Assembly: GCF_001886715.1 (NCBI RefSeq)
Contig: NZ_CP018082.1
Span: 4,278,001 to 4,342,000 of the forward strand
DNA from: Nocardia mangyaensis
Lineage (GTDB): Bacteria > Actinomycetota > Actinomycetes > Mycobacteriales > Mycobacteriaceae
Direction of reading: 5' to 3'
Length of the DNA: 64,000 nt
Positions 1 through 64,000 of this stretch are shown here, piece by piece. A program made the position numbers and the translations under genes. The number at the start of each line of letters is the position of its first letter. The first letter of the stretch is position 1. Under the pieces are notes generated by a model, which was not told the origin of the DNA, searched no databases, and was given only the letters and a program-made list of their open reading frames with translations.

Positions 1-457
1 GCCGCCGATCCCGCTTGGCATCGGGCGCATCTGCCCCGGACCGGACCGGACCCGAACCACGCGAATCGCCCGCGCGCGGAACACCTTTCGCACCACCTAC
101 CCGCGAACCATCCTTCGCCCCGCCGACGCGGGCGTTGCCTACGCGACCCGGAGCACGCCCGGTGCCGGCAGTCCCGCTGTCGCGCTCCGCCGCACCCGAA
201 CGTCGGTGTGAATCACCCGCACGATCCGTCCCCGCACGATTCGAAGCAGGCCGTGCGCCACGGTCAGTGCCCTCGCCCTCACGGCGGGTACTCCAGCGGT
301 CGTCGTCGGTACGGGGCATGCCCGTGGTCTTGCCCTTGGCGGCGCGGGCGGCCCAGCCGCCATCGACGTTCTTGGCGGTGACCTTGCCTTCCTGGCGTGG
401 CGGGGTGCCGCTGCGCTGGTCGGCTTCGCGGCGGCGCCGACGATCGGAGGCACTCAT
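1..457 (-). CDS. rsmB: RsmB-like 16S rRNA (cytosine-C5) methyltransferase, N-terminal part only
   Basis: An open frame begins at an ATG (457-455) and runs without a stop off the left edge, so only about 152 N-terminal codons are visible. This part is low-complexity and rich in Arg, Gly, Ala and Asp, with short repeats such as V-G-G-A-K, and is probably disordered. No methyltransferase motif lies inside the window. The assignment rests on position: in actinobacteria rsmB (fmu/sun) follows def-fmt on the same strand, often with a basic disordered N-terminus. Its ATG overlaps the stop of a 27-codon micro-ORF that starts at the fmt stop. Expected role: m5C967 modification of 16S rRNA in the cytoplasm. 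The gene is inferred, not seen in full. Confidence 0.6.
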   Translation of the reverse strand, partial: MSASDRRRRREADQRSGTPPRQEGKVTAKNVDGGWAARAAKGKTTGMPRTDDDRWSTRREGEGTDRGARPASNRAGTDRAGDSHRRSGAAERDSGTAGTGRAPGRVGNARVGGAKDGSRVGGAKGVPRAGDSRGSGPVRSGADAPDAKRDRR

Positions 458-537
458 GGCTGCACCTCGGTGACGCCCGGCTCCGGCGCGAACGCCGTGG
501 CAGCTGTGCTCATTCGCCGCTCGCTGCGCTCGCTCAT
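454..537 (-). other. 27-codon micro-ORF bridging fmt and rsmB
   Basis: A short frame starts at an ATG (537-535) that overlaps the fmt stop codon in an ATGA arrangement. It ends at a TGA (456-454) that overlaps the rsmB ATG, again as ATGA. Its first codons read M-S-E-R-S-E-R-R, encoded by a GAGCGAGCGCAGCGAGCG-type repeat (518-537). It may be a translation relay that couples rsmB to fmt, or chance in a GC-rich spacer. Confidence 0.3.
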
Positions 538-1457
538 CCGATCACCGTGCCGGGGGCGAGGCGGGCGCCGCGGGCCCAGTCGAGGGCGTTCATCATCTTC
601 TTGCCGGGTGGCTGGACCTGACCGAGGCGGACCGCGGTGGTCGATGTACCGACGAAGACGCCGGATTTGCGCACCTCGATCTCGCGTTCGGGCAAGGTTT
701 CCTCCACCATCTCCACCGGGCCGAGTTTGAGGCGCAGCCCGTTCACCTCGGTCCACGCGCCGGGCGCCGGGGTGACGGCGCGGATGTGGCGGTGGATGGA
801 CAGGGCGGGTTCGTCGAATCCGATCCGGCCCGCCTCCACGGTCACCTTGGGCGCATAGGACACACCATCGTTGGACTGTGGAATCGCTCGCAGCTCCCCG
901 TCTTCCACACCGTCAAGGGTCTTCTCCAGCAGGACCGCACCCGCCTCGGCGAGCCGGGCGAGCAGTTCGCCCGCGGTGTCGGTGAGGCCGATCTTCTCGG
1001 TCATCACCCCGTACACCGGGCCGGTGTCCAGGCCCGCTTCGATCAGGAAGGTCGACGCGCCGGTCATGTCGTCACCGGCGTCGATGGCGGCCTGCACGGG
1101 CGCCGCGCCACGCCAGGCCGGCAGCAGCGAGAAGTGCAGGTTGATCCAGCCATGCGTGGGGATGTCCAGCACCTGCTGGGGCAGCAGCGCGCCATAGGCC
1201 ACCACCGGACAGCAGTCGGGCGCCAATTCGGTGAGCGCGGCGACGAATTCGGGCTCGGCGGGCTTGTGCGGGGTGAGCACCGGGATGCCGTGCTCGTCGG
1301 CCAGCTGACCCACCGGCGACCGGCTGATCTTGCGGCCACGGCCCGCGACGGCGTCGGGCCGGGTGACCACCGCGACGACCTCGTGGCGCTCGCTCTCGAT
1401 CAGCCTGCGCAGTGACGGCACCGCCGGGTCCGGCGTGCCCGCGAAGACCACGCGCAT
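534..1457 (-). CDS. fmt: Methionyl-tRNA formyltransferase
   Basis: Transfers a formyl group from 10-formyl-THF to Met-tRNAfMet, supplying the initiator tRNA in the cytoplasm. The 307-residue protein is of normal family length. It opens with the typical M-R-V-V-F-A-G-T-P strand and carries the conserved [13 protein letters not shown] segment (the SLLPxxRG signature) near residue 110, followed by the C-terminal tRNA-binding domain. The ATG at 1457 was chosen because it shares one base with the def stop codon (TGATG) and gives the conserved N-terminus. A longer reading in the same frame runs through def and is not credible. It forms a co-expressed pair with def, the enzyme that removes the formyl group. 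Confidence 0.97.
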
Positions 1458-1996
1458 CAGTGGCCACCGCCCACACCGCTGGATTCGCGCACGGTGACAC
1501 CGGCACGGAACCAGTCGGATTCGCGGATGGTGCGCATCGCGTCCTTGCGGTCCTCGGGTTCGAGCCGGCTGACGAACAGCACGCCGTCGAGGTGATCGGT
1601 CTCGTGCTGCACACAGCGGGCGAGCAGGTCCTCGGCCTCGAATGCGAGCGGCGCACCGGCGCTGTCGACACCGGTGACCCGCACGCGCAGCGCCCGGCGC
1701 ACGTCGTAGCGCACGCCGGGGATCGACAGACAGCCCTCGGGCCCGACCTGTTCGTCCGTGCCGATGGCGGACCACTGTGGGTTCACCACGTGTCCGGCGG
1801 CATCGCCGGTGTCGTAGACGAACACCCGCAGCCCCACCCCGATCTGCGGCGCCGCCATCCCGACGCCACCGTCGTCGTGCATCGTCTCGGTGAGATCGGC
1901 GACCAGCTGGGCGAGCTCGGCGCCGAACTCGGTCACCGTGTCGGCACGGGAACGCAGAATCGGATCGCCGAACAGGCGAACGGGCTGAATGGTCAC
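1457..1996 (-). CDS. def: Peptide deformylase
   Basis: Removes the N-formyl group from nascent proteins. All three family motifs are present in the 179-residue product: G-V-G-M-A-A-P-Q (motif 1, about 44-51), E-G-C-L-S with metal ligand Cys89 (motif 2), and H-E-T-D-H with His131, Glu132 and His135 (motif 3). I chose the GTG at 1996 because a GGGAG ribosome-binding site lies 5 nt upstream and the protein then begins with the conserved [12 protein letters not shown]. Upstream ATG codons would add an atypical tail. Its stop overlaps the fmt start by one base, so the two are probably translationally coupled. A TAGAAT -10-like hexamer lies just upstream. Confidence 0.97.
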
Positions 1997-2033
1997 GGCG
2001 GCTCCCGGCTGGCGGATTGTTGGCGGTCGCCCC

Positions 2034-2039
2034 ATTCTA
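2034..2039 (-). promoter_or_regulatory. Candidate -10 element for def-fmt
   Basis: The minus strand reads TAGAAT about 38 nt upstream of the def GTG, in the 86-bp gap after the lipase gene. It matches the actinobacterial TAnnnT -10 pattern. No clear -35 box was seen. Confidence 0.35.
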
Positions 2040-2082
2040 GTTTCCGTTCGCGGCGCCTCCGACCGCCCGTCCGACGCGGCGG

Positions 2083-3102
2083 TCAGGAGTTTCCGGCGAT
2101 GATCACATCCGGAATCCCGGTGCCGAGCGGAACCGGCTCGCACACCGGCTCCGGCGCCCTCGCCGGGTCGAGCACGCGCAGGAGCAGTTGCTGGACGAAG
2201 GGGTCGTACACCAGGTGGAAGTGGCCGGTCAGGTCGTCGGCGCAGAGGTCTTGGAGGACGAGGTTCTCGGCGCCGGGACCGCGTAGGGCGATGTTGTCGA
2301 AGGGCTGGATCATCTCGTCGACCCGGCTGCCCACGGTGACGTAGCGGACGCCGGGCACGGTGTCGCCACCCTCGTTGAGTTCGAGCATCAGCGGGGCGCC
2401 CTGCGCCTGCTGCACCGCCGCGACCGAGGTGACCTGCGCGTAGACGTCCAGCAGTCCGGGGACGGCCTGCCCCACCGGCACCAGTCCGTACATCACGCCG
2501 CCGTAGCTGGGCGAAGCCAGTCCGACCCAGGTGTCGACCTTCGGTGCGCCGCCGAGTTTGTTGACATAGAACCGGCTCACGTTCGCCCCCTGGGAGAACC
2601 CGACCAGGTCGACCTTCGCCGCCCCGGTCGCGTCGAGCACGTCATCGACGAACTCGGCGAGCTGGGCGAAGCCGATCCGCATGTCCTCGGTGCCGTAGGT
2701 GTCCGCATCCGGCTTGCCGCCGTAGTTCAGCGCGAAGACGCAGAAGCCCGCCTCGACCAGTTGTGGACCGATCCCGGCCCAGTCGGAGTACGCGCTCGAG
2801 TCCGTGCCGTGCACGAGGACCACCGGGCGGGGATGATCAACGGTGGGTCGGCACTCGAAGTCGTTGACGCCCGACGGAACCGCGTCCGGATGGGTGGCGA
2901 TGTAGCGGGCCGCGGCGAGATGATCGGACTGCGGTGGTCCCGGTTGACTCGGGATGACCGGGGGCCGATAGCCCGCCGGTTCCGCGGCGGCGATCGGCGC
3001 GAGCGACACACCGACCACCGCCGTGCAGGCGAGCGCCGCGGCCGACACCCTCCTGCGTATTGGTGATACTCCCCAACCCCACACACCTCGCGGCTGTTCC
3101 AT
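2083..3102 (-). CDS. Secreted triacylglycerol lipase / alpha-beta hydrolase (lipase class 2 type)
   Basis: Probably hydrolyses ester bonds of lipids outside the cell. The 339-residue protein has a basic N-terminus (R-R-R at 16-18), a hydrophobic stretch and an A-A-A-E-P cleavage region near residue 41, consistent with Sec export. It then shows the hydrolase core: V-V-L-V-H-G-T (oxyanion side, about 94-100) and the nucleophile elbow G-F-S-Q-G with Ser170, followed by a late His in G-H-F-H-L. This arrangement is typical of the EstA/LipA class 2 lipases common in Nocardia and Rhodococcus. It lies 62 nt downstream of the padR-type gene on the same strand and may be co-transcribed with it. The start is uncertain within a few codons. 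Confidence 0.85.
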   Translation of the reverse strand: MEQPRGVWGWGVSPIRRRVSAAALACTAVVGVSLAPIAAAEPAGYRPPVIPSQPGPPQSDHLAAARYIATHPDAVPSGVNDFECRPTVDHPRPVVLVHGTDSSAYSDWAGIGPQLVEAGFCVFALNYGGKPDADTYGTEDMRIGFAQLAEFVDDVLDATGAAKVDLVGFSQGANVSRFYVNKLGGAPKVDTWVGLASPSYGGVMYGLVPVGQAVPGLLDVYAQVTSVAAVQQAQGAPLMLELNEGGDTVPGVRYVTVGSRVDEMIQPFDNIALRGPGAENLVLQDLCADDLTGHFHLVYDPFVQQLLLRVLDPARAPEPVCEPVPLGTGIPDVIIAGNS

Positions 3103-3164
3103 ATCCCAAAGATCTACTCCATGGGACCGACAACCGCACCTCGACCAAGGGGCTCACGCCGCCC

Positions 3165-3842
3165 TCACTTCTCGGGGGTTGCGTCGCCCTCGGGAGCGAG
3201 ATCGTCCTCGGCGAGGATGCGATACAGCGCGCGGCGGGTCTCGGTGAGCACCTCGGCGGCCCTGGCCGCCTGCTCCGGAGTACCGACCGCGGCGACCTGT
3301 CCGACCGCGCCCATCACCTGCCCGACCAGCCCGCGCAGATCCAGCGCCTGGGCGCCGACATCCTGCCTGACCTCGGCCCAGGGATCGCCGATTTCGTCGC
3401 GATGGGTCTCCACATAGGCCTTGCCCTCGTCGGTGAGTTGCGCGGTCTTGCGACCGGCCACCTTCTCGATGAGCACCAGGCCCTCGTCCTCGAGCTGGGC
3501 CAATGCCGGGTAGATCGACCCCGGGCTGGGGCGCCAGACATCGTCACTGCGCTCGCGGATCCGCTGGATCAACTCGTAGCCGTGCATGGGCCGCTCGGCG
3601 AGCAGCAGCAGGACTGCCGCCCGCACGTCACCGCGCCTGCCCCGACCACCGCGGCCTCGCCCCCGGCCGAAACCGGGACCGAAGCCCGGTCCGAAGCCAG
3701 GCCCGAAGCCCGGTCCGAACTCGGGGCCGTGCCCGTGTCGCCCGCCCCGGCGGAACTGCCGTCGTTCGGTACCGAATTCGCCGAAGCCGGGCCCTCGCCC
3801 GCGGCCGAAGTGTCCGAATTCTCTTTCTTCTCGGTTGTGCAT
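3165..3842 (-). CDS. PadR-family transcriptional regulator with a Gly/Pro/Phe-rich N-terminus
   Basis: A 225-residue DNA-binding protein. The PadR winged helix starts near residue 77, with R-A-A-V-L-L-L-L-A-E-R-P-M-H-G-Y-E-L then the P-S-P-G-S-I-Y-P-A-L-x-x-L-E-x-E-G-L segment. It is followed by a C-terminal helical dimerisation region. The first 75 residues are unusual: acidic/basic, then four G-P-G-F units and an Arg/Gly-rich run. The N-terminal extension is encoded by a 12-bp tandem repeat. A 10-bp palindrome 44 nt upstream of the ATG may be its own operator. It may control itself and the downstream lipase; the inducer is unknown. Confidence 0.88.
   Translation of the reverse strand: MHNREEREFGHFGRGRGPGFGEFGTERRQFRRGGRHGHGPEFGPGFGPGFGPGFGPGFGRGRGRGGRGRRGDVRAAVLLLLAERPMHGYELIQRIRERSDDVWRPSPGSIYPALAQLEDEGLVLIEKVAGRKTAQLTDEGKAYVETHRDEIGDPWAEVRQDVGAQALDLRGLVGQVMGAVGQVAAVGTPEQAARAAEVLTETRRALYRILAEDDLAPEGDATPEK
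3667..3726. repeat. Five 12-bp tandem repeats inside the PadR gene
   Basis: Five consecutive 12-bp units of the form ccgaagcccggt, with two or more substitutions in the end copies, encode the repeated G-P-G-F stretch of the PadR protein. Copy number is likely to vary between strains by slippage. Confidence 0.8.
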
Positions 3843-4187
3843 GACAGCCTCCTCGGGCTCTCGCGGTTATTCTTTACGCTATCGACGATATATCGGCAAT
3901 GCATCGAGCGCAAGGGTGGTCTGCGCCTCACTTCCCACCGAGCGCAGCCGAGGTGTCACGCGACAAGGGAATTTCGGGCCTTGGAAGTCCCGCGCGGCCG
4001 GTGGACCGGCCTGCCATTGCCGTGGTCGGCGAGATCGATCCGCTGACCAGCAGACCCGCTCCGGCGGCGACGGGGCCGTCGGCGGATTCCGGCACAAGCC
4101 GTCGGCGAGGGGCTCGCTCGGGACCGCGACACGCGGAGAACTCCCCGACGGCTGTTGCGGACACGTGCTCGTGCGGGCCGGAGCCGA
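3843..4187. other. 345-bp non-coding stretch between priA and the PadR gene
   Basis: No convincing gene is present on either strand. It holds the PadR promoter region at its left end and an inverted repeat at 3996-4011 (arms GGCCGGT and ACCGGCC, 2-nt centre) about 180 nt past the priA stop. The repeat has no T-run and is only a weak terminator candidate. Confidence 0.5.
3886..3895. promoter_or_regulatory. Palindromic candidate operator upstream of the PadR gene
   Basis: The perfect palindrome CGATATATCG lies in a locally AT-rich patch 44-53 nt upstream of the PadR start codon. PadR proteins usually repress their own promoters through short AT-rich dyads, so this is the natural candidate site. 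Binding is inferred. Confidence 0.4.
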
Positions 4188-6359
4188 TCAGCCGATGTCG
4201 ACCGGGTCGATCTGGACGCGCAGTGGCGCGTCGGAGCGGTGAGAGCTGCGGACTGCCTGGGCTGCGGCGAGGGCGCGAGCGAGGGGGGCGCCGCCGGAGC
4301 GTGGGACGCGCAGGAGCATCCGTTCGACCTCGGCGGGGCTGTCGGCGCCGGAGAACGGCGTGCGCGCGGTGGGCGGAAGGGGGACCGGGCCGAGGACTTC
4401 GGTGCCGTCGGGAAGTGTCGCGGCGTCGAGCAACTCGGCGATGGAGGCCGTGGTGCCGTCGATGGCGGCCAGGCGTACGGCAGGCGGGAAGCCGACTTCG
4501 GCGCGGGCTGCCAGTTCGGCGGCGGCGTGGTGGACAGGATCCCAGCGGACCAGCGCCTGGACGGTGGGCAGGGCGGGTTCGGCCATCACGATCACCTGAC
4601 CGCGCGGGCGGACCAGCGCGGCGGCGCCCATCCAACGGCGCAGGGTGTCCTCGGTGGCGCGCAGATCGGCGCGACCGAGCAGGGCCCAGCCGTCGAGTAG
4701 CAGCGCCACACCGTAGCCGCCGCGTACGAGTGGTTCCGCGCCGACAGTGGCGACGACGACCTGGGCGCCCGGCTCGACCGTGTCGAGCACCTCCCCGCCG
4801 CCCGACCCCCGGATCGGCACGCCGGGAAAGGCCCGGCCGAGCTCTTCGGCGGTGCGGGCCGCACCGATCACCATCGCTCGCAGTGCCCGCGCGCCGCAGG
4901 CTTGACAGCGGAACGCGGCCTCGGTGATGCCGCACCACTTGCACTGGGGGCTCGCCGCTTCACCGTCGGCCGACTGAGGCAGTGCCAGTGGCCCGTTGCA
5001 GTGGCGGCAACGGGCGGGCGTGCGGCATTTCGCGCACGCGAGCGACGGGACATACCCCCGCCTCGGCACCTGGACCAGGACGGCCGCGTTCTCCTTGATC
5101 GCGGCGCGCGCGGCCGCGAAGGCCACGCCGGGCATGCGCACCGCGCGGGCCAGCGCGTCACGTTCCAGCGCGAAGTCGGTGTCGCCGGGCGCGCTGATCC
5201 GGGGTGACACCTCGCGCAGGACCTGCCGTTCGGCCAGAAGGTCACGTGCCCAACCGGATTCGACGACGGCCTGAATTTCGGCCGTGCGGGCGAACCCGGC
5301 CGCGACGAAGGCGGCGCCGGTCTCGTGCGCGCGCAGCATCGCCACTTCACGGGCATGTGGATACGGGGAGCGCGGTTCGGCGTAGGTGTCGTCGCCATCG
5401 TCCCAGAGAGCAATGAGCCCGAGGTCCTTCGCCGGCGCGAACACCGCGGCCCGTGTCCCGACCACAATCCGCGCCTGCCCGCGCAGCACCGCCAGCCACC
5501 GCCGGTATCGCGCCGCGGGCCCCAGTCCCGCCGACAGCCCGACAGCCGAATCCCCCACCAGCCGAATACATTCGGCGAGCAATCGATCGAGATCCCGCTG
5601 ATCCGGCACCATCAGTACCGCACTGCGCCCACCGGCCGCCACCGTCGCCGCGAGTTCGGCCAGCCGAGCCGCCCAGTCCTCCCCCGGCAGCGCCTGCCAC
5701 GCCGCCCGCGGTCCGCGACCGTCGGCCAGGGCAGCGACAAAGGCACCGCCGTGTACATACCGACCCCACGCCGCGGTGTCCACGACCGGTGCCACATCGG
5801 CGCCCGACGCGGCATCACCCGGCGCACCTGCCAGCGCCCCGGCGCTACCCGAATCGCGCTGCGACGAGAGCCCGCCGGGGCGCGATTCCGTGCCGGGTTC
5901 TTCGGCGGCAGCGTGGGATTCGACCTGGCGCGGTGGCGTCACGTGATGCTCGGCCGCCTTCTTCTTGCTCGACGACTTCTTCGCCCCGCCGTTTTCCGTG
6001 CTCGCGTGCCGCGGCGGAATCGCCAGGCGCAACACGTCGGCGCGGGTGCCCGCGTACCGCGCGGCGACCGACGTCGCCAGCCGCAGGATCTCCGGCGTGA
6101 GGACCCGCTCGGCGGACACGACCCGCTCGAGCGGCATCATCTTGCCGGTGTGGTCGGTGCGCGGGAGCCTGGCCAGCAGGTATCCGTCCACCAGGCGGCC
6201 GGCGAAACGGACGCGCACCCGCACACCGGGCTGCGCGATCTCGTCGAGTTCGGGCGGGACCAGGTAGTCGAAATCACGGTCCAGGTGCGCGGGCGACAGC
6301 AGCGGGAGCACCCGAGCGATCGGGTGTCCCGCTGGTGTCGATGGATCGTCCGCTGCCAC
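4188..6359 (-). CDS. priA: Primosomal protein N' (PriA), helicase motifs degenerate
   Basis: Actinobacterial PriA homologue of 723 residues, involved in replication restart at stalled forks. The N-terminal 3'-DNA-binding domain is clear (R-V-L-P-L-L-S-P-A-H-L-D-R-D-F-D-Y-L-V-P). The zinc-binding region is intact, with C-A-K-C, C-R-H-C, C-K-W-C and C-Q-A-C pairs. The ATPase core is not: where E. coli-type PriA has a G-x-G-K-T Walker A, this protein has only Gly/Ala-rich sequence, and the DEAH box is replaced by A-L-W-D-D-G-D. It therefore probably loads primosome proteins without unwinding DNA. It starts 14 nt after the metK stop and is likely co-transcribed with it. Confidence 0.93.
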   Translation of the reverse strand: MAADDPSTPAGHPIARVLPLLSPAHLDRDFDYLVPPELDEIAQPGVRVRVRFAGRLVDGYLLARLPRTDHTGKMMPLERVVSAERVLTPEILRLATSVAARYAGTRADVLRLAIPPRHASTENGGAKKSSSKKKAAEHHVTPPRQVESHAAAEEPGTESRPGGLSSQRDSGSAGALAGAPGDAASGADVAPVVDTAAWGRYVHGGAFVAALADGRGPRAAWQALPGEDWAARLAELAATVAAGGRSAVLMVPDQRDLDRLLAECIRLVGDSAVGLSAGLGPAARYRRWLAVLRGQARIVVGTRAAVFAPAKDLGLIALWDDGDDTYAEPRSPYPHAREVAMLRAHETGAAFVAAGFARTAEIQAVVESGWARDLLAERQVLREVSPRISAPGDTDFALERDALARAVRMPGVAFAAARAAIKENAAVLVQVPRRGYVPSLACAKCRTPARCRHCNGPLALPQSADGEAASPQCKWCGITEAAFRCQACGARALRAMVIGAARTAEELGRAFPGVPIRGSGGGEVLDTVEPGAQVVVATVGAEPLVRGGYGVALLLDGWALLGRADLRATEDTLRRWMGAAALVRPRGQVIVMAEPALPTVQALVRWDPVHHAAAELAARAEVGFPPAVRLAAIDGTTASIAELLDAATLPDGTEVLGPVPLPPTARTPFSGADSPAEVERMLLRVPRSGGAPLARALAAAQAVRSSHRSDAPLRVQIDPVDIG

Positions 6360-6373
6360 GCGGGCGGTGGGTA

Positions 6374-7585
6374 CTACAGGCCGACGGCCGCGCGCAGCTT
6401 GTCGGCGCGGTCCGTGTGCTCCCAGGGCAGGTCGATATCGGTGCGACCGAAGTGACCGTAGGCCGCGGTCGGCGCGTAGATCGGGCGCAGCAGGTCGAGA
6501 TCGCGGATGATCGCGCCCGGACGCAGGTCGAAGACCTCCGCGATGGCGGTGGAGATCTTGGTCGGGTCGATCGTCTCGGTGCCGAAGGTCTCGACGAACA
6601 GACCGACCGGGGCCGACTTGCCGATCGCGTACGCGACCTGCACCTCGACGCGCTCGGCCAGCCCGGCGGCCACCACGTTCTTGGCGACCCAGCGCATCGC
6701 GTACGCGGCCGAGCGGTCCACCTTCGACGGATCCTTGCCCGAGAACGCGCCGCCACCGTGGCGGGCCATGCCACCGTAGGTGTCGACGATGATCTTGCGG
6801 CCGGTCAGACCGGCATCGCCCATCGGCCCGCCGAGCACGAACTTGCCGGTCGGGTTGACCAGCAGCCGGATGTCGGAGGTGTCGAGCGAGGGCAGGTCCA
6901 GGTCGCCGAGCACCGCGTCGACGACCTTTTCGCGGATGTCGGGGGCGAGCAGGTTGTCCAGGTCGATATCGGCCGCGTGCTGGGTGGAGATGACCACCGT
7001 GTCCAGGCGAACCGGGCGGTCACCGTCGTATTCGATGGTGACCTGGGTCTTGCCGTCGGGACGCAGGTACGGCAGCACGCCAGACTTGCGGACCTCGGTG
7101 AGCTTGCGCGAGAGCCGGTGCGCGAGCGCGATCGGCAGCGGCATCAGTTCGGGGGTGTCGGTGGTGGCATAGCCGAACATCAGGCCCTGGTCACCGGCGC
7201 CCTGGCGCTCGATCTCGTCGTCGGAGCCGCCGACGCGCGCCTCGTGCGAGGTGTCGACGCCCTGGGCGATATCGGGCGACTGGGCGCCGATGGCGATGTT
7301 CACGCCACAGGAGTTGCCGTCGAACCCCTTGGCGGAGGAGTCGTATCCGATCTCGAGGACCTTCTCGCGGACGATCCGCGGGATGTCGGCGTAGGCGGAG
7401 GTGGTGACCTCGCCCGCGACATGGACCTGACCCGTGGTCACCAGTGTTTCCACCGCGACCCGGCTGCTCGGATCCTCTGTGAGCAACGCGTCGAGGATGG
7501 AATCGCTGATCGCGTCACAGATCTTGTCCGGATGGCCTTCCGTCACGGACTCACTGGTGAATAGCCGACTGCCGGTCGTACGCAC
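6374..7585 (-). CDS. metK: S-adenosylmethionine synthetase
   Basis: Makes S-adenosylmethionine from methionine and ATP in the cytoplasm. The 403-residue protein is full length with the family signatures: [12 protein letters not shown] near the N-terminus, [11 protein letters not shown] in the middle, and the glycine-rich loop [10 protein letters not shown]. The GTG at 7585 was chosen; a purine-rich GAGGGAGAGGG site lies about 7 nt upstream and the N-terminus matches the family. It precedes priA by 14 nt and follows coaBC after 220 bp, so it probably has its own promoter. No SAM riboswitch was recognised in that gap. Confidence 0.98.
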
Positions 7586-7805
7586 AGTTGTTCCCTCTCC
7601 CTCAACGGGTTACTCGTATCGGCTTGCGACGGTAGCTTCGTCCTCCGACGGCTTCCGCACAACCCTTCTTCTCAGACTATTCGAAACCACCGACATGGTG
7701 GCGGGTAAGGACCAAGCCGCACACCGAACACCCACTTGAGCGGTACACTGCGCGACCGTCATTGCGGTGCAACACATCTCGCTCGAGATCGGTGACGCGC
7801 CCCGG

Positions 7806-9023
7806 TCAGCGCAGCAGTGGAACGAGCGCGTCGAGCACCCGGCTGGCCAGCAGGGCCTTGGAGCCGTGATCGAGAGCTTGTTCGGTGCCGTCGGCGCCGA
7901 GCAGCCACCCGTCGTTGGTGTCGACCTCGAACGCCTTGCCCTCGCCGACCGCGTTGACCACGAGCAGATCGCACCCCTTGCGGGCAAGTTTGGCCCGCGC
8001 GTGGGTGAGCACGTCGCCGTTGTCGTCGCCGGTCTCGGCGGCGAAACCGACGATCGCGGTGTCCGTGAGCCGCCCCTCGGTCCTGGCGTGCACCAGTCCG
8101 GCGAGGATGTCCTCGTTCTTGGTCAGCGGGATCACGTCGGGCTCGTCCGCGCCCTTCTTGATCTTGGCCGCCGCGACGTGGGTGGGCCGGAAATCGGCCA
8201 CCGCGGCCGCCATGATGACCGCGTCGGCGCCGAGCGCGTGCTTGTCGACCGCGGTCTTGAGCTGGTCGGCGGTGGTGATGTGGACCAGGTCGACCGCGGC
8301 GGGCGGAGCGAGCTCGATGGTGTTGCCCGCGATCAGCGTCACCTGGGCGCCGCGCTGGGCGGCCACCCTGGCCAGGGCATAGCCCTGCTTGCCGGAGCTG
8401 CGGTTGCCGAGGAAACGCACCGGATCGAGCGGTTCTCTCGTTCCACCCGCGGTGATCACCACGCGGCGACCGGTGAGGTCGCGGGGCAGCGCGTCGGCGC
8501 GTTCGAGCAGCAGCGAGGCCAGGCCGAAGATCTCCTCCGGCTCGGGCAGCCTGCCCGGACCGGTGTCGGTGCCGGTGAGCCGACCCGAGGCGGGTTCCAT
8601 GACCGTGGCGCCGTGCGCGCGCAGCGTCGCGACATTGGCCACCGTCGCCGGATGTTCCCACATCTCGGTGTGCATCGCGGGCGCGAACAGCACCGGACAT
8701 CGGGCCGTCAGCAAGGTGGCGGTGAGCAGATCGTCGGCGCGCCCCTGCGCGGCGCGGGCCATGAGGTCCGCGGTGGCGGGGGCGATGACGACGAGATCGG
8801 CCTCCTGGCCGATCCGGACATGCGGCACCTCGGGCACGTCGGCGAACACCGTGGTGTGCACCGGCTGACCGGACAGTGCTTCGAAGGTCGCCCTACCGAC
8901 GAACTCCAACGCGGACTCGGTGGGAATGACCCGCACCTGATGTCCGGTCTCGGTGAACCGACGAACGAGGGCACACGCCTTGTAGGCGGCGATGCCCCCG
9001 CCGACCCCGACGACGATCCGCAT
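7806..9023 (-). CDS. coaBC: Bifunctional phosphopantothenoylcysteine decarboxylase / phosphopantothenate-cysteine ligase
   Basis: Catalyses two consecutive steps of coenzyme A synthesis: ligation of cysteine to 4'-phosphopantothenate and decarboxylation of the product. The 405-residue protein has the flavoprotein CoaC half first (V-G-V-G-G-G-I-A-A-Y-K-A-C start; S/T-rich flavin site and A-P-A-M-H-T-E-M-W segment), then the CoaB half with I-T-A-G-G-T-R-E-P-L-D-P and the nucleotide-binding G-N-R-S-S-G-K-Q-G. The ATG at 9023 was preferred to upstream codons because it begins the conserved strand directly and has a GGAGG about 10 nt upstream. It follows rpoZ by 28 nt in the mihF-gmk-rpoZ-coaBC set. 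Confidence 0.97.
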   Translation of the reverse strand: MRIVVGVGGGIAAYKACALVRRFTETGHQVRVIPTESALEFVGRATFEALSGQPVHTTVFADVPEVPHVRIGQEADLVVIAPATADLMARAAQGRADDLLTATLLTARCPVLFAPAMHTEMWEHPATVANVATLRAHGATVMEPASGRLTGTDTGPGRLPEPEEIFGLASLLLERADALPRDLTGRRVVITAGGTREPLDPVRFLGNRSSGKQGYALARVAAQRGAQVTLIAGNTIELAPPAAVDLVHITTADQLKTAVDKHALGADAVIMAAAVADFRPTHVAAAKIKKGADEPDVIPLTKNEDILAGLVHARTEGRLTDTAIVGFAAETGDDNGDVLTHARAKLARKGCDLLVVNAVGEGKAFEVDTNDGWLLGADGTEQALDHGSKALLASRVLDALVPLLR

Positions 9024-9051
9024 GGTCTTTACGCCTCCGGAGTAGAGATGG

Positions 9052-9357
<306 letters not shown>

Positions 9358-9942
9358 TCAAGAACTCGAATTTGTGCTAACGAACAACGATACCAACTGC
9401 TCACAAGCAGTGGTCACCTCGCTGTTCACGATGACCGTGTCGAACTCGTCACGGGCCGCCAATTCGACCCTGGCGGTCTCGAGCCTGCGCTCGATCACCT
9501 CGGGGGTCTCGGTACCGCGCGAACGCAGCCGCGAGACCAGCTCCTCCCAGCTCGGCGGTGCGAGGAACACCAGCAGAGCCTCCGGCATGGCCGCGCGGAC
9601 CGACCGCGCACCGGCCAGATCGACTTCGATCAGTACTGAATATCCGGCCGCCAGTGCTTCCCGCACCGGGGCCGCGGGGGTGCCCGATCGCTGCAACCCC
9701 CCATGGATGTCTGCCCATTCGAGCAGTTCGTCCGCCTCGATCATGGCGTCGAACTCGGCTCGGGAAACGAAACGGTAGTCACGGCCGTCGACTTCCCCAG
9801 GCCGGGGGGCCCGGGTCGTCGCCGACACACTGAAGACCAGTTCGGGCAGGCGTTCCCGCACGCACCGCACGACCGTGGACTTACCCACGGCCGAGGGGCC
9901 GACCAGTACGACCAGTCGACCCTTCCGCGTGTGTTCGACCAC
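9358..9942 (-). CDS. gmk: Guanylate kinase
   Basis: Phosphorylates GMP to GDP with ATP. The 194-residue protein is of normal length, with the P-loop G-P-S-A-V-G-K-S-T (about 16-24), the GMP-binding segment [17 protein letters not shown] and the later [10 protein letters not shown] stretch. It begins 5 nt after mihF and ends 27 nt before rpoZ, an arrangement conserved across actinobacteria. Confidence 0.97.
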
Positions 9943-9947
9943 CTGAA

Positions 9948-10268
9948 TCAGGAGTCGAAGTCGAAGCGAGCCAGCAGCGCCTTGCGCTGACGGTCGCCCA
10001 GGCCACGGAGCCGCCGGGTGGGGGCGATCTCCAGCTCGGTCATGATCTCGGCAGCCTTGACCTTGCCCACCTTCGGCAGAGCCTCGAGCAGCGCCGACAC
10101 CTTCATCTTGCCGAGAATCTCATCGGACTCGGCATCGGTGAGGACCTGCTTCAGGTTGGTGCCGCCGCGCTTCAGGCGCTCCTTGAGCTCTGCCCGAGCG
10201 CGGCGAGCGGCAGCCGCCTTCTCCAGAGCAGCGGCGCGCTGCTCGTCAGTCAGCTGGGGAAGGGCCAC
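9948..10268 (-). CDS. mihF: Actinobacterial integration host factor (mIHF)
   Basis: A nucleoid protein that binds and bends DNA through a helix-two-turn-helix fold; essential in mycobacteria and unrelated to enterobacterial IHF. The 106-residue product has the signature [16 protein letters not shown], a basic helix, L-P-K-V-G-K-V-K-A and the [16 protein letters not shown]-terminus. I chose the GTG at 10268, which starts at V-A-L-P-Q-L and has a GGAGG 5 nt upstream. The ATG at 10292 would add eight non-conserved residues. It heads the gmk-rpoZ-coaBC set. Confidence 0.95.
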
Positions 10269-10616
10269 GGGTTCCTCCGTCTCATCGTTCATTGCTAGAT
10301 CTACCGCCGGTTACCCGGACGGTCTGTGCGACCGTACCCACGGCGCCCGCCGATTGCGAACCCGACCCCCAGGTCAGGGCAGGATTACGGATGCCGTATG
10401 GGGCGCGCGGGCCCGATGCGGTGACCGCTGATTCCCCTGCTGCGATCGTCGTGCCGAATCCAAAAAATATACCTCTACCAGCTGTTATACCGATATGGGC
10501 GATGATAGCCACTAGGTTGCGCCGGTCGCGCTGATCAGCCTGGCAAACTCGGCGGCACTCGACCAGGGGGTTTCCCGAAATTACCGGCGTGTCGCGGGAT
10601 TTCGTACCGCATGTCG
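10269..10616. other. 348-bp non-coding stretch, probable mihF promoter region
   Basis: No gene was seen. An AT-rich patch at 10460-10490 contains the minus-strand hexamer TATAAC (10484-10489), a reasonable -10 candidate for mihF with a leader of about 210 nt. No ribosomal RNA, tRNA or riboswitch fold was recognised. Confidence 0.4.
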
Positions 10617-11207
10617 TCACGAACGGGCCCGAAACTCGGCCAGCACGGCGCCCGACGCGGTGGCGGTGACGGCGTCGACCCAGTCCGGAATCGGTGCGGC
10701 GCGGGCGATGTAGTCGCGCACCAGGCCGTACGGAATCGCCTTCACCGCGGCCTCGGCCACAGCGATCGAGCGCTCGTCGGCGGCCCCGAATTCGACGCCG
10801 ACCGCGGCGAACAGGGCGGCGTGCATGTCGTCGTTCACCGTGGCGATCGCAGCGCGCAGCTCCTCGGGGCCGACGTCGAGCAGCTCGTCGTGATGGAACA
10901 TCTTCATCGCCCTGGCCTCGGTCGGGTGTTCTCGGCAGTAACGCGGCAGGAACACGGCTGCGGCGAGCAAGGGAGACGGCCCGGTCAGGGCGGTGACGAA
11001 GCCCTCGTGGAAACGGCGAATAGCGCGCAGCCACAGGCGAGCGAGCAGTTCGTCACGTGAGGCGAAACGCACATAGATCGAACCCGAGTGCACCCCGGCG
11101 GCGGTGCCGATCGCCGCGATGGACGGGCGCGTGATCGCCGGATCGACCAGCAGGTCACGGGCCGCGTCGAGCACCTGATCGTCGGTGAAGAGGCGGGGTC
11201 TTGCCAC
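10617..11207 (-). CDS. TetR-family transcriptional regulator
   Basis: A 196-residue repressor. The N-terminal helix-turn-helix is clear: L-L-V-D-P-A-I-T-R-P-S-I-A-A-I-G-T-A-A-G-V-H-S-G-S-I-Y-V-R-F-x-S-R-D-E-L-L-A-R-L, a near-canonical TetR start. The remainder is the variable ligand-binding domain, which gives no clue to the inducer. It is divergent from a four-helix membrane protein gene only 24 bp away, so one short operator region probably controls both. With its partner it sits between the conserved mihF and pyrF, and looks like a local insertion. Confidence 0.9.
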   Translation of the reverse strand: MARPRLFTDDQVLDAARDLLVDPAITRPSIAAIGTAAGVHSGSIYVRFASRDELLARLWLRAIRRFHEGFVTALTGPSPLLAAAVFLPRYCREHPTEARAMKMFHHDELLDVGPEELRAAIATVNDDMHAALFAAVGVEFGAADERSIAVAEAAVKAIPYGLVRDYIARAAPIPDWVDAVTATASGAVLAEFRARS

Positions 11208-11231
11208 CGGCTCAGCCTAGTGGCACAGTTT

Positions 11232-11585
11232 ATGAATATGAATTCAAAAACTAGATTCCCGATCGCCGGGGCCGCGCTCACCTTCATCGCCACCGTGCAC
11301 ACGATCATGGGTGTCGTCCTGTTGTCGGTCAGCGATCAGGACATCGAGCTGTCGTTCTGGTTCACCACCTTCGGCGTGGTCGGGATCGGTCTCGGGTTGG
11401 CGATGATCGAGCTCGAACGGGCGCGCGGGTTCGTGCCGGGGTCGGTGTTGATCGTGCTGGCCGTCACCGTGGTCTTCGGGCTGGTCTTCGAGCCGGTATC
11501 CGGATTCATCACCCTCTTGGTGCCGCTGGGGGCTGGTGCGCTGGGTTGGTGGCGCGCCAGGGCGCAGCAGCCGACGTCGGCCTGA
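11232..11585 (+). CDS. Small four-helix membrane protein (DUF6463-like)
   Basis: A 117-residue integral membrane protein with four predicted helices, at about 8-27, 38-56, 66-85 and 89-108. Its early H-T-I-M-G and central F-W-F-T-T-F-G segments resemble the DUF6463 family, which often neighbours TetR regulators; this match is from memory of the pattern. The ATG at 11232 was chosen because it is just beyond the TetR start region; frames opening farther upstream overlap the TetR gene. A second in-frame ATG follows two codons later. Function unknown. A dyad overlaps the start codon. Confidence 0.75.
   Translation: MNMNSKTRFPIAGAALTFIATVHTIMGVVLLSVSDQDIELSFWFTTFGVVGIGLGLAMIELERARGFVPGSVLIVLAVTVVFGLVFEPVSGFITLLVPLGAGALGWWRARAQQPTSA
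11233..11246. promoter_or_regulatory. Inverted repeat overlapping the DUF6463-like start codon
   Basis: TGAAT-ATGA-ATTCA, a 5-bp perfect dyad with a 4-nt spacer, covers the first codons of the membrane protein gene and lies 26 bp from the TetR start codon. It is the best operator candidate in the 24-bp divergent gap and could block both genes. Confidence 0.35.
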
Positions 11586-11938
11586 GCCGGGGCCTTCCGC
11601 ATCCGCCGCGTCGAAACCTTTGCGACAGAAACTCTTTCGAGCCTTCGTTGCGGTGCCCGGGGACCTGTGCTGGTTGCCGCTTTCCTGGCCGCCGCCGGCC
11701 TCGTGACAGTCCGCTCGCGGGTCGTCGGGACTGTGGTCGAGGCATCGGCGCGGTGGTCCGACGCCGACGTCGTGCTGCGGGTCGGCGAGACCGAGTGTCA
11801 GCGCGGCCGGCATCACCTCGGCGGCGAGGCCGAACAACAGGGCACACTGGGCCGCAGAGCAGGTCCCGGATCGGCAGCAGGCGTGGAGAGCGACGAGGCC
11901 GGGGAAGCGTGTCGCTGCCCCGGCCTGTCGTGTTCGGA
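11586..11938. other. 353-bp stretch between the DUF6463-like gene and pyrF
   Basis: Open frames exist on both strands but none has a recognisable domain, a ribosome-binding site or a credible start, so I call no gene here. The right end holds the hairpin that follows pyrF. Confidence 0.45.
11896..11926 (-). terminator. Hairpin after pyrF
   Basis: Perfect 9-bp stem (AGGCCGGGG / CCCCGGCCT) with a 13-nt loop, starting 12 nt beyond the pyrF stop codon. There is no T-run, which is common for actinobacterial terminators. It would close the pyrimidine operon. Confidence 0.6.
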
Positions 11939-12763
11939 TCAGCGCTGCAGGAAGGCGAACTCCTCCTGCAGCTGAGCCATCTTGTCGCACAGCGCCGTCA
12001 CCGACGGCCCGACGCCGAGGAGTTCGCGGGACACCGCGGGAATGGCGGCCGCGAAGTTGGCCTCCGGGACCAGCGCGCGGATCGAGTCCGCTCCCCCGCC
12101 CTGCGCGCCGACGCCCGGCATCAGGATGGGGCCGTTGAGGGCCGACAGGTCCGGCGCCTCGGCGAGCGTGGCGCCGACGACGACGCCGACCGAACCGAAG
12201 CCGGGTCCGGCATTGCGGGCCGCGGCCTCGTCGACCATCGTCTGCGCGATCGTGCGACCGTCCGGTGCGGCGATCCGTTGCAGTTGCGCCCCTTCGGGAT
12301 TCGAGGTCGCCGCCAACACGAACACCCCGCGGTGGTTGGCCTGCGCCAAGCTCAGCGCCGGATCGAGCGAGCCGAAACCGAGGTAGGGCGAGACCGTCAC
12401 CGCGTCCGAGCCGAGCGGGCGGTCGCCGAGCCAGGCCTGCGCGTAGGCATCCATGGTGGAGCCGATGTCGCCGCGCTTGGCGTCGGCCAGCACCAGGGTG
12501 CCCGAGGCGCGCAGCACCGAGATGGTGCGTTCCAGGACCGCGATCCCGCCGGACCCGTAGGGCTCGAAGAACGCGACCTGCGGCTTGACCAGGGCGACGC
12601 GCCCGTCGAAGGCCTCGACGCAGATCTCGGCGAAGGTTTCCAGCCCGTCGACGTCCTCGGGCAGGCCCCAGGCGCGCATCAGGCCGGGATGCGGATCGAT
12701 GCCGACGCACACCGGACCGAACTGCCGCATGGCCTGCTGCAATCGGCTACCGAACGTCGTCAT
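11939..12763 (-). CDS. pyrF: Orotidine 5'-phosphate decarboxylase, type 2
   Basis: Last enzyme of UMP synthesis, decarboxylating OMP. The 274-residue product is the long type 2 form typical of actinobacteria. It begins M-T-T-F-G-S-R-L and carries V-C-V-G-I-D-P-H-P and the catalytic-region motif [13 protein letters not shown]. The ATG at 12763 fits the family N-terminus; in-frame codons farther up run into carB. It lies 56 nt after carB and is the last gene of the operon, followed by a hairpin. Confidence 0.96.
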
Positions 12764-12819
12764 GGGTCCCGCTCCTTCTGTGTTCTCCCCGCGCGTCCGG
12801 TGCGACGCGCGGCGCCTGA

Positions 12820-16181
<3,362 letters not shown>

Positions 16182-16182
<1 letters not shown>

Positions 16183-17297
16183 CAGGATCCTTCCATGAGA
16201 CCGGCGAACCGGTCGAACAGGTATGCGGCGTCGTGCGGGCCTGCGGCGGCCTCGGGGTGGTACTGCACCGAGAAGGCGCGGCCGTCGATCAGCCGCACAC
16301 CCTCGACGGTGCCGTCGTTGGCGCAGATGTGGGAGACCTCGGCCTTGCCGAAGGGCGTGTCGAACTGCTCGCCCTTCTCACCCTCGAGCGCGAACCCGTG
16401 GTTCTGCGCGGTGATGGAGATGCGGCCGGTGCCCTCTTCGACCACCGGGATGTTGATGCCGCGGTGACCGAACTTCATCTTGTAGGTGTTGCGGCCCAGC
16501 GCGCGGCCGAGGATCTGGTTGCCGAAGCAGATGCCGAACAGCGGGATCCCACGTTCCAGCACACCCTGGGTGAGCGCGATCGCGCCGGTCTGGGTGGCCG
16601 GGTCGCCGGGACCGTTCGAGAGGAACACCCCGTTCGGGTTCAGCGCCAGGATGTCGTCGAGGGAGGTGTTCGACGGCACCACATGGGTGCGCACGCCGCG
16701 CTCGGCGAACATGCGCGGGGTGTTGGTCTTGATGCCGAGGTCGACCGCGACGACGGTGAAGCGGTGCTCACCGACCGGTTCGATCGTGTACAGGCCGTCG
16801 GTGCTGACCTCTTCGGCCAGGTCGGCGCCCAGCATGGAGGGCTGGCCGTTGACCCGGGCCAGCAACTCGTCGTCACCGGCGAGGGCGGCACCGGAGAAGA
16901 CGCCCGCCTTCATCGAGCCACGGGTGCGCAGGTGGCGCACCACCGCGCGGGTGTCGATGCCCGCGATGCCGACCACGTCCTGGCGGTCGAGCTGATCCTG
17001 CAGCGTGCCGGTGGACCGCCAGTTCGACGACACCCGCGAGGGGTCGCGCACGGCGTAGCCGGCGACCCAGATCTTGCCGGACTCGTCGTCCTCGTCGTTC
17101 CAGCCCGTGTTGCCGATCTGCGGGGCCGTGGCCACCACGATCTGGCGGGCGTAGCTCGGGTCGGTCAAGGTTTCCTGGTACCCGGTCATCGCGGTGCAGA
17201 ACACCGCTTCGCCGAGTGTCTGGCCCTGCGCGCCGAAGGCGGTACCGCGGAACACGCGGCCGTCCTCCAACACCAGGGCAGCCTTCGCCTGTGTCAT
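16182..17297 (-). CDS. carA: Carbamoyl-phosphate synthase small subunit (glutamine amidotransferase)
   Basis: Hydrolyses glutamine and channels ammonia to CarB. The 371-residue protein has the N-terminal CPS small-chain domain ([12 protein letters not shown]) and a class I glutaminase domain. The nucleophile Cys is in F-G-I-C-F-G-N-Q, and the His-Glu pair of the triad is in Q-Y-H-P-E-A. It overlaps the upstream PH-like gene by 4 nt (ATGA) and carB by 1 nt. Confidence 0.98.
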
Positions 17298-17809
17298 TCG
17301 TCGTCTCCCGTCGTCGCCCTGGTCGCATCCGCCGACCCAGCCGTCCAGGCCGGGTACACCGTCTTGTCGTCGCCGCGGAACCCCGTGTCGATCTCGGTTC
17401 CGGTCGGCAGCTTCCAGCGAATTACCAGCACACCATTGTTTGTCATCACTTTGCCCGCGTGTCCGCGTTCGGTGCGCACGACCGTCAGGGATTCCTGCGG
17501 AATCCAGATCGGCGTCGCCCCGTCGCGTTCGAGCAGGATTCCGCGTTCGAACCGCGTCAGTTCGGCGGTCGCCCGGAATCCCAGGTCACCGACCGCGATC
17601 CGGTTCTGCCAACTGGGCGCGAAGGTGCTGCCCAGGTACAGGCCGGAGGTCGGTTCCAGCAGTTGCGCGCCCAGTTCGGCGGGCACCGTCGGCAGGTCAC
17701 CGATCTGTGCCTGCTGCCGGGCCTCCTTCTTCTGCCAGGCTCGGTACATCAGCCACAGGCAACCGAGGAACAGGGCCAGACACCCCACCACCCACAGAGT
17801 TCTTTCCAC
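17294..17809 (-). CDS. PH-like domain membrane protein of the pyrimidine operon
   Basis: A 171-residue protein with one N-terminal membrane helix (about 4-21), a short charged linker and a C-terminal beta-rich domain of the PH-like type found in the Rv1382 family of mycobacteria. Homologues occupy the same slot between pyrC and carA in mycobacteria and relatives. No enzymatic motif is visible. Its stop overlaps the carA ATG by 4 nt. It may anchor or organise pyrimidine enzymes at the membrane, but this rests only on location. Confidence 0.85.
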
Positions 17810-17821
17810 GTTCCTGGCCTC

Positions 17822-19120
17822 CTAGATCCCGACCGCCTTGCCCTCGCGGGCAGTTACCCGGCCGCGCAGCACCGTGGCTGTCACTTCGGCCGGGAACGTC
17901 ATGTCCTCGAATGGTGTGTTGTTCGAGATGCTCGCCAGTTCGGCGCCGCGCACCGTCCACTCGGCGTCGGGGTCGACCAGCGTCAGGTTGGCGGGCTCGC
18001 CAACGGCGATCGGACGGCCGTGGTCGTCGAGGCCGACGATCGCGGCGGGCTTCTCGCTCATCACCTTCGCGACGCCGCGCCAGTCGAGCAGACCGGGCAC
18101 CACCATCGTCTGCACGATGATCGACAACGCCGTCTCCAGGCCGAGCATGCCGGGGCGGGCGGCGGCGAACTCGCAGCACTTGTCCTGCTCGGCGTGCGGG
18201 GCGTGGTCGGTGGCGACACAGTCGATGATGCCCGCGGCCAGTGCCTCGCGCAGCGCGGCGGCGTCGGAGGACTCGCGCAGCGGCGGGTTCACCTTGTTCA
18301 CCGCGTCGTAGGTCTCCAGGCGCGAGTCGTCGAGCAGCAGGTGGTGCGGGGTCACCTCGGCGGTGATCGAGATGCCTTGGGACTTGGCCCATTTCACCAG
18401 TTCGACGGTGCCGGCGGTGGAGGCGTGGCAGATGTGCACGCGAGCACCGGCATCGCGGGCCAGCAGCGCGTCGCGCGCCACGATCGACTCCTCGGCGGCA
18501 CGGGGCCAACCCGCCAGGCCCAGGCGCGCGGCGTTGGGGCCCTCGTGCGCGACGGCGCCCTTGGTCAGGCGCGGCTCTTCGGCGTGCTGGGCGATGAGCA
18601 CGCCCAGGGAGTTCGCGTATTCGAGGGCGCGGCGCATGATCAGCGGGTCATAGACGCAGTGACCGTCGTCGGAGAACACCCGTACCTGACCCACGCCGGC
18701 GGCCATGGTGCCCATCTCGGCGAGCTGCTTGCCCTCCAGCCCGACGGTGACCGCGCCGACCGGGAACACGTCGACCAGGCCGACCTCCTGGCCGCGCCGC
18801 CACACATGATCGGTGATGACGTGCGAGTCCGCGACCGGGCTGGTGTTGGCCATCGCGAACACCGCGGTGTAGCCGCCCAGTGCCGCTGCGGCGGAACCGG
18901 TTTCGATGGTCTCGGTGTCTTCGCGGCCGGGTTCGCGCAGGTGGGTGTGCAGGTCGACGAAGCCGGGCAGCAGGATCTGGCCGTTGCCCTCGATCGTCTC
19001 GGCGTCCTCGGATGCCGTGAGGCCGGAACCGATTTCGGCGATGACGGTGTCGCGCACCAGCACATCGACCGGCTCACCCTCGCCATAGGGCTTCACATTC
19101 TTGATCAGCAGTTCACTCAC
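17822..19120 (-). CDS. pyrC: Dihydroorotase
   Basis: Converts carbamoyl aspartate to dihydroorotate. The 432-residue amidohydrolase has the zinc site [10 protein letters not shown] near residue 57, later ligands in H-I-C-H-A-S-T, and the catalytic Asp in A-T-D-H-A-P-H. The GTG at 19120 was chosen, with an AGAGGAG site 6 nt upstream. This start codon overlaps the stop of a 19-codon micro-ORF lying between pyrB and pyrC. It belongs to the long class I-type dihydroorotases usual in actinobacteria. Confidence 0.97.
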
Positions 19121-19176
19121 GCGGTCTCCTCTTTGCGTGCTCGGGCGGCCTCCGTGGTCGTGCTCCGCTGCTGCAT
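19117..19176 (-). other. 19-codon micro-ORF between pyrB and pyrC
   Basis: An ATG two bases after the pyrB stop opens a frame of 19 codons rich in Thr, Arg, Ala and Glu. Its TGA overlaps the pyrC GTG (GTGA). The last codons contain the ribosome-binding site of pyrC, so ribosomes leaving pyrB could be carried across to pyrC. It could also be chance. Confidence 0.3.
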
Positions 19177-19178
19177 GC

Positions 19179-20135
19179 TCACGCCGCCACCTCCTGGGTG
19201 CCGACGAGCAGCCGGAACAACACGGCCATTCGCATGTGCACCCCGTTCGTCACCTGTTGCAGGACAGCGGCTTTCGGCGAATCGGCGACCGCCGAGGCGA
19301 TCTCCATGCCGCGCAGCATCGGACCGGGGTGCAGGACCACCGCGTCGTCGTCGAGCAGCGCGAGCCGACGCTCGGACAGTCCGTAGTTGATCGAGTATTC
19401 GCGGGCCGACGGGAAGAACCCGCCGTTCATCCGCTCCGCCTGCACCCGCAGCATCATCACCGCGTCGGCACCGGGCAGTTCGGCGTCGAGCGAGGTCGCG
19501 ACCCGGGCGGGCCAGCCCTGCACGCCGACCGGCAGCAGGGTGCGCGGCGCGACCAGCACCACTTCGGCACCCAAGGTATTGAGCAGCAGGACGTTGGAGC
19601 GGGCGACCCGGCTGTGCAGGATGTCGCCGACCAGCACGATCCGCTTGCCCTCGACGTCGCCGAGGCGCTGCCGCAAGGTCAGCGCGTCGAGCAGCGCCTG
19701 GGTCGGGTGCTGGTGGGTGCCGTCGCCGGCGTTGATGATCGACGGGGCGGCGCGGTTCTCCTCGCGTGCCCACTGCTCCATCCAGCCCGCGATCTGGTGC
19801 ACCGCTCCCGAGGCCGGGTGGCGCACGATCAGCGCGTCGGCGCCCGCGGCGTGGAGGGTGAGCGCGGTGTCGCGCAGCGATTCGCCCTTCGAGACCGAGG
19901 AGCTCGAGGCGCTCACATTGATCACGTCGGCGCTCATCCACTTGCCCGCGACCTCGAAGGACACGCGGGTGCGGGTGGAGTTCTCGTAGAAGACCGTCAT
20001 CACGGTGCGCCCACGCAGGGTCGGCAGCTTCTTGACCTCGCGGCCGAGCAGGGCCTGTTCGAAGCGCTCGGCTTCGTCGAGGAATTCGGTGGCGGTGCCG
20101 CGATCGAGATCGGCGACCGTCAGCAGATGCTTCAC
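19179..20135 (-). CDS. pyrB: Aspartate carbamoyltransferase catalytic subunit
   Basis: Condenses carbamoyl phosphate with aspartate, the committed step of pyrimidine synthesis. The 318-residue protein has the carbamoyl-phosphate loop [17 protein letters not shown] and the late H-P-G-P-M-L-R-G. The GTG at 20135 was chosen because it overlaps the pyrR stop (GTGA) and gives the conserved K-H-L-L-T-V-x-D-L start. The much longer frame upstream is antisense-type sequence inside pyrR. No regulatory subunit gene (pyrI) is present, as is normal here. Confidence 0.97.
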
Positions 20136-20764
20136 GCTTGCGCCTCCTGATGCAGGTACACACCGTCGTGTCCGTCGTGTTCGCTCAGCAGCACCGAGAT
20201 GTCCTCGGCGCGCGCGGTCGGCACGTTCTTGCCCACGTAGTCGGCGCGGATCGGCAGCTCGCGGTGGCCACGGTCGATGAGGACCGCCAGCTGGACCGCG
20301 CGGGGGCGGCCCAGGTCGCGCAGGCCGTCGAGGGCCGAGCGTACGGTGCGGCCGGAGAACAGCACGTCGTCGACGAGGACGACCAGGGCGTTCTCGATGC
20401 CGCCGTCGGGCACCGAGGTGCGCTCGAGCGGGCGGTGCGGACGACTGCGCAGGTCGTCGCGGTAGAGGGTGATGTCGAGGGAGCCGAGTGCGGGGCGCAC
20501 GCCGGAGAATTCCTCGATCTTGGCCGCCAGCCGGTTCGCCAGGGTGGTGCCGCGGGTCGGGATGCCCATCAGGACCACATGCGGTGCGTCGGCGTCGCCG
20601 GAATCCAGGGCGGTCTTCTCGATGATCTGATGCGCGATTCGCGCAACGGTGCGGTGCACATCGGACGGTGACAACAACTCTCGCCCGGCCGCCACCCACT
20701 CCGGGGTGTGCCGCTGGGATGTTTCGCCCGCGCCGGTTCTGGCCGCCCGTTCGGGCACAGCCAT
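20132..20764 (-). CDS. pyrR: Pyrimidine operon regulatory protein / uracil phosphoribosyltransferase
   Basis: RNA-binding regulator that senses UMP/UTP and PRPP and represses the pyr operon; it also has uracil phosphoribosyltransferase activity. The 210-residue protein shows the PRPP loop [12 protein letters not shown] and the I-P-T-R-G segment. I chose the ATG at 20764, which has an AAGGAGGT site 4 nt upstream. An upstream ATG in the same frame would place the start inside the conserved PyrR-binding leader element. The first 25 residues are a weakly conserved tail. It heads the operon. Confidence 0.95.
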
Positions 20765-20769
20765 GCCGA

Positions 20770-20806
20770 CCTCCTTCCCCGCCTCACCGGACGGTCCGTT
20801 AAAGGA
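20770..20806 (-). promoter_or_regulatory. PyrR-binding RNA element in the pyr operon leader
   Basis: The minus-strand leader reads CCTTTAACGGACCGTCC then GGTGAGGCGGGGAAGG, matching the PyrR-binding pattern (UUUAA...GUCC-x-G-x-GAGG-C...AAGG). It ends directly on the Shine-Dalgarno sequence of pyrR. In mycobacteria PyrR represses translation by binding such a site; the overlap with the ribosome-binding site here suggests the same mechanism rather than transcription attenuation. Confidence 0.8.
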
Positions 20807-20824
20807 TGTCTCCACTCGCCCGTC

Positions 20825-20830
20825 AGCCTA
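20825..20830 (-). promoter_or_regulatory. Candidate -10 of the pyr operon promoter
   Basis: Minus-strand TAGGCT would place the transcript start near 20818, just upstream of the PyrR-binding element. No convincing -35 box was seen. Confidence 0.3.
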
Positions 20831-21075
20831 TCAGCGCCGCGACGCGCCTTTGACCAGGTAGGTCGGCCTGTGAGCACGGCCACCGGGGGCGGGTCGGTGG
20901 CATGTGGTGCGGTCGTGATCACAGTCGGCGCGAAAGTGCTGTGAGCGCGGGGGTTTCGCCGGATGAGGTGGGCGGCGATGTGTTGCGGTGTCGAGTGTTC
21001 GGTGCGGGCCTGAGAGCGTGGTGATCAACGGTCCGACAGCCGCCATGGACCCTCCCGGCCGCCCACCCGATCGCC

Positions 21076-21917
21076 TCAGCCCGCCGACTCGGCGCAGCGC
21101 GGGCCTGAATCCTCTTCGATGATGATGCGGGCTCCGGCCGCGAGCAGGTCGGTCGCGGTGAGGCCGAACATGGCGTGGAAGGTGTCGCTGAATGCGAGGG
21201 GCTGGCGAAGCCCGCGTGGGTGGCGGCGGTGGTGAGGTCGGCGCCCTCGGCGACCGCGCGGCCGACGGCCAGCATGCGGGCCCACACGCGGTAGCGGCGG
21301 AAGGTGGTGCCCGCGTGCTCGGCGAACAGGTGCAGGAGGCGGGATTTCGACAGGTGGACGGCGGCGGCGAGGTGGTCGGCGGTGATCGGTGCTGCCGGGT
21401 CGGCGCACAGGATCGCCGTAGCGGCGGCGATCCGTGGATCCATCGCGAACCGAACCGCGCTGCTCGCGAGGTCGAACACCGTGCCGGGGTCGCCGCCGAG
21501 GTGCTGTTGCGCGCCGAACTCGGACCCGAGCCGGATCAATGCCGCTTCGTGCTCATGGCCGAAGCCGAATCCTCCGCTGAACTCGGTCATTCGGCCTCGG
21601 CACGCCGCCGCACGCGGTGAGCCGGGATCGATGTAGCAGAACAGCATTGGTGTCTCGGCGATGATCCGGTGCGGCGTCCGCGGCGGGACGAGCACGCTGC
21701 GGGCCGAACGCGCGCCGAACGCGTCCGCTTCCACGGTGAACATCGAGTCGAGGCCGATCGCCAGGCACAGCACCGCGCCCGAATGCCGGTCGAGCCGCAG
21801 CGACGGCCCGCGATAGAGGGCGTGCCCCGCCCACAACCACACCGTCGCCGGGATGCGACACGTTTCCGGAAGTGGCTGTGTGCCCATGCCCGCCATGCTT
21901 GCACGACATCCCGGCAC
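21076..21917 (-). pseudogene. AraC-family transcriptional regulator, frameshifted in the DNA-binding domain
   Basis: The N-terminal cupin-like sensor region and first helix-turn-helix (L-A-A-A-V-H-L-S-K-S-R-L-L-H-L-F) are intact from a start at 21917 or the in-frame ATG at 21887. In the second helix-turn-helix the expected A-G-F-A-S-P-S-H-F-S-D-T-F breaks after S-H. The F-S-D-T-F-H-A-M-F-G-L remainder continues in the next frame and ends at 21076. One missing base near 21191-21194 explains it. If real, the unshifted product would lose the second DNA-contacting helix and gain a long Pro/Arg tail to 20919. It could be a sequencing error. It is divergent from a membrane protein gene. Confidence 0.75.
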
Positions 21918-21946
21918 CCGCCGGGACGATGGCGAAGGAGCCGGAC

Positions 21947-22330
21947 ATGGTCACAGAAGTCGTCGCCGCGGTGATCCTGGCAATCGTCGGCCTGGTGCAC
22001 GTGATACCCGGCGTGATCGCCCTCGCGCCGAGCCGAGCGGCCACCGCCTACGGCACCTCGATCCCGGACCGGGACTTCGAACTACTCCTGCGCCACCGGG
22101 CCGTTCTACTCGGCACGGTCGGCATCGGCTTGCTCGTCTGCGCATTCATGCCCGCCGCCAGACCTGTCACGATCGCAGCCGGAATCATCAGCACCGCTTC
22201 ATTTCTCGCACTGACGGCCGTCATCGGCCCGAGTCAGCTGAATTCGCGCACGCTGCGAGTGGCCCGCGTCGATGTCATCGCGCTGGTCGCGTTGATCGCC
22301 GCGACATGTCTGCTGGCAGTTGGCGGCTGA
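21947..22330 (+). CDS. Small four-helix membrane protein of unknown function
   Basis: A 127-residue hydrophobic protein with four predicted helices, at about 3-25, 48-66, 72-91 and 105-125, short loops and no catalytic motif. The ATG at 21947 was chosen: AAGGAG lies 6 nt upstream, and the frame's earlier ATGs overlap the divergent AraC-type gene. The divergent arrangement suggests it is, or was, the AraC regulator's target. I do not recognise a family. Confidence 0.7.
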   Translation: MVTEVVAAVILAIVGLVHVIPGVIALAPSRAATAYGTSIPDRDFELLLRHRAVLLGTVGIGLLVCAFMPAARPVTIAAGIISTASFLALTAVIGPSQLNSRTLRVARVDVIALVALIAATCLLAVGG

Positions 22331-22408
22331 ACGCCGCCACGGCTCAGTTCGAAGTCGGCGTCGTTCCCGCTGCAGACATCGGTCCCCGCACACCATGTCC
22401 CGGTGCGT

Positions 22409-23212
22409 TCACTCCCATGTCGCCGTGGCGGGGTCTGTGCCGTTGGCGCGGGCGTTGGCGTCGATGATGTCGCGCAGCCATGCGGTCAGGCCGGGGGTGA
22501 GTCCGTCGTAGAACGCGGTGTAATCGGGGTCGGTGATGTAGCGGCGGCCCAGGCAGACGTGCATCGCGTGGGTGCAGTCGAAGTACTGGGACAAGGACGC
22601 GCGGTGTCGTTCGGCGAGTGCGTCGGCGCGGGGATCGCCGGGGACCACACCGGATCGGCAGGCCGCGGCGAGGTCGGCGTGCAGTGCTTCGGTCTCGGCG
22701 GTGATGCGCTGCCAGTCCGCGGCGGATCGGGTGGCGGCGCGCTCGGCGTACTGGGCCCACTGCGGGGTGTCGCCCCACTGTTCGTGGGCCTGATCCACCC
22801 AGGCGGGTTGCCAGTGGCCGCCGAAGATCGCGATCTGGTCCTCGGCGGACAGCAGGATGCCCGATTCCCTGGCCGCGATCATCCGGTCCACCGCCTCGGC
22901 CATCTGCTCGAGGCGGTCGATCCTGGCGCCCAGCTCGTCGCGTTGGCGGCGCAGAGTGCTGAGGGCTTCGGCGGCGGGTGCGTCGAGCAGGGCGCCGATC
23001 TCGTCGAGCGCGACACCGAGTTCCCGGTAGACGAGTACCCGGTGGGCGCGGGCCAGGTCGGCGGCGGTGTAGAGCCGATAGCCCGCGGGCGTGCGCTCGG
23101 ACGGACTCACCAACCCGACGGTGTCCCAGTGGTGCAGGGTGCGGGTGGTGACGCCGAGCAGTCGGGCCGCCGCGCCGACGGTGCGGTGGTCCGTGGTGGA
23201 CGGTTGCGCCAT
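22409..23212 (-). CDS. MerR-family regulator with a TipAS-type C-terminal domain
   Basis: A 267-residue regulator. The MerR winged helix (V-G-A-A-A-R-L-L-G-V-T-T-R-T-L-H-H-W-D-T-V-G-L) and the A-G-Y-R-L-Y-T wing are followed by a coiled linker. A C-terminal helical domain with Q-W-A-Q-Y-A-E-R, the pattern H-R-A-S-L-S-Q-Y-F-D-C and the Y-I-T-D-P-D-Y-T-A-F-Y-D stretch is typical of TipAS, the antibiotic-binding domain of TipA. The ATG at 23212 gives the standard start. It lies 32 nt after the VOC gene and is probably in the operon driven by the ECF41 promoter at 23951-23977. Confidence 0.9.
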   Translation of the reverse strand: MAQPSTTDHRTVGAAARLLGVTTRTLHHWDTVGLVSPSERTPAGYRLYTAADLARAHRVLVYRELGVALDEIGALLDAPAAEALSTLRRQRDELGARIDRLEQMAEAVDRMIAARESGILLSAEDQIAIFGGHWQPAWVDQAHEQWGDTPQWAQYAERAATRSAADWQRITAETEALHADLAAACRSGVVPGDPRADALAERHRASLSQYFDCTHAMHVCLGRRYITDPDYTAFYDGLTPGLTAWLRDIIDANARANGTDPATATWE

Positions 23213-23244
23213 GTCCACCAGTCTGCCCGGCGTCGGCGGCATCG

Positions 23245-23745
23245 CTACGGCGCCTCGATGCCGATCGACCGCGGATGCGCGGCTTCTGGACTGTCCGGGT
23301 CGTAGGGGCGCGCCGCGGTCATGATCACCCGCGTGTTCTCCGGCGTGCGGACCTCGAGCTCCACCGAATTCCACGGCATCTGTCGCGGCCCCGCCGTGCA
23401 GCCCGGAATCGCCTGCTCACACGCGGCGGAGATCGCGTCGAGCTCCCCGAGAACACACGAGAAGCTCACGGTGAGCGCGGGTGCCTCGGCGGCCGGGGCC
23501 CCGGGGACGAGCAGGACGTCCTGGAACGCCCAGCGCCGCAGATGCGTGAGCTGCGCCGACACCGAGAACAGGTCGACGAAGCCGAGCACCTCGGTCCAGA
23601 AGGCCACCGAAGCGGCGAGGTCGGCGGTCTGCACGGTCACGAACATCGGCATGCCGTAGAGGCCGCGGAACGGCTCGGGCGCCACCGCATCGGGGCCGGG
23701 GATCGGCACGGGGCTGATATCGAAGGCGGGGAATGTTTCGGTCAT
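23245..23745 (-). CDS. VOC (glyoxalase / bleomycin-resistance fold) protein
   Basis: A 166-residue vicinal-oxygen-chelate protein. The first beta-alpha-beta module begins M-F-V-T-V-Q-T-A-D-L-A-A-S-V-A-F-W-T-E-V-L-G-F, and the second ends with V-E-L-E-V-R-T-P-E-N-T. Substrate unknown; family members bind metals or drugs, or act as dioxygenases. It lies between the truncated carboxymuconolactone-decarboxylase remnant (5 nt upstream) and the MerR/TipAS gene, all on one strand behind an ECF41 promoter. With a drug-binding-type regulator beside it, a detoxification role is possible but unproven. Confidence 0.85.
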   Translation of the reverse strand: MTETFPAFDISPVPIPGPDAVAPEPFRGLYGMPMFVTVQTADLAASVAFWTEVLGFVDLFSVSAQLTHLRRWAFQDVLLVPGAPAAEAPALTVSFSCVLGELDAISAACEQAIPGCTAGPRQMPWNSVELEVRTPENTRVIMTAARPYDPDSPEAAHPRSIGIEAP

Positions 23746-23750
23746 ACGAG

Positions 23751-23906
23751 TCAGCGTGAACCCTTACGCAACGTGAGGGTCAAGTTCACCAGCCCCCTGG
23801 TGCTCTCCGCCAGCGACGACTGGTCGATGATCACCGCGGCCGCGGCGAATCGCTTGCTGAACCTGGTGGCGAGCTCGTTGGTGAACAGGTCGAATCGTGC
23901 GCTCAT
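23751..23906 (-). pseudogene. Carboxymuconolactone decarboxylase / AhpD-like protein, N-terminal remnant
   Basis: A 51-codon frame starting at 23906 (GAGGA 7 nt upstream) reads S-A-R-F-D-L-F...F-A-A-A-A-V-I-I-D-Q-S-S-L-A. This resembles the first 40-45 residues of CMD/AhpD-family proteins found beside ECF41 sigma genes. It then ends in a non-family tail, L-R-K-G-S-R-stop, where the family continues into the Cys-x-x-Cys redox centre. The catalytic part is therefore missing. The upstream ECF41 promoter is still perfect, so the remnant now acts mainly as a leader for the VOC and MerR genes. Confidence 0.6.
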
Positions 23907-23950
23907 GGCGTCGTCCTCGCGGGTGGTGTTGGCTGGGTGGACGACCACAA

Positions 23951-23977
23951 GACGCCGGGCACTCAGACCCTGTGACA
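23951..23977 (-). promoter_or_regulatory. ECF41-type promoter, leftward (CMD remnant-VOC-MerR)
   Basis: The minus strand has TGTCACA, then exactly 16 nt, then CGTC: the published ECF41 consensus TGTCACA-N16-CGTC. It lies 45 nt upstream of the CMD remnant start and faces away from the sigma gene. Confidence 0.85.
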
Positions 23978-24012
23978 GCACCGCCGACATGACGCGGATC
24001 ACCGAGCATGGC

Positions 24013-24039
24013 TGTCACATCGCGGCGCTCTCGGGCGTC
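24013..24039 (+). promoter_or_regulatory. ECF41-type promoter, rightward (sigma gene itself)
   Basis: TGTCACA (24013-24019), 16 nt, CGTC (24036-24039): an exact ECF41 consensus. It implies autoregulation of the sigma gene. Because transcription must start near 24045, it excludes the ATG at 24042 and supports the start at 24078. Confidence 0.85.
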
Positions 24040-24077
24040 TGGTGTGCGACAGAACCGCCGATCGACAGGAGTCACCG

Positions 24078-24968
24078 ATGAGCGAGCGCATGGACCCCGC
24101 GACCGAGTCGTTCGTCGCGCACCGCAATCTGCTGTTCACCGTCGCCTACGAGATGCTCGGTTCGGCCGCCGACGCCGAGGACGTCCTGCAGGAGACCTGG
24201 CTGCGCTGGGCCGATGTAGAGCTCGCGACCGTGCGGGATCAACGCGCCTATCTGGTCAGGATCACCACCCGCCAGTCGTTGAGCAGATTGCGCACGCTGG
24301 GGCGGCGCAAGGAGAACTACGTCGGGCCGTGGCTGCCGGAGCCGCTGCTGACCACCCCCGACATCGCCGACGACGTCACGCTGGCCGACAGCGTGTCGAT
24401 GGCGATGCTGCTGGTCATGGAGACGCTCGCCCCGGTCGAGCGGGCGGTGTTCGTGCTGCGCGAGGTGTTCGACCTGCCCTACGACGAGATCGCCGACGCG
24501 GTGGACAAGACCCCCGCCGCAGTCCGCCAGATCGCCCACCGCGCGCGAGCGCACGTCGCCGCCCGCAGACCGCGCGGCGTCGTGTCCTCGACCGAGAGCC
24601 GCCACGCCCTCGAAGCCTTCGGGCGCGCGGTCGAGACCGGCGACCTCCAGGGTCTGCTCGACCTGCTCGCTCCCGATGTCGTGCTGCTCGCCGACGGCGG
24701 CGGTGTCGTCAAGGCGGTGGTCAACCCGATCTTCGGGGCCGACAAGGTCGTCCGCCTGCTCGGCGGCGGGATCCCCAGGATCACCGGGCCCGTCTCGACC
24801 GAGGTCGTGCAGCTCAACGGCGCTCCGGCACTGACGATTCGGATCGACGGCGTGATCGACTGCATCATGGCCGTCCGCATCGACGACGGCGCGATCTCGG
24901 GGCTCTACATCGTTCGCAACCCGGAGAAGCTGTCGCGCGTGGAGCGCGAGACCGCGGTGAGCCGCTGA
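24078..24968 (+). CDS. ECF41-family RNA polymerase sigma factor (SigJ-like)
   Basis: A 296-residue extracytoplasmic-function sigma factor. Sigma region 2 (about 11-75) and region 4 (about 113-165) are followed by a SnoaL-like C-terminal domain that regulates activity in place of an anti-sigma factor. ECF41 hallmarks are visible: W-L-P-E-P (85-89) in the linker, D-G-G-G (206-209), and N-P-E-K-L (281-285, normally N-P-D-K-L). Start chosen for AGGAG 6 nt upstream and by the promoter position. It faces the CMD remnant-VOC-MerR operon across two exact ECF41 promoters. The signal it senses is unknown. Confidence 0.95.
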   Translation: MSERMDPATESFVAHRNLLFTVAYEMLGSAADAEDVLQETWLRWADVELATVRDQRAYLVRITTRQSLSRLRTLGRRKENYVGPWLPEPLLTTPDIADDVTLADSVSMAMLLVMETLAPVERAVFVLREVFDLPYDEIADAVDKTPAAVRQIAHRARAHVAARRPRGVVSSTESRHALEAFGRAVETGDLQGLLDLLAPDVVLLADGGGVVKAVVNPIFGADKVVRLLGGGIPRITGPVSTEVVQLNGAPALTIRIDGVIDCIMAVRIDDGAISGLYIVRNPEKLSRVERETAVSR

Positions 24969-24990
24969 GCTCCGCCCTGCTACAAGTGGA

Positions 24991-25872
24991 GTGGTGACGC
25001 AGGTCGATATTCCGCTGAGTGAGGACATCCGCGCCGCCGTCGCGGCCGAGTGGGGAATCCGAGGTGAGGGCGAACGCCTCTCCGGCGGTGGCGAATCCGC
25101 CGCGTACCGCGTCGGCGAAGTGGTCGTGCGGATCGGCGGGCTCGACCGCGATCCAGCCGAGGTGCAGTGGTGCAACGGCATCGCCGTCGCGGCCGGTGCG
25201 GTCGACGAGGTCGTGGCGCCGCTGGCCCGCGCCGACGGGTCGACAGTCGCGGTGGTGCACGGCCGTCCGGTCACCGTGTGGCCGCTGGTCGACGGACAGT
25301 GGGTCGACGTGGACGACCCCGTCCAGGTCGCCGAAGCCGCAACGCTGCTGGCCCGCGTGCATCGCACGCTGGCCGATCATCGACCGCCACCACGCCCCCG
25401 CCCCGGCTTCCTCGAGGTCGGCCTGGACGGCACACCCTCGACCGAACTACCCGACCCCGAGCTCGACCGCTGGCTCGCCGAGTTCACCCGCACCGCCCGC
25501 GTGCAACCGCTCCACGGCGACTATTCCGAGGCGAACCTCCTCGCCCACGACGGACACGTCACAGCACTGCTCGACTGGGACGCAGCCCTCATCGGCCCAC
25601 CCGAGGTCGAATTGGCCTCGGCCGCACTGGAGTTCGCCGACGAATTCGGCCAGGACCCCACCGCGGCCCGCCACTTCGTCGCGACCTACCACGCCGCAGG
25701 CGGCACAGCCTCCCCCCTCGACGACCGCACCCGCACCCAACTCATGCGACACCGCCTCCGCCGCGAAGCCGCCTACTTCACCCTCACCGTCGCCCGCGGT
25801 GCCGAACACGACGAAGACGACCTCGCCTACCACCACGAACGCCTGACCGCCTTCCACCGCCTGAGGCTGTAG
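24991..25872 (+). CDS. APH-fold phosphotransferase
   Basis: A 293-residue protein of the aminoglycoside phosphotransferase / choline kinase superfamily. It has an N-lobe with G-G-G-E-S-A-A-Y-R-V and V-V-V-R-I-G, the catalytic loop H-G-D-Y-S-E-A-N-L-L near residue 172 and the metal-binding L-D-W-D. It probably phosphorylates a small hydroxylated substrate; drug resistance cannot be claimed from sequence. Two adjacent GTG codons (24991 and 24994) are possible starts, and I gave the first. It lies 22 nt after the ECF41 sigma gene and 23 nt before the P-loop gene. Confidence 0.85.
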   Translation: MVTQVDIPLSEDIRAAVAAEWGIRGEGERLSGGGESAAYRVGEVVVRIGGLDRDPAEVQWCNGIAVAAGAVDEVVAPLARADGSTVAVVHGRPVTVWPLVDGQWVDVDDPVQVAEAATLLARVHRTLADHRPPPRPRPGFLEVGLDGTPSTELPDPELDRWLAEFTRTARVQPLHGDYSEANLLAHDGHVTALLDWDAALIGPPEVELASAALEFADEFGQDPTAARHFVATYHAAGGTASPLDDRTRTQLMRHRLRREAAYFTLTVARGAEHDEDDLAYHHERLTAFHRLRL

Positions 25873-25895
25873 TCGAGATCAGTAGGGTCTTCGCG

Positions 25896-26504
25896 GTGAT
25901 CGTTGCTGTGGAAGGGCCCAGTGCTGCGGGGAAGACGACGTGGTGTCGAGGTTCGGGGCTGGCGTTCGTTGCCGAGTACGCGCCCACCGGGGTGGAGCCG
26001 GAGGGGGCCGATCTGGTTGGGCAGGCGGCGTACTGGGTGGGCGTGAATTCTCAGCGGTGGGCGAAGGCGCTGGAGTTGTCGGGCACTACCGGGGTCGCGG
26101 TGTGTGACAGTGATCCGCTGAAGCTGCACTACAGCTGGTGCCTGGCGGCGGTGGGTGCGGCGCCGTTCTCGCGGTTCGAACATGAACTCGCTGCCGTCCG
26201 TAGCGCCTTCGCGCGGCGTCAGCTCGGACTTCCCGATGTTGTGCTGTTGTCGATTCCGGATGCACCGCGGCTGATGGCACAACGCCTCGGCGATCCGACT
26301 CGACGCCGTCGACACTTCGACCTGCACGCACGCCTTTCCGAACCGCTGGCCGAATGGTATGCCGCCCTGGAGCGACTCGACTCCGGACGTGTCATCGACG
26401 GTTTTCCGCCTGCACTCGACCTCGAGACGTTGGCACCGCCACGTCGGGATCGCTACGACCTGGACCTGCTCGACAGCTTGGTCGACGGACTGCCCACCGT
26501 GTGA
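25896..26504 (+). CDS. P-loop kinase-like ATPase
   Basis: A 202-residue protein opening with a Walker A loop, V-E-G-P-S-A-A-G-K-T-T (about 5-15), then an alpha-beta kinase-like core with V-C-D-S-D-P-L-K-L-H and V-V-L-L-S-I-P-D-A-P. It resembles small nucleoside/nucleotide-kinase-type P-loop proteins, but I cannot name a substrate. Start: a GTG directly before the I-V-A-V-E-G-P strand; a longer frame upstream overlaps the phosphotransferase gene. It is probably co-transcribed with that gene. Confidence 0.7.
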   Translation: MIVAVEGPSAAGKTTWCRGSGLAFVAEYAPTGVEPEGADLVGQAAYWVGVNSQRWAKALELSGTTGVAVCDSDPLKLHYSWCLAAVGAAPFSRFEHELAAVRSAFARRQLGLPDVVLLSIPDAPRLMAQRLGDPTRRRRHFDLHARLSEPLAEWYAALERLDSGRVIDGFPPALDLETLAPPRRDRYDLDLLDSLVDGLPTV

Positions 26505-26545
26505 CGTATCGACGGTCGGCGGCCGCTGACACCACCGCACTGCGT

Positions 26546-26561
26546 TCGAACACACATTCGA
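26546..26561. promoter_or_regulatory. LexA (SOS) box upstream of alkB
   Basis: TCGAAC-ACAC-ATTCGA matches the mycobacterial SOS box TCGAAC-N4-GTTCGA at 11 of 12 positions. It ends 9 bp before the alkB -10 hexamer TAGGAT, where LexA would block RNA polymerase. Confidence 0.7.
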
Positions 26562-26569
26562 ATCGCTGG

Positions 26570-26575
26570 TAGGAT
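26570..26575 (+). promoter_or_regulatory. -10 element of alkB, giving a leaderless transcript
   Basis: TAGGAT ends 7 nt before the alkB ATG, so transcription would begin at or next to the start codon. No Shine-Dalgarno sequence is present, in line with leaderless translation. Confidence 0.5.
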
Positions 26576-26582
26576 CGCCGAC

Positions 26583-27206
26583 ATGTCGTTACCCCTGCAG
26601 AGTTCGCTGTTCGACGGTGATGCGGTGGCGTTGGGTTCACTCTCGGCGGTTCGACGGACCCCACTCGACGCGAGCTCCTGGGTGGATGTCCTACCTGGAT
26701 GGCTGAGTGGGGCGGGTGTGATGTTCGACCGGCTGGCCGAGCGGGTGCCGTGGCATGCCGAGCGGCGGCCGATGTACGACCGGGTGGTCGACGTGCCGCG
26801 ACTGGTGTCGTTCTTCGGGGAGAACGATCCACTGCCCGACCGCATCCTGGTCGAGGCGAGGACGGCGCTCTCGGCGCATTACGCGAGCGAGCTCGGCGAA
26901 CCGTTCCGGACCGCGGGGCTGTGTTTCTATCGCGACGGCCGCGACAGCGTGGCCTGGCACGGCGACACGATCGGGCGCGGCGCCACCCACGACACGATGG
27001 TCGCGATCGTCTCGGTCGGCGCGGCCCGGTCGCTACTGCTGCGGCCGCGCGGCGGGGGCGCGAGCGTGCGATTCGCCGCCGGACACGGGGACCTACTGGT
27101 GATGGGCGGCGCGTGTCAGCGCACCTGGGAGCACGCCGTGCCGAAGACCACACGCCCAGTGGGCCCGCGCATCAGCGTTCAGTTCCGCACGCGCGACGTC
27201 CGCTGA
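26583..27206 (+). CDS. alkB: AlkB-type alpha-ketoglutarate-dependent dioxygenase (alkylated DNA repair)
   Basis: Removes methyl groups from 1-methyladenine and 3-methylcytosine by iron- and 2-oxoglutarate-dependent oxidation. The 207-residue protein has all ligands: iron-binding His126 and Asp128 in W-H-G-D-T-I-G, His184 in W-E-H-A-V-P-K-T, and 2-oxoglutarate-binding Arg196 and Arg202 in G-P-R-I-S-V-Q-F-R. The substrate lid includes F-Y-R-D-G-R-D-S. A LexA-type box and a TAGGAT -10 hexamer lie immediately upstream, suggesting damage induction from a leaderless transcript. No ada, alkA or ogt gene is nearby. Confidence 0.95.
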   Translation: MSLPLQSSLFDGDAVALGSLSAVRRTPLDASSWVDVLPGWLSGAGVMFDRLAERVPWHAERRPMYDRVVDVPRLVSFFGENDPLPDRILVEARTALSAHYASELGEPFRTAGLCFYRDGRDSVAWHGDTIGRGATHDTMVAIVSVGAARSLLLRPRGGGASVRFAAGHGDLLVMGGACQRTWEHAVPKTTRPVGPRISVQFRTRDVR

Positions 27207-27214
27207 CAACACCC

Positions 27215-27245
27215 TTGACCTCAACCATGGTTGAGCAATCACGAT
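27215..27245 (+). promoter_or_regulatory. MerR/SoxR-type promoter upstream of the SnoaL-like gene
   Basis: TTGACC (27215-27220), a 19-bp spacer holding the 16-bp perfect palindrome CTCAACCATGGTTGAG (27220-27235), then CACGAT (27240-27245). An over-long 19-bp spacer spanned by a dyad is the hallmark of MerR-activated promoters. Transcription would start at about 27252, on the third ATG of the gene. Confidence 0.65.
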
Positions 27246-27252
27246 GATGATC

Positions 27253-27696
27253 ATGAACAGCACCGAACCCCCGGCCATCGAAGACCGCTCCATCGACCAC
27301 GCCGCCGACGTCGCGGCGATTCACGCGATCATCGCCGACACCCAGACCGCCATGAACACCAACGACGCCGAACTACTGGCCGCGCCGTTCACCGCCAACG
27401 CCAGCGTCGGCAACGCCGTCGGCGGAGTGCTCCACGGACACGACGCGGTACTGGAGGCGACTCGGCGCGGACTGTCCGGCTTCCTGAGAGAAGAGCACGT
27501 CCGCTACGACGTCACCGAAGTCTCGTTCCTTCGCCCAGATGTCGCCATCGCCCGCAAGCAGGCCCGCGCCACCGCCGCCGACGGCACGCTGATCGACACC
27601 GAGCCCGCCATGGTCGCCCTGTATGTCCTGGTGAAAGAAGGCGGTACGTGGTGGACCGCGGCGCGACAGAACACACTGGTGCCGCCCGCACAGTGA
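27253..27696 (+). CDS. SnoaL-like / SgcJ-EcaC-type small protein (DUF4440-like)
   Basis: A 147-residue NTF2-fold protein. It has the A-I-H-A-I-I-A-D-T-Q-T-A-M-N-T-N-D helix, then A-P-F-T-A-N-A-S-V-G-N, a G-H-D-A-V-L-E segment and the closing W-W-T-A-A-R-Q-N-T strand. Such proteins act as isomerases, oxygenase-like enzymes or binding proteins, and the exact reaction is not readable. Two earlier ATGs (27244, 27247) lie inside the predicted -10 box, so I chose the ATG at 27253, which would be leaderless. The MerR-type promoter upstream suggests induction by a redox-active or toxic compound. Confidence 0.75.
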   Translation: MNSTEPPAIEDRSIDHAADVAAIHAIIADTQTAMNTNDAELLAAPFTANASVGNAVGGVLHGHDAVLEATRRGLSGFLREEHVRYDVTEVSFLRPDVAIARKQARATAADGTLIDTEPAMVALYVLVKEGGTWWTAARQNTLVPPAQ

Positions 27697-28003
27697 CTCC
27701 GGGCCGAGCCGAGCCAGGATCTCCCGCAGCGCGCGAGTCGATCGCGCCGCGGGCTCACCGGCCGGTCGGGGCCCGCCTGACTCGCCGAGGTCGCCCGGCA
27801 TCGGCCTGCCGCGCTGGGTGCGGTTCTGCTACGGCCCTGATCACGAGATATTTTCCACTGCTCGGCGATTCATCGAGTTGATCATGAGCAGTGTGACCGG
27901 GGCAGGAACGATGTTCGCGTGGGTCGAGTTCGGAACCGAGCGGCGGAACCGGTCACCGGGTACGGTCCGGCGAGATGTCGGGGATGGCCCGTAGGATTCG
28001 GGC
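27697..28003. other. 307-bp spacer with candidate leaderless promoter for the serpin gene
   Basis: No gene was seen. An AT-richer patch lies at 27840-27890. At 27992-27997 the hexamer TAGGAT stands 6 nt before the serpin ATG, the same arrangement as at alkB, suggesting a leaderless transcript. Confidence 0.45.
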
Positions 28004-29200
28004 ATGGGGAGTCCATTGACGGCGCAGGTGCGTGCGGCCAACGCGCTCACCGAACGGTGGTCGGCGACGTTCGCCGCGGCGGACGCGGTGGTCTCGGGTG
28101 CGGGGCTGTGGCCGTTGCTGGCGGTGCTGGCCGGGGCGGCCGGGGGCGGGGCTCGCGCCGAGCTGGCCGATGCGGTCGGGATCCGTGCCGAGGACGCGCA
28201 CGCGGCGGGGTTGGAGCTGTTGCGCGCGCTCGATGAATCTCGTGAGGTGTCGACGGCGATCGGCACCTGGGTGCGGCCGGGGCTGGAGTTGCGTCCGGAG
28301 TGGGTGCACAGCATGCCTGTCGGGACCGTCGGCGTCCTGGGTGATCAGGCCGTGCTCGACGCCTGGGCGCGCGACCACACGCAGGGTCTGATCGAACAAT
28401 TTCCGCTACAGATCACGCCGGAGACCGTGCTCGCCGTGGCGACCGCGCTCGTGGCGCGCACGCAGTGGGTGCAGCCGTTCGAGCCGCGGGAGTTCGCGCC
28501 GGAAACCGGTCCGTGGCAGGGACATCGGGGGCCGGGTCTGCGACGGTTCTCGCGGGGTGACCGCAGTGTCTCGATCCTCGGCGAGGATGTCACCCGAGTC
28601 GTGGTCACCGGTCGCGGTGAGTTCGATGTCCATCTTCTGATCAGCGCCGACGGACCGCGCCACGGCCTCGCCGCCGGGATCGCCGCGCTCGACGACGCGA
28701 TCGAGGTGCGGACGGACCCGCCCGCCGGCAGCATCGCGCCATGCCTGACCGTGCGCCGGGTCGAGTCATGGGGTGGCGGCAACGGCACCTCGCTGGCCCT
28801 GCCCCCCTTCGAGGTGCGCAGCGCGCACGACCTGACGGGCCAGGCGGCACTGTTCGGTCTCACCACCGCGCTCGACGGGTCGCGGGGTCATTTTCCCGGG
28901 CTCAGCGACACTCCGCTCGCGCTGAACGCGGCGGCCCAGCATGTGCTGGCACGGTTCGATGCCACCGGTTTCGAGGCGGCCGCCGTCACCGCTGTCGCGA
29001 TGGCCGTGGCGGGGATGCCGCGCAAGCAGTGGTCGACGATCACCTCCGTGACGATCGATCGGCCGTTCGGATTCCTGGCGGTGGACCGCGCGAGCGGGCT
29101 GGTCCTGGTCGCCGGTCAGGTCACCGAGCCGCCGCGAGACCGGGTCCGACCTGCCACTACCGAGTCCGCGAGGGCGCGATTCCCGGAGCCGCCACCGTGA
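28004..29200 (+). CDS. Serpin-family protein (serine protease inhibitor fold)
   Basis: A 398-residue protein of typical serpin length. Matching landmarks: N-terminal helix A-A-N-A-L-T-E-R-W, central V-A-T-A-L-V-A-R-T-Q-W-V-Q-P-F (the serpin N-A-x-Y-F-K-x-x-W-x-x-P-F strand), hinge G322-F-E-A-A-A-V-T (consensus G-T-E-A-A-A-A-T), and C-terminal D-R-P-F-G-F-L-A-V-D-R-A-S-G-L-V-L-V-A-G. The hinge Ala run suggests an inhibitory type, although P14 is Phe instead of Thr/Ser. Counting from the hinge puts P1-P1' at Ala336-Gly337. There is no signal peptide, so it is probably cytoplasmic. Target protease unknown. A Pro/Arg tail follows the fold. Confidence 0.75.
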   Translation: MGSPLTAQVRAANALTERWSATFAAADAVVSGAGLWPLLAVLAGAAGGGARAELADAVGIRAEDAHAAGLELLRALDESREVSTAIGTWVRPGLELRPEWVHSMPVGTVGVLGDQAVLDAWARDHTQGLIEQFPLQITPETVLAVATALVARTQWVQPFEPREFAPETGPWQGHRGPGLRRFSRGDRSVSILGEDVTRVVVTGRGEFDVHLLISADGPRHGLAAGIAALDDAIEVRTDPPAGSIAPCLTVRRVESWGGGNGTSLALPPFEVRSAHDLTGQAALFGLTTALDGSRGHFPGLSDTPLALNAAAQHVLARFDATGFEAAAVTAVAMAVAGMPRKQWSTITSVTIDRPFGFLAVDRASGLVLVAGQVTEPPRDRVRPATTESARARFPEPPP

Positions 29201-29226
29201 GACCGGTAATCGGCGTTGTCGATCAT

Positions 29227-29239
29227 GTTGCTCAGCAAC
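29227..29239. promoter_or_regulatory. Short perfect inverted repeat upstream of the NERD gene
   Basis: GTTGCT-C-AGCAAC, 6-bp arms around one base, in the 114-bp gap before the NERD-domain gene. A TATCCT hexamer (29273-29278) lies downstream and could be a -10. Operator function is a guess. Confidence 0.3.
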
Positions 29240-29314
29240 AGGATTCGGTTTCGATGCAACGCGTGGAGGTCGTATCCTGGTAGGAGTCCGCAGTCGGGTG
29301 CACAGGGGGTCGTG

Positions 29315-32140
29315 GTGATCGTCGTTGTCGCGGACGAGACCGAACTCGAAGGCGCTGAACAGATCGTCGGTGCGGCGATCCGCGACTGGGCCTCCGACGC
29401 GGGTGGGGTGGCCGTGTTCCGTTGCCATGTGCCGGAGAGCCGGGGCGGATCGGTCGAGGTCGACGCGCTGGTGTGCACCCCGCAGGGTGCGACCGTGGTG
29501 GAGGTCAAGGGTTTCACCACCCGCCAGGACGGCATCCTGGCCACACCACCGAACGGCCCGTGGACCATCGGCGACGAACCCGCCGCGCTCTACCACGCGG
29601 TGCGGGTGCCGAATCCATTCGTCCAGGTGCGCCGACAGGTGTTCGCGGCCAAGAACCTCCTGCAGCAGTCCGGCATCTTCGGCTGGGTGAACGCGGTGAT
29701 CGCGCTGGTCCCCCAGCCCGGCTCCGACATCACCATCGAGGAGACCCGCATCGCCGACGGGTACCGGGCCGTCTTGGTCGGGCGCGACGATTCCTCGGCA
29801 TTGCACGACTACTTCAATGCCGAGACCGGGCGCACGGTCCGCCTCAGCGTCGCCGATGTCGGCCACGTGTTCGCCGGACTGAACCTGCGTCACCTCCTGC
29901 CCGCACCGCACGAACTCGCGGCCCAGGGTTTCCCGGCCGAACTCGACCCCGCGACCACCAGCCGCCCCGCGGCACCTCCCGCTGTGGAACTCACGACAGT
30001 GGCCGGTTCCGACGCGAACGCCCCGGACTCCCCCACCTCCACCGAGGTGGCCACGAGCGGTTCGGCCCGGATGACCACTCGCATCGCCCAGGCCACCACC
30101 CCCGCCTTCCTCGCCGCGATCGACCGCCTCGCTCATCGACCACACTCGTCGTCGCGCACCGGTGGGCCGTCCGGCATGCCAGATGATCGCGAATCTCGCT
30201 CCCCCCGAGACGAATCCGCTTCCGCCGCGCCTGGTGGCACAGTCGAGGACAGTCCAGCAACCGGTGGTGCGGACGCCCCCGATTCCGGCGCCGGCGCAGC
30301 ACCCAGCGACGACGCACCCGACCTCGCGAACAGCTCGGACGCCGCCGCTTTCGGCAGTGCCCACAGCGATGTGATACCCGACGACGATGCCGAGAACGAC
30401 ACGTCGGGCAGCGAGGACGCCGTGAACGACCCTGAACGCACTGCCGCCGCGGACACTGCTCCGGCCCCTGCCGAAGGAACCGCCGGACAGACACCGACAG
30501 AGGAGACCGATACCCGCACCACTTCGGGTGACGAACTCGGCGCTGCCACACTGACATTCGGCGGCCCCGCGACCGTCACCACCTCGTCGCACGGACCTGT
30601 GGCGCCCACCCCTGACGACGAGATACTCACCGGCGCGATGCCTACCACCAGCGGCAAGAGCCGTGACGCCGCGCGTAGCGAAACCGGTTCAGGTGCAGCG
30701 CCGTTCAACGAACCAGGCGTCGGTGAACCCGAGGGTGGAACCGCCCCCGCAGGTGTCGTCTCGCTGCGTAAGGAACTTCCCGACGAGGTGTCCGCTGCGG
30801 CGAGCGCATCTCAGGGGAGTGCCGCTACGCCTGGGGATTCCGAGAGTGCTGGTCCCGGCGAACGCGAGCTCAGCGGCCGTGGTGTGCCAGAGGACGCAAG
30901 GCCGCCTGGCGATTCAGGCGTGGTGTTCGAGGCCGGTTCGGGGTGGCGCAGTGGTGTGGCGTCCTACCGTACGGCCCGCGCGGACGACGAGGCAGCCGGG
31001 AAACAGCGGGAGCCGGAGTCATCCGGATCGACGGGTGTCGGTGTGGCAGTCGGTGGCGCTGCTGTCGCTGCCGCTACGGGGGCAGCCGGGGCGGCGGCAG
31101 CGTCGCGCGCTATACCGGAAAAGACTAGCCGGTCGGATCTCGAGTCCGAGGGCGGGCACACGGTCGCGCAGGAGGAGTCCCGGGAGCCGCACGAGGCGTA
31201 CGGGACCACGCAGGAGCCGCACCGGGACCCGCGAGAGCCCTCCGCGACAACGCAGGACTCGTTTCGGGACACAGGAGAGTCATACGGGAGCACACAGGAC
31301 CCCTACGGGGATCCCCACGAGTCGTACCAGGATCCGCGGGGTCCGTACACGAGTCCCCAAGGGGCTTACCGGAATCCGCAGGAATCGTACGGGAACACCG
31401 AGCACTGGTCCGACTGGGTCGAACATGATCGGCCCGCGCAGCGGCCGACATGGGCGAGTCGGGTGCGCGAGCAGCTGCGCGGCGGGGACGGACCGTCCTT
31501 GCTGGAGCGGTGGCGTAACCGTCCGGTGCGGGATCGGGGCGAACGGAGGCGACGGCTGCGGGTCGGGCCGGGCCTCGGGCTGGTGCTGTTCATCGTGCTG
31601 TTCGGTGCCGGGTTCTTCGCGATCGCGGCGGTGCAGGCGAGTCGGTTCGAGATGTCGGACTACGACCGAATGTGCGGGGAGCGCATACCGTTCCCGAACG
31701 CCGCGGCGTACGAGAGCGGCGGCGTGCGGCCGATCTATCTGTCCGGCGCACTCGCCGAGATGGTGATCCCGGACAGAACGGGGGCGTGGCATCCGCGCGA
31801 CACCTCGTCGGTGCAGCTCATCGCCTGCATGCGACAGCTCGACCTGCGCGATCTGGTGCAGACCTGCCAGTACGCCCCGGGCCCGGGCGTGCCGGTCGGA
31901 CGCACGGTCAACCTGTTCCGGGCGAGCTACGAGATCGTGGTCTACGAGGCACATTCGGGGCGGGAAGTGGCGCGCGCCGACATGGTCGGCGAACGCTACT
32001 CGGCCGACCCGTCCAATACCAACCCGGACCGCTGCCGTGCCGCCGCCGATGCCCCCGACTACCTCGGCCGCCGCCTCGGTCAGCCCTCGGCCGCCCAGGT
32101 CACCGGGTTCCTGGCACCGCTGGTGGGCACCGACCACTGA
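29315..32140 (+). CDS. Large NERD-domain membrane protein with a disordered linker
   Basis: A 941-residue protein in four parts. Residues 1-210 form a nuclease-related (NERD) domain with a PD-(D/E)xK-like site: Asp50, Glu63 and Lys65 in E-V-D-A-L-V and V-V-E-V-K-G-F. Residues about 215-700 are low-complexity, Ala/Ser/Thr/Asp/Glu/Pro-rich, ending in ten 7-residue repeats. A basic stretch leads to one membrane helix (about 753-774: L-G-L-V-L-F-I-V-L-F-G-A-G). The 165-residue C-terminal domain has several Cys and probably lies outside. Start GTG 29315 was preferred, with GGGGG 5 nt upstream. A cytoplasmic nuclease-like domain tied to an external domain suggests a sensor or effector; the role is unknown. 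Confidence 0.75.
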   Translation: MIVVVADETELEGAEQIVGAAIRDWASDAGGVAVFRCHVPESRGGSVEVDALVCTPQGATVVEVKGFTTRQDGILATPPNGPWTIGDEPAALYHAVRVPNPFVQVRRQVFAAKNLLQQSGIFGWVNAVIALVPQPGSDITIEETRIADGYRAVLVGRDDSSALHDYFNAETGRTVRLSVADVGHVFAGLNLRHLLPAPHELAAQGFPAELDPATTSRPAAPPAVELTTVAGSDANAPDSPTSTEVATSGSARMTTRIAQATTPAFLAAIDRLAHRPHSSSRTGGPSGMPDDRESRSPRDESASAAPGGTVEDSPATGGADAPDSGAGAAPSDDAPDLANSSDAAAFGSAHSDVIPDDDAENDTSGSEDAVNDPERTAAADTAPAPAEGTAGQTPTEETDTRTTSGDELGAATLTFGGPATVTTSSHGPVAPTPDDEILTGAMPTTSGKSRDAARSETGSGAAPFNEPGVGEPEGGTAPAGVVSLRKELPDEVSAAASASQGSAATPGDSESAGPGERELSGRGVPEDARPPGDSGVVFEAGSGWRSGVASYRTARADDEAAGKQREPESSGSTGVGVAVGGAAVAAATGAAGAAAASRAIPEKTSRSDLESEGGHTVAQEESREPHEAYGTTQEPHRDPREPSATTQDSFRDTGESYGSTQDPYGDPHESYQDPRGPYTSPQGAYRNPQESYGNTEHWSDWVEHDRPAQRPTWASRVREQLRGGDGPSLLERWRNRPVRDRGERRRRLRVGPGLGLVLFIVLFGAGFFAIAAVQASRFEMSDYDRMCGERIPFPNAAAYESGGVRPIYLSGALAEMVIPDRTGAWHPRDTSSVQLIACMRQLDLRDLVQTCQYAPGPGVPVGRTVNLFRASYEIVVYEAHSGREVARADMVGERYSADPSNTNPDRCRAAADAPDYLGRRLGQPSAAQVTGFLAPLVGTDH
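31193..31402 (+). repeat. Ten tandem 21-bp (heptad) repeats in the NERD-protein linker
   Basis: Ten consecutive 7-residue units fit the pattern [EDG]-[SPA]-[YHFS]-x-x-[TP]-[QRHGE], for example E-S-Y-G-S-T-Q, D-P-Y-G-D-P-H and E-S-Y-Q-D-P-R. The DNA copies have diverged, so they are old or under selection at protein level. Confidence 0.7.
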
Positions 32141-32146
32141 CCCGAC

Positions 32147-32177
32147 TTGACCTCGAGTGCACTCGAGGTAGCAGGAT
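32147..32177 (+). promoter_or_regulatory. MerR/SoxR-type promoter with a 20-bp perfect palindrome
   Basis: TTGACC (32147-32152), 19-bp spacer, CAGGAT (32172-32177). The perfect palindrome ACCTCGAGTGCACTCGAGGT fills 32150-32169. This is the geometry of promoters activated by MerR-family proteins. It lies 10 bp after the NERD gene and would transcribe the lipoprotein gene with a leader of about 100 nt. Confidence 0.7.
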
Positions 32178-32282
32178 CGGCGACGTGCCTCGCGCACACC
32201 CGACACCGCGCCCCCGGCGCCGGTCGCGCCTCCGCCGGTTTCCCGTACACCCACCGGCGGAGGCCGTCGGGACGACACCCAG

Positions 32283-32933
32283 ATGGCCGAGTTCCGTTGT
32301 GCCCCTGACACACTGGCGTCCGTGGAGAATCCGCTCGCATCCCATCACCCATCGGAACACGGCCGACCGCACCGGCCCCGCACCGGACGGACTACCGACG
32401 TTCATGTCCGGCAAGGCAGGTGGGGCGCAGTCGCCGTCGTCGCACTTCTCGCCCTTGGCGTTTGCGGACTCGCCGCTTGCTCGTCCAGCAAGAGCGTCAC
32501 CACCGCCTCGGCGGGACAATGTGGATTCTTCACCGACGCCCGACGCGGCTGGGATTTCCAGACCAGGGCGTGCGCCCATCCGGAAGCGGCACTGATCGTG
32601 TCACGGGCCTCTGGCACCAAGCCCTGCGCTGCCGGTGACCGCGACTTCGAATACAAGGTCCGCAAACGCAAATCCAGCAGCACCGACGAATACGTGTGCA
32701 CCCAACTCAACGCGAAGGTCGGTGACTGCTTCAACAACCCGCGGCATGTGAACGCCCACCTGGACCGCCTGCGCAAGGTGCCGTGCGGGACCGGCGCCTA
32801 CGAGGTCGACACGCGGCTCGCGGCCGATGACATCAAGGTCTGCGACGAATCGGCGAAGAAGTTTCGGGACACCGAGGAGGTGCGGTTCGTCGTGCCGCCG
32901 GTCTCGTACTGCCTGCACAAGATCGGCGCCTGA
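32283..32933 (+). CDS. Putative lipoprotein of unknown function
   Basis: A 216-residue frame with a hydrophobic segment (G-A-V-A-V-V-A-L-L-A-L-G-V-C-G) ending in the lipobox L-A-A-C at Cys66, then a hydrophilic domain of about 150 residues with five to six further Cys (in Q-C-G-F-F, A-C-A-H-P, K-P-C, Y-V-C-T, D-C-F-N-N and others), probably disulphide-bonded outside the cell. About 48 residues before the hydrophobic core is too long for a lipoprotein signal, so the true start may be the GTG at 32322 or later. No family recognised. It ends next to a strong bidirectional terminator and may be driven by the MerR-type promoter upstream. Confidence 0.65.
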   Translation: MAEFRCAPDTLASVENPLASHHPSEHGRPHRPRTGRTTDVHVRQGRWGAVAVVALLALGVCGLAACSSSKSVTTASAGQCGFFTDARRGWDFQTRACAHPEAALIVSRASGTKPCAAGDRDFEYKVRKRKSSSTDEYVCTQLNAKVGDCFNNPRHVNAHLDRLRKVPCGTGAYEVDTRLAADDIKVCDESAKKFRDTEEVRFVVPPVSYCLHKIGA

Positions 32934-32942
32934 AACGGCGAA

Positions 32943-32971
32943 AGCCGCACATCCGCCGGGGATGTGCGGCT
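32943..32971. terminator. Bidirectional terminator between the lipoprotein and yciI genes
   Basis: Perfect 12-bp stem (AGCCGCACATCC / GGATGTGCGGCT) with a 5-nt loop between two convergent genes, 9 nt after one stop and 11 nt after the other. It marks the right edge of the accessory stretch. Confidence 0.85.
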
Positions 32972-32982
32972 GACCCGAAAGG

Positions 32983-33249
32983 TCACGCCGAGACGGTGAT
33001 CTCCCATTCGTAGATCGTGAGTTCCGAGGCGCCAGTGGTGTGCAGCGGGTCGGAGTGCGCGACAGCCGTTGCGGCATCGAGGCTTTCGGCCAGCACCACA
33101 TAGGCGCCGCCGGTACCGTCGGTGAATCGGCCGCTCTCCTGCAACTGCCCCTTGGCGAGGAGTTCCTGCAGGAACGCGCGATGTGGCTCGACGACGGACT
33201 GGTCGAAGTTCGGGGCGCGCATCACCATGACGAGGTACTTGTTCGCCAC
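32983..33249 (-). CDS. YciI-family protein
   Basis: An 88-residue ferredoxin-like-fold protein. It starts K-Y-L-V-M-V-M-R-A-P and has the family H-R-A-F-L-Q-E-L-L-A-K-G, G-A-Y-V-V-L-A-E-S-L-D-A-A and late D-P-L-H sequences, with the conserved His and Asp proposed as catalytic in YCII proteins. Substrate unknown; some relatives are dehydrochlorinase-like. It begins 3 nt after nusB ends and is the last gene of the pepP-efp-nusB-yciI set, followed by the terminator. Confidence 0.88.
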   Translation of the reverse strand: MANKYLVMVMRAPNFDQSVVEPHRAFLQELLAKGQLQESGRFTDGTGGAYVVLAESLDAATAVAHSDPLHTTGASELTIYEWEITVSA

Positions 33250-33252
33250 GGT

Positions 33253-33762
33253 TCAGGACTCCGGTTCCGGACGCGGGGCCCGGGTGGCCGCGGCGGCGGC
33301 ACGGACCTGCGGCGCCACCTGCACGACCTGGCCGAGCACGCCGTTCACGAACGACGGCGAGTCGTCGGTGGACAGCTCCTTGGCCAGCTCCACCGCCTCG
33401 TCGACTGCGACGACCGGCGGAACATCGTTGGCGTGGAACAACTCCCACACCGCGATCCGCAAGATCGCCCGGTCGACGGCGGGCAGTCGCTGCAGGGTCC
33501 AGTCCTGCAGGTAGGACTCGATGGTGCCGTCGACCCGGTCCAGGTCGTCGGCGACACCCTCGACCAGGGTGTTGGTGTAGGCGTGCACGGGCGCCACGCT
33601 CTGGTCGCGAGTGGCGAGCTCGGCCCGATCCGAGAGCAGGTCCGAGACGTCGACGTCGCGCGCCTCCGCCTCGAACAGCAGGTCGACAGCCCGGCGACGC
33701 GCCTTGTGGCGCGCGCCCAGCTTCTTGAACGAGCCCTTCTTCTCCGCCGAGGAATCAGCCAC
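33253..33762 (-). CDS. nusB: Transcription antitermination factor NusB
   Basis: Binds boxA RNA with NusE (S10) in rRNA antitermination and 16S maturation. The 169-residue all-helical protein has [18 protein letters not shown] at the start, then [14 protein letters not shown] and [12 protein letters not shown]. Both ends carry short low-complexity tails. It starts 2 nt after efp and precedes yciI by 3 nt. Confidence 0.97.
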
Positions 33763-33764
33763 GA

Positions 33765-34328
33765 TCAGGCGTTGACCCGGCCGAGGTAGCTGCCGTCGCG
33801 CGAGTCGATCTTCAGCTTGTCACCGGTGTTGATGAACAGCGGGACCTGCACCTCGGCGCCGGTCTCCAGGGTGGCCGGCTTGGTGCCGCCGGTGGAGCGG
33901 TCGCCCTGCAGGCCGATGTCGGTGTGCTGCACGAGCAGCTCGATGGTGACGGGAAGTTCGACGAACAGCGGCGCGTCCTCGTGCACGGCGACCTGCACGC
34001 CCATGTTCTCCAGCAGGAAGCGCGCACCGTCGCCGATGGTGGCCTCCGCGATGGAGATCTGGTCGTAGGTGTCACCGTCCATGAAGATGTAGTCGGTGCC
34101 GTCGTGGTACAGGTAGGTCATGTCGCGACGGTCGACGGTCGCGGTCTCGACCTTGACGCCGGCGTTGAAGGTCTTGTCGACAACCTTGCCGGACACGACG
34201 TTCTTCAGCTTGGTCCGCACGAACGCGGGGCCTTTGCCCGGCTTCACGTGCTGGAATTCGACGATCTGCTGGAGCTGACCGTCGATCTTCAGCACAAGGC
34301 CGTTCTTGAAGTCGCTGGTGTCCGCCAC
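33765..34328 (-). CDS. efp: Elongation factor P
   Basis: Relieves ribosome stalling at polyproline stretches. The 187-residue protein has the three beta-barrel domains; the tip loop of domain I reads K-P-G-K-G-P-A-F, with the conserved Lys at the modification position. No epmA/epmB or rhamnosylation gene was seen in the window. The GTG at 34328 gives the conserved [10 protein letters not shown] start; the long frame upstream reads through pepP and is not real. It lies 47 nt after pepP. Confidence 0.97.
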
Positions 34329-34375
34329 TGTTCTCGGATCTCCTAGTTCGTTACTGCGGTCTGGGGGCGCCGCCG

Positions 34376-35497
34376 TCACACGACGACGGTCAGGTCCTTG
34401 CTGGTGTGGGTGAGCAGTTCCGGGCCCCCTTCGCGGACCACGAGCGTGTCCTCGATCCGGACCCCGCCGCGGCCGGGAAGATACACACCAGGTTCGACGG
34501 TCACCGCCACGCCAGCAAGAAGTGTACCGGTACTCGTTTTCGCGACTCCGGGCGCTTCGTGGATCCGCAGTCCGACCCCGTGTCCGAGCCCGTGCACGAA
34601 CTGCGGACCGTATCCCGCGTTCTCGATGACCACCCGCGCGGCGGCGTCCACCTCGGCGGTCCCCGCGCCCGGTTTCAGCGCGTCCCGGCCCGCCTGTTGC
34701 GAGCGGGCGACCAGTTCGTAGATCTCGCGCTGCCAGTCGGCGGGCTCGCCGAGCAGCAGGGTGCGGGTCATGTCGGAGTGGTAGCCGTCGACGACCGCGC
34801 CGAAGTCGAGCTTCACGAAATCGCCGGTCGCCAGCACGGCACCGGTCGGGCGGTGATGCGGGATCGCGGAGTTCTGGCCCGTGGCGACGATGGTCTCGAA
34901 CGAGATCGCCTCGGCGCCGTGTTCGAACATCGCCCACTCGAGGTCGCGGGCGACCTGACGTTCGGAGCGGCCCGGCCGCAGTTGGCCGCGCTCGAGCAGC
35001 GTCGCCAGAGCGGCGTCGGCGGCCGCGCAGGCCGCACGCAGCTGCTCGACCTCGTAGCGGTCCTTGACCATGCGCAGCTGTTCGACCAGCCCGGGGACGG
35101 GAACCAGTTGCAGCCCGGTGCGCAGCTCCTGGAACGACTTGTGCTCGGCGACGGTCACCACGTGGCTCTCGAAGCCGACCCGGCCCAGCTGCCACTCACC
35201 GGCCAACTCGATGATGCGGCGGGCGGTGGCGCGGGAAATCTCGGCCCGCAGATCGGGCACCTGGTCGGCGACCTGGGCCGAATAGCGCCCGTCGGTGCCG
35301 ATGACGGTACGGTCCTCGGCGCCGCGCATGTCCCACGAGTGCACCAGCAGGATGGCATTGGAGCCGGTGAAGCCGGTCAGGTAGCGGATGTTGACCAGAT
35401 CGGTCACCAGCAACGCGTCGACGCCGTTCTCCACCAGCAGGCTCCGGAGGACACCACGGCGCGCGGCGTGGTCGGGACCCGGGTAATCAGCACACAT
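34376..35497 (-). CDS. pepP: Xaa-Pro aminopeptidase (M24 family)
   Basis: Releases N-terminal residues preceding proline, using two metal ions. The 373-residue protein has a creatinase-like N-terminal domain and a pita-bread catalytic domain. Metal ligands are visible in [16 protein letters not shown] (two Asp), H-G-L-G-H-G-V-G (His), V-E-P-G-V-Y (Glu) and G-G-V-R-I-E-D (Glu). It heads the pepP-efp-nusB set, an order conserved in actinobacteria, and is divergent from the prepilin peptidase gene. Annotations alternate between pepP and pepQ for this orthologue. Confidence 0.93.
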
Positions 35498-35579
35498 GGG
35501 TCAACGCTACCGCTCGACCTGCGACACGTCGGCACCGAGCGCCGGAGTTTTCGCACGACGATCGCAACTGGACACGACG

Positions 35580-35607
35580 TTGTCCACATACCGCGACGTT
35601 GTCCACA
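35580..35607. promoter_or_regulatory. Two perfect DnaA-box sequences in tandem
   Basis: TTGTCCACA occurs at 35580-35588 and 35599-35607 on the same strand, each within a CGACGTTGTCCACA direct repeat spaced 19 bp. This 9-mer is the actinobacterial DnaA-box consensus. The pair lies in the 161-bp divergent gap between pepP and the prepilin peptidase gene. Confidence 0.65.
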
Positions 35608-35632
35608 ATCGCGGTCGAGGCCTCGTTTCGCC

Positions 35633-35652
35633 GATCGTGACCCAGCACGATC
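35633..35652. promoter_or_regulatory. Inverted repeat just upstream of the prepilin peptidase start
   Basis: GATCGTG-acccag-CACGATC, 7-bp perfect arms and a 6-nt spacer, ending 6 nt before the ATG. It could be an operator, or an RNA hairpin hiding the ribosome-binding region. Confidence 0.4.
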
Positions 35653-35658
35653 GATGCC

Positions 35659-36126
35659 ATGACCACTGCCGCGTTCTGCCTGCTCATCGCCTGGTGCTTG
35701 CTGCTGGGCGTCATCGACATCCAGGCCCGTCGCCTGCCCAATGCCCTGACCGGGGTCGGTGCTGCCGCCGTCTTCCTCTATGCCCTGGGCACAGCGCAGT
35801 TGGGTACGGCGGTGATCGGCGCCGCCCTGTTGACCATGCCCTATCTGGTCGCCCACCTGCTCGCCCCCGCCGCGCTCGGTGCCGGTGATGTGAAGCTGGC
35901 CGTCGGGCTGGGCGCGGCCGCCGCACTGGCCGGGCCGCCGGCCTGGACGTGGGCCGCGATCGCCGCGCCGCTGCTCACCGCGGCGGCCGCGATCGTGCTG
36001 CTCGGCGGGCTCCGCCTGCGCGCGGCACTGGGCCGGACCGTGAGCCGGGTGCGACCGTCTCGACGCGTCGTTCCCCACGGGCCCGCCATGTGTCTGGCCA
36101 CGGTGACCGCGATGGCGCTGGCATGA
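35659..36126 (+). CDS. Prepilin peptidase-type aspartic protease (A24 family)
   Basis: A 155-residue integral membrane protease that would cleave type IV prepilin-like leader peptides. It has the two catalytic Asp motifs: [12 protein letters not shown] (about 17-28) and G-A-G-D-V-K-L (about 75-81), and five or six hydrophobic helices. It lacks the N-terminal methylase domain, as usual for short actinobacterial forms. A homologue (Rv2551c) occupies a related position in mycobacteria. No pilin gene is present here; tad-type pili are the likely client. Confidence 0.9.
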
Positions 36127-36313
36127 CCCGCCCCACGACGCGCCGGGCCGATCACGTGGTCGTGGCCGGGTCGCGGTGACCTCACCGACCGGTTCGACGC
36201 GGCCGGATCGGGGCGGTGGCCGCCACCGCGCTGCCCGGCGTGACGCCGACGTGCCACTCGTCACGTCGGACCACGTGCCCGACTTCGCGCGTCGACATGG
36301 GAAGATGGTCGGC

Positions 36314-37518
36314 GTGTTGCGCTGGATAACCGCCGGAGAATCCCATGGTCCCGCTCTCGTCGCCCTCCTGGAAGGGATGGTCGCCGGAGTCGAGGTGACA
36401 TCGGACGATGTCTCCGCACAGCTCGCGCGCCGTCGGCTCGGTTACGGGCGCGGCGCCCGGATGAAGTTCGAGGCCGACAAGGTCACCCTGGTCGGCGGGG
36501 TTCGCCACGGCCGCACCATGGGTGGTCCGGTCGCCATCGAGATCGCCAACTCCGAGTGGCCCAAGTGGACCGAGGTGATGTCGGCCGACCCGGTCGACGA
36601 GGCCGCACTGGCCGGCATGGCGCGCAACGCGCCGCTGACCCGTCCGCGCCCCGGCCACGCCGACTACTCGGGCATGCTCAAGTACGGCTTCGACGACGCC
36701 CGCCCCGTGCTGGAGCGGGCCAGTGCCCGCGAGACCGCGGCGCGCGTCGCCGCCGGTACCGTCGCCCGGAATTTCCTTCGCCAGGCCTTCGGTGTCGAGG
36801 TGATCTCGCACGTGATCTCGATCGGCACCGCGGCCAACACCACCGGTGTCACGCCGGGTGGGGACGATCTCGATGCCATCGATGCCAGCCCGGTCCGCGC
36901 GTTCGACGCCGAGGCAGAGGCGGCGATGATCGCCGAGATCGAGGCGGCCAAGAAGGACGGCGACACCCTCGGCGGCGTCGTCGAGGTGATCGTGGACGGC
37001 CTGCCCATCGGGCTCGGCTCGTTCACCAGCGGCGAGCAGCGGCTCGATTCGCGCCTGGCCGCCGCCCTCATGGGAATCCAGGCCATCAAGGGTGTCGAGG
37101 TGGGCGACGGATTCGAGACCGCGCGCCGCCGCGGCAGCCTCGCCCACGACGAGATGCGCCCCGGCCCCGACGGCGTGCTGCGCTCGACCAACCGCGCGGG
37201 CGGCCTCGAAGGTGGCATGACCAACGGTGAGGCGTTGCGCGTGCGCGCGGCGATGAAGCCGATCTCGACCGTGCCGCGCGCACTGTCGACTGTCGACATG
37301 TCCAGCGGCGAGGAAGCCGTCGCCATCCACCAGCGCTCCGATGTGTGCGCCGTGCCCGCGGCCGCCGTGGTCGCGGAGTCGATGGTGGCGCTCGTGGTGG
37401 CCCAGGCCGCCCTGGAGAAGTTCGGTGGCGATTCGCTGGCCGAGACCGTCGACAACATCACCAGTTACGTCAAGCGGATCGGCAGCCGCCCGCACGTGCC
37501 CGCGGACAGCCGTACGCC

Positions 37519-37522
<4 letters not shown>
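36314..37522 (+). CDS. aroC: Chorismate synthase
   Basis: Last step of the shikimate pathway, converting EPSP to chorismate with reduced FMN. The 402-residue protein has [11 protein letters not shown] at the N-terminus and the [14 protein letters not shown] and R-G-S-L-A-H-D-E-M signatures. I chose the GTG at 36314 with GGGAAG 9 nt upstream; the ATG at 36305 directly abuts that site. Its stop overlaps the aroK GTG by 4 nt (GTGA). It is named aroF in mycobacteria. Confidence 0.97.
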
Positions 37523-39968
<2,446 letters not shown>

Positions 39969-40142
39969 GCAGGGCTCCTGGTCCCGTCGACGGTGACGTC
40001 GGCGTCGGCACTGGTACCTCGGCGCCGCGTGGTCGGCTCGATACGGTGTAGCCGGTCGGTGCGCGGCGTACGTCGAAACGCGTACCTGCATCGGGCATTT
40101 CGGCTGACGCGGCGACCCCGGGCATGAACCTACCGTCGAGAC

Positions 40143-40646
40143 ATGACACGACATTGGCTCACGCTCGGGATCCCCGCGGTGTACGCGTGGATCGCGGCGG
40201 TGGCGTTCAGCGCCATCGCCGTGGAAACGATCATCATCTACCCCAACGTCTTTCACGATGTTCCCGCGTCGCTGGGCGAGGCGTCGGCCTTCTTCGAGGT
40301 GACCGGGCCTGCCGACTTCTTCCGTCCGCTGGGCGCGGCGACCATCGTCGCGGCGGTGGCGAGCACGGTGCTGGTGTGGCGGGTGCGGGCGGCACGCTGG
40401 TGGATCGTCGGGAGCCTGCTGACCCTGATCTTCGGGGAGTTCCTGTTCTCCGCCCTGTACTTCTGGCCGCGCAACGAAATGATGTTCACCGAGGGCGCCG
40501 CGGTGCACTCGAGCGAGGTACTGCGGCGCGCCGCGACCGAGTTCGAGACCGGTCACCGGGGCAGGCTGGCGATGAGCGCCGTCACCGCCGGTGCCGCGTT
40601 CGTCGGATTCCTGCGGGTGTATCGCGATCGGTTGGTGCGCGCATGA
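40143..40646 (+). CDS. DUF1772-like membrane protein
   Basis: A 167-residue protein with four predicted membrane helices, at about 8-30, 58-78, 86-107 and 140-160. The pattern resembles the DUF1772 family (anthrone-oxygenase-like fold), with a polar loop between helices 1 and 2 and W-x-x-G-x-x-L at helix 3. No catalytic assignment can be made. Its TGA overlaps the next ATG by 4 nt, so the two are very likely made together. The 174-bp gap after aroB suggests a separate promoter. Confidence 0.7.
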   Translation: MTRHWLTLGIPAVYAWIAAVAFSAIAVETIIIYPNVFHDVPASLGEASAFFEVTGPADFFRPLGAATIVAAVASTVLVWRVRAARWWIVGSLLTLIFGEFLFSALYFWPRNEMMFTEGAAVHSSEVLRRAATEFETGHRGRLAMSAVTAGAAFVGFLRVYRDRLVRA

Positions 40647-41095
40647 ACTCGGTGGCGTCCACGCGCACGTTCGGCGTCCCCCTCACGACGGTGTGCGGGC
40701 TGGCCCTGCTCGGCATCCCCCGGGTGATCGCGCACGATCTGGACCTGGTCGGGCCTACCGTCAACACGGTGCTGGTTTTCGCGCCCTTCGCCGCCTGGGT
40801 GGGCTACATGTGGTGGCGCCGGGTCTCCGACGCGTTCCGTGCGCTGCTCGCCGTCGGCGCCTGCTACGGCGTATCGCTGGCGGTCACGCACCAGATCCTG
40901 TGGACCATGGCGTTCGACGACCCGCCCCGGCTCGGTGGCACCCTGGAAGGGCAGCTCTCACCGGTGGTCGAGGACGTGGTCCTGCGCGTCTTCTCCGTTG
41001 GCAGCAGCTTGGTGACCGGAGTGCTCGTCGGCGCGGTGACCGGCGCGATCGCCTGGGTGCTCATCCGTACAACAGACCGACATCGACCCCGGTGA
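40643..41095 (+). CDS. Hypothetical four-helix membrane protein
   Basis: A 150-residue hydrophobic protein with helices at about 10-28, 38-56, 68-88 and 118-142 and an acidic extramembrane loop (E-G-Q-L-S-P-V-V-E-D-V-V) between helices 3 and 4. The ATG at 40643 overlaps the preceding stop (ATGA). I do not recognise a family. It probably partners the DUF1772-like protein. Confidence 0.7.
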   Translation: MNSVASTRTFGVPLTTVCGLALLGIPRVIAHDLDLVGPTVNTVLVFAPFAAWVGYMWWRRVSDAFRALLAVGACYGVSLAVTHQILWTMAFDDPPRLGGTLEGQLSPVVEDVVLRVFSVGSSLVTGVLVGAVTGAIAWVLIRTTDRHRPR

Positions 41096-41134
41096 AGGGT
41101 TCGTCCGAACGAACGGACCCGGACAGGAGATCGC

Positions 41135-41228
41135 GCATCCTGATCACGGACCGGAACAGAAGCCGGAAACGGCTCGTCCAAACGCGCGGACACGCACCCG
41201 GGACCCGGTGGGCATCCTGATCATGGAC
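41135..41228. repeat. Imperfect 17-bp direct repeat before the two-component genes
   Basis: GCATCCTGATCAcGGAC (41135-41151) and GCATCCTGATCAtGGAC (41212-41228) differ at one base and start 77 bp apart in the 256-bp gap upstream of the histidine kinase gene. Each contains a TGATCA palindrome. They may be binding sites for the response regulator. Confidence 0.5.
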
Positions 41229-41351
41229 AAGGCGCGGGCCCAGTGACCACGCATCCGAGCCGCCGGATGTGCGACCCGAACACCACGCTTCGAGACGACG
41301 GACGGGTGCGTCAGCCGATGTGCGGCCGGCCCGAGGACGAAGGGAGGGGCG

Positions 41352-42506
41352 GTGTCGCCCATGTTTGCCACCGAACGGGGGCAGCGAGCCGTCGATCTCG
41401 CCCTTGCCGCGGCGACCTTCGTGGTGGTCGGTACCGCCATCACCGCGCGCGTCGGCTCGGACTCGGTCGACCCGGCCGCGTACGCGTTCGGCGCGTTGTT
41501 CGCCGGTGCGATGCTGGTGCGTCGACGCTGGCCGGTCGCCACGCTGGTCGTCTCGGCCGCCGCGCTGCCTATCTACTACATGCTCGACTATCCGCCGATC
41601 GGACTCGCGTTGCCGGTCGCCGCCGCGCTGTTCTCCGCGGCCGAGCGCGGCAGACCGGGCTGGGCAATCGGGATCGCCGTCGCGCTCCTGGCGATCTCGA
41701 CGGGCGTGCGGGTCATCCACGGTGACGACCTGGGATTCGTCCTCGGCTTGGAACTGCCGACCTCGGCCGCGCTGATGACCGCGATGATCGCCCTGGGTGA
41801 TGGGGTGCGGGCCCGCCGGGGCTGGCGCGCCGAGACCGAGCAGCGCGCGCGTGCGGCTGCGGCCGAACGCGACCGCGCGCTGGCGGGGCGCATCGAGCAG
41901 GAGCGATTGCGCATCGCCCGCGATCTGCACGATCTGCTCGCCCACACCGTCTCGGTGATCGCGCTGCACACCGATGTGGCGCGCGAATCGCTGCGCGACG
42001 ACCCTGACACCGCGGCCCAGTCGCTCGCCGCGGCGCGAGCCGCCTGCCGGGAAGCGAACAGTGAGCTACGCGCGACCGTCGCCGCCCTGCGCGCCGACAG
42101 CACGACCGAACCGCCGACACCGAACCTGGACCGAGTGGGTGGTCTCATCGCCGCCACCGAGGCCGCCGGTCTCATCGTGACGCTCACCCACTCTCCCGCG
42201 ACCGGCACCCTGCCCGCCATCGTCGACCTCACCGCCTACCGGGTGGTCCAGGAATCATTGAGCAATGTCCTGCGCCACGCCGCCGCGCACACGGTCGACA
42301 TCGAGATCGACCGAGCCGACACCGATCTGGTGGTCCGCGTGGCCGACGACGGCGTCGGCGCAGCGTCCGAAACCGCCGACAGCGGATGGGGCATCATCGG
42401 CATGCGGGAACGGGTGACGCTGCTCGGCGGCACCTTGCACGCCGGACCGGGCCAGACAGGAGGATTTGTGGTGGAGGCACGAATTCCGGCGCGAGGCACC
42501 ACGTGA
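41352..42506 (+). CDS. NarL-type sensor histidine kinase
   Basis: A 384-residue membrane sensor. Up to five hydrophobic helices (about 12-140) form the input domain, with no large external loop. A coiled segment leads to a HisKA_3 dimerisation domain with phospho-acceptor His193 in R-D-L-H-D-L-L-A-H, and the C-terminal HATPase has V-Q-E-S-L-S-N-V-L-R-H-A (N box) and V-A-D-D-G-V-G, G-I-I-G-M-R-E-R. The GTG at 41352 has a GGGAGGGG site just upstream. The stop overlaps the response regulator GTG (GTGA). The signal is unknown. Confidence 0.93.
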   Translation: MSPMFATERGQRAVDLALAAATFVVVGTAITARVGSDSVDPAAYAFGALFAGAMLVRRRWPVATLVVSAAALPIYYMLDYPPIGLALPVAAALFSAAERGRPGWAIGIAVALLAISTGVRVIHGDDLGFVLGLELPTSAALMTAMIALGDGVRARRGWRAETEQRARAAAAERDRALAGRIEQERLRIARDLHDLLAHTVSVIALHTDVARESLRDDPDTAAQSLAAARAACREANSELRATVAALRADSTTEPPTPNLDRVGGLIAATEAAGLIVTLTHSPATGTLPAIVDLTAYRVVQESLSNVLRHAAAHTVDIEIDRADTDLVVRVADDGVGAASETADSGWGIIGMRERVTLLGGTLHAGPGQTGGFVVEARIPARGTT

Positions 42507-43162
42507 TCCGAGTGGTGGTGGTCGACGACCAACAGTTGGTGCGCGAGGGCCTACGGGCCTTGCTCGACCGCGCCGACGACATCGGTGTGGTGGGGATGGC
42601 CGGTTCCGGCCGCGCGGGAGTCGATCTGGTGACACGTACCCGACCCGATGTCGTGCTGATGGACATCCGTATGCCCGACGGCGACGGCCTGACCGCGACC
42701 CAGCGCATCGTCGCCGACCTCGCGCTTCGTGATGTCCGGGTCGTCGTGCTCACCACCTTCGACACCGACGACAACGTGCTGGCGGCGATGCGCGCGGGCG
42801 CATCCGGATTCCTGCTCAAGGACACCGACCCACAGGAGTTGCGCGCCGCGATCAGGATCGTCGCGGGTGGCGACGCACTCCTGTCTCCCGCGGTCACCCG
42901 CCGGGTCATGCGCGCGGCCGCCAGGGGACCCGATCCGCAAACCGCCGAGCTGTTGAGTCCACTGACTCCACGCGAACGCGAGGTGCTGGCCGAGGTCGGC
43001 CACGGCCGTTCCAATGCCGAGATCGCCGCGGCGCTGTCGATGAGTCCAGCGACAGCACGCACCCATGTCGGCCGTCTACTGACCAAACTCGACGCCCGCG
43101 ACCGACCCCAACTGGTGCGACTCGCCTATGAGACCGGCTTGATCACCCCAGGTCGACCGTGA
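42503..43162 (+). CDS. NarL/LuxR-type response regulator
   Basis: A 219-residue partner of the preceding kinase. The receiver domain has acidic pocket V-V-D-D-Q, phospho-acceptor Asp54 in L-M-D-I-R-M-P-D-G-D-G, Thr in L-T-T-F and Lys in L-K-D-T-D. The C-terminal LuxR helix-turn-helix begins L-T-P-R-E-R-E-V-L and includes N-A-E-I-A-A-A-L-S-M-S-P-A-T-A-R-T-H-V. The start GTG overlaps the kinase stop. Likely targets include the two membrane-protein genes upstream or its own operon. Confidence 0.95.
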   Translation: MIRVVVVDDQQLVREGLRALLDRADDIGVVGMAGSGRAGVDLVTRTRPDVVLMDIRMPDGDGLTATQRIVADLALRDVRVVVLTTFDTDDNVLAAMRAGASGFLLKDTDPQELRAAIRIVAGGDALLSPAVTRRVMRAAARGPDPQTAELLSPLTPREREVLAEVGHGRSNAEIAAALSMSPATARTHVGRLLTKLDARDRPQLVRLAYETGLITPGRP

Positions 43163-43190
43163 GTGGCCGACCCACACCCCACCCCGCGGG

Positions 43191-43640
43191 CTACTGCGCG
43201 GGAGCGAGTACCGGTTCGCTCGCAGTCGCGGCAGGGGCTTTCGCGGGCCGTCCGGAGCGGGCGTGCCCGTAGCCAACACCGGCGAGTGCGGGCAGGAAGA
43301 TCAGCAGCATGATGAACGACGCCGCGGAGGTCAGCTCGAAGAGCGCGCCGGCGTCGCCGAGTTCGATACCGGGGACGTAGTCGAGGATCAGGCACACCGC
43401 CCCGCTGCCGAGGCCGGCGGCGATACCGGCGGCGAGCCAGCGGACCGTGAGATCAGTGCCGGATGTCGAGCGGGCATCGCGTACGCCCCAGACGACGGCG
43501 ACGGCGACGATCGCGACGAGGCAGACCGCCCGCCACAGTGTGCCGTAGGTCGGCAGTGACCCCATCAGCAGACCGAGCAGAACCCGCAGCACGACGACCA
43601 ACGCGCCGAGACCGACGGCTCGTAACACCCAAGCGCTCAT
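43191..43640 (-). CDS. Integral membrane protein, B-4DMT transporter-like
   Basis: A 149-residue protein with four helices (about 4-24, 34-52, 66-90 and 100-122) and a Pro/Ala-rich C-terminal tail, resembling proteins annotated as B-4DMT family transporters in Nocardia and mycobacteria. Substrate unknown. I chose the ATG at 43640, which starts directly before the first helix. It converges on the response regulator gene with a 28-bp gap and no visible terminator. Confidence 0.7.
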   Translation of the reverse strand: MSAWVLRAVGLGALVVVLRVLLGLLMGSLPTYGTLWRAVCLVAIVAVAVVWGVRDARSTSGTDLTVRWLAAGIAAGLGSGAVCLILDYVPGIELGDAGALFELTSAASFIMLLIFLPALAGVGYGHARSGRPAKAPAATASEPVLAPAQ

Positions 43641-43740
43641 GGGCAACACCTTAGCCCGGCAAAACTAGAACCGGTGTCAATTCTGCGGATCGGATGATCA
43701 CCGCGGCCGCGTCGGCGGTGCTGACACAGAGCCGAGCACG

Positions 43741-43983
43741 TCACGGCACCCACAGGTCGTACCTGCCGCTGCCGTCACCGCGCGGTACGCATTGCGCCCG
43801 ATCGCTCCACAGCGGACCGTCCTTCAGACAGCTCGCCAGCGTGACGTTCGATGCCGACGGTACACAACGGAACCCCCACGTCGGCTGCGCCGAGGCGCAG
43901 CCACTCTGCGCCGCCGCCGATCCACCCACAACGATCGCCGACGCGGCGACCGACAACACGACGAACCCGATTCGACCGAACAC
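43741..43983 (-). CDS. Small secreted protein with four cysteines
   Basis: An 80-residue product with a signal peptide (hydrophobic I-G-F-V-V-L-S-V-A-A-S-A-I-V-V, likely cleavage after A-A-A near residue 25). The mature part is about 55 residues with Cys29, Cys40, Cys52 and Cys65, evenly spaced enough for two disulphides. It has no charge-rich antimicrobial pattern and no family I recognise. The start is a GTG. It sits alone after aroE on the same strand, 67 nt away. Confidence 0.6.
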   Translation of the reverse strand: MFGRIGFVVLSVAASAIVVGGSAAAQSGCASAQPTWGFRCVPSASNVTLASCLKDGPLWSDRAQCVPRGDGSGRYDLWVP

Positions 43984-44050
43984 GAGCCCACCCCTCCCCT
44001 AGGTTGCGTTGGGCACCAGGGTAATACGGCGAGCACCGCCGCGAAAGGGG

Positions 44051-44857
44051 TCAGTCGAGCGCGGCCGCCATCGCCGCACGCGGTGCCGGCTGCCCGGTGA
44101 ACAGCTCGACCTGCCCGAACGCCTGGTTCAACAGCATCTGCAGCCCACTGACCACCGTGTGTCCGGCCGCCTCGACCGCATGGGCCAGCGGTGTGGGCCA
44201 CGGGTTGTAAATGGCGTCGAGGACCACCGGCGCCGCCGACACCGGAGCCGCGAGCGCAGCGGCGGCCTCGGCGGGCACCGTGCTGACCACGGCTCCCGCG
44301 CGCGCACACACGGCGGCGAGGGGCTCCGCATCGAAACCGATCGTCGACACGGCCATGCCCAACCGCTCGGCGAGCTCGAGCGCACCACGCGCGCGGCCGG
44401 CATCGCGCGCGACCACGGTCACCGACTCCGCGCCCAGCTCCGACAGAGCGAGCAGGGCGGGCCGTGCGGTGCCACCCGCACCGAGGACCACACCCTCGCG
44501 GACCCGGTCGACACCACCACCACGAAGCGCGCCGAGCACGCCGTCCACATCGGTGCAGTCGGCCAGCCAGCCGGCCTCGGTCCGAACCAGGGTGTTGGCG
44601 GAACCGACCAGCACGGCCCGATCGGTGCGCACGTCCGCGTGGGCCAGCGCGGCTTCCTTGCCGGGCATCGTCACCGACAGTCCCACCCATTCCGGGCCGA
44701 GCCCGTCGACCAGCCCGGGCAGCTGTTCGGCCGAGCACTCGATGCGCTCATAGCTCCAGTTCAACCCGAGCGCGCGGTAGGCGGCCAGGTGCAGCTGGGG
44801 CGAGCGGGAGTGCGCGATCGGCTTGCCGAGCACCGCCGCTTTGCGCGCCTCAGCCAC
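44051..44857 (-). CDS. aroE: Shikimate dehydrogenase
   Basis: NADPH-dependent reduction of 3-dehydroshikimate. The 268-residue protein has the substrate loop I-A-H-S-R-S-P-Q-L-H, the catalytic-lysine region V-T-M-P-G-K-E-A-A, the G-A-G-G-T-A-R-P dinucleotide site and the C-terminal G-L-Q-M-L-L-N-Q-A. It overlaps mltG by 8 nt. It is separated from aroC-aroK-aroB by 4 kb and lies on the other strand, in the alaS-ruvX-mltG-aroE set known from mycobacteria. Confidence 0.95.
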   Translation of the reverse strand: MAEARKAAVLGKPIAHSRSPQLHLAAYRALGLNWSYERIECSAEQLPGLVDGLGPEWVGLSVTMPGKEAALAHADVRTDRAVLVGSANTLVRTEAGWLADCTDVDGVLGALRGGGVDRVREGVVLGAGGTARPALLALSELGAESVTVVARDAGRARGALELAERLGMAVSTIGFDAEPLAAVCARAGAVVSTVPAEAAAALAAPVSAAPVVLDAIYNPWPTPLAHAVEAAGHTVVSGLQMLLNQAFGQVELFTGQPAPRAAMAAALD

Positions 44858-46391
44858 CGTAGGGCCGGGAGCTGTCGAGGATGCCGCTGCGCTGTGCCTG
44901 CGCGACCAGTCGCAGGTGCTCCTGATAGTTGTCGGTGAACAGGGTGGTGCCGTCGTTGTCGACGGTGACGAAGTACAGCCACTCGCCGGGTTCGGGGTTC
45001 TCCATGGCCTGCAGGGCCTGCAGGGAGGGTGCGGCGATCGGCGTCACGGGCAGGCCGTACATCGCGTAGGTGTTCCACGCGGTGACCCGGGCACGGTCGG
45101 CGTTGGTGGTCGCCACCTCGGTGGTGTCGAGGGTGTAGTTCACCGTCGAGTCGAACTGCAGCATCTGTTCGACCTTCAGGCGGTTCGCGATCACCCTGGC
45201 CACTTTGCTCATGTCCTGGGGCTTGGCCTCACGCTCCACCAGGGAGGCGGCGACCAGGGTCTCATACGGGGTCAGGCCCGTGGTGGCGCCCGACTGCAGC
45301 AGGCCGGTCGATTCGTAGCGCTGCACACTCGCGGTGATCAGCTGCCGCAAGATCTGCTCCGGTGTGCCGCTCGGATCGAAATCCCATGTCCCCGCCGCGA
45401 TCAGGCCCTCCAGCTGCCTGGTCCGGTCCGGGGAGTCGCGCACGCCCTGCATCGCCCATTCGGGTACGCCGAGCGCGGCCAGGTCCGGACTCGCGCCCGC
45501 GGCGTCGAGCTGCTCGTAGGTCACACACTTGCGTTCCTCGCCGAAGCAGCTGGCCTGCGCGATCTTTCGGTAGATGCCCTCGTATCGGCCGCCGGTGCCC
45601 ACGTCGTGCTTGTCGTGCAGCAACCGGCCCTCGGACACGGTCACGTTCCCGACCCGCGACTTCCCGCCGACCAGCGTGGCGACGGCGTCGGCGGCGGGGC
45701 TGTTCACGCCGACCGCGTAGAAGCCGGGCTGCACGCTGTTCATCGACGAATTCCGCACCGCCGCTTCGTAGAACGCCGCCGAGCTGGCGACCACGCCCTT
45801 GTCTTTCATCTCCGTGGCGATCTGTGAGGCGGTGTCGCCCGGATGCACCGCGACCACGACGAGCGCGCCGGGCGGACCGGCGAAATCCTCGGCCGGGGTC
45901 AGTCGGCCCATCAGCTTGTACCCGGCGAATCCGGCCACCGAGACGAACAGCAGCACGAACACCCCGGCCACGACCCACAGATTGCGACGGCGCCGTTTAC
46001 GCTCGGCCGCCTTACGCGAGGCGATCCGCGACCGTTCGCCGCGTCCCGACGAGCCCGCCTTGGCGCGACCGCCACGTTCACCCGCAGCCGCCTTGGCGCG
46101 TCCGCCCCGTTCATCCGGCGGCCGACCGGCGGCCGGGCGCTGCCCTACGCGACGCGGCGGTGCGGCCGGTTCCGGCTCGGGTTGTTCGACGAACGCGTCG
46201 GCTTCCTCGTCATAGCGCGGGATGACATCGGTGCCGTAATCGTCGTCGTCCCAGCCGACGGGCTCGCCCGCCTGCTGTTCGTCGCCGTGCGCCGCGCGGG
46301 CATCGAGGCCCCAGTCGTCGCGCCGGGGGTAGCGCCGATCAGCTTCCCGCGCCCGGTAGCGTTCCTCGGCCCTCGCCCATCGGTCGGTCAT
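44850..46391 (-). CDS. mltG: Endolytic murein transglycosylase MltG
   Basis: Cleaves nascent glycan strands and sets their length. The 513-residue protein has a long charged cytoplasmic N-terminus (about 1-135, with two E-R-G-G-R-A-K-A repeats), one membrane helix (about 137-159), a LysM-like segment and the YceG catalytic domain with the Glu of L-V-E-R-E-A and the later [16 protein letters not shown] motif. Its ATG overlaps the ruvX stop (ATGA). The N-terminal tail is longer than in Gram-negative forms, as usual in actinobacteria. Confidence 0.95.
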
Positions 46392-46944
46392 GCATCATCT
46401 CCGACCACACTCGCCGCGTCTGCTGCGTGCTTCAACACCGAACTCCGCTCGTCCAACCATCCTTGCAGAATCGACACGGCTGCCGCCTGATCGATCACCT
46501 GCCGCTGGCCACGTGCTCGAACTCCGCTGTCGCGCAGCGCACGTGCAGCAGACACCGTAGTCAAACGTTCGTCGGAAAGGCGCACCGGAATCGGGTCGAT
46601 CACCCGGCGCAACTGCCGGGCAAATTTCCTGGCGATACCGGCCGCACTACCGTTCTCACCGCGCAATGTGCGTGGCAGACCGACGATAACCTCCACCGCC
46701 TCGTATTCCAGCACAATGTCGGCAATTCTGGCGATGTCGGCGGGTGGACCGGCCGCGCGCGCACCGGACTTGGCACGCGCGACCGTCTCCACGGGGGTGG
46801 CGAGGATCCCGTCGGGGTCGCTCGAGGCCACCCCGATCCGGACACTGCCGACGTCGATCGCGATCCGGCGCCCCCGGCCCGGGTCGGTCGCCGGATCCGG
46901 CCGGTCGGCCGGGTCCTGCTCAGGTGATCCAGCGGTCTCCGGCA

Positions 46945-46945
<1 letters not shown>
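46388..46945 (-). CDS. ruvX: RuvX / YqgF-family putative Holliday junction resolvase
   Basis: A 185-residue RNase H-fold nuclease linked to 16S rRNA maturation and recombination. Motifs: [13 protein letters not shown] (first catalytic Asp), V-I-V-G-L-P and L-S-D-E-R-L-T-T-V, then [10 protein letters not shown]. The N-terminal 28 residues are Pro/Asp-rich and extra to the fold. The start shares one base with the alaS stop (TGATG), and the stop overlaps mltG. Confidence 0.93.
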
Positions 46946-49608
<2,663 letters not shown>

Positions 49609-49633
49609 AGCTGACCAGCCTACCGTCTGCATT

Positions 49634-49677
49634 CCACCGGTTTTGCGCCGAGGGCGGTGCTCGCGGTGTACCGGTGG
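49634..49677 (-). terminator. Long-loop inverted repeat directly after rarA
   Basis: CCACCGGT (49634-49641) and ACCGGTGG (49670-49677) form an 8-bp stem around a 28-nt GC-rich loop immediately after the rarA stop. It could end rarA transcription or shape the alaS leader. No T-run. Confidence 0.35.
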
Positions 49678-51024
49678 CTACTTTTCGCGGATGATGCGGC
49701 GCAGCTTGCCCACCCGCGGGCCGACCTCACGTTCGAAGCCATGGTCGGTGGGCTCGTAGTAGTCGGTGCCGACCAGCTCGTCGGGCGGATATTGCTGGGC
49801 CAGCACGCCGTCGCGGGACTTGTGCGGGAACTGGTAGCCCTTGGCATTGCCGAGGGCGGCCGCGCCCGCGTAGTGCCCGTCGCGCAGGTGTGGCGGGACC
49901 GCACCCGCCTTTCCCGCGGTGATGTCGGCCATGGCGGCGGCCAGCGCCGAGGTGACCGCACCGGACTTCGGCGCGGTGGCGAGGTGGATCGTGGCCTGGG
50001 CCAGGGCGAGTTGCGCCTCGGGCAGGCCGACCAGCTGGACGACCTGCGCGGCGGCGGTGGCGGTCTGCAGGGCGGTCGGATCGGCCATGCCGACGTCCTC
50101 GCTGGCGTGGATCATCAAGCGGCGGGCGATGAATCGCGGATCCTCGCCCGCGGTGAGCATCCGGGCCAGGTAGTGCAGGGCGGCGTCGACGTCGGAACCG
50201 CGGATGGACTTGATGAAGGCGCTGATCACGTCGTAGTGCTGATCGCCTGCCCGGTCGTAGCGGACCGCGGCCTTGTCGACACTGGCCTCGACCAGTTCGA
50301 CGTCGACCGTGCCGTCGAGGGACGACTCGGCCGAGGCCTCCAGCGCGGTCAGCGCGCGGCGCGCGTCACCGCCGGCGATGCGCACGAGGTGGTCGAGGGC
50401 CTCCTCGGTGACGGTGTAGTCCCCGGCGAGCCCGCGCGGATCGGCGATGGCGCGGTCGAGCACCGCGCGGATGTCGTCGACGGTGAGCGATTGCAGTTGC
50501 AACACCAGCGAGCGCGACAGCAGCGGCGAGACCACCGAGAAGGAGGGGTTCTCGGTGGTCGCGCCGACGAGCAGCACGATCCGGTTCTCCACGGCGGCCA
50601 GCAGCGCGTCCTGCTGGGTCTTGGAGAATCGGTGCACCTCGTCGATGAACAGGACGGTCTGCTCCCCCACCGTCAGGCGGCGCCGGGCCACCTCGATGAC
50701 GGCGCGGACCTCCTTGACCCCGGCCGAGAGCGCCGAGAGCGCCTCGAACCGGCGCCCGGTGGCCTGCGACAGCAGCGATGCCAGCGTGGTCTTGCCGGTG
50801 CCGGGCGGACCGTAGAGCAGCACCGAGGCCGCGCCGGAGCCCTCGACGAGCCTGCGCAGCGGCGAACCCGGACCGAGCAGATGCTGCTGACCGATCACCT
50901 CGTCGAGCGAGGTGGGCCGCATCCGGACCGCGAGCGGGGCGCCGGGATCGCGTCGGACCACCGCGTCGAGCCCGCGGTCGGGCTCGACGGGTTCTCCTGG
51001 CACCTCGAACAGCTGATCGCTCAC
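49678..51024 (-). CDS. rarA: Replication-associated recombination protein RarA (MgsA)
   Basis: AAA+ ATPase that acts at stalled forks. The product (448 residues from the chosen GTG) has V-I-G-Q-Q-H-L-L, Walker [10 protein letters not shown], Walker [10 protein letters not shown], sensor G-A-T-T-E-N-P-S-F and the C-terminal tetramerisation domain with the [16 protein letters not shown] end. The GTG at 51024 (S-D-Q-L-F-E-V-P-G) matches family N-termini; the tandem ATGs at 51057/51054 are alternatives. It lies just upstream of alaS, as in mycobacteria. Confidence 0.95.
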
Positions 51025-51221
51025 GTCGAGCAGGGTACCGACACCGTCGGACATCATCGGTCGACGCCGGACAATGCCCAGCCGACGTCAGCTCCGCCGG
51101 ACAAGCTCGGGCACACCGTCGGGGAAGGCCACGGCCGCGGCTGCGCCACCCGGTCGGTGATCCGTCCGGACCCGGCCCTGACCGGCGCCGAGTTGAACGA
51201 TTGACCAATTTTTGCGTTTCA

Positions 51222-51237
51222 GGCTTGCGCGCAAGCC
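51222..51237. promoter_or_regulatory. 16-bp perfect palindrome upstream of phoD
   Basis: GGCTTGCGCGCAAGCC is a perfect 16-bp palindrome ending 24 nt before the phoD GTG and preceded by an A/T-rich run. It is a good operator candidate for a dimeric regulator, whose gene is not adjacent. Confidence 0.45.
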
Positions 51238-51261
51238 GATCGTGGGTTGTGATCGCTGATC

Positions 51262-52926
51262 GTGGTCGAAAACAACGGCATCGTCACTTCCCCGTCGGCG
51301 GGACAGTTCACCCGGCGCACCCTCTTCGCGGGCGGCACCGCGGCCGCAGCGGCGGTGGTGCTGAGCACCGCGACCGCGCACGCGGCTGGGACGGTGTTCC
51401 GGCACGGGGTCGCCTCCGGTGATCCACTACCGGGCGCGGTGATCCTGTGGACCAGGGTGACCGTCGCCGACAACGCCGTCCCCGGCTCCGGCCTCGGTGC
51501 GCCCGCGACGGTGCGCTGGGAGATCGCCACCGACGAGAGCTTCGACCGGGTCGCCGCCTCGGGCACCGTCACCACGAACGCGGACGCTGATCACACCGTC
51601 AAGGTCGACGCGACCGGCTTGGCTCCGGGCACCGACTATTTCTACCGTTTCATCGCCCTCGGCGAGACCTCACGGATCGGGCGCACCCACACCGCGCCCG
51701 CCGCCGAGAGCGAGGTCGACCGGCTGCGGCTCGGGCTGGTGTCGTGCTCGAACTGGGAGGCGGGCTGGTTCGGCGCCTACCGGCATCTGGCCGCGCGCAC
51801 CGATCTCGACGCGATCGTGCACCTCGGCGACTACCTCTACGAGTACGGACAGGGCAAGTACACCGGCCGCAACGGCGCGGTGCGCCTCCACGATCCCGCG
51901 CACGAGATCATCACCCTGTCGGACTACCGCACCCGTCACGGCCAGTACAAGACCGACCCGGACCTGGCCGATCTGCACGCGGCGCTGCCGTTCATCTGCA
52001 CCTGGGACGACCACGAATCCGCCGACAACGCCTGGCGCGACGGCTCGACCCACCACGATCCGGCCACCCAGGGTGCCTGGGGCGACCGGCGCGCCGCCTC
52101 GGCCCGCGCCTATCTGGAATGGATGCCGGTGCGTGCGACCCGTGCCGACGGCGCCGTGCAGATCTACCGGCGCCTGCGATTCGGCACGCTGGCCGAACTC
52201 TCGATGCTCGACCTGCGCACCTACCGCGATGAGGAAGCGGGCCCGCTGGCGGGCTGGCGGGTCGCCGACGATCCGGCGCGCACCATCACCGGCCGCGCGC
52301 AGATGGACTGGCTCACCGCCGGACTGGTGTCCTCGCCAACTCGATGGAAGCTCATCGGCAACTCGGTGATGATCTCGCCGCTGCTGTTCCCGCCGCTCGA
52401 GCCCGCGACCACCGAGGCGATCACCACCGCCCTGGGTATCCCGCAGGGCGGCATCACGGTCAACGGCGACCAGTGGGACGGCTACACCGCCGACCGGCGC
52501 ACGCTGTTCAGCACCATCGCCGACAACCAGATCGGTGACGTCGTGTTCCTCACCGGCGACATCCACACCTCCTGGGCCGCCGATCTGCCCCTGGATGCCG
52601 CGAACTATCCCGCCGGGCCCACCGTCGGCACCGAGTTCGTCATCCCGTCGGTCACCTCGTCAAGCGTCGGTGACCTGCTGAAGACCCCGCCGCGCACCAC
52701 CTCGGTGGTCGCCGAGGAGGCGATCAAGGCGGCCAACCACCACCTGCGCTACGTCGAGCTGGACTCGCACGGTTTCGGCGTGCTGGAGGTGACCCACGAG
52801 CAGACCCAGATGGACTGGTTCTACCTGTTCGACGTCATCGATCCGCACAGCGGCCTCCGCCACGGCACCTCGTTCGCCGTGCGCTCCGGCGGCCGGTTGG
52901 AGCCGCGGGCGACGCCGCCGAGCTGA
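51262..52926 (+). CDS. phoD: PhoD-type alkaline phosphatase/phosphodiesterase, Tat-exported
   Basis: A 554-residue secreted calcium/iron-type phosphatase. The N-terminus carries a twin-arginine signal (F-T-R18-R19-T-L-F-A-G-G, then a hydrophobic Ala/Val run and A-H-A-A-G cleavage region), so it is exported folded. The core has G-V-A-S-G-D-P, V-S-C-S-N-W-E, H-L-G-D-Y-L-Y-E-Y, T-W-D-D-H-E and L-T-G-D-I-H-T-S-W metal-ligand motifs. Role: release of phosphate from organic esters outside the cell. GTG start. Confidence 0.93.
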   Translation: MVENNGIVTSPSAGQFTRRTLFAGGTAAAAAVVLSTATAHAAGTVFRHGVASGDPLPGAVILWTRVTVADNAVPGSGLGAPATVRWEIATDESFDRVAASGTVTTNADADHTVKVDATGLAPGTDYFYRFIALGETSRIGRTHTAPAAESEVDRLRLGLVSCSNWEAGWFGAYRHLAARTDLDAIVHLGDYLYEYGQGKYTGRNGAVRLHDPAHEIITLSDYRTRHGQYKTDPDLADLHAALPFICTWDDHESADNAWRDGSTHHDPATQGAWGDRRAASARAYLEWMPVRATRADGAVQIYRRLRFGTLAELSMLDLRTYRDEEAGPLAGWRVADDPARTITGRAQMDWLTAGLVSSPTRWKLIGNSVMISPLLFPPLEPATTEAITTALGIPQGGITVNGDQWDGYTADRRTLFSTIADNQIGDVVFLTGDIHTSWAADLPLDAANYPAGPTVGTEFVIPSVTSSSVGDLLKTPPRTTSVVAEEAIKAANHHLRYVELDSHGFGVLEVTHEQTQMDWFYLFDVIDPHSGLRHGTSFAVRSGGRLEPRATPPS

Positions 52927-53002
52927 GCGGAGGAGGATATCTGCGGCGGGTTTGTCGATCCGCCATGACACCGCCGGCCGGGTGATCATCACCGTCACGA
53001 AA

Positions 53003-53021
53003 CGGCCTGCTCATCAGGCCG
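53003..53021. terminator. Hairpin between convergent phoD and SIP genes
   Basis: CGGCCTG-ctcat-CAGGCCG, a perfect 7-bp stem and 5-nt loop, lies in the middle of the 157-bp convergent gap and could serve both genes. Confidence 0.6.
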
Positions 53022-53083
53022 CGGGGGTCAGTGTCCGCGGCCGGATCGCGCACTCGGCGCCCAACCACCCCGCTACCCGCGAA

Positions 53084-53911
53084 TCAGGCGCCCTCGGCGG
53101 CCAGTTCGCGCTTCCACTCGCGGAAGCCCTCTTCGGTACGACCGCGGCGCCAGTATCCGGAGATCGAGAGCCACTTCGGCGCGACATCGCGTTCCTTGCG
53201 CAGGTAGGGGCGCAGGTTGCGCATCACGGCCTCGGCCTCGCCGTGCACGAAGGCCTGGACCTGGCCGGGCAGCCACTCGGCCGCACGCACGGCGGCCACC
53301 AGCGGGGAGTTCGCCCCCGCGAGATCGTCGGGGATGCGGTCCGACGACCCACCACGATGCACCCAGTGCAGGCGCAGGTCCGCCGGTGATTCGAGCGCTA
53401 TCTCCTCCTCCGGACCGCCCACCTCGACGAACACCTCCGCCGGGGCACCAGCGGGCAGCGCCGCCAGTGCGGCCGCGATGGCGGGCAGCGCGGATTCGTC
53501 ACCGGCCAGCAGGAACCAGTCCGCGGACGGGTCAGGGGCGAACGCGCCACCGGGGCCGAACAGCCGGAACTGCTCGCCCGGTTCGACCGACCGCGCCCAG
53601 GGCCCCGCGATGCCCTCATCGCCGTGCACGACGAAATCGATGCTGATCTCGTTGCGCGCGGGGTCGAAGGACCGCACCGTGTAGGTGCGCAGGACGGGCT
53701 GGCTCTCCGGGCCCAGCGTGGCACGGATCGCGTCGAGATCGAACGGCTCGGGATACTCCACGCCGGGCACCGGGAAGATCAATTTCACATAGGCGTCGGT
53801 GAATTCGTTCGGCGTGAACCGATCCGGCTCCGCGACGCGGCCGACGACCCGCACCAGGTGCGGGGTCAGCGACTGCTTGCGGACGACGGTGACGGTGATC
53901 GACTTCGGCAC
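53084..53911 (-). CDS. Siderophore-interacting protein (FAD-dependent ferric reductase type)
   Basis: A 275-residue cytoplasmic flavoprotein of the ViuB/SIP family that reduces ferric siderophores to release iron. The FAD-binding barrel has L-R-T-Y-T-V-R and D-F-V-V-H-G-D-E-G-I-A-G-P-W-A; the C-terminal domain has L-A-G-D-E-S-A-L-P-A-I and G-E-A-E-A-V-M-R, with the late S-G-Y-W-R-R-G-R-T-E-E-G-F typical of SIPs. No siderophore synthesis or uptake gene is nearby, and no IdeR box was seen upstream. Confidence 0.95.
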   Translation of the reverse strand: MPKSITVTVVRKQSLTPHLVRVVGRVAEPDRFTPNEFTDAYVKLIFPVPGVEYPEPFDLDAIRATLGPESQPVLRTYTVRSFDPARNEISIDFVVHGDEGIAGPWARSVEPGEQFRLFGPGGAFAPDPSADWFLLAGDESALPAIAAALAALPAGAPAEVFVEVGGPEEEIALESPADLRLHWVHRGGSSDRIPDDLAGANSPLVAAVRAAEWLPGQVQAFVHGEAEAVMRNLRPYLRKERDVAPKWLSISGYWRRGRTEEGFREWKRELAAEGA

Positions 53912-53990
53912 GACAGCTCCCCATTCCTCGGACGTCCGCCGACGCTACTCCCGTCGCGCCGCGAAGTGGGGAGCTACGTCCCCGGGCTCG

Positions 53991-55160
53991 TCATTCCGAC
54001 CAGCGCTCTTCCAGCGTCGCCGAGACCTGTTCGGCAAAGTCGCCGACCGCGTCGTCACCGGTGACGCGCGCGTCCTCGGCCAGTGCCGACCAGCGGTTGA
54101 TCAGCGCCTCCGAGCGCGGCACCGACAGCCCGTGCTCGCGCGCGACGGCGATGCGGGTGTGGTCGGCGGGCAGGAACCAGTAGGTCGACAGCCAGACCCA
54201 GATCAACCGCGCCTCGAGGATCCGTTCGGCCAGCACCGTGTCGTCGGCCAGCGAGGGCCACACGCCGACCACGGCCGACCGCCAGGCCTCGACCATTTCC
54301 CTGGCCCGGCCGCGCGAGAGCTCGACATCGCACAGGCAGCCGGGGAAGGAGACCAGCGCGTAGGCGATGTCGAGGGTGGCGTCGCGGAAACCGCCCCACT
54401 CGTAGTCGAGGAAGCGCGCGCCGTCATCGTTGAGGACCACGTTGTCCGGGCACAGGTCCGAGGGGCTGAACGCGCGGTGACGACCGCCGGTGAACAGACG
54501 ATTTCCGGCCACGATGCGTTCGGCGATCTCGCCGGGCACCTCGATGCCGAGCTCGGCCTGGAGCAGTCCGGGCACCTCGGCGATGGCCGCCTGGGCCTGC
54601 TGGGCGATCCCGTCGACGCGGTGCGCCGAGTCGACCCGGCGCAGCAGGGCGACGAAGTCGGGCTCACGGCCCACGGTCGCGGCGTGCATCCGGCCCAGCG
54701 CCTGCGCGAAGGCCATCAGCGCGTTGCGGGTGTTCGGCTCGACCCGAGCCCGCAGCACCGAGGTGAGCAGGGCATTGTCACCCAGATCCGACAGCACCAG
54801 CAGCCGGTCGGGCACGCTGTGCGCGATCAGGAAGGCACCGGGGCGCTGCTCGCGGCTCAGGGCGGTGGTGAACTGGTAGGACACCGCCTCGCGCAGGAAC
54901 GCGGAGTCGATGCTGGCGACTCCGGGCGCCATGCCACCGGTGCGTCGCTCGGTAGCGGTACCGCGCACCTGCTTGACGATCAGCGTGCGCGGCAACGAGA
55001 AAGCGTTCTCCGCGACACGCACGCGTAGGACTGTCGTCCTACCACTGCCGCTGAGCTCCATGGGATCACTCAGCTTCACCGGAGCACCCATTCGCTTTGT
55101 GAGCAACTGTTGTGCTGCGGACACGACGTCGGCGGCGCGTTCGGCCAATAGTGCGGTCAT
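53991..55160 (-). CDS. Phosphotransferase-like (APH-fold) protein with an altered catalytic loop
   Basis: A 389-residue protein with the layout of the APH superfamily. The N-lobe has V-L-R-V-R-V and L-I-V-K-Q-V (nucleotide-binding Lys). The catalytic loop reads F-S-P-S-D-L-C-P-D-N-V-V-L, so the usual H-x-D is S-x-x-D/P-S-D while the Asp and Asn survive; the metal-binding site is F-L-D-Y-E-W. It may act on an unknown substrate or be a pseudokinase. It is divergent from the Rv2560-like membrane protein gene. Confidence 0.8.
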   Translation of the reverse strand: MTALLAERAADVVSAAQQLLTKRMGAPVKLSDPMELSGSGRTTVLRVRVAENAFSLPRTLIVKQVRGTATERRTGGMAPGVASIDSAFLREAVSYQFTTALSREQRPGAFLIAHSVPDRLLVLSDLGDNALLTSVLRARVEPNTRNALMAFAQALGRMHAATVGREPDFVALLRRVDSAHRVDGIAQQAQAAIAEVPGLLQAELGIEVPGEIAERIVAGNRLFTGGRHRAFSPSDLCPDNVVLNDDGARFLDYEWGGFRDATLDIAYALVSFPGCLCDVELSRGRAREMVEAWRSAVVGVWPSLADDTVLAERILEARLIWVWLSTYWFLPADHTRIAVAREHGLSVPRSEALINRWSALAEDARVTGDDAVGDFAEQVSATLEERWSE

Positions 55161-55353
55161 CGCCTCTCAAGCTACTCGTACCAGGTCACTTCTAGCGAGC
55201 GGTTGGACAACCTTTCCGCGTCACCCGGCGTGTTGGCGCCGAGGTTGCGCGAGTGTGCCTGTTCGCTTGACACACCTGTCGGTCGTCGGGTTTTCTCATC
55301 GTCAACTGCTGTGCGCCACACCGCAAACCGGTTGAGTCGAAAGGTCTACCACA

Positions 55354-56373
55354 GTGACCGACACACCGTACGCCGCATCGAGCGATTCACCGGGTGGGTC
55401 GCCTGCGCCCGGTGGTGGCGGACAATTCGCCGGCCCAGGGGGTCAGCACGAGGGACAGGGCAGACCATCGCAGGCCGGTCCCGGACCCGCGAGGCACGGA
55501 ATGGCCGGTGGCGCAGGCTATCCACAGTTCGAAGGGCCCGGCGCCGCCCAGTACGGCGAGGAGCCGCTCGAACCTCCGCCGCCGATTGCCGGACACCCCG
55601 CGCCCGCACCACGCTACGGCCCGCCCGGCACCGCGCCCGGTTACCCGGCGCCGCAGGCGAAACCGGACGACCTCGCCGGAGCCACTGCCCCCGCGCCCGG
55701 CGTGTCGCCGGGCGAGATTCAGCAGCCGCCGGGTTACTACCATCCGGAAGCACAGGCCCTCGATGTGGGCCGCGCGCTGAGCTACGGGTGGGAGCGGTTC
55801 CGCACCAACCCGGGACCATGGCTCGGCGTGATGGCCGTGGGCGTGCTGATCTATCTCGGCTACTTCGCGGTCGTGCAGATCTTCGACCCGACATCGCTGT
55901 TCACCGTGCTGTTCCTGTTCCTGGTGGTGCTGGTTGCCCTGTGGCTGCTCCAGGCGGTGATGGTGCGTGGCGCGCTCTACGAAACCGATGGTTATCCACC
56001 GGCTTTCGGCTCGTTCTTCCGGTTCGTGAACTCGGGCAATGTCTTGCTCACCGCGTTGCTCGCCTTCGCGATCACCCTCGTCGCCGCCTCGCTGTGTCTG
56101 CTGCCCGGACTCGTCGTCGGATTCCTGTGCATGTACTCGCTGCACTTCGTGATCGATCAGGACTACGGCCCCGTCGAGGCGATCAAGGCGAGCGCGCAGC
56201 TGGTGCTGGCCAACCTGTGGCCCTCGTTCCTGCTCGCGATCACGGTGATGCTGGTGACCTTCGTCGGTCTCGCGCTGTGTGGGCTCGGCCTGTTCGTGGC
56301 CGGTCCGGTCTGCGTGATCGCGGTCACCTACGCCTACCGGATGCTCACCGAGGGCCCGGTCGCCGAGTTCTGA
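55354..56373 (+). CDS. Proline/glycine-rich membrane protein (Rv2560-like)
   Basis: A 339-residue protein. Residues 1-125 are Pro/Gly/Ala-rich and presumably disordered. The rest forms about six membrane helices, starting after A-L-S-Y-G-W-E-R-F-R-T-N-P-G-P-W. This matches the mycobacterial Rv2560 family, whose gene lies near rarA and aspS there too. Function unknown. GTG start. It converges on the DUF389 gene, the two stop codons being only 3 bp apart. Confidence 0.85.
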   Translation: MTDTPYAASSDSPGGSPAPGGGGQFAGPGGQHEGQGRPSQAGPGPARHGMAGGAGYPQFEGPGAAQYGEEPLEPPPPIAGHPAPAPRYGPPGTAPGYPAPQAKPDDLAGATAPAPGVSPGEIQQPPGYYHPEAQALDVGRALSYGWERFRTNPGPWLGVMAVGVLIYLGYFAVVQIFDPTSLFTVLFLFLVVLVALWLLQAVMVRGALYETDGYPPAFGSFFRFVNSGNVLLTALLAFAITLVAASLCLLPGLVVGFLCMYSLHFVIDQDYGPVEAIKASAQLVLANLWPSFLLAITVMLVTFVGLALCGLGLFVAGPVCVIAVTYAYRMLTEGPVAEF

Positions 56374-56376
56374 CGA

Positions 56377-57345
56377 TCATCGCTCCCGCGGGGTCCGCCT
56401 CCCGATCGTCGGCTTCAACCGCCCGATCGGACGGCTCTGGTCGCCCGTGCGCAGCCGCAGCTCGAGCACGATCACCCCGGCGACGACGATACCGACCAGG
56501 TTCAACGCCAGCTGACCGGCCGACCCGAACGCCCGATGCCACTGCCCCAGCGTCGCAGCCACCACCGCGTACCCGGCGGCGGGCACCGTGGTGACCGAGA
56601 TGAACACCCCGATCAGGGCCGAGGACTTGGCCGTCACCAGCGACAGCATGCCGGCCCCACCGGCGAGCAACGCCACGACCAAGGAGAACGGTCCGACCTG
56701 GTAGATGAAGTCGACATCGTGCGCGCCGATCACCCCTTCGGTGGTGATCCAGCCCAGCCGCACCCACACCAGGGTCGCGGCCAGCGTGATGAGCATCGCC
56801 ACCGGGAAGGACACGGCGAGCGCGATGATCGACCGCCTGGCCAGCCGCCAGTTGCGACGCACCAGCGCCACCGACAGCGCGGCCAGCGGACCGAACTCGG
56901 GACCCACCACCATGGCGCCGACAATGGTGACCGGCGAGTTCGTCGCGACCCCGATCGAGGCGAGCAGACAGGCGATGGTCAGGAAAGCGAGGAAGCTGAC
57001 ATTGAGCGAGGACTCCTCGTGCGTCTCCTCCAGCAGTTCTTCCCAGACCACCGCGTCGTTCGCGTCACCGGGCGCCGCCCGGACCGCGCGGTCGGCGGCA
57101 TCGGAGAGCACCGCCTCGACCGGGCCGAGTGTCAGCCCGCCGCTGTGCACGATGCCGAGTGCCTTGATGTCGGCGAGCACCTTGTTGGCGGCTTCACGCG
57201 CGATGTCGGCCTGAACGAGATCGCCCGGCGGCCGAACGGCGATCCCGCGCGCCACCGTGAGATGGGTGACGCCGGGGTCCGCCTCCAGCACCCGCACGAG
57301 CACCGCGGTCTGCTCGGCCGGACTGATCACGCGCAGGTGCAGCAA
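56377..57345 (-). CDS. DUF389 membrane protein
   Basis: A 322-residue protein with an N-terminal ferredoxin-like soluble part (about 1-95) and six or more membrane helices carrying the DUF389 signature A-S-I-G-V-A-T-N-S-P-V-T-I-V-G-A-M-V-V. Function unknown. I chose a TTG start at 57345: a perfect AGGAGGT lies 6 nt upstream and L-L-H-L-R-V-I-S-P begins the fold. The GTG at 57381 would add 12 Arg/Pro residues and has no such site. Confidence 0.85.
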   Translation of the reverse strand: MLHLRVISPAEQTAVLVRVLEADPGVTHLTVARGIAVRPPGDLVQADIAREAANKVLADIKALGIVHSGGLTLGPVEAVLSDAADRAVRAAPGDANDAVVWEELLEETHEESSLNVSFLAFLTIACLLASIGVATNSPVTIVGAMVVGPEFGPLAALSVALVRRNWRLARRSIIALAVSFPVAMLITLAATLVWVRLGWITTEGVIGAHDVDFIYQVGPFSLVVALLAGGAGMLSLVTAKSSALIGVFISVTTVPAAGYAVVAATLGQWHRAFGSAGQLALNLVGIVVAGVIVLELRLRTGDQSRPIGRLKPTIGRRTPRER

Positions 57346-57422
57346 CCGGTGACCTCCTGGTCGGTGCCGCCGCGGCGACACGGGAACTGACCAGAAGGTA
57401 CCGGGGCTCGAGCCGAAGCCCG

Positions 57423-59264
57423 CTACTTCGCGGCGGCGCCGGTGTCGGGCGCGTCGGGCTTGCCGTTGCCCTTGATCTCAGCACCCTTGGCCTCGGCACC
57501 CTTGACCTCGGGCTTGGCGTCGATCCCCGCTTCCTTGCGCTGCTGGGCGGTGATCGGGGCGGGCGCGTCGGTGAGCGGGTCGACGCCACCACCGGTCTTC
57601 GGGAACGCGATCACCTCGCGGATGGAGTCCTCACCGGCCAGCAGCGCGGTGATACGGTCCCAGCCGAAGGCGATGCCACCGTGCGGCGGGGCGCCGTAGG
57701 CGAACGCGTCGAGCAGGAAGCCGAACTTCTCCTGCGCCTCCTCGTGGTCGATGCCCATCACCTTGAACACGCGTTCCTGCACGTCGCGACGGTGGATACG
57801 GATCGAGCCGCCGCCGATCTCGTTGCCGTTGCAGACGATGTCGTATGCGTAGGCCAGCGCCGCGCCAGGGTCGGTGTCGAAGGTGTCGATCGACTCGGGC
57901 TTGGGCGAGGTGAAGGCGTGGTGCACGGCGGTCCAGGCCGAGTGGCCAAGGGCCACGTCGCCACTGGCGGTGGCCTCGGAGGTCGGCTCGAACATCGGGG
58001 CGTCGACGATCCAGACGAAGGCCCACGCGTTCTCGTCGATCAGACCGACCTTGCGGGCGATCTCACCGCGCGCGGCGCCGAGCAGGGCGCGCTGCGCCTT
58101 GGTCGGACCGGCGGCGAAGAAGACGCAGTCGCCGGGCACCGCGCCGACGTGTTTGGCCAGGCCCTCACGCTCGGCCTCGGACAGGTTCTTGGCGACCGGG
58201 CCGCCCAGGGTGCCGTCGGAGTTGATCAGGATGTAAGCCAGGCCCTTGGCGCCACGCTGCTTGGCCCACTCCTGCCAGGCGTCGAGCTGACGTCGCGGCT
58301 GGCTCGCGCCACCGGGCATCACGACCGCGCCGACGTACTCCGCCTGGAACACCCGGAACGGGGTCTCGGCGAAGTAGTCCGTGCATTCGGTGATCTCGAC
58401 GCCGAAACGCAGATCCGGCTTGTCGCTACCGAAACGCCGCATCGCCTCGGCGTAGGTCATGTGCGGGATCGGCGTGGTGATCTCGTGGCCGACCAGCTTC
58501 CACAACGCGGTCAGGATGTCCTCGGCCAGCAGGATCACATCGTCTTGGCGCACGAAGCTCATCTCGATGTCGAGCTGGGTGAACTCCGGCTGACGGTCGG
58601 CGCGGAAGTCCTCGTCGCGGTAGCAGCGCGCGATCTGGAAGTAACGCTCGATGCCACCGACCATCAGCAGCTGTTTGAACAGCTGCGGGCTCTGCGGCAG
58701 CGCGTAGAAGCTGCCCGGCTGCAGGCGCGCGGGGACCAGGAAGTCGCGGGCGCCCTCGGGCGTCGAGCGGGTCAGCGTGGGGGTCTCGACCTCGATGAAG
58801 TCATGGCGGGCCAGGACGTCGCGCGCGGCGGCGTTGACCTTGGAGCGCAACCGGATCGCGTGGCCGGGGCCCTCGCGACGCAGGTCGAGGTAGCGGTACT
58901 TGAGACGAGCCTCGTCACCGGGGGTCTCGTCGAGCTGGAAGGGCAGCGGCGCGCTCTCGTTGAGCACGACCAGTTCCTTGGCGTCGACCTCGATCCGCCC
59001 GGTCGGCAGGTCCGGGTTCTCGTTGCCGTCGGGACGCTGCTCCACCACACCGGTGACCTGCACGCAGTACTCCGCGCGCAGCTTGTGGGACTGCTCGGCC
59101 GCCTCGCCCTCGCGGAAGACCACCTGCGCCACCCCGGAGGCGTCGCGCAGATCGATGAAGATCACGCCACCGTGGTCACGACGCCGGGCCACCCAGCCGG
59201 TGAGGGTGACGGTCTGACCGGCGTGCTCGCTTCGCAGCGAACCAGCCAAGTGGGTGCGCAGCAC
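57423..59264 (-). CDS. aspS: Aspartyl-tRNA synthetase (probably Asp/Asn non-discriminating)
   Basis: Charges tRNAAsp. The 613-residue protein has the N-terminal OB fold ([19 protein letters not shown]), class II motif 2 [12 protein letters not shown] and motif 3 G-W-D-R-I-T-A-L-L, and the bacterial GAD insertion. The last 35 residues are a Lys/Ala/Glu/Gly-rich tail with K-G-A-E repeats. Start GTG 59264 has AAAGGA 5 nt upstream; the longer frame beyond it is spurious. Actinobacterial enzymes of this kind usually also charge tRNAAsn for GatCAB correction. Confidence 0.96.
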
Positions 59265-59504
59265 GGTATTCCTTTCGACAGACATTCGCGGACTCGTCGC
59301 ACCGGCGCGGACGGCCAGGTGCACTGCCATCGTAGTGAGACACGATCCCCGAGTGAAAACCGATATCTTGCTGACCGTGTCAAGCTTGTGCCACGCGCGC
59401 ACCGTCCTCGTGCCCAGGGCGGTGAATCGTGCTGCGAGACAGATGGACAACCGATACCCTCCCACGCGGGTGCGGACCGGGACCGAGCGAAGGCGAGTAC
59501 GGCG

Positions 59505-60434
59505 ATGACCTTCAACGAAGGTATGCAGATCGATCCCGGCCGGGCATCGTCGGGCGGCGGCCCGGGCATGGGCGGCAAACTCGCCGTCGGCGGCGGCGCG
59601 GGCGGGCTGATCCTGCTGGTGATCACCCTGCTGCTCGGTGGCGATCCCGGTTCGCTGATGGGCGACCTCACCGGGTCCTCCGCCGAACAGCAGGTCGGCT
59701 CGGGTGGGACGGCGGGCACGCCCGAGCACTGCAAGACCGGCGCCGACGCCAACAAGTACGTCGACTGCCGTATCGTGCTCACCGCGCAGAGCGTCGACGC
59801 GGTGTGGACCGAGGAGCTGCCCAGGCAGACCGGCAAGCGCTACGTGCAGCCGAACCTGGTGCTGTTCTCCGGCGCGGTCAACACCGGCTGCGGCAACGCC
59901 ACCAGCGACGTCGGCCCGTTCTACTGCCCGGCCGACCAGACCACTTACTTCGACACCTCGTTCTTCCAGGAGCTCACCGACCGGTTCGGGGCCAGCTCGG
60001 GTCCGCTCGCCCAGGAGTACGTGGTGGCCCACGAGATCGGCCACCACATCCAGAATCAGCTCGGCGACATCGGTCGCGCCCAGCGCGATCCGCGCGGCCC
60101 GGAATCCGGCGCGGTCCGCACCGAGCTGCAGGCCGACTGTTACGCGGGCCTGTGGGCACACTACGCGGACAAGAAGAACGCACCGGGCAGCAACCAACCG
60201 TTCCTGAAACCGCTGTCGGACACCGACATCCGCGACGCGCTCTCCGCGGCCAATGCTGTCGGCGACGACCGCATCCAGCGCAGCGCGGGGCGCGGGGTCA
60301 ACCCCGAGTCGTGGACGCACGGGTCTTCCGAACAACGCCAGAAGTGGTTCCTCACCGGCTACCGGACCGGGTCGGTGCAGGCCTGCGATACCTACACCGC
60401 GACCGACCTGGACAACCCCGCCGGGCTACGCTGA
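59505..60434 (+). CDS. YpfJ-type neutral zinc metallopeptidase
   Basis: A 309-residue membrane-anchored protein. A short Gly-rich N-terminus and one membrane helix (about 30-46) are followed by an external domain with the zinc motif H176-E-I-G-H180-H and the downstream E-L-Q-A-D-C-Y-A-G segment, plus paired Cys. This is the YpfJ/KPN_02809 family of putative neutral zinc metallopeptidases. The ATG at 59505 starts M-T-F-N-E-G-M, the family N-terminus. Substrate unknown. It is divergent from aspS and followed by a secreted-protein gene. Confidence 0.93.
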
Positions 60435-60471
60435 CCCGAACGTCACACCGTCTTTCGATCGAGGGGAACCC

Positions 60472-60966
60472 ATGCGCCGCACCATGACCGGACTGTTCGT
60501 CTGCGCGCTCGCCCTGACCGGCGCGAGCGCTGTCGCCCAGGCCGATCCGGCGCCGCTACCGCTGGTGAGTCTGACCACGATCCCCGACGGCTGGTCACAG
60601 CGCACCGATCTGCGGCCGGTGCTGCAGGTCTTCGCCGACGGCAAGGCCGTGCACCGGCCCGACGCGGTGAGCAAGGACCGCAAAGCCGACACCGATCCGA
60701 AGAAGGTGACCGGAAAGGTTGCCCCCGAAGTGATCTCGGCCGCGCGCACGGAGATCGACGCGATGAGGGAACTCGACTTCGGTATTCCCGCCGGGGAGGG
60801 TAAGGGTCTGCAGATCATCGATCTGCTGCCCGAGGACGCGGCGGGCGACGTCCACCTGGTGGTCTACTCCCCCGATGCCACCGACGGCTTGAACCCCGAG
60901 CAGCAGGCCGCGCGCAAGCGCTTCGCCGATCTGTACCGCAAGCTGGTCGACGCTTTCACGAGCTGA
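60472..60966 (+). CDS. Secreted protein of unknown function
   Basis: A 164-residue protein with a clear signal peptide (R-R-T-M-T-G-L-F-V-C-A-L-A-L-T-G-A-S-A, cleavage near A-Q-A-D at residue 25). The mature domain has beta-rich I-P-D-G-W-S-Q-R and helical A-A-R-K-R-F-A-D-L-Y-R-K-L ends. GAGGGG lies 5 nt before the ATG. It follows the metallopeptidase by 37 nt and may be co-transcribed. No family recognised. Confidence 0.75.
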   Translation: MRRTMTGLFVCALALTGASAVAQADPAPLPLVSLTTIPDGWSQRTDLRPVLQVFADGKAVHRPDAVSKDRKADTDPKKVTGKVAPEVISAARTEIDAMRELDFGIPAGEGKGLQIIDLLPEDAAGDVHLVVYSPDATDGLNPEQQAARKRFADLYRKLVDAFTS

Positions 60967-60969
60967 GCG

Positions 60970-61002
60970 GGTTCGCCCGCGGTCCTCGACCGCGGGCGAA
61001 CC
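60970..61002. terminator. Strong bidirectional terminator
   Basis: Perfect 15-bp stem (GGTTCGCCCGCGGTC / GACCGCGGGCGAACC) with a 3-nt loop between two convergent genes, starting 3 nt after one stop codon and ending 7 nt before the other. Confidence 0.9.
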
Positions 61003-61009
61003 TGGTTGA

Positions 61010-62671
61010 TCAGAACCGATCTTCGGCGGTGTCGCGTTCGTCCTCGTGCACCGCGCCGATCACATCGGGAGTCGATTCCCCGAGCGGACCGGTGAGATCG
61101 TCGTTGCCGGTGCGGCTCTGGTACGGCTGCACCGTGCGGCCGTGCTGCTCGTCGTTGTTGCCCCGCTGGCCGGCACCCGCGCCCGCGCCACCGCCGCCCA
61201 TGAAGTTGGAGCCGTTGGCGCCGGCCGCGGGGGTGCCGCCGAAGCCCGAGGTCATCGCCGGCGTGGTCATGGCGCGGCCCGCGGGCAGCCCCGCACCGGG
61301 CAGCGCGGTCGCCTTCGGGCTGCCGGTGCTCGGCGTACCCGCGCCGCCACCGGTGCTGCCGCCCGATCCGGTCCGCGGGGTGCCGAGCGCGCCCAGCGAA
61401 GCGCCGGACCCACCGGACCCACCGGACCCACCGGACCCGATGCCGCCCGAACCGCCGGTGCCCAGGCTCGACGGGGTGGTCGCGCCGAGGTTGGTGCCGC
61501 CGCCGGTGCCTGCCGCGGTGGTGGCACCATCGGAGCCGGTCAAGGCGTCCTGCGCCTTGGTGAGCAGCGGTTCGCCGATGTTCTCCGACGCCGCCGTGAG
61601 TACCTGATCCGGCGACGGCAGTCCGCTCTGGGCGGCGAGTTGGTGCACCACACCGCCGAGTTCGGCGGTGTGCCCGGCCAATTGGCCGCGAGTGGTGTTG
61701 ACGACCGTGACCGCCTGACCGAGATGCTGGGTGGCCAGTCCGATCAGGGTGGCCTGAGTGGGCGGCAGCATGATCGTGGGCGCGAGCGCGACCGCCTGCG
61801 CGGCGAAGGTGGTGGCGATCCCCGTCAGCTGCGCGTTGCCCGTCTGGACGACCGTGGCGGCCTGCTGGGTGAGCGCGGCGATATCGATGCCGCGCTGGCT
61901 GGTCTCCTCGCCCTGGTTCTGCGCCTGCTGGCTGGCGACCGTCGCCGCGTCGGCGGACTGCCCTTCCCAGACCTGCTGCACGGTCTTCACCCCGCCCTGC
62001 GCGACGCTCATGGCCGTCTCGATGGCCGCCGAGGAACTGCTCAGCAGTGCGGTGGGGTCGAACGATCCGAAGACGCCGCTGCCGAAGCTGCTCAGCAGTT
62101 CCAGCAGCGGTTGGAACAGCGACTCGATGCCGGGCAGAGCGGGCAGCGACAGCCCGCTCATCAGCGCCGAGACCGGGTCCTCGGCCATGGTGGTGGCGGC
62201 GGCCGAGCCGCCGGTCCCCGCGGGGTTCGCGGCACCTCCCCCCGAGGTGCCGGCCAAGGCGCTCTTGGCCTGGTCGAACGCGGTCTGCGCGGCGGCGAGC
62301 GCGGGCGTGGCGGCCTGGGTGACGGTGCCCTCGAAGCCGCTCAGCGCGGCCGAGGCGTCCGCCGAGATGCCGGAAAGAATGTCCTGCGGGAGCACCGCGC
62401 CGTCGCCGAGTCCGGACATGCCCGGCATTCCGCCACCGGGGAACGCGCCCGCGGCCGGGGTGTCCTCGGTGATCTTCTGTGCCAGGGTGAGGACGGGCTC
62501 CTCGACGGTCTCCTCGTCCTCGGGCAGCTGCATCAGCGGCACGTCGAGGATCGCCTGGGGCGTCAGGTCGGCGGGCACGGCGCCCAGTACCGACAGGGTG
62601 GCGGCGTCGGCGGTGGCCAGCGCGGTGTCGGGCGTGATGACACCGGTGTCGCCGGAGCTCAGCGGCTTCAT
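61010..62671 (-). CDS. Large Gly/Ala-rich protein paired with an EspC-like type VII protein
   Basis: A 553-residue protein without membrane helices or a signal peptide. The first 60 residues are acidic and Leu-rich, the middle (about 90-400) is Ala-rich and helical, and residues about 410-500 are Gly/Ser/Thr-rich with G-G-S-G repeats, ending in a polar tail with Asp/Glu. Its ATG overlaps the stop of the EspC-like gene (ATGA), so both are made together. The pairing and composition suggest a type VII (ESX) substrate or a chaperone-bound partner; no enzymatic motif is visible. Upstream codons in the same frame overlap the EspC-like gene. Confidence 0.7.
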   Translation of the reverse strand: MKPLSSGDTGVITPDTALATADAATLSVLGAVPADLTPQAILDVPLMQLPEDEETVEEPVLTLAQKITEDTPAAGAFPGGGMPGMSGLGDGAVLPQDILSGISADASAALSGFEGTVTQAATPALAAAQTAFDQAKSALAGTSGGGAANPAGTGGSAAATTMAEDPVSALMSGLSLPALPGIESLFQPLLELLSSFGSGVFGSFDPTALLSSSSAAIETAMSVAQGGVKTVQQVWEGQSADAATVASQQAQNQGEETSQRGIDIAALTQQAATVVQTGNAQLTGIATTFAAQAVALAPTIMLPPTQATLIGLATQHLGQAVTVVNTTRGQLAGHTAELGGVVHQLAAQSGLPSPDQVLTAASENIGEPLLTKAQDALTGSDGATTAAGTGGGTNLGATTPSSLGTGGSGGIGSGGSGGSGGSGASLGALGTPRTGSGGSTGGGAGTPSTGSPKATALPGAGLPAGRAMTTPAMTSGFGGTPAAGANGSNFMGGGGAGAGAGQRGNNDEQHGRTVQPYQSRTGNDDLTGPLGESTPDVIGAVHEDERDTAEDRF

Positions 62672-62997
62672 GCCAGGCCCCCGATTCCGGCGGCTCGGCG
62701 CGCGATGTCGGCGGCGTTGGTCAGGTCCGTGGTCTCGAACTGCACCGAGGAGGTGAACGCGGCATCGGAGAGCTTGCTGAACCGGTCGGACAGATCGTTG
62801 ATGTCCTTGGCCTGCAGGGCCTGCGCGGCCGCGAACATGGCCAGGTAGTCGGCACCGATGAGCCCGAAGACCGGCGTCATCGCGGTGACACTGGCCGCGG
62901 CCTCGCCGAGACCCGCTGCGGAGACATCGGCCGCCACCACGGAATTGGTCGCCGCGAACGCGGCGACGGCATCGGTTTGCACCGAGAGATCGGTCAT
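62668..62997 (-). CDS. EspC-like ESX secretion-associated protein
   Basis: A 109-residue helical-hairpin protein resembling the DUF2580/EspC family of type VII secretion substrates. It begins D-L-S-V-Q-T-D-A-V-A-A-F-A-A and has the central turn P-V-F-G-L-I-G-A-D-Y-L and the C-terminal F87-E-T-T-D91. In most members that last motif is Y-x-x-x-D, the export signal; here Tyr is Phe. The start was set at the ATG at 62997 rather than upstream. It probably forms a complex with the co-translated 553-residue protein. No ESX core genes are in the window. Confidence 0.8.
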   Translation of the reverse strand: MTDLSVQTDAVAAFAATNSVVAADVSAAGLGEAAASVTAMTPVFGLIGADYLAMFAAAQALQAKDINDLSDRFSKLSDAAFTSSVQFETTDLTNAADIARRAAGIGGLA

Positions 62998-63161
62998 GCG
63001 AATCCCCCAACTCGTCGTGAAAAGTCTGCACTGAGAACGCGATCGGTGACCTCGAAACTCCCGACGCGGCCACCTGACTGCGCAGTGGGCCAAATATAGC
63101 CGAACACCTCGACCAGTATCGACTCCTGTCGGGTCCGATCTGAAGGATGCACTATCAAAAC

Positions 63162-63175
63162 TAGAACATGTTCTA
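63162..63175. promoter_or_regulatory. KstR-type operator
   Basis: TAGAACATGTTCTA is a perfect 14-bp palindrome matching the KstR pattern TnnAACnnGTTnnA. It ends 13 nt before the epimerase ATG (63189). KstR represses sterol/cholesterol catabolism genes in mycobacteria and rhodococci. It also covers a possible earlier ATG (63169), which is why I did not use it. Confidence 0.7.
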
Positions 63176-63188
63176 TATCCTCGGCGAC

Positions 63189-64000
63189 ATGAAGGTCGCA
63201 GTGACCGGCGCAGCCGGATACCTCGGTACCAACCTGATCCCCCAGCTCATCGAGCGTGGACACGAGATCATCGCCATCGATCGCGCGGCACCGACCACCT
63301 CGGACCCGGCCGTGACCTGGGTCGAGGGCGATGTGCTCGACACGGCGTCGATGCGCGAGGCACTCGACGGCGCCGAGGTCGTCTACCACCTCGTCGCACT
63401 GATCACCCTGGCCGAGCGCAACGATCTGGCGTGGCGGGTCAACACCGAGGGCGTGCGGGTCACCGCCGAGGCGGCACTGGAGGTCGGCGCGCGCCGGTTC
63501 GTGCACACCAGTTCCATCCACGCGTTCGATCAGTACCGCGCGGGCGGGCACATCGACGAGACCTCCGGTCGCTCCGACGATCCGAGCCTGCCGGTCTACG
63601 ACCGGTCCAAGTGGTCGGGCGAACTGGCGCTCCGGCCGGTGATCGAGCGTGGCCTCGACGCGGTGATCGTGAATCCGACCGGCGTCTACGGCCCCACCGA
63701 CAACCCGAAGCAGCTGTCCCGGCTCAACCGCACCACCGCAGAAGCCGTCCGCGGCCGGGTCCCGGTGATGATCGGCGGCGGTTTCGACCTGGTCGACGTC
63801 CGCGACGTGGCCCAGGGCCTGATCCTGGCGGGCGAGAAGGGCCGCACCGGCGAGAACTATCTACTCGGCGGCTATATGACCAAGCTGATCGATCTGTGCC
63901 GGATGGCCGCAGCCCACGCCGACGTCAAGGGCCCGCGCTTCGCGATCCCGGCAAAGGCGCTCGGCGCGGTACTGCCGGTGGTCGAGCCGATCGGCAAGCG
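63189..64000 (+). CDS. NAD-dependent epimerase/dehydratase (3beta-HSD-like), C-terminus cut off
   Basis: The frame runs from the ATG at 63189 to the right edge without a stop; 270 codons are visible. It is an extended short-chain dehydrogenase: Rossmann motif G-A-A-G-Y-L-G (about 7-13), the V-Y-H-L-V-A strand, catalytic Tyr and Lys in Y-D-R-S-K, and N-P-T-G-V-Y-G-P. The KstR-type box upstream suggests a steroid or cholesterol substrate, for example as a 3beta-hydroxysteroid dehydrogenase, but this depends on the operator. Confidence 0.85.
   Translation, partial: MKVAVTGAAGYLGTNLIPQLIERGHEIIAIDRAAPTTSDPAVTWVEGDVLDTASMREALDGAEVVYHLVALITLAERNDLAWRVNTEGVRVTAEAALEVGARRFVHTSSIHAFDQYRAGGHIDETSGRSDDPSLPVYDRSKWSGELALRPVIERGLDAVIVNPTGVYGPTDNPKQLSRLNRTTAEAVRGRVPVMIGGGFDLVDVRDVAQGLILAGEKGRTGENYLLGGYMTKLIDLCRMAAAHADVKGPRFAIPAKALGAVLPVVEPIGK

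Follow-up and report, generated by a model that had tools for sequence, protein, structure and literature searches.

Two promoters of the ECF41 type stand back to back in the window (the whole stretch of 64,000 nucleotides analysed here), one directed at an ECF41-type sigma gene and the other towards two genes that encode a VOC (glyoxalase/bleomycin-resistance-like) protein and a MerR-family regulator. Is this gene pair a dedicated operon of the sigma factor, or did it come to lie behind the leftward promoter in some other way? The reading that we consider probable is that of a standard actinobacterial ECF41 divergent control region with a changed left output, in which the start of a CMD gene would have been joined to a VOC-MerR module, and in which a dyad between the two promoters is possibly bound by a CRP/FNR-type protein. 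The unusual part of the locus is its left arm, not the divergent pair.

The sigma gene and its divergent promoters

The sigma gene (24078..24968, + strand, with its ATG at 24078) encodes a SigX4/SigJ-like protein of 296 aa with a C-terminal extension. It had been assigned to ECF41 on account of the motifs WLPEP, DGGG and NPEKL, and all three are indeed present in the translated reading frame; WLPEP is a hallmark of the group named in PMC3426412, and the other two do not appear as words in the available text of that paper. The assignment stands on other grounds as well, as the protein scores 370 bits against TIGR02957 (cut-off 323), Pfam Sigma70_r2 and r4_2 are both above cut-off, and regions 2 and 4 come together with the WLPEP linker by which ECF41 members are recognised. 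About 135 residues follow region 4, where ECF41 factors carry a SnoaL-like extension of about 100 aa; the SnoaL_2 match in this part is weak and below cut-off (0.017), while the matches to TIGR02957 and SigJ are full-length. The closest solved structure is that of SigJ (5xe7, residues 10-286, E 3.7e-45). ECF41 genes as a rule lack an anti-sigma gene beside them and have a CMD, oxidoreductase or epimerase gene as partner. Here the partner is a CMD, kept only as a remnant; no match to an anti-sigma family was found in the seven neighbours scanned besides this remnant, some of which have no Pfam match over cut-off. The genome that holds the window encodes five full-length SigX4-type proteins of at least 246 bits, the window sigma among them, and two of the five, this one and one other, pass the TIGR02957 cut-off. 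In the sigma tree the support near the window sigma is modest, and long-branch paralogues fall into the same group. PMC3426412, in its available text, calls the activating signal of ECF41 factors unknown.

The core promoter TGTCACA-N16-CGTC of the sigma gene lies at 24013..24039 on the + strand and reaches 24044 with its extended -10 (GGCGTCTGGTG); its divergent counterpart, formerly the CMD promoter, lies at 23951..23977 on the - strand and extends to 23946. Core and extended motif are exact on both sides, and both sites have the features of ECF41-dependent promoters (TGTCACA, a spacer of 16 +/- 1 bp, CGTC). The sequence-only reading had placed two exact sites here, 35 bp apart, and both its coordinates and this distance proved right: a pattern search finds TGTCACA-N16-CGTC at these two places only in the 64-kb window, and 100 shuffles of the window gave a mean of 0.05 sites and never two. 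We infer that transcription would start from either promoter. Autoregulation of the sigma gene, which had also been proposed, is likely.

Divergent ECF41 promoters are an ordinary arrangement. That the pair might be new is ruled out by Wecke et al. 2012 (PMC3426412), whose Table 4 already gives the order <ECF< >COE> for 55 of 373 loci, the motif preceding ECF in 36 of them and COE in 41. In our own comparison of 118 distinct sigma proteins (window included; four are paralogues of less than 65% identity), a CMD-family gene lies divergently within 400 bp of the sigma gene at 55 of the 118 loci, nearly full length at 52 and as a weak match over residues 25-154 at the other three. Upstream regions were counted in 114 loci, that is with duplicates collapsed beforehand and with the four regions of less than 65% sigma identity left out; relatives in these counts are not independent samples. 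With an exact -35, a relaxed -10 and a spacer of 15-17 bp, both promoters are found at 25/114 loci, the window included, and a counterpart of the divergent promoter at 38/114; neither promoter is found under this pattern in 34/114 upstream regions, and only the divergent one in 12 more. An N16 promoter of the ECF41 class precedes 67 of the 114 related sigma genes. The distance between the CMD start and the sigma start is 172 bp in the window, and 172, 172 and 174 bp in three related loci (L280, L281 and L288).

It was also predicted earlier that sigma gene and left arm form a closed regulon, and a genome-wide search for the motif had been suggested as a check. We ran this search and obtained 10 matches to TGTCACA-N16-CGTC in the 7.31-Mb genome (one contig), two of them in the window, and none for the reversed control pattern. 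Five of the eight sites outside the window (own-genome positions 640886, 1237941, 1753178, 3735861 and 6677923; loci L059-L062 and L065) stand 37-49 bp, counted from CGTC, before a plausible start codon, and the genes that follow are of CMD, L-PSP/RidA-type, ECF41 paralogue, NAD(P)-binding and DoxX-like kind; the other three look like chance, since one falls within the frame of an NRPS-like gene and the remaining two are followed by no clear gene. As five of eight sites precede plausible start codons, the motif is probably a promoter class used at several places in the genome. The idea that the window pair is random, given core matches elsewhere, is ruled out by the same five sites in promoter position.

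Related promoters have more in common than the core, namely a G pair (or AG) before CGTC and TCTnRTG after it. With a slightly looser pattern this extended -10 is found in 61 of 67 sigma-side and 32 of 36 divergent promoters, and in these alignments GGCRTCTnRTG is typical of the ECF41 subgroup of the window sigma; we found no mention of an extended -10 in the available sections of PMC3426412. None of the five other promoter-position sites fits the extended motif or has an extended -10 of the window type, and four of the five have a T before CGTC, which suggests that they are targets of another ECF41 factor. The full motif TGTCACA-N14-GGCRTCTnRTG has two exact matches in the genome, both at the window locus, and one match each with one and with two mismatches, flanking another ECF41-type gene at about 5.62 Mb. 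Matches at three mismatches are uninformative, since a count that allows up to three gives 27 for the motif against 58 for the reversed control. The confinement of the exact extended promoter to the window locus supports a locus-restricted regulon, and the closed regulon may be kept as a prediction. As a side observation, the second ECF41-type gene (L067, own genome 5612000-5626000) is flanked by two near-consensus promoters of the form CGTCACA...GGCRTC which, by sequence reading, precede genes for a small membrane protein and for a putative FAD oxidoreductase.

To the right, an APH-like phosphotransferase gene (24991..25872, + strand, PF01636 5.3e-19) begins 22 bp after the sigma gene and could be co-transcribed with it, and no terminator-like site was found in 22300-26700. 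The small gene after it (both lie within 24991-26504) seems by eye to encode a P-loop protein and has no Pfam match; among the loci compared, the APH-like gene and this small gene were found only in those of the window's own genome.

A conserved dyad between the two promoters

The 35-bp gap is not empty. At 23989..24002 it holds a dyad (ATGACGCGGATCAC) that differs by one mismatch (A for G) from GTGA-N6-YCAC and is placed centrally, with 11 bp between it and the left -35 box and 10 bp on the right side. The sequence-only reading mentions neither this dyad nor the APH-like gene. Due to its mismatch the window copy is missed by exact-pattern counts. GTGA-N6-YCAC is present in 60 of the 114 upstream regions, whereas 200 shuffled sets averaged 1.86 and never exceeded 6; once regions of 80% or more similarity are merged, 47 of 96 clusters have the dyad. 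Its place is conserved as well. Allowing at most one mismatch, the dyad begins at position -24 +/- 1 relative to the sigma -35 box at 42 of the 68 loci with a sigma promoter (20/25 where both promoters were found, 22/43 where the sigma promoter alone was), and at 34 of the 38 loci with a divergent promoter it is found 9-11 bp inward of that promoter's -35 box. Exact dyads anchored on the sigma promoter (n=40) are mostly found at -14 (5), -24 +/- 1 (30) and -34/-35 (3). Where both promoters were found (25 loci), the gap itself measures 34 or 35 bp at 18. The 35-bp distance, with the dyad inside it, belongs to a conserved geometry. Dyads at -24 are found in Streptomyces, Micromonospora, Actinomadura, Nonomuraea and Microtetraspora among others, and also in Bailinhaonella, Amycolatopsis, Kribbella and Nocardia loci; these names come from the best 80 of 457 confirmed places in the search for related loci.

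In the 148 genomes of the genus searched, GTGA-N6-YCAC stands at most 30 bp before TGTCACA in 329 cases, in comparison to 37 for the reversed control. The spacing among the 150 of these 329 matches that were listed is 9-11 in 55, 3-5 in 24 and 13-15 in 19, and we dropped the idea of a strict 10-bp helical phasing in all ECF41 groups since spacings of 3-5 and 13-15 also occur. Where the match was examined further (31 matches, 30 loci), an ECF41 -10 stands in register in 17 and is absent in 14. In several genomes of the genus-wide list (150 of 329) we also noticed GTGA-N6-TCAC followed after about 15-20 bp by a TGTCACA that is itself part of TGTGCAATGTCACA or GGTGCAATGTCACA. These are possibly tandem CRP-like sites, and two examples of the arrangement (L324 and L325) have no ECF41 -10.

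What might bind the dyad? The window's own genome encodes a protein (around 349591) close to the solved CRP/FNR-family regulators 3d0s and 3i54, which we take to be Rv3676. The Rv3676 consensus given in the available part of PMC4005916 is GTGnnAnnnnnCACA, that is GTG-N8-CAC, and the relatives keep this spacing at a fixed promoter distance (the 34 of 38 loci mentioned, with at most one mismatch), the window copy having one mismatch. This suggests a CRP/FNR-type protein as a candidate co-regulator of ECF41 promoters, and the conserved palindrome at a fixed place offers a concrete candidate for their second input. A bolder version, which we put forward only tentatively, is that actinobacterial ECF41 pairs share the plan TGTGACA-N10-(GTGA-N6-YCAC)-N10-TGTCACA, with one CRP/FNR-type dimer at its centre. 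The sigma extension and a CRP-like, possibly cAMP-linked, protein would then form a two-input switch, here newly joined by one rearrangement to the VOC-TipAS genes. The main text of PMC3426412, as available, does not contain the words palindrom, inverted repeat, Crp or glyoxalase.

One has to consider, on the other hand, that the dyad might be the site of some other regulator, or a set of degenerate -35-like half sites for the sigma factor itself. We give this alternative a chance of about one in three, since the half sites GTGAC/GTCAC do resemble the core of TGTCACA and the spacings of 3-5 (24/150) and 13-15 (19/150) occur besides that of 9-11 (55/150) among the matches listed. It fits less well with a 14-bp palindrome whose GTG-N8-CAC spacing is that of the Rv3676 consensus in the part of PMC4005916 available, nor does it sit easily with the presence of the dyad at -24 +/- 1 in 22 of 43 loci that have a sigma promoter and no divergent promoter motif.

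A truncated CMD gene joined to a VOC-MerR module

Leftward of the divergent promoter lies a 51-codon reading frame (23751..23906, - strand), of which the first 41 codons or so are CMD by alignment to divergent CMDs. The alignment covers residues 1-42 (at most 1-50) of these proteins, and the frame corresponds to the first quarter of a CMD (about 41 of roughly 155 codons), with 11 of 13 highly conserved CMD columns kept. The remnant by itself has no match to Pfam CMD, and the earlier description of it as a CMD remnant is borne out by this alignment of its first residues. The frame runs into TTGACCCTCACGTTGCGTAAGGGTTCACGCT, the MerR-type promoter of the VOC gene, and ends inside that promoter, with its stop codon 5 nt before the VOC start.

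The VOC gene (23245..23745, - strand, 166 aa) has weak Pfam matches to Ble-like_N and Glyoxalase, both below cut-off, and matches to it, a few of which are weak, occur in 73 of the 150 genus genomes. The MerR gene (22409..23212, - strand) encodes 267 aa with a TipAS drug-recognition domain (PF07739, 3.7e-33) and MerR_1 (PF13411, 5.8e-15), both above cut-off; the TipAS-type regulator named from the letters alone is thus confirmed, and with a MerR HTH and a TipAS domain it has what defines the TipA class. Drug binding by this regulator is predicted from the domain. The promoter of the VOC gene (23753..23783, - strand) consists of TTGACC, a 19-bp spacer with a dyad and the -10 CACGCT, and the VOC start follows 7 nt further; this agrees with MerR-type promoters as described in the available part of PMC9909328, which have a 19-20 bp spacer and a palindrome between -35 and -10. 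We compared 35 VOC loci (the window and 34 others taken from the best matches), and all 35 have the same promoter layout with a 19-bp spacer; in each of them MerR is the next gene after VOC and has the same orientation. In all 35 (L068-L076 and L243-L268) 6-7 nt separate the -10 from the VOC start, which implies that the VOC message from this promoter would be leaderless or nearly so; in five of the 35 rows the start was read by eye, the automatic one being an earlier GTG. Among the 35 loci, that of the window alone has an ECF41 core promoter in the 300 bp before VOC, and one other locus has TGTCAC in this interval without the rest of the motif. On these comparisons, VOC-MerR forms a separate module, to which a conserved MerR-type promoter of its own belongs.

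A comparison of 23600-24080 by BLAST with 150 genus genomes, the window's own included, gave matches in 97 and located the place where the two parts meet. These matches are of two classes, one on the VOC side and one on the CMD/sigma side, with their boundary at about 23784/23785 (alignment ends place the junction within 23781..23788). Long VOC-side alignments stop at query positions 184-191 (201 once), and CMD/sigma-side alignments start at 182 or later. At most four candidates per genome were scored, and among the matches so listed in the 149 other genus genomes none spans the junction; under the same limit, the longest alignment crossing it outside the window's own genome reaches 16 bases past it. 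The 3' part of CMD was not found in the window when the intact CMD of the same genome was used as a query, and insertion of VOC-MerR into a CMD gene was ruled out for lack of this part. A deletion would be the simplest way to the present junction, the order of events, their direction and size being deduced from the sequence.

The sigma gene is probably an old neighbour of VOC-MerR. The order pyr genes, MerR, VOC, then alkB is common to the window and four related genomes (G130, G090, G118 and G143), and ECF41 genes or fragments at the same place in two of these point to such an old neighbourhood. In G090 the ECF41 gene at that place is 79% identical to the window sigma and is its nearest relative in the tree (support 0.79). 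Next to it, however, lies a gene for an EamA transporter rather than CMD, and the ancestral order is therefore not seen directly. G130 has only a fragment of the ECF41 gene left at the syntenic place (L270:10302-10574), which indicates that the pyr-alkB neighbourhood is in flux within the genus.

Does the leftward ECF41 promoter still matter for VOC-MerR? It might be a relic that fires only into a decaying CMD stub, with VOC-MerR wholly dependent on the MerR promoter. Most of the CMD length is lost, the VOC promoter layout is fully kept and may carry all VOC-MerR expression, and the identity of the stub to 55 intact CMDs (0.477) is below their own average (0.574), yet within range. This is an unlikely but serious option. 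Against it, the left promoter still has the full consensus CGTC, although 30 of 36 divergent promoters have CATC at that -10, and no terminator-like site was found between the stub and VOC, so that some read-through is expected. A less likely proposition still is that VOC and MerR are dedicated, selected ECF41 targets which form one stress-responsive operon with the CMD remnant. It would agree with the exact left promoter, with the extended motif being unique to the window locus in the genome, and with a stub frame that stays open until 5 nt before VOC and is not separated from it by a terminator-like site. Against it stand the single ECF41 core promoter among 35 VOC-MerR loci, the module's own conserved promoter, and a junction unspanned among the matches listed in the 149 other genus genomes. 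The sequence-only reading had taken VOC-MerR for such a dedicated ECF41 operon, and in this form we find no support for it in view of the independent MerR-type promoter at 35/35 loci. It had also called a drug-binding regulator in an ECF41 operon non-standard, and an ECF41 promoter before VOC-MerR is seen at 1/35 loci. Our literature search found nothing that joins ECF41 with glyoxalase, and nothing beyond a general review that joins ECF41 with MerR. That the junction is an assembly error is very improbable: it is seen in a single genome, but that genome is one contig of 100% completeness, and the neighbourhood on both sides is common to related species.

Proposed mechanism and comparison with known systems

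In the reading that we prefer, the divergent control region with a changed left output, the ECF41 sigma factor would transcribe its own gene rightward and formerly transcribed CMD leftward, its polymerase starting at both promoters, perhaps aided by a protein bound to the dyad. The dyad, which lies midway between the -35 boxes, may be bound by a CRP/FNR-type protein that acts on both promoters together. Some rearrangement, in its simplest form a deletion, would have taken away all but the first quarter of CMD, along with whatever genes lay behind it, and would have brought the start of CMD up against the MerR-type promoter of a VOC-MerR(TipAS) module that was already resident there. As this module has a promoter of its own, which the junction placed downstream of the ECF41 promoter, the ECF41 input would be one of read-through, over a distance of about 200 bp and across the 51-codon stub. 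VOC-MerR might then have two stacked inputs, its own ligand-dependent MerR promoter and ECF41 read-through; since the stub stops 5 nt before the VOC start, translational coupling between the two is possible as well. One may speculate that MerR, sitting on its own promoter, could hinder the read-through. The rightward transcript would hold the sigma gene and possibly the APH-like gene too. Seen directly in the letters are the sites, with the way they are arranged and conserved, the junction, and the fact that the module is independent; that ECF41 transcription reads through into VOC, that translation is coupled, that a protein occupies the dyad and in what order the events took place, we infer from them. 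The window offers, at base resolution, an example of the way in which a sigma factor could acquire a new target by rearrangement, the operon keeping its own switch while joined to the sigma factor's promoter.

Four known systems may be set beside this locus. SigJ of Mycobacterium tuberculosis (5xe7), an ECF41 example in the available text of PMC8999054, is like the window sigma in the aligned residues 10-286 and in its C-terminal extension; with E 3.7e-45 we call it a relative, on the comparison of the two proteins. CRP/FNR-family sites, as represented by the Rv3676 consensus in the available part of PMC4005916, have the same GTG-N8-CAC spacing as the dyad, and differ in that the candidate site here lies between two ECF-type promoters. 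The autoregulated multidrug regulators of the TipA class, as far as the available text of PMC7762955 describes them, share with the window MerR the MerR DNA-binding part, the TipAS domain and a long-spacer MerR-type promoter before their own operon; in contrast, the window MerR comes second in a VOC-MerR pair and, alone among the 35 loci, has an ECF41 promoter added further upstream. Finally, the published ECF41 locus of the <ECF< >COE> type is like the window in being divergent, in having TGTCACA-N16-CGTC on both sides and in having CMD as the original partner, whereas in the window, by comparison with the available part of PMC3426412, CMD is truncated and joined to a VOC-MerR module.
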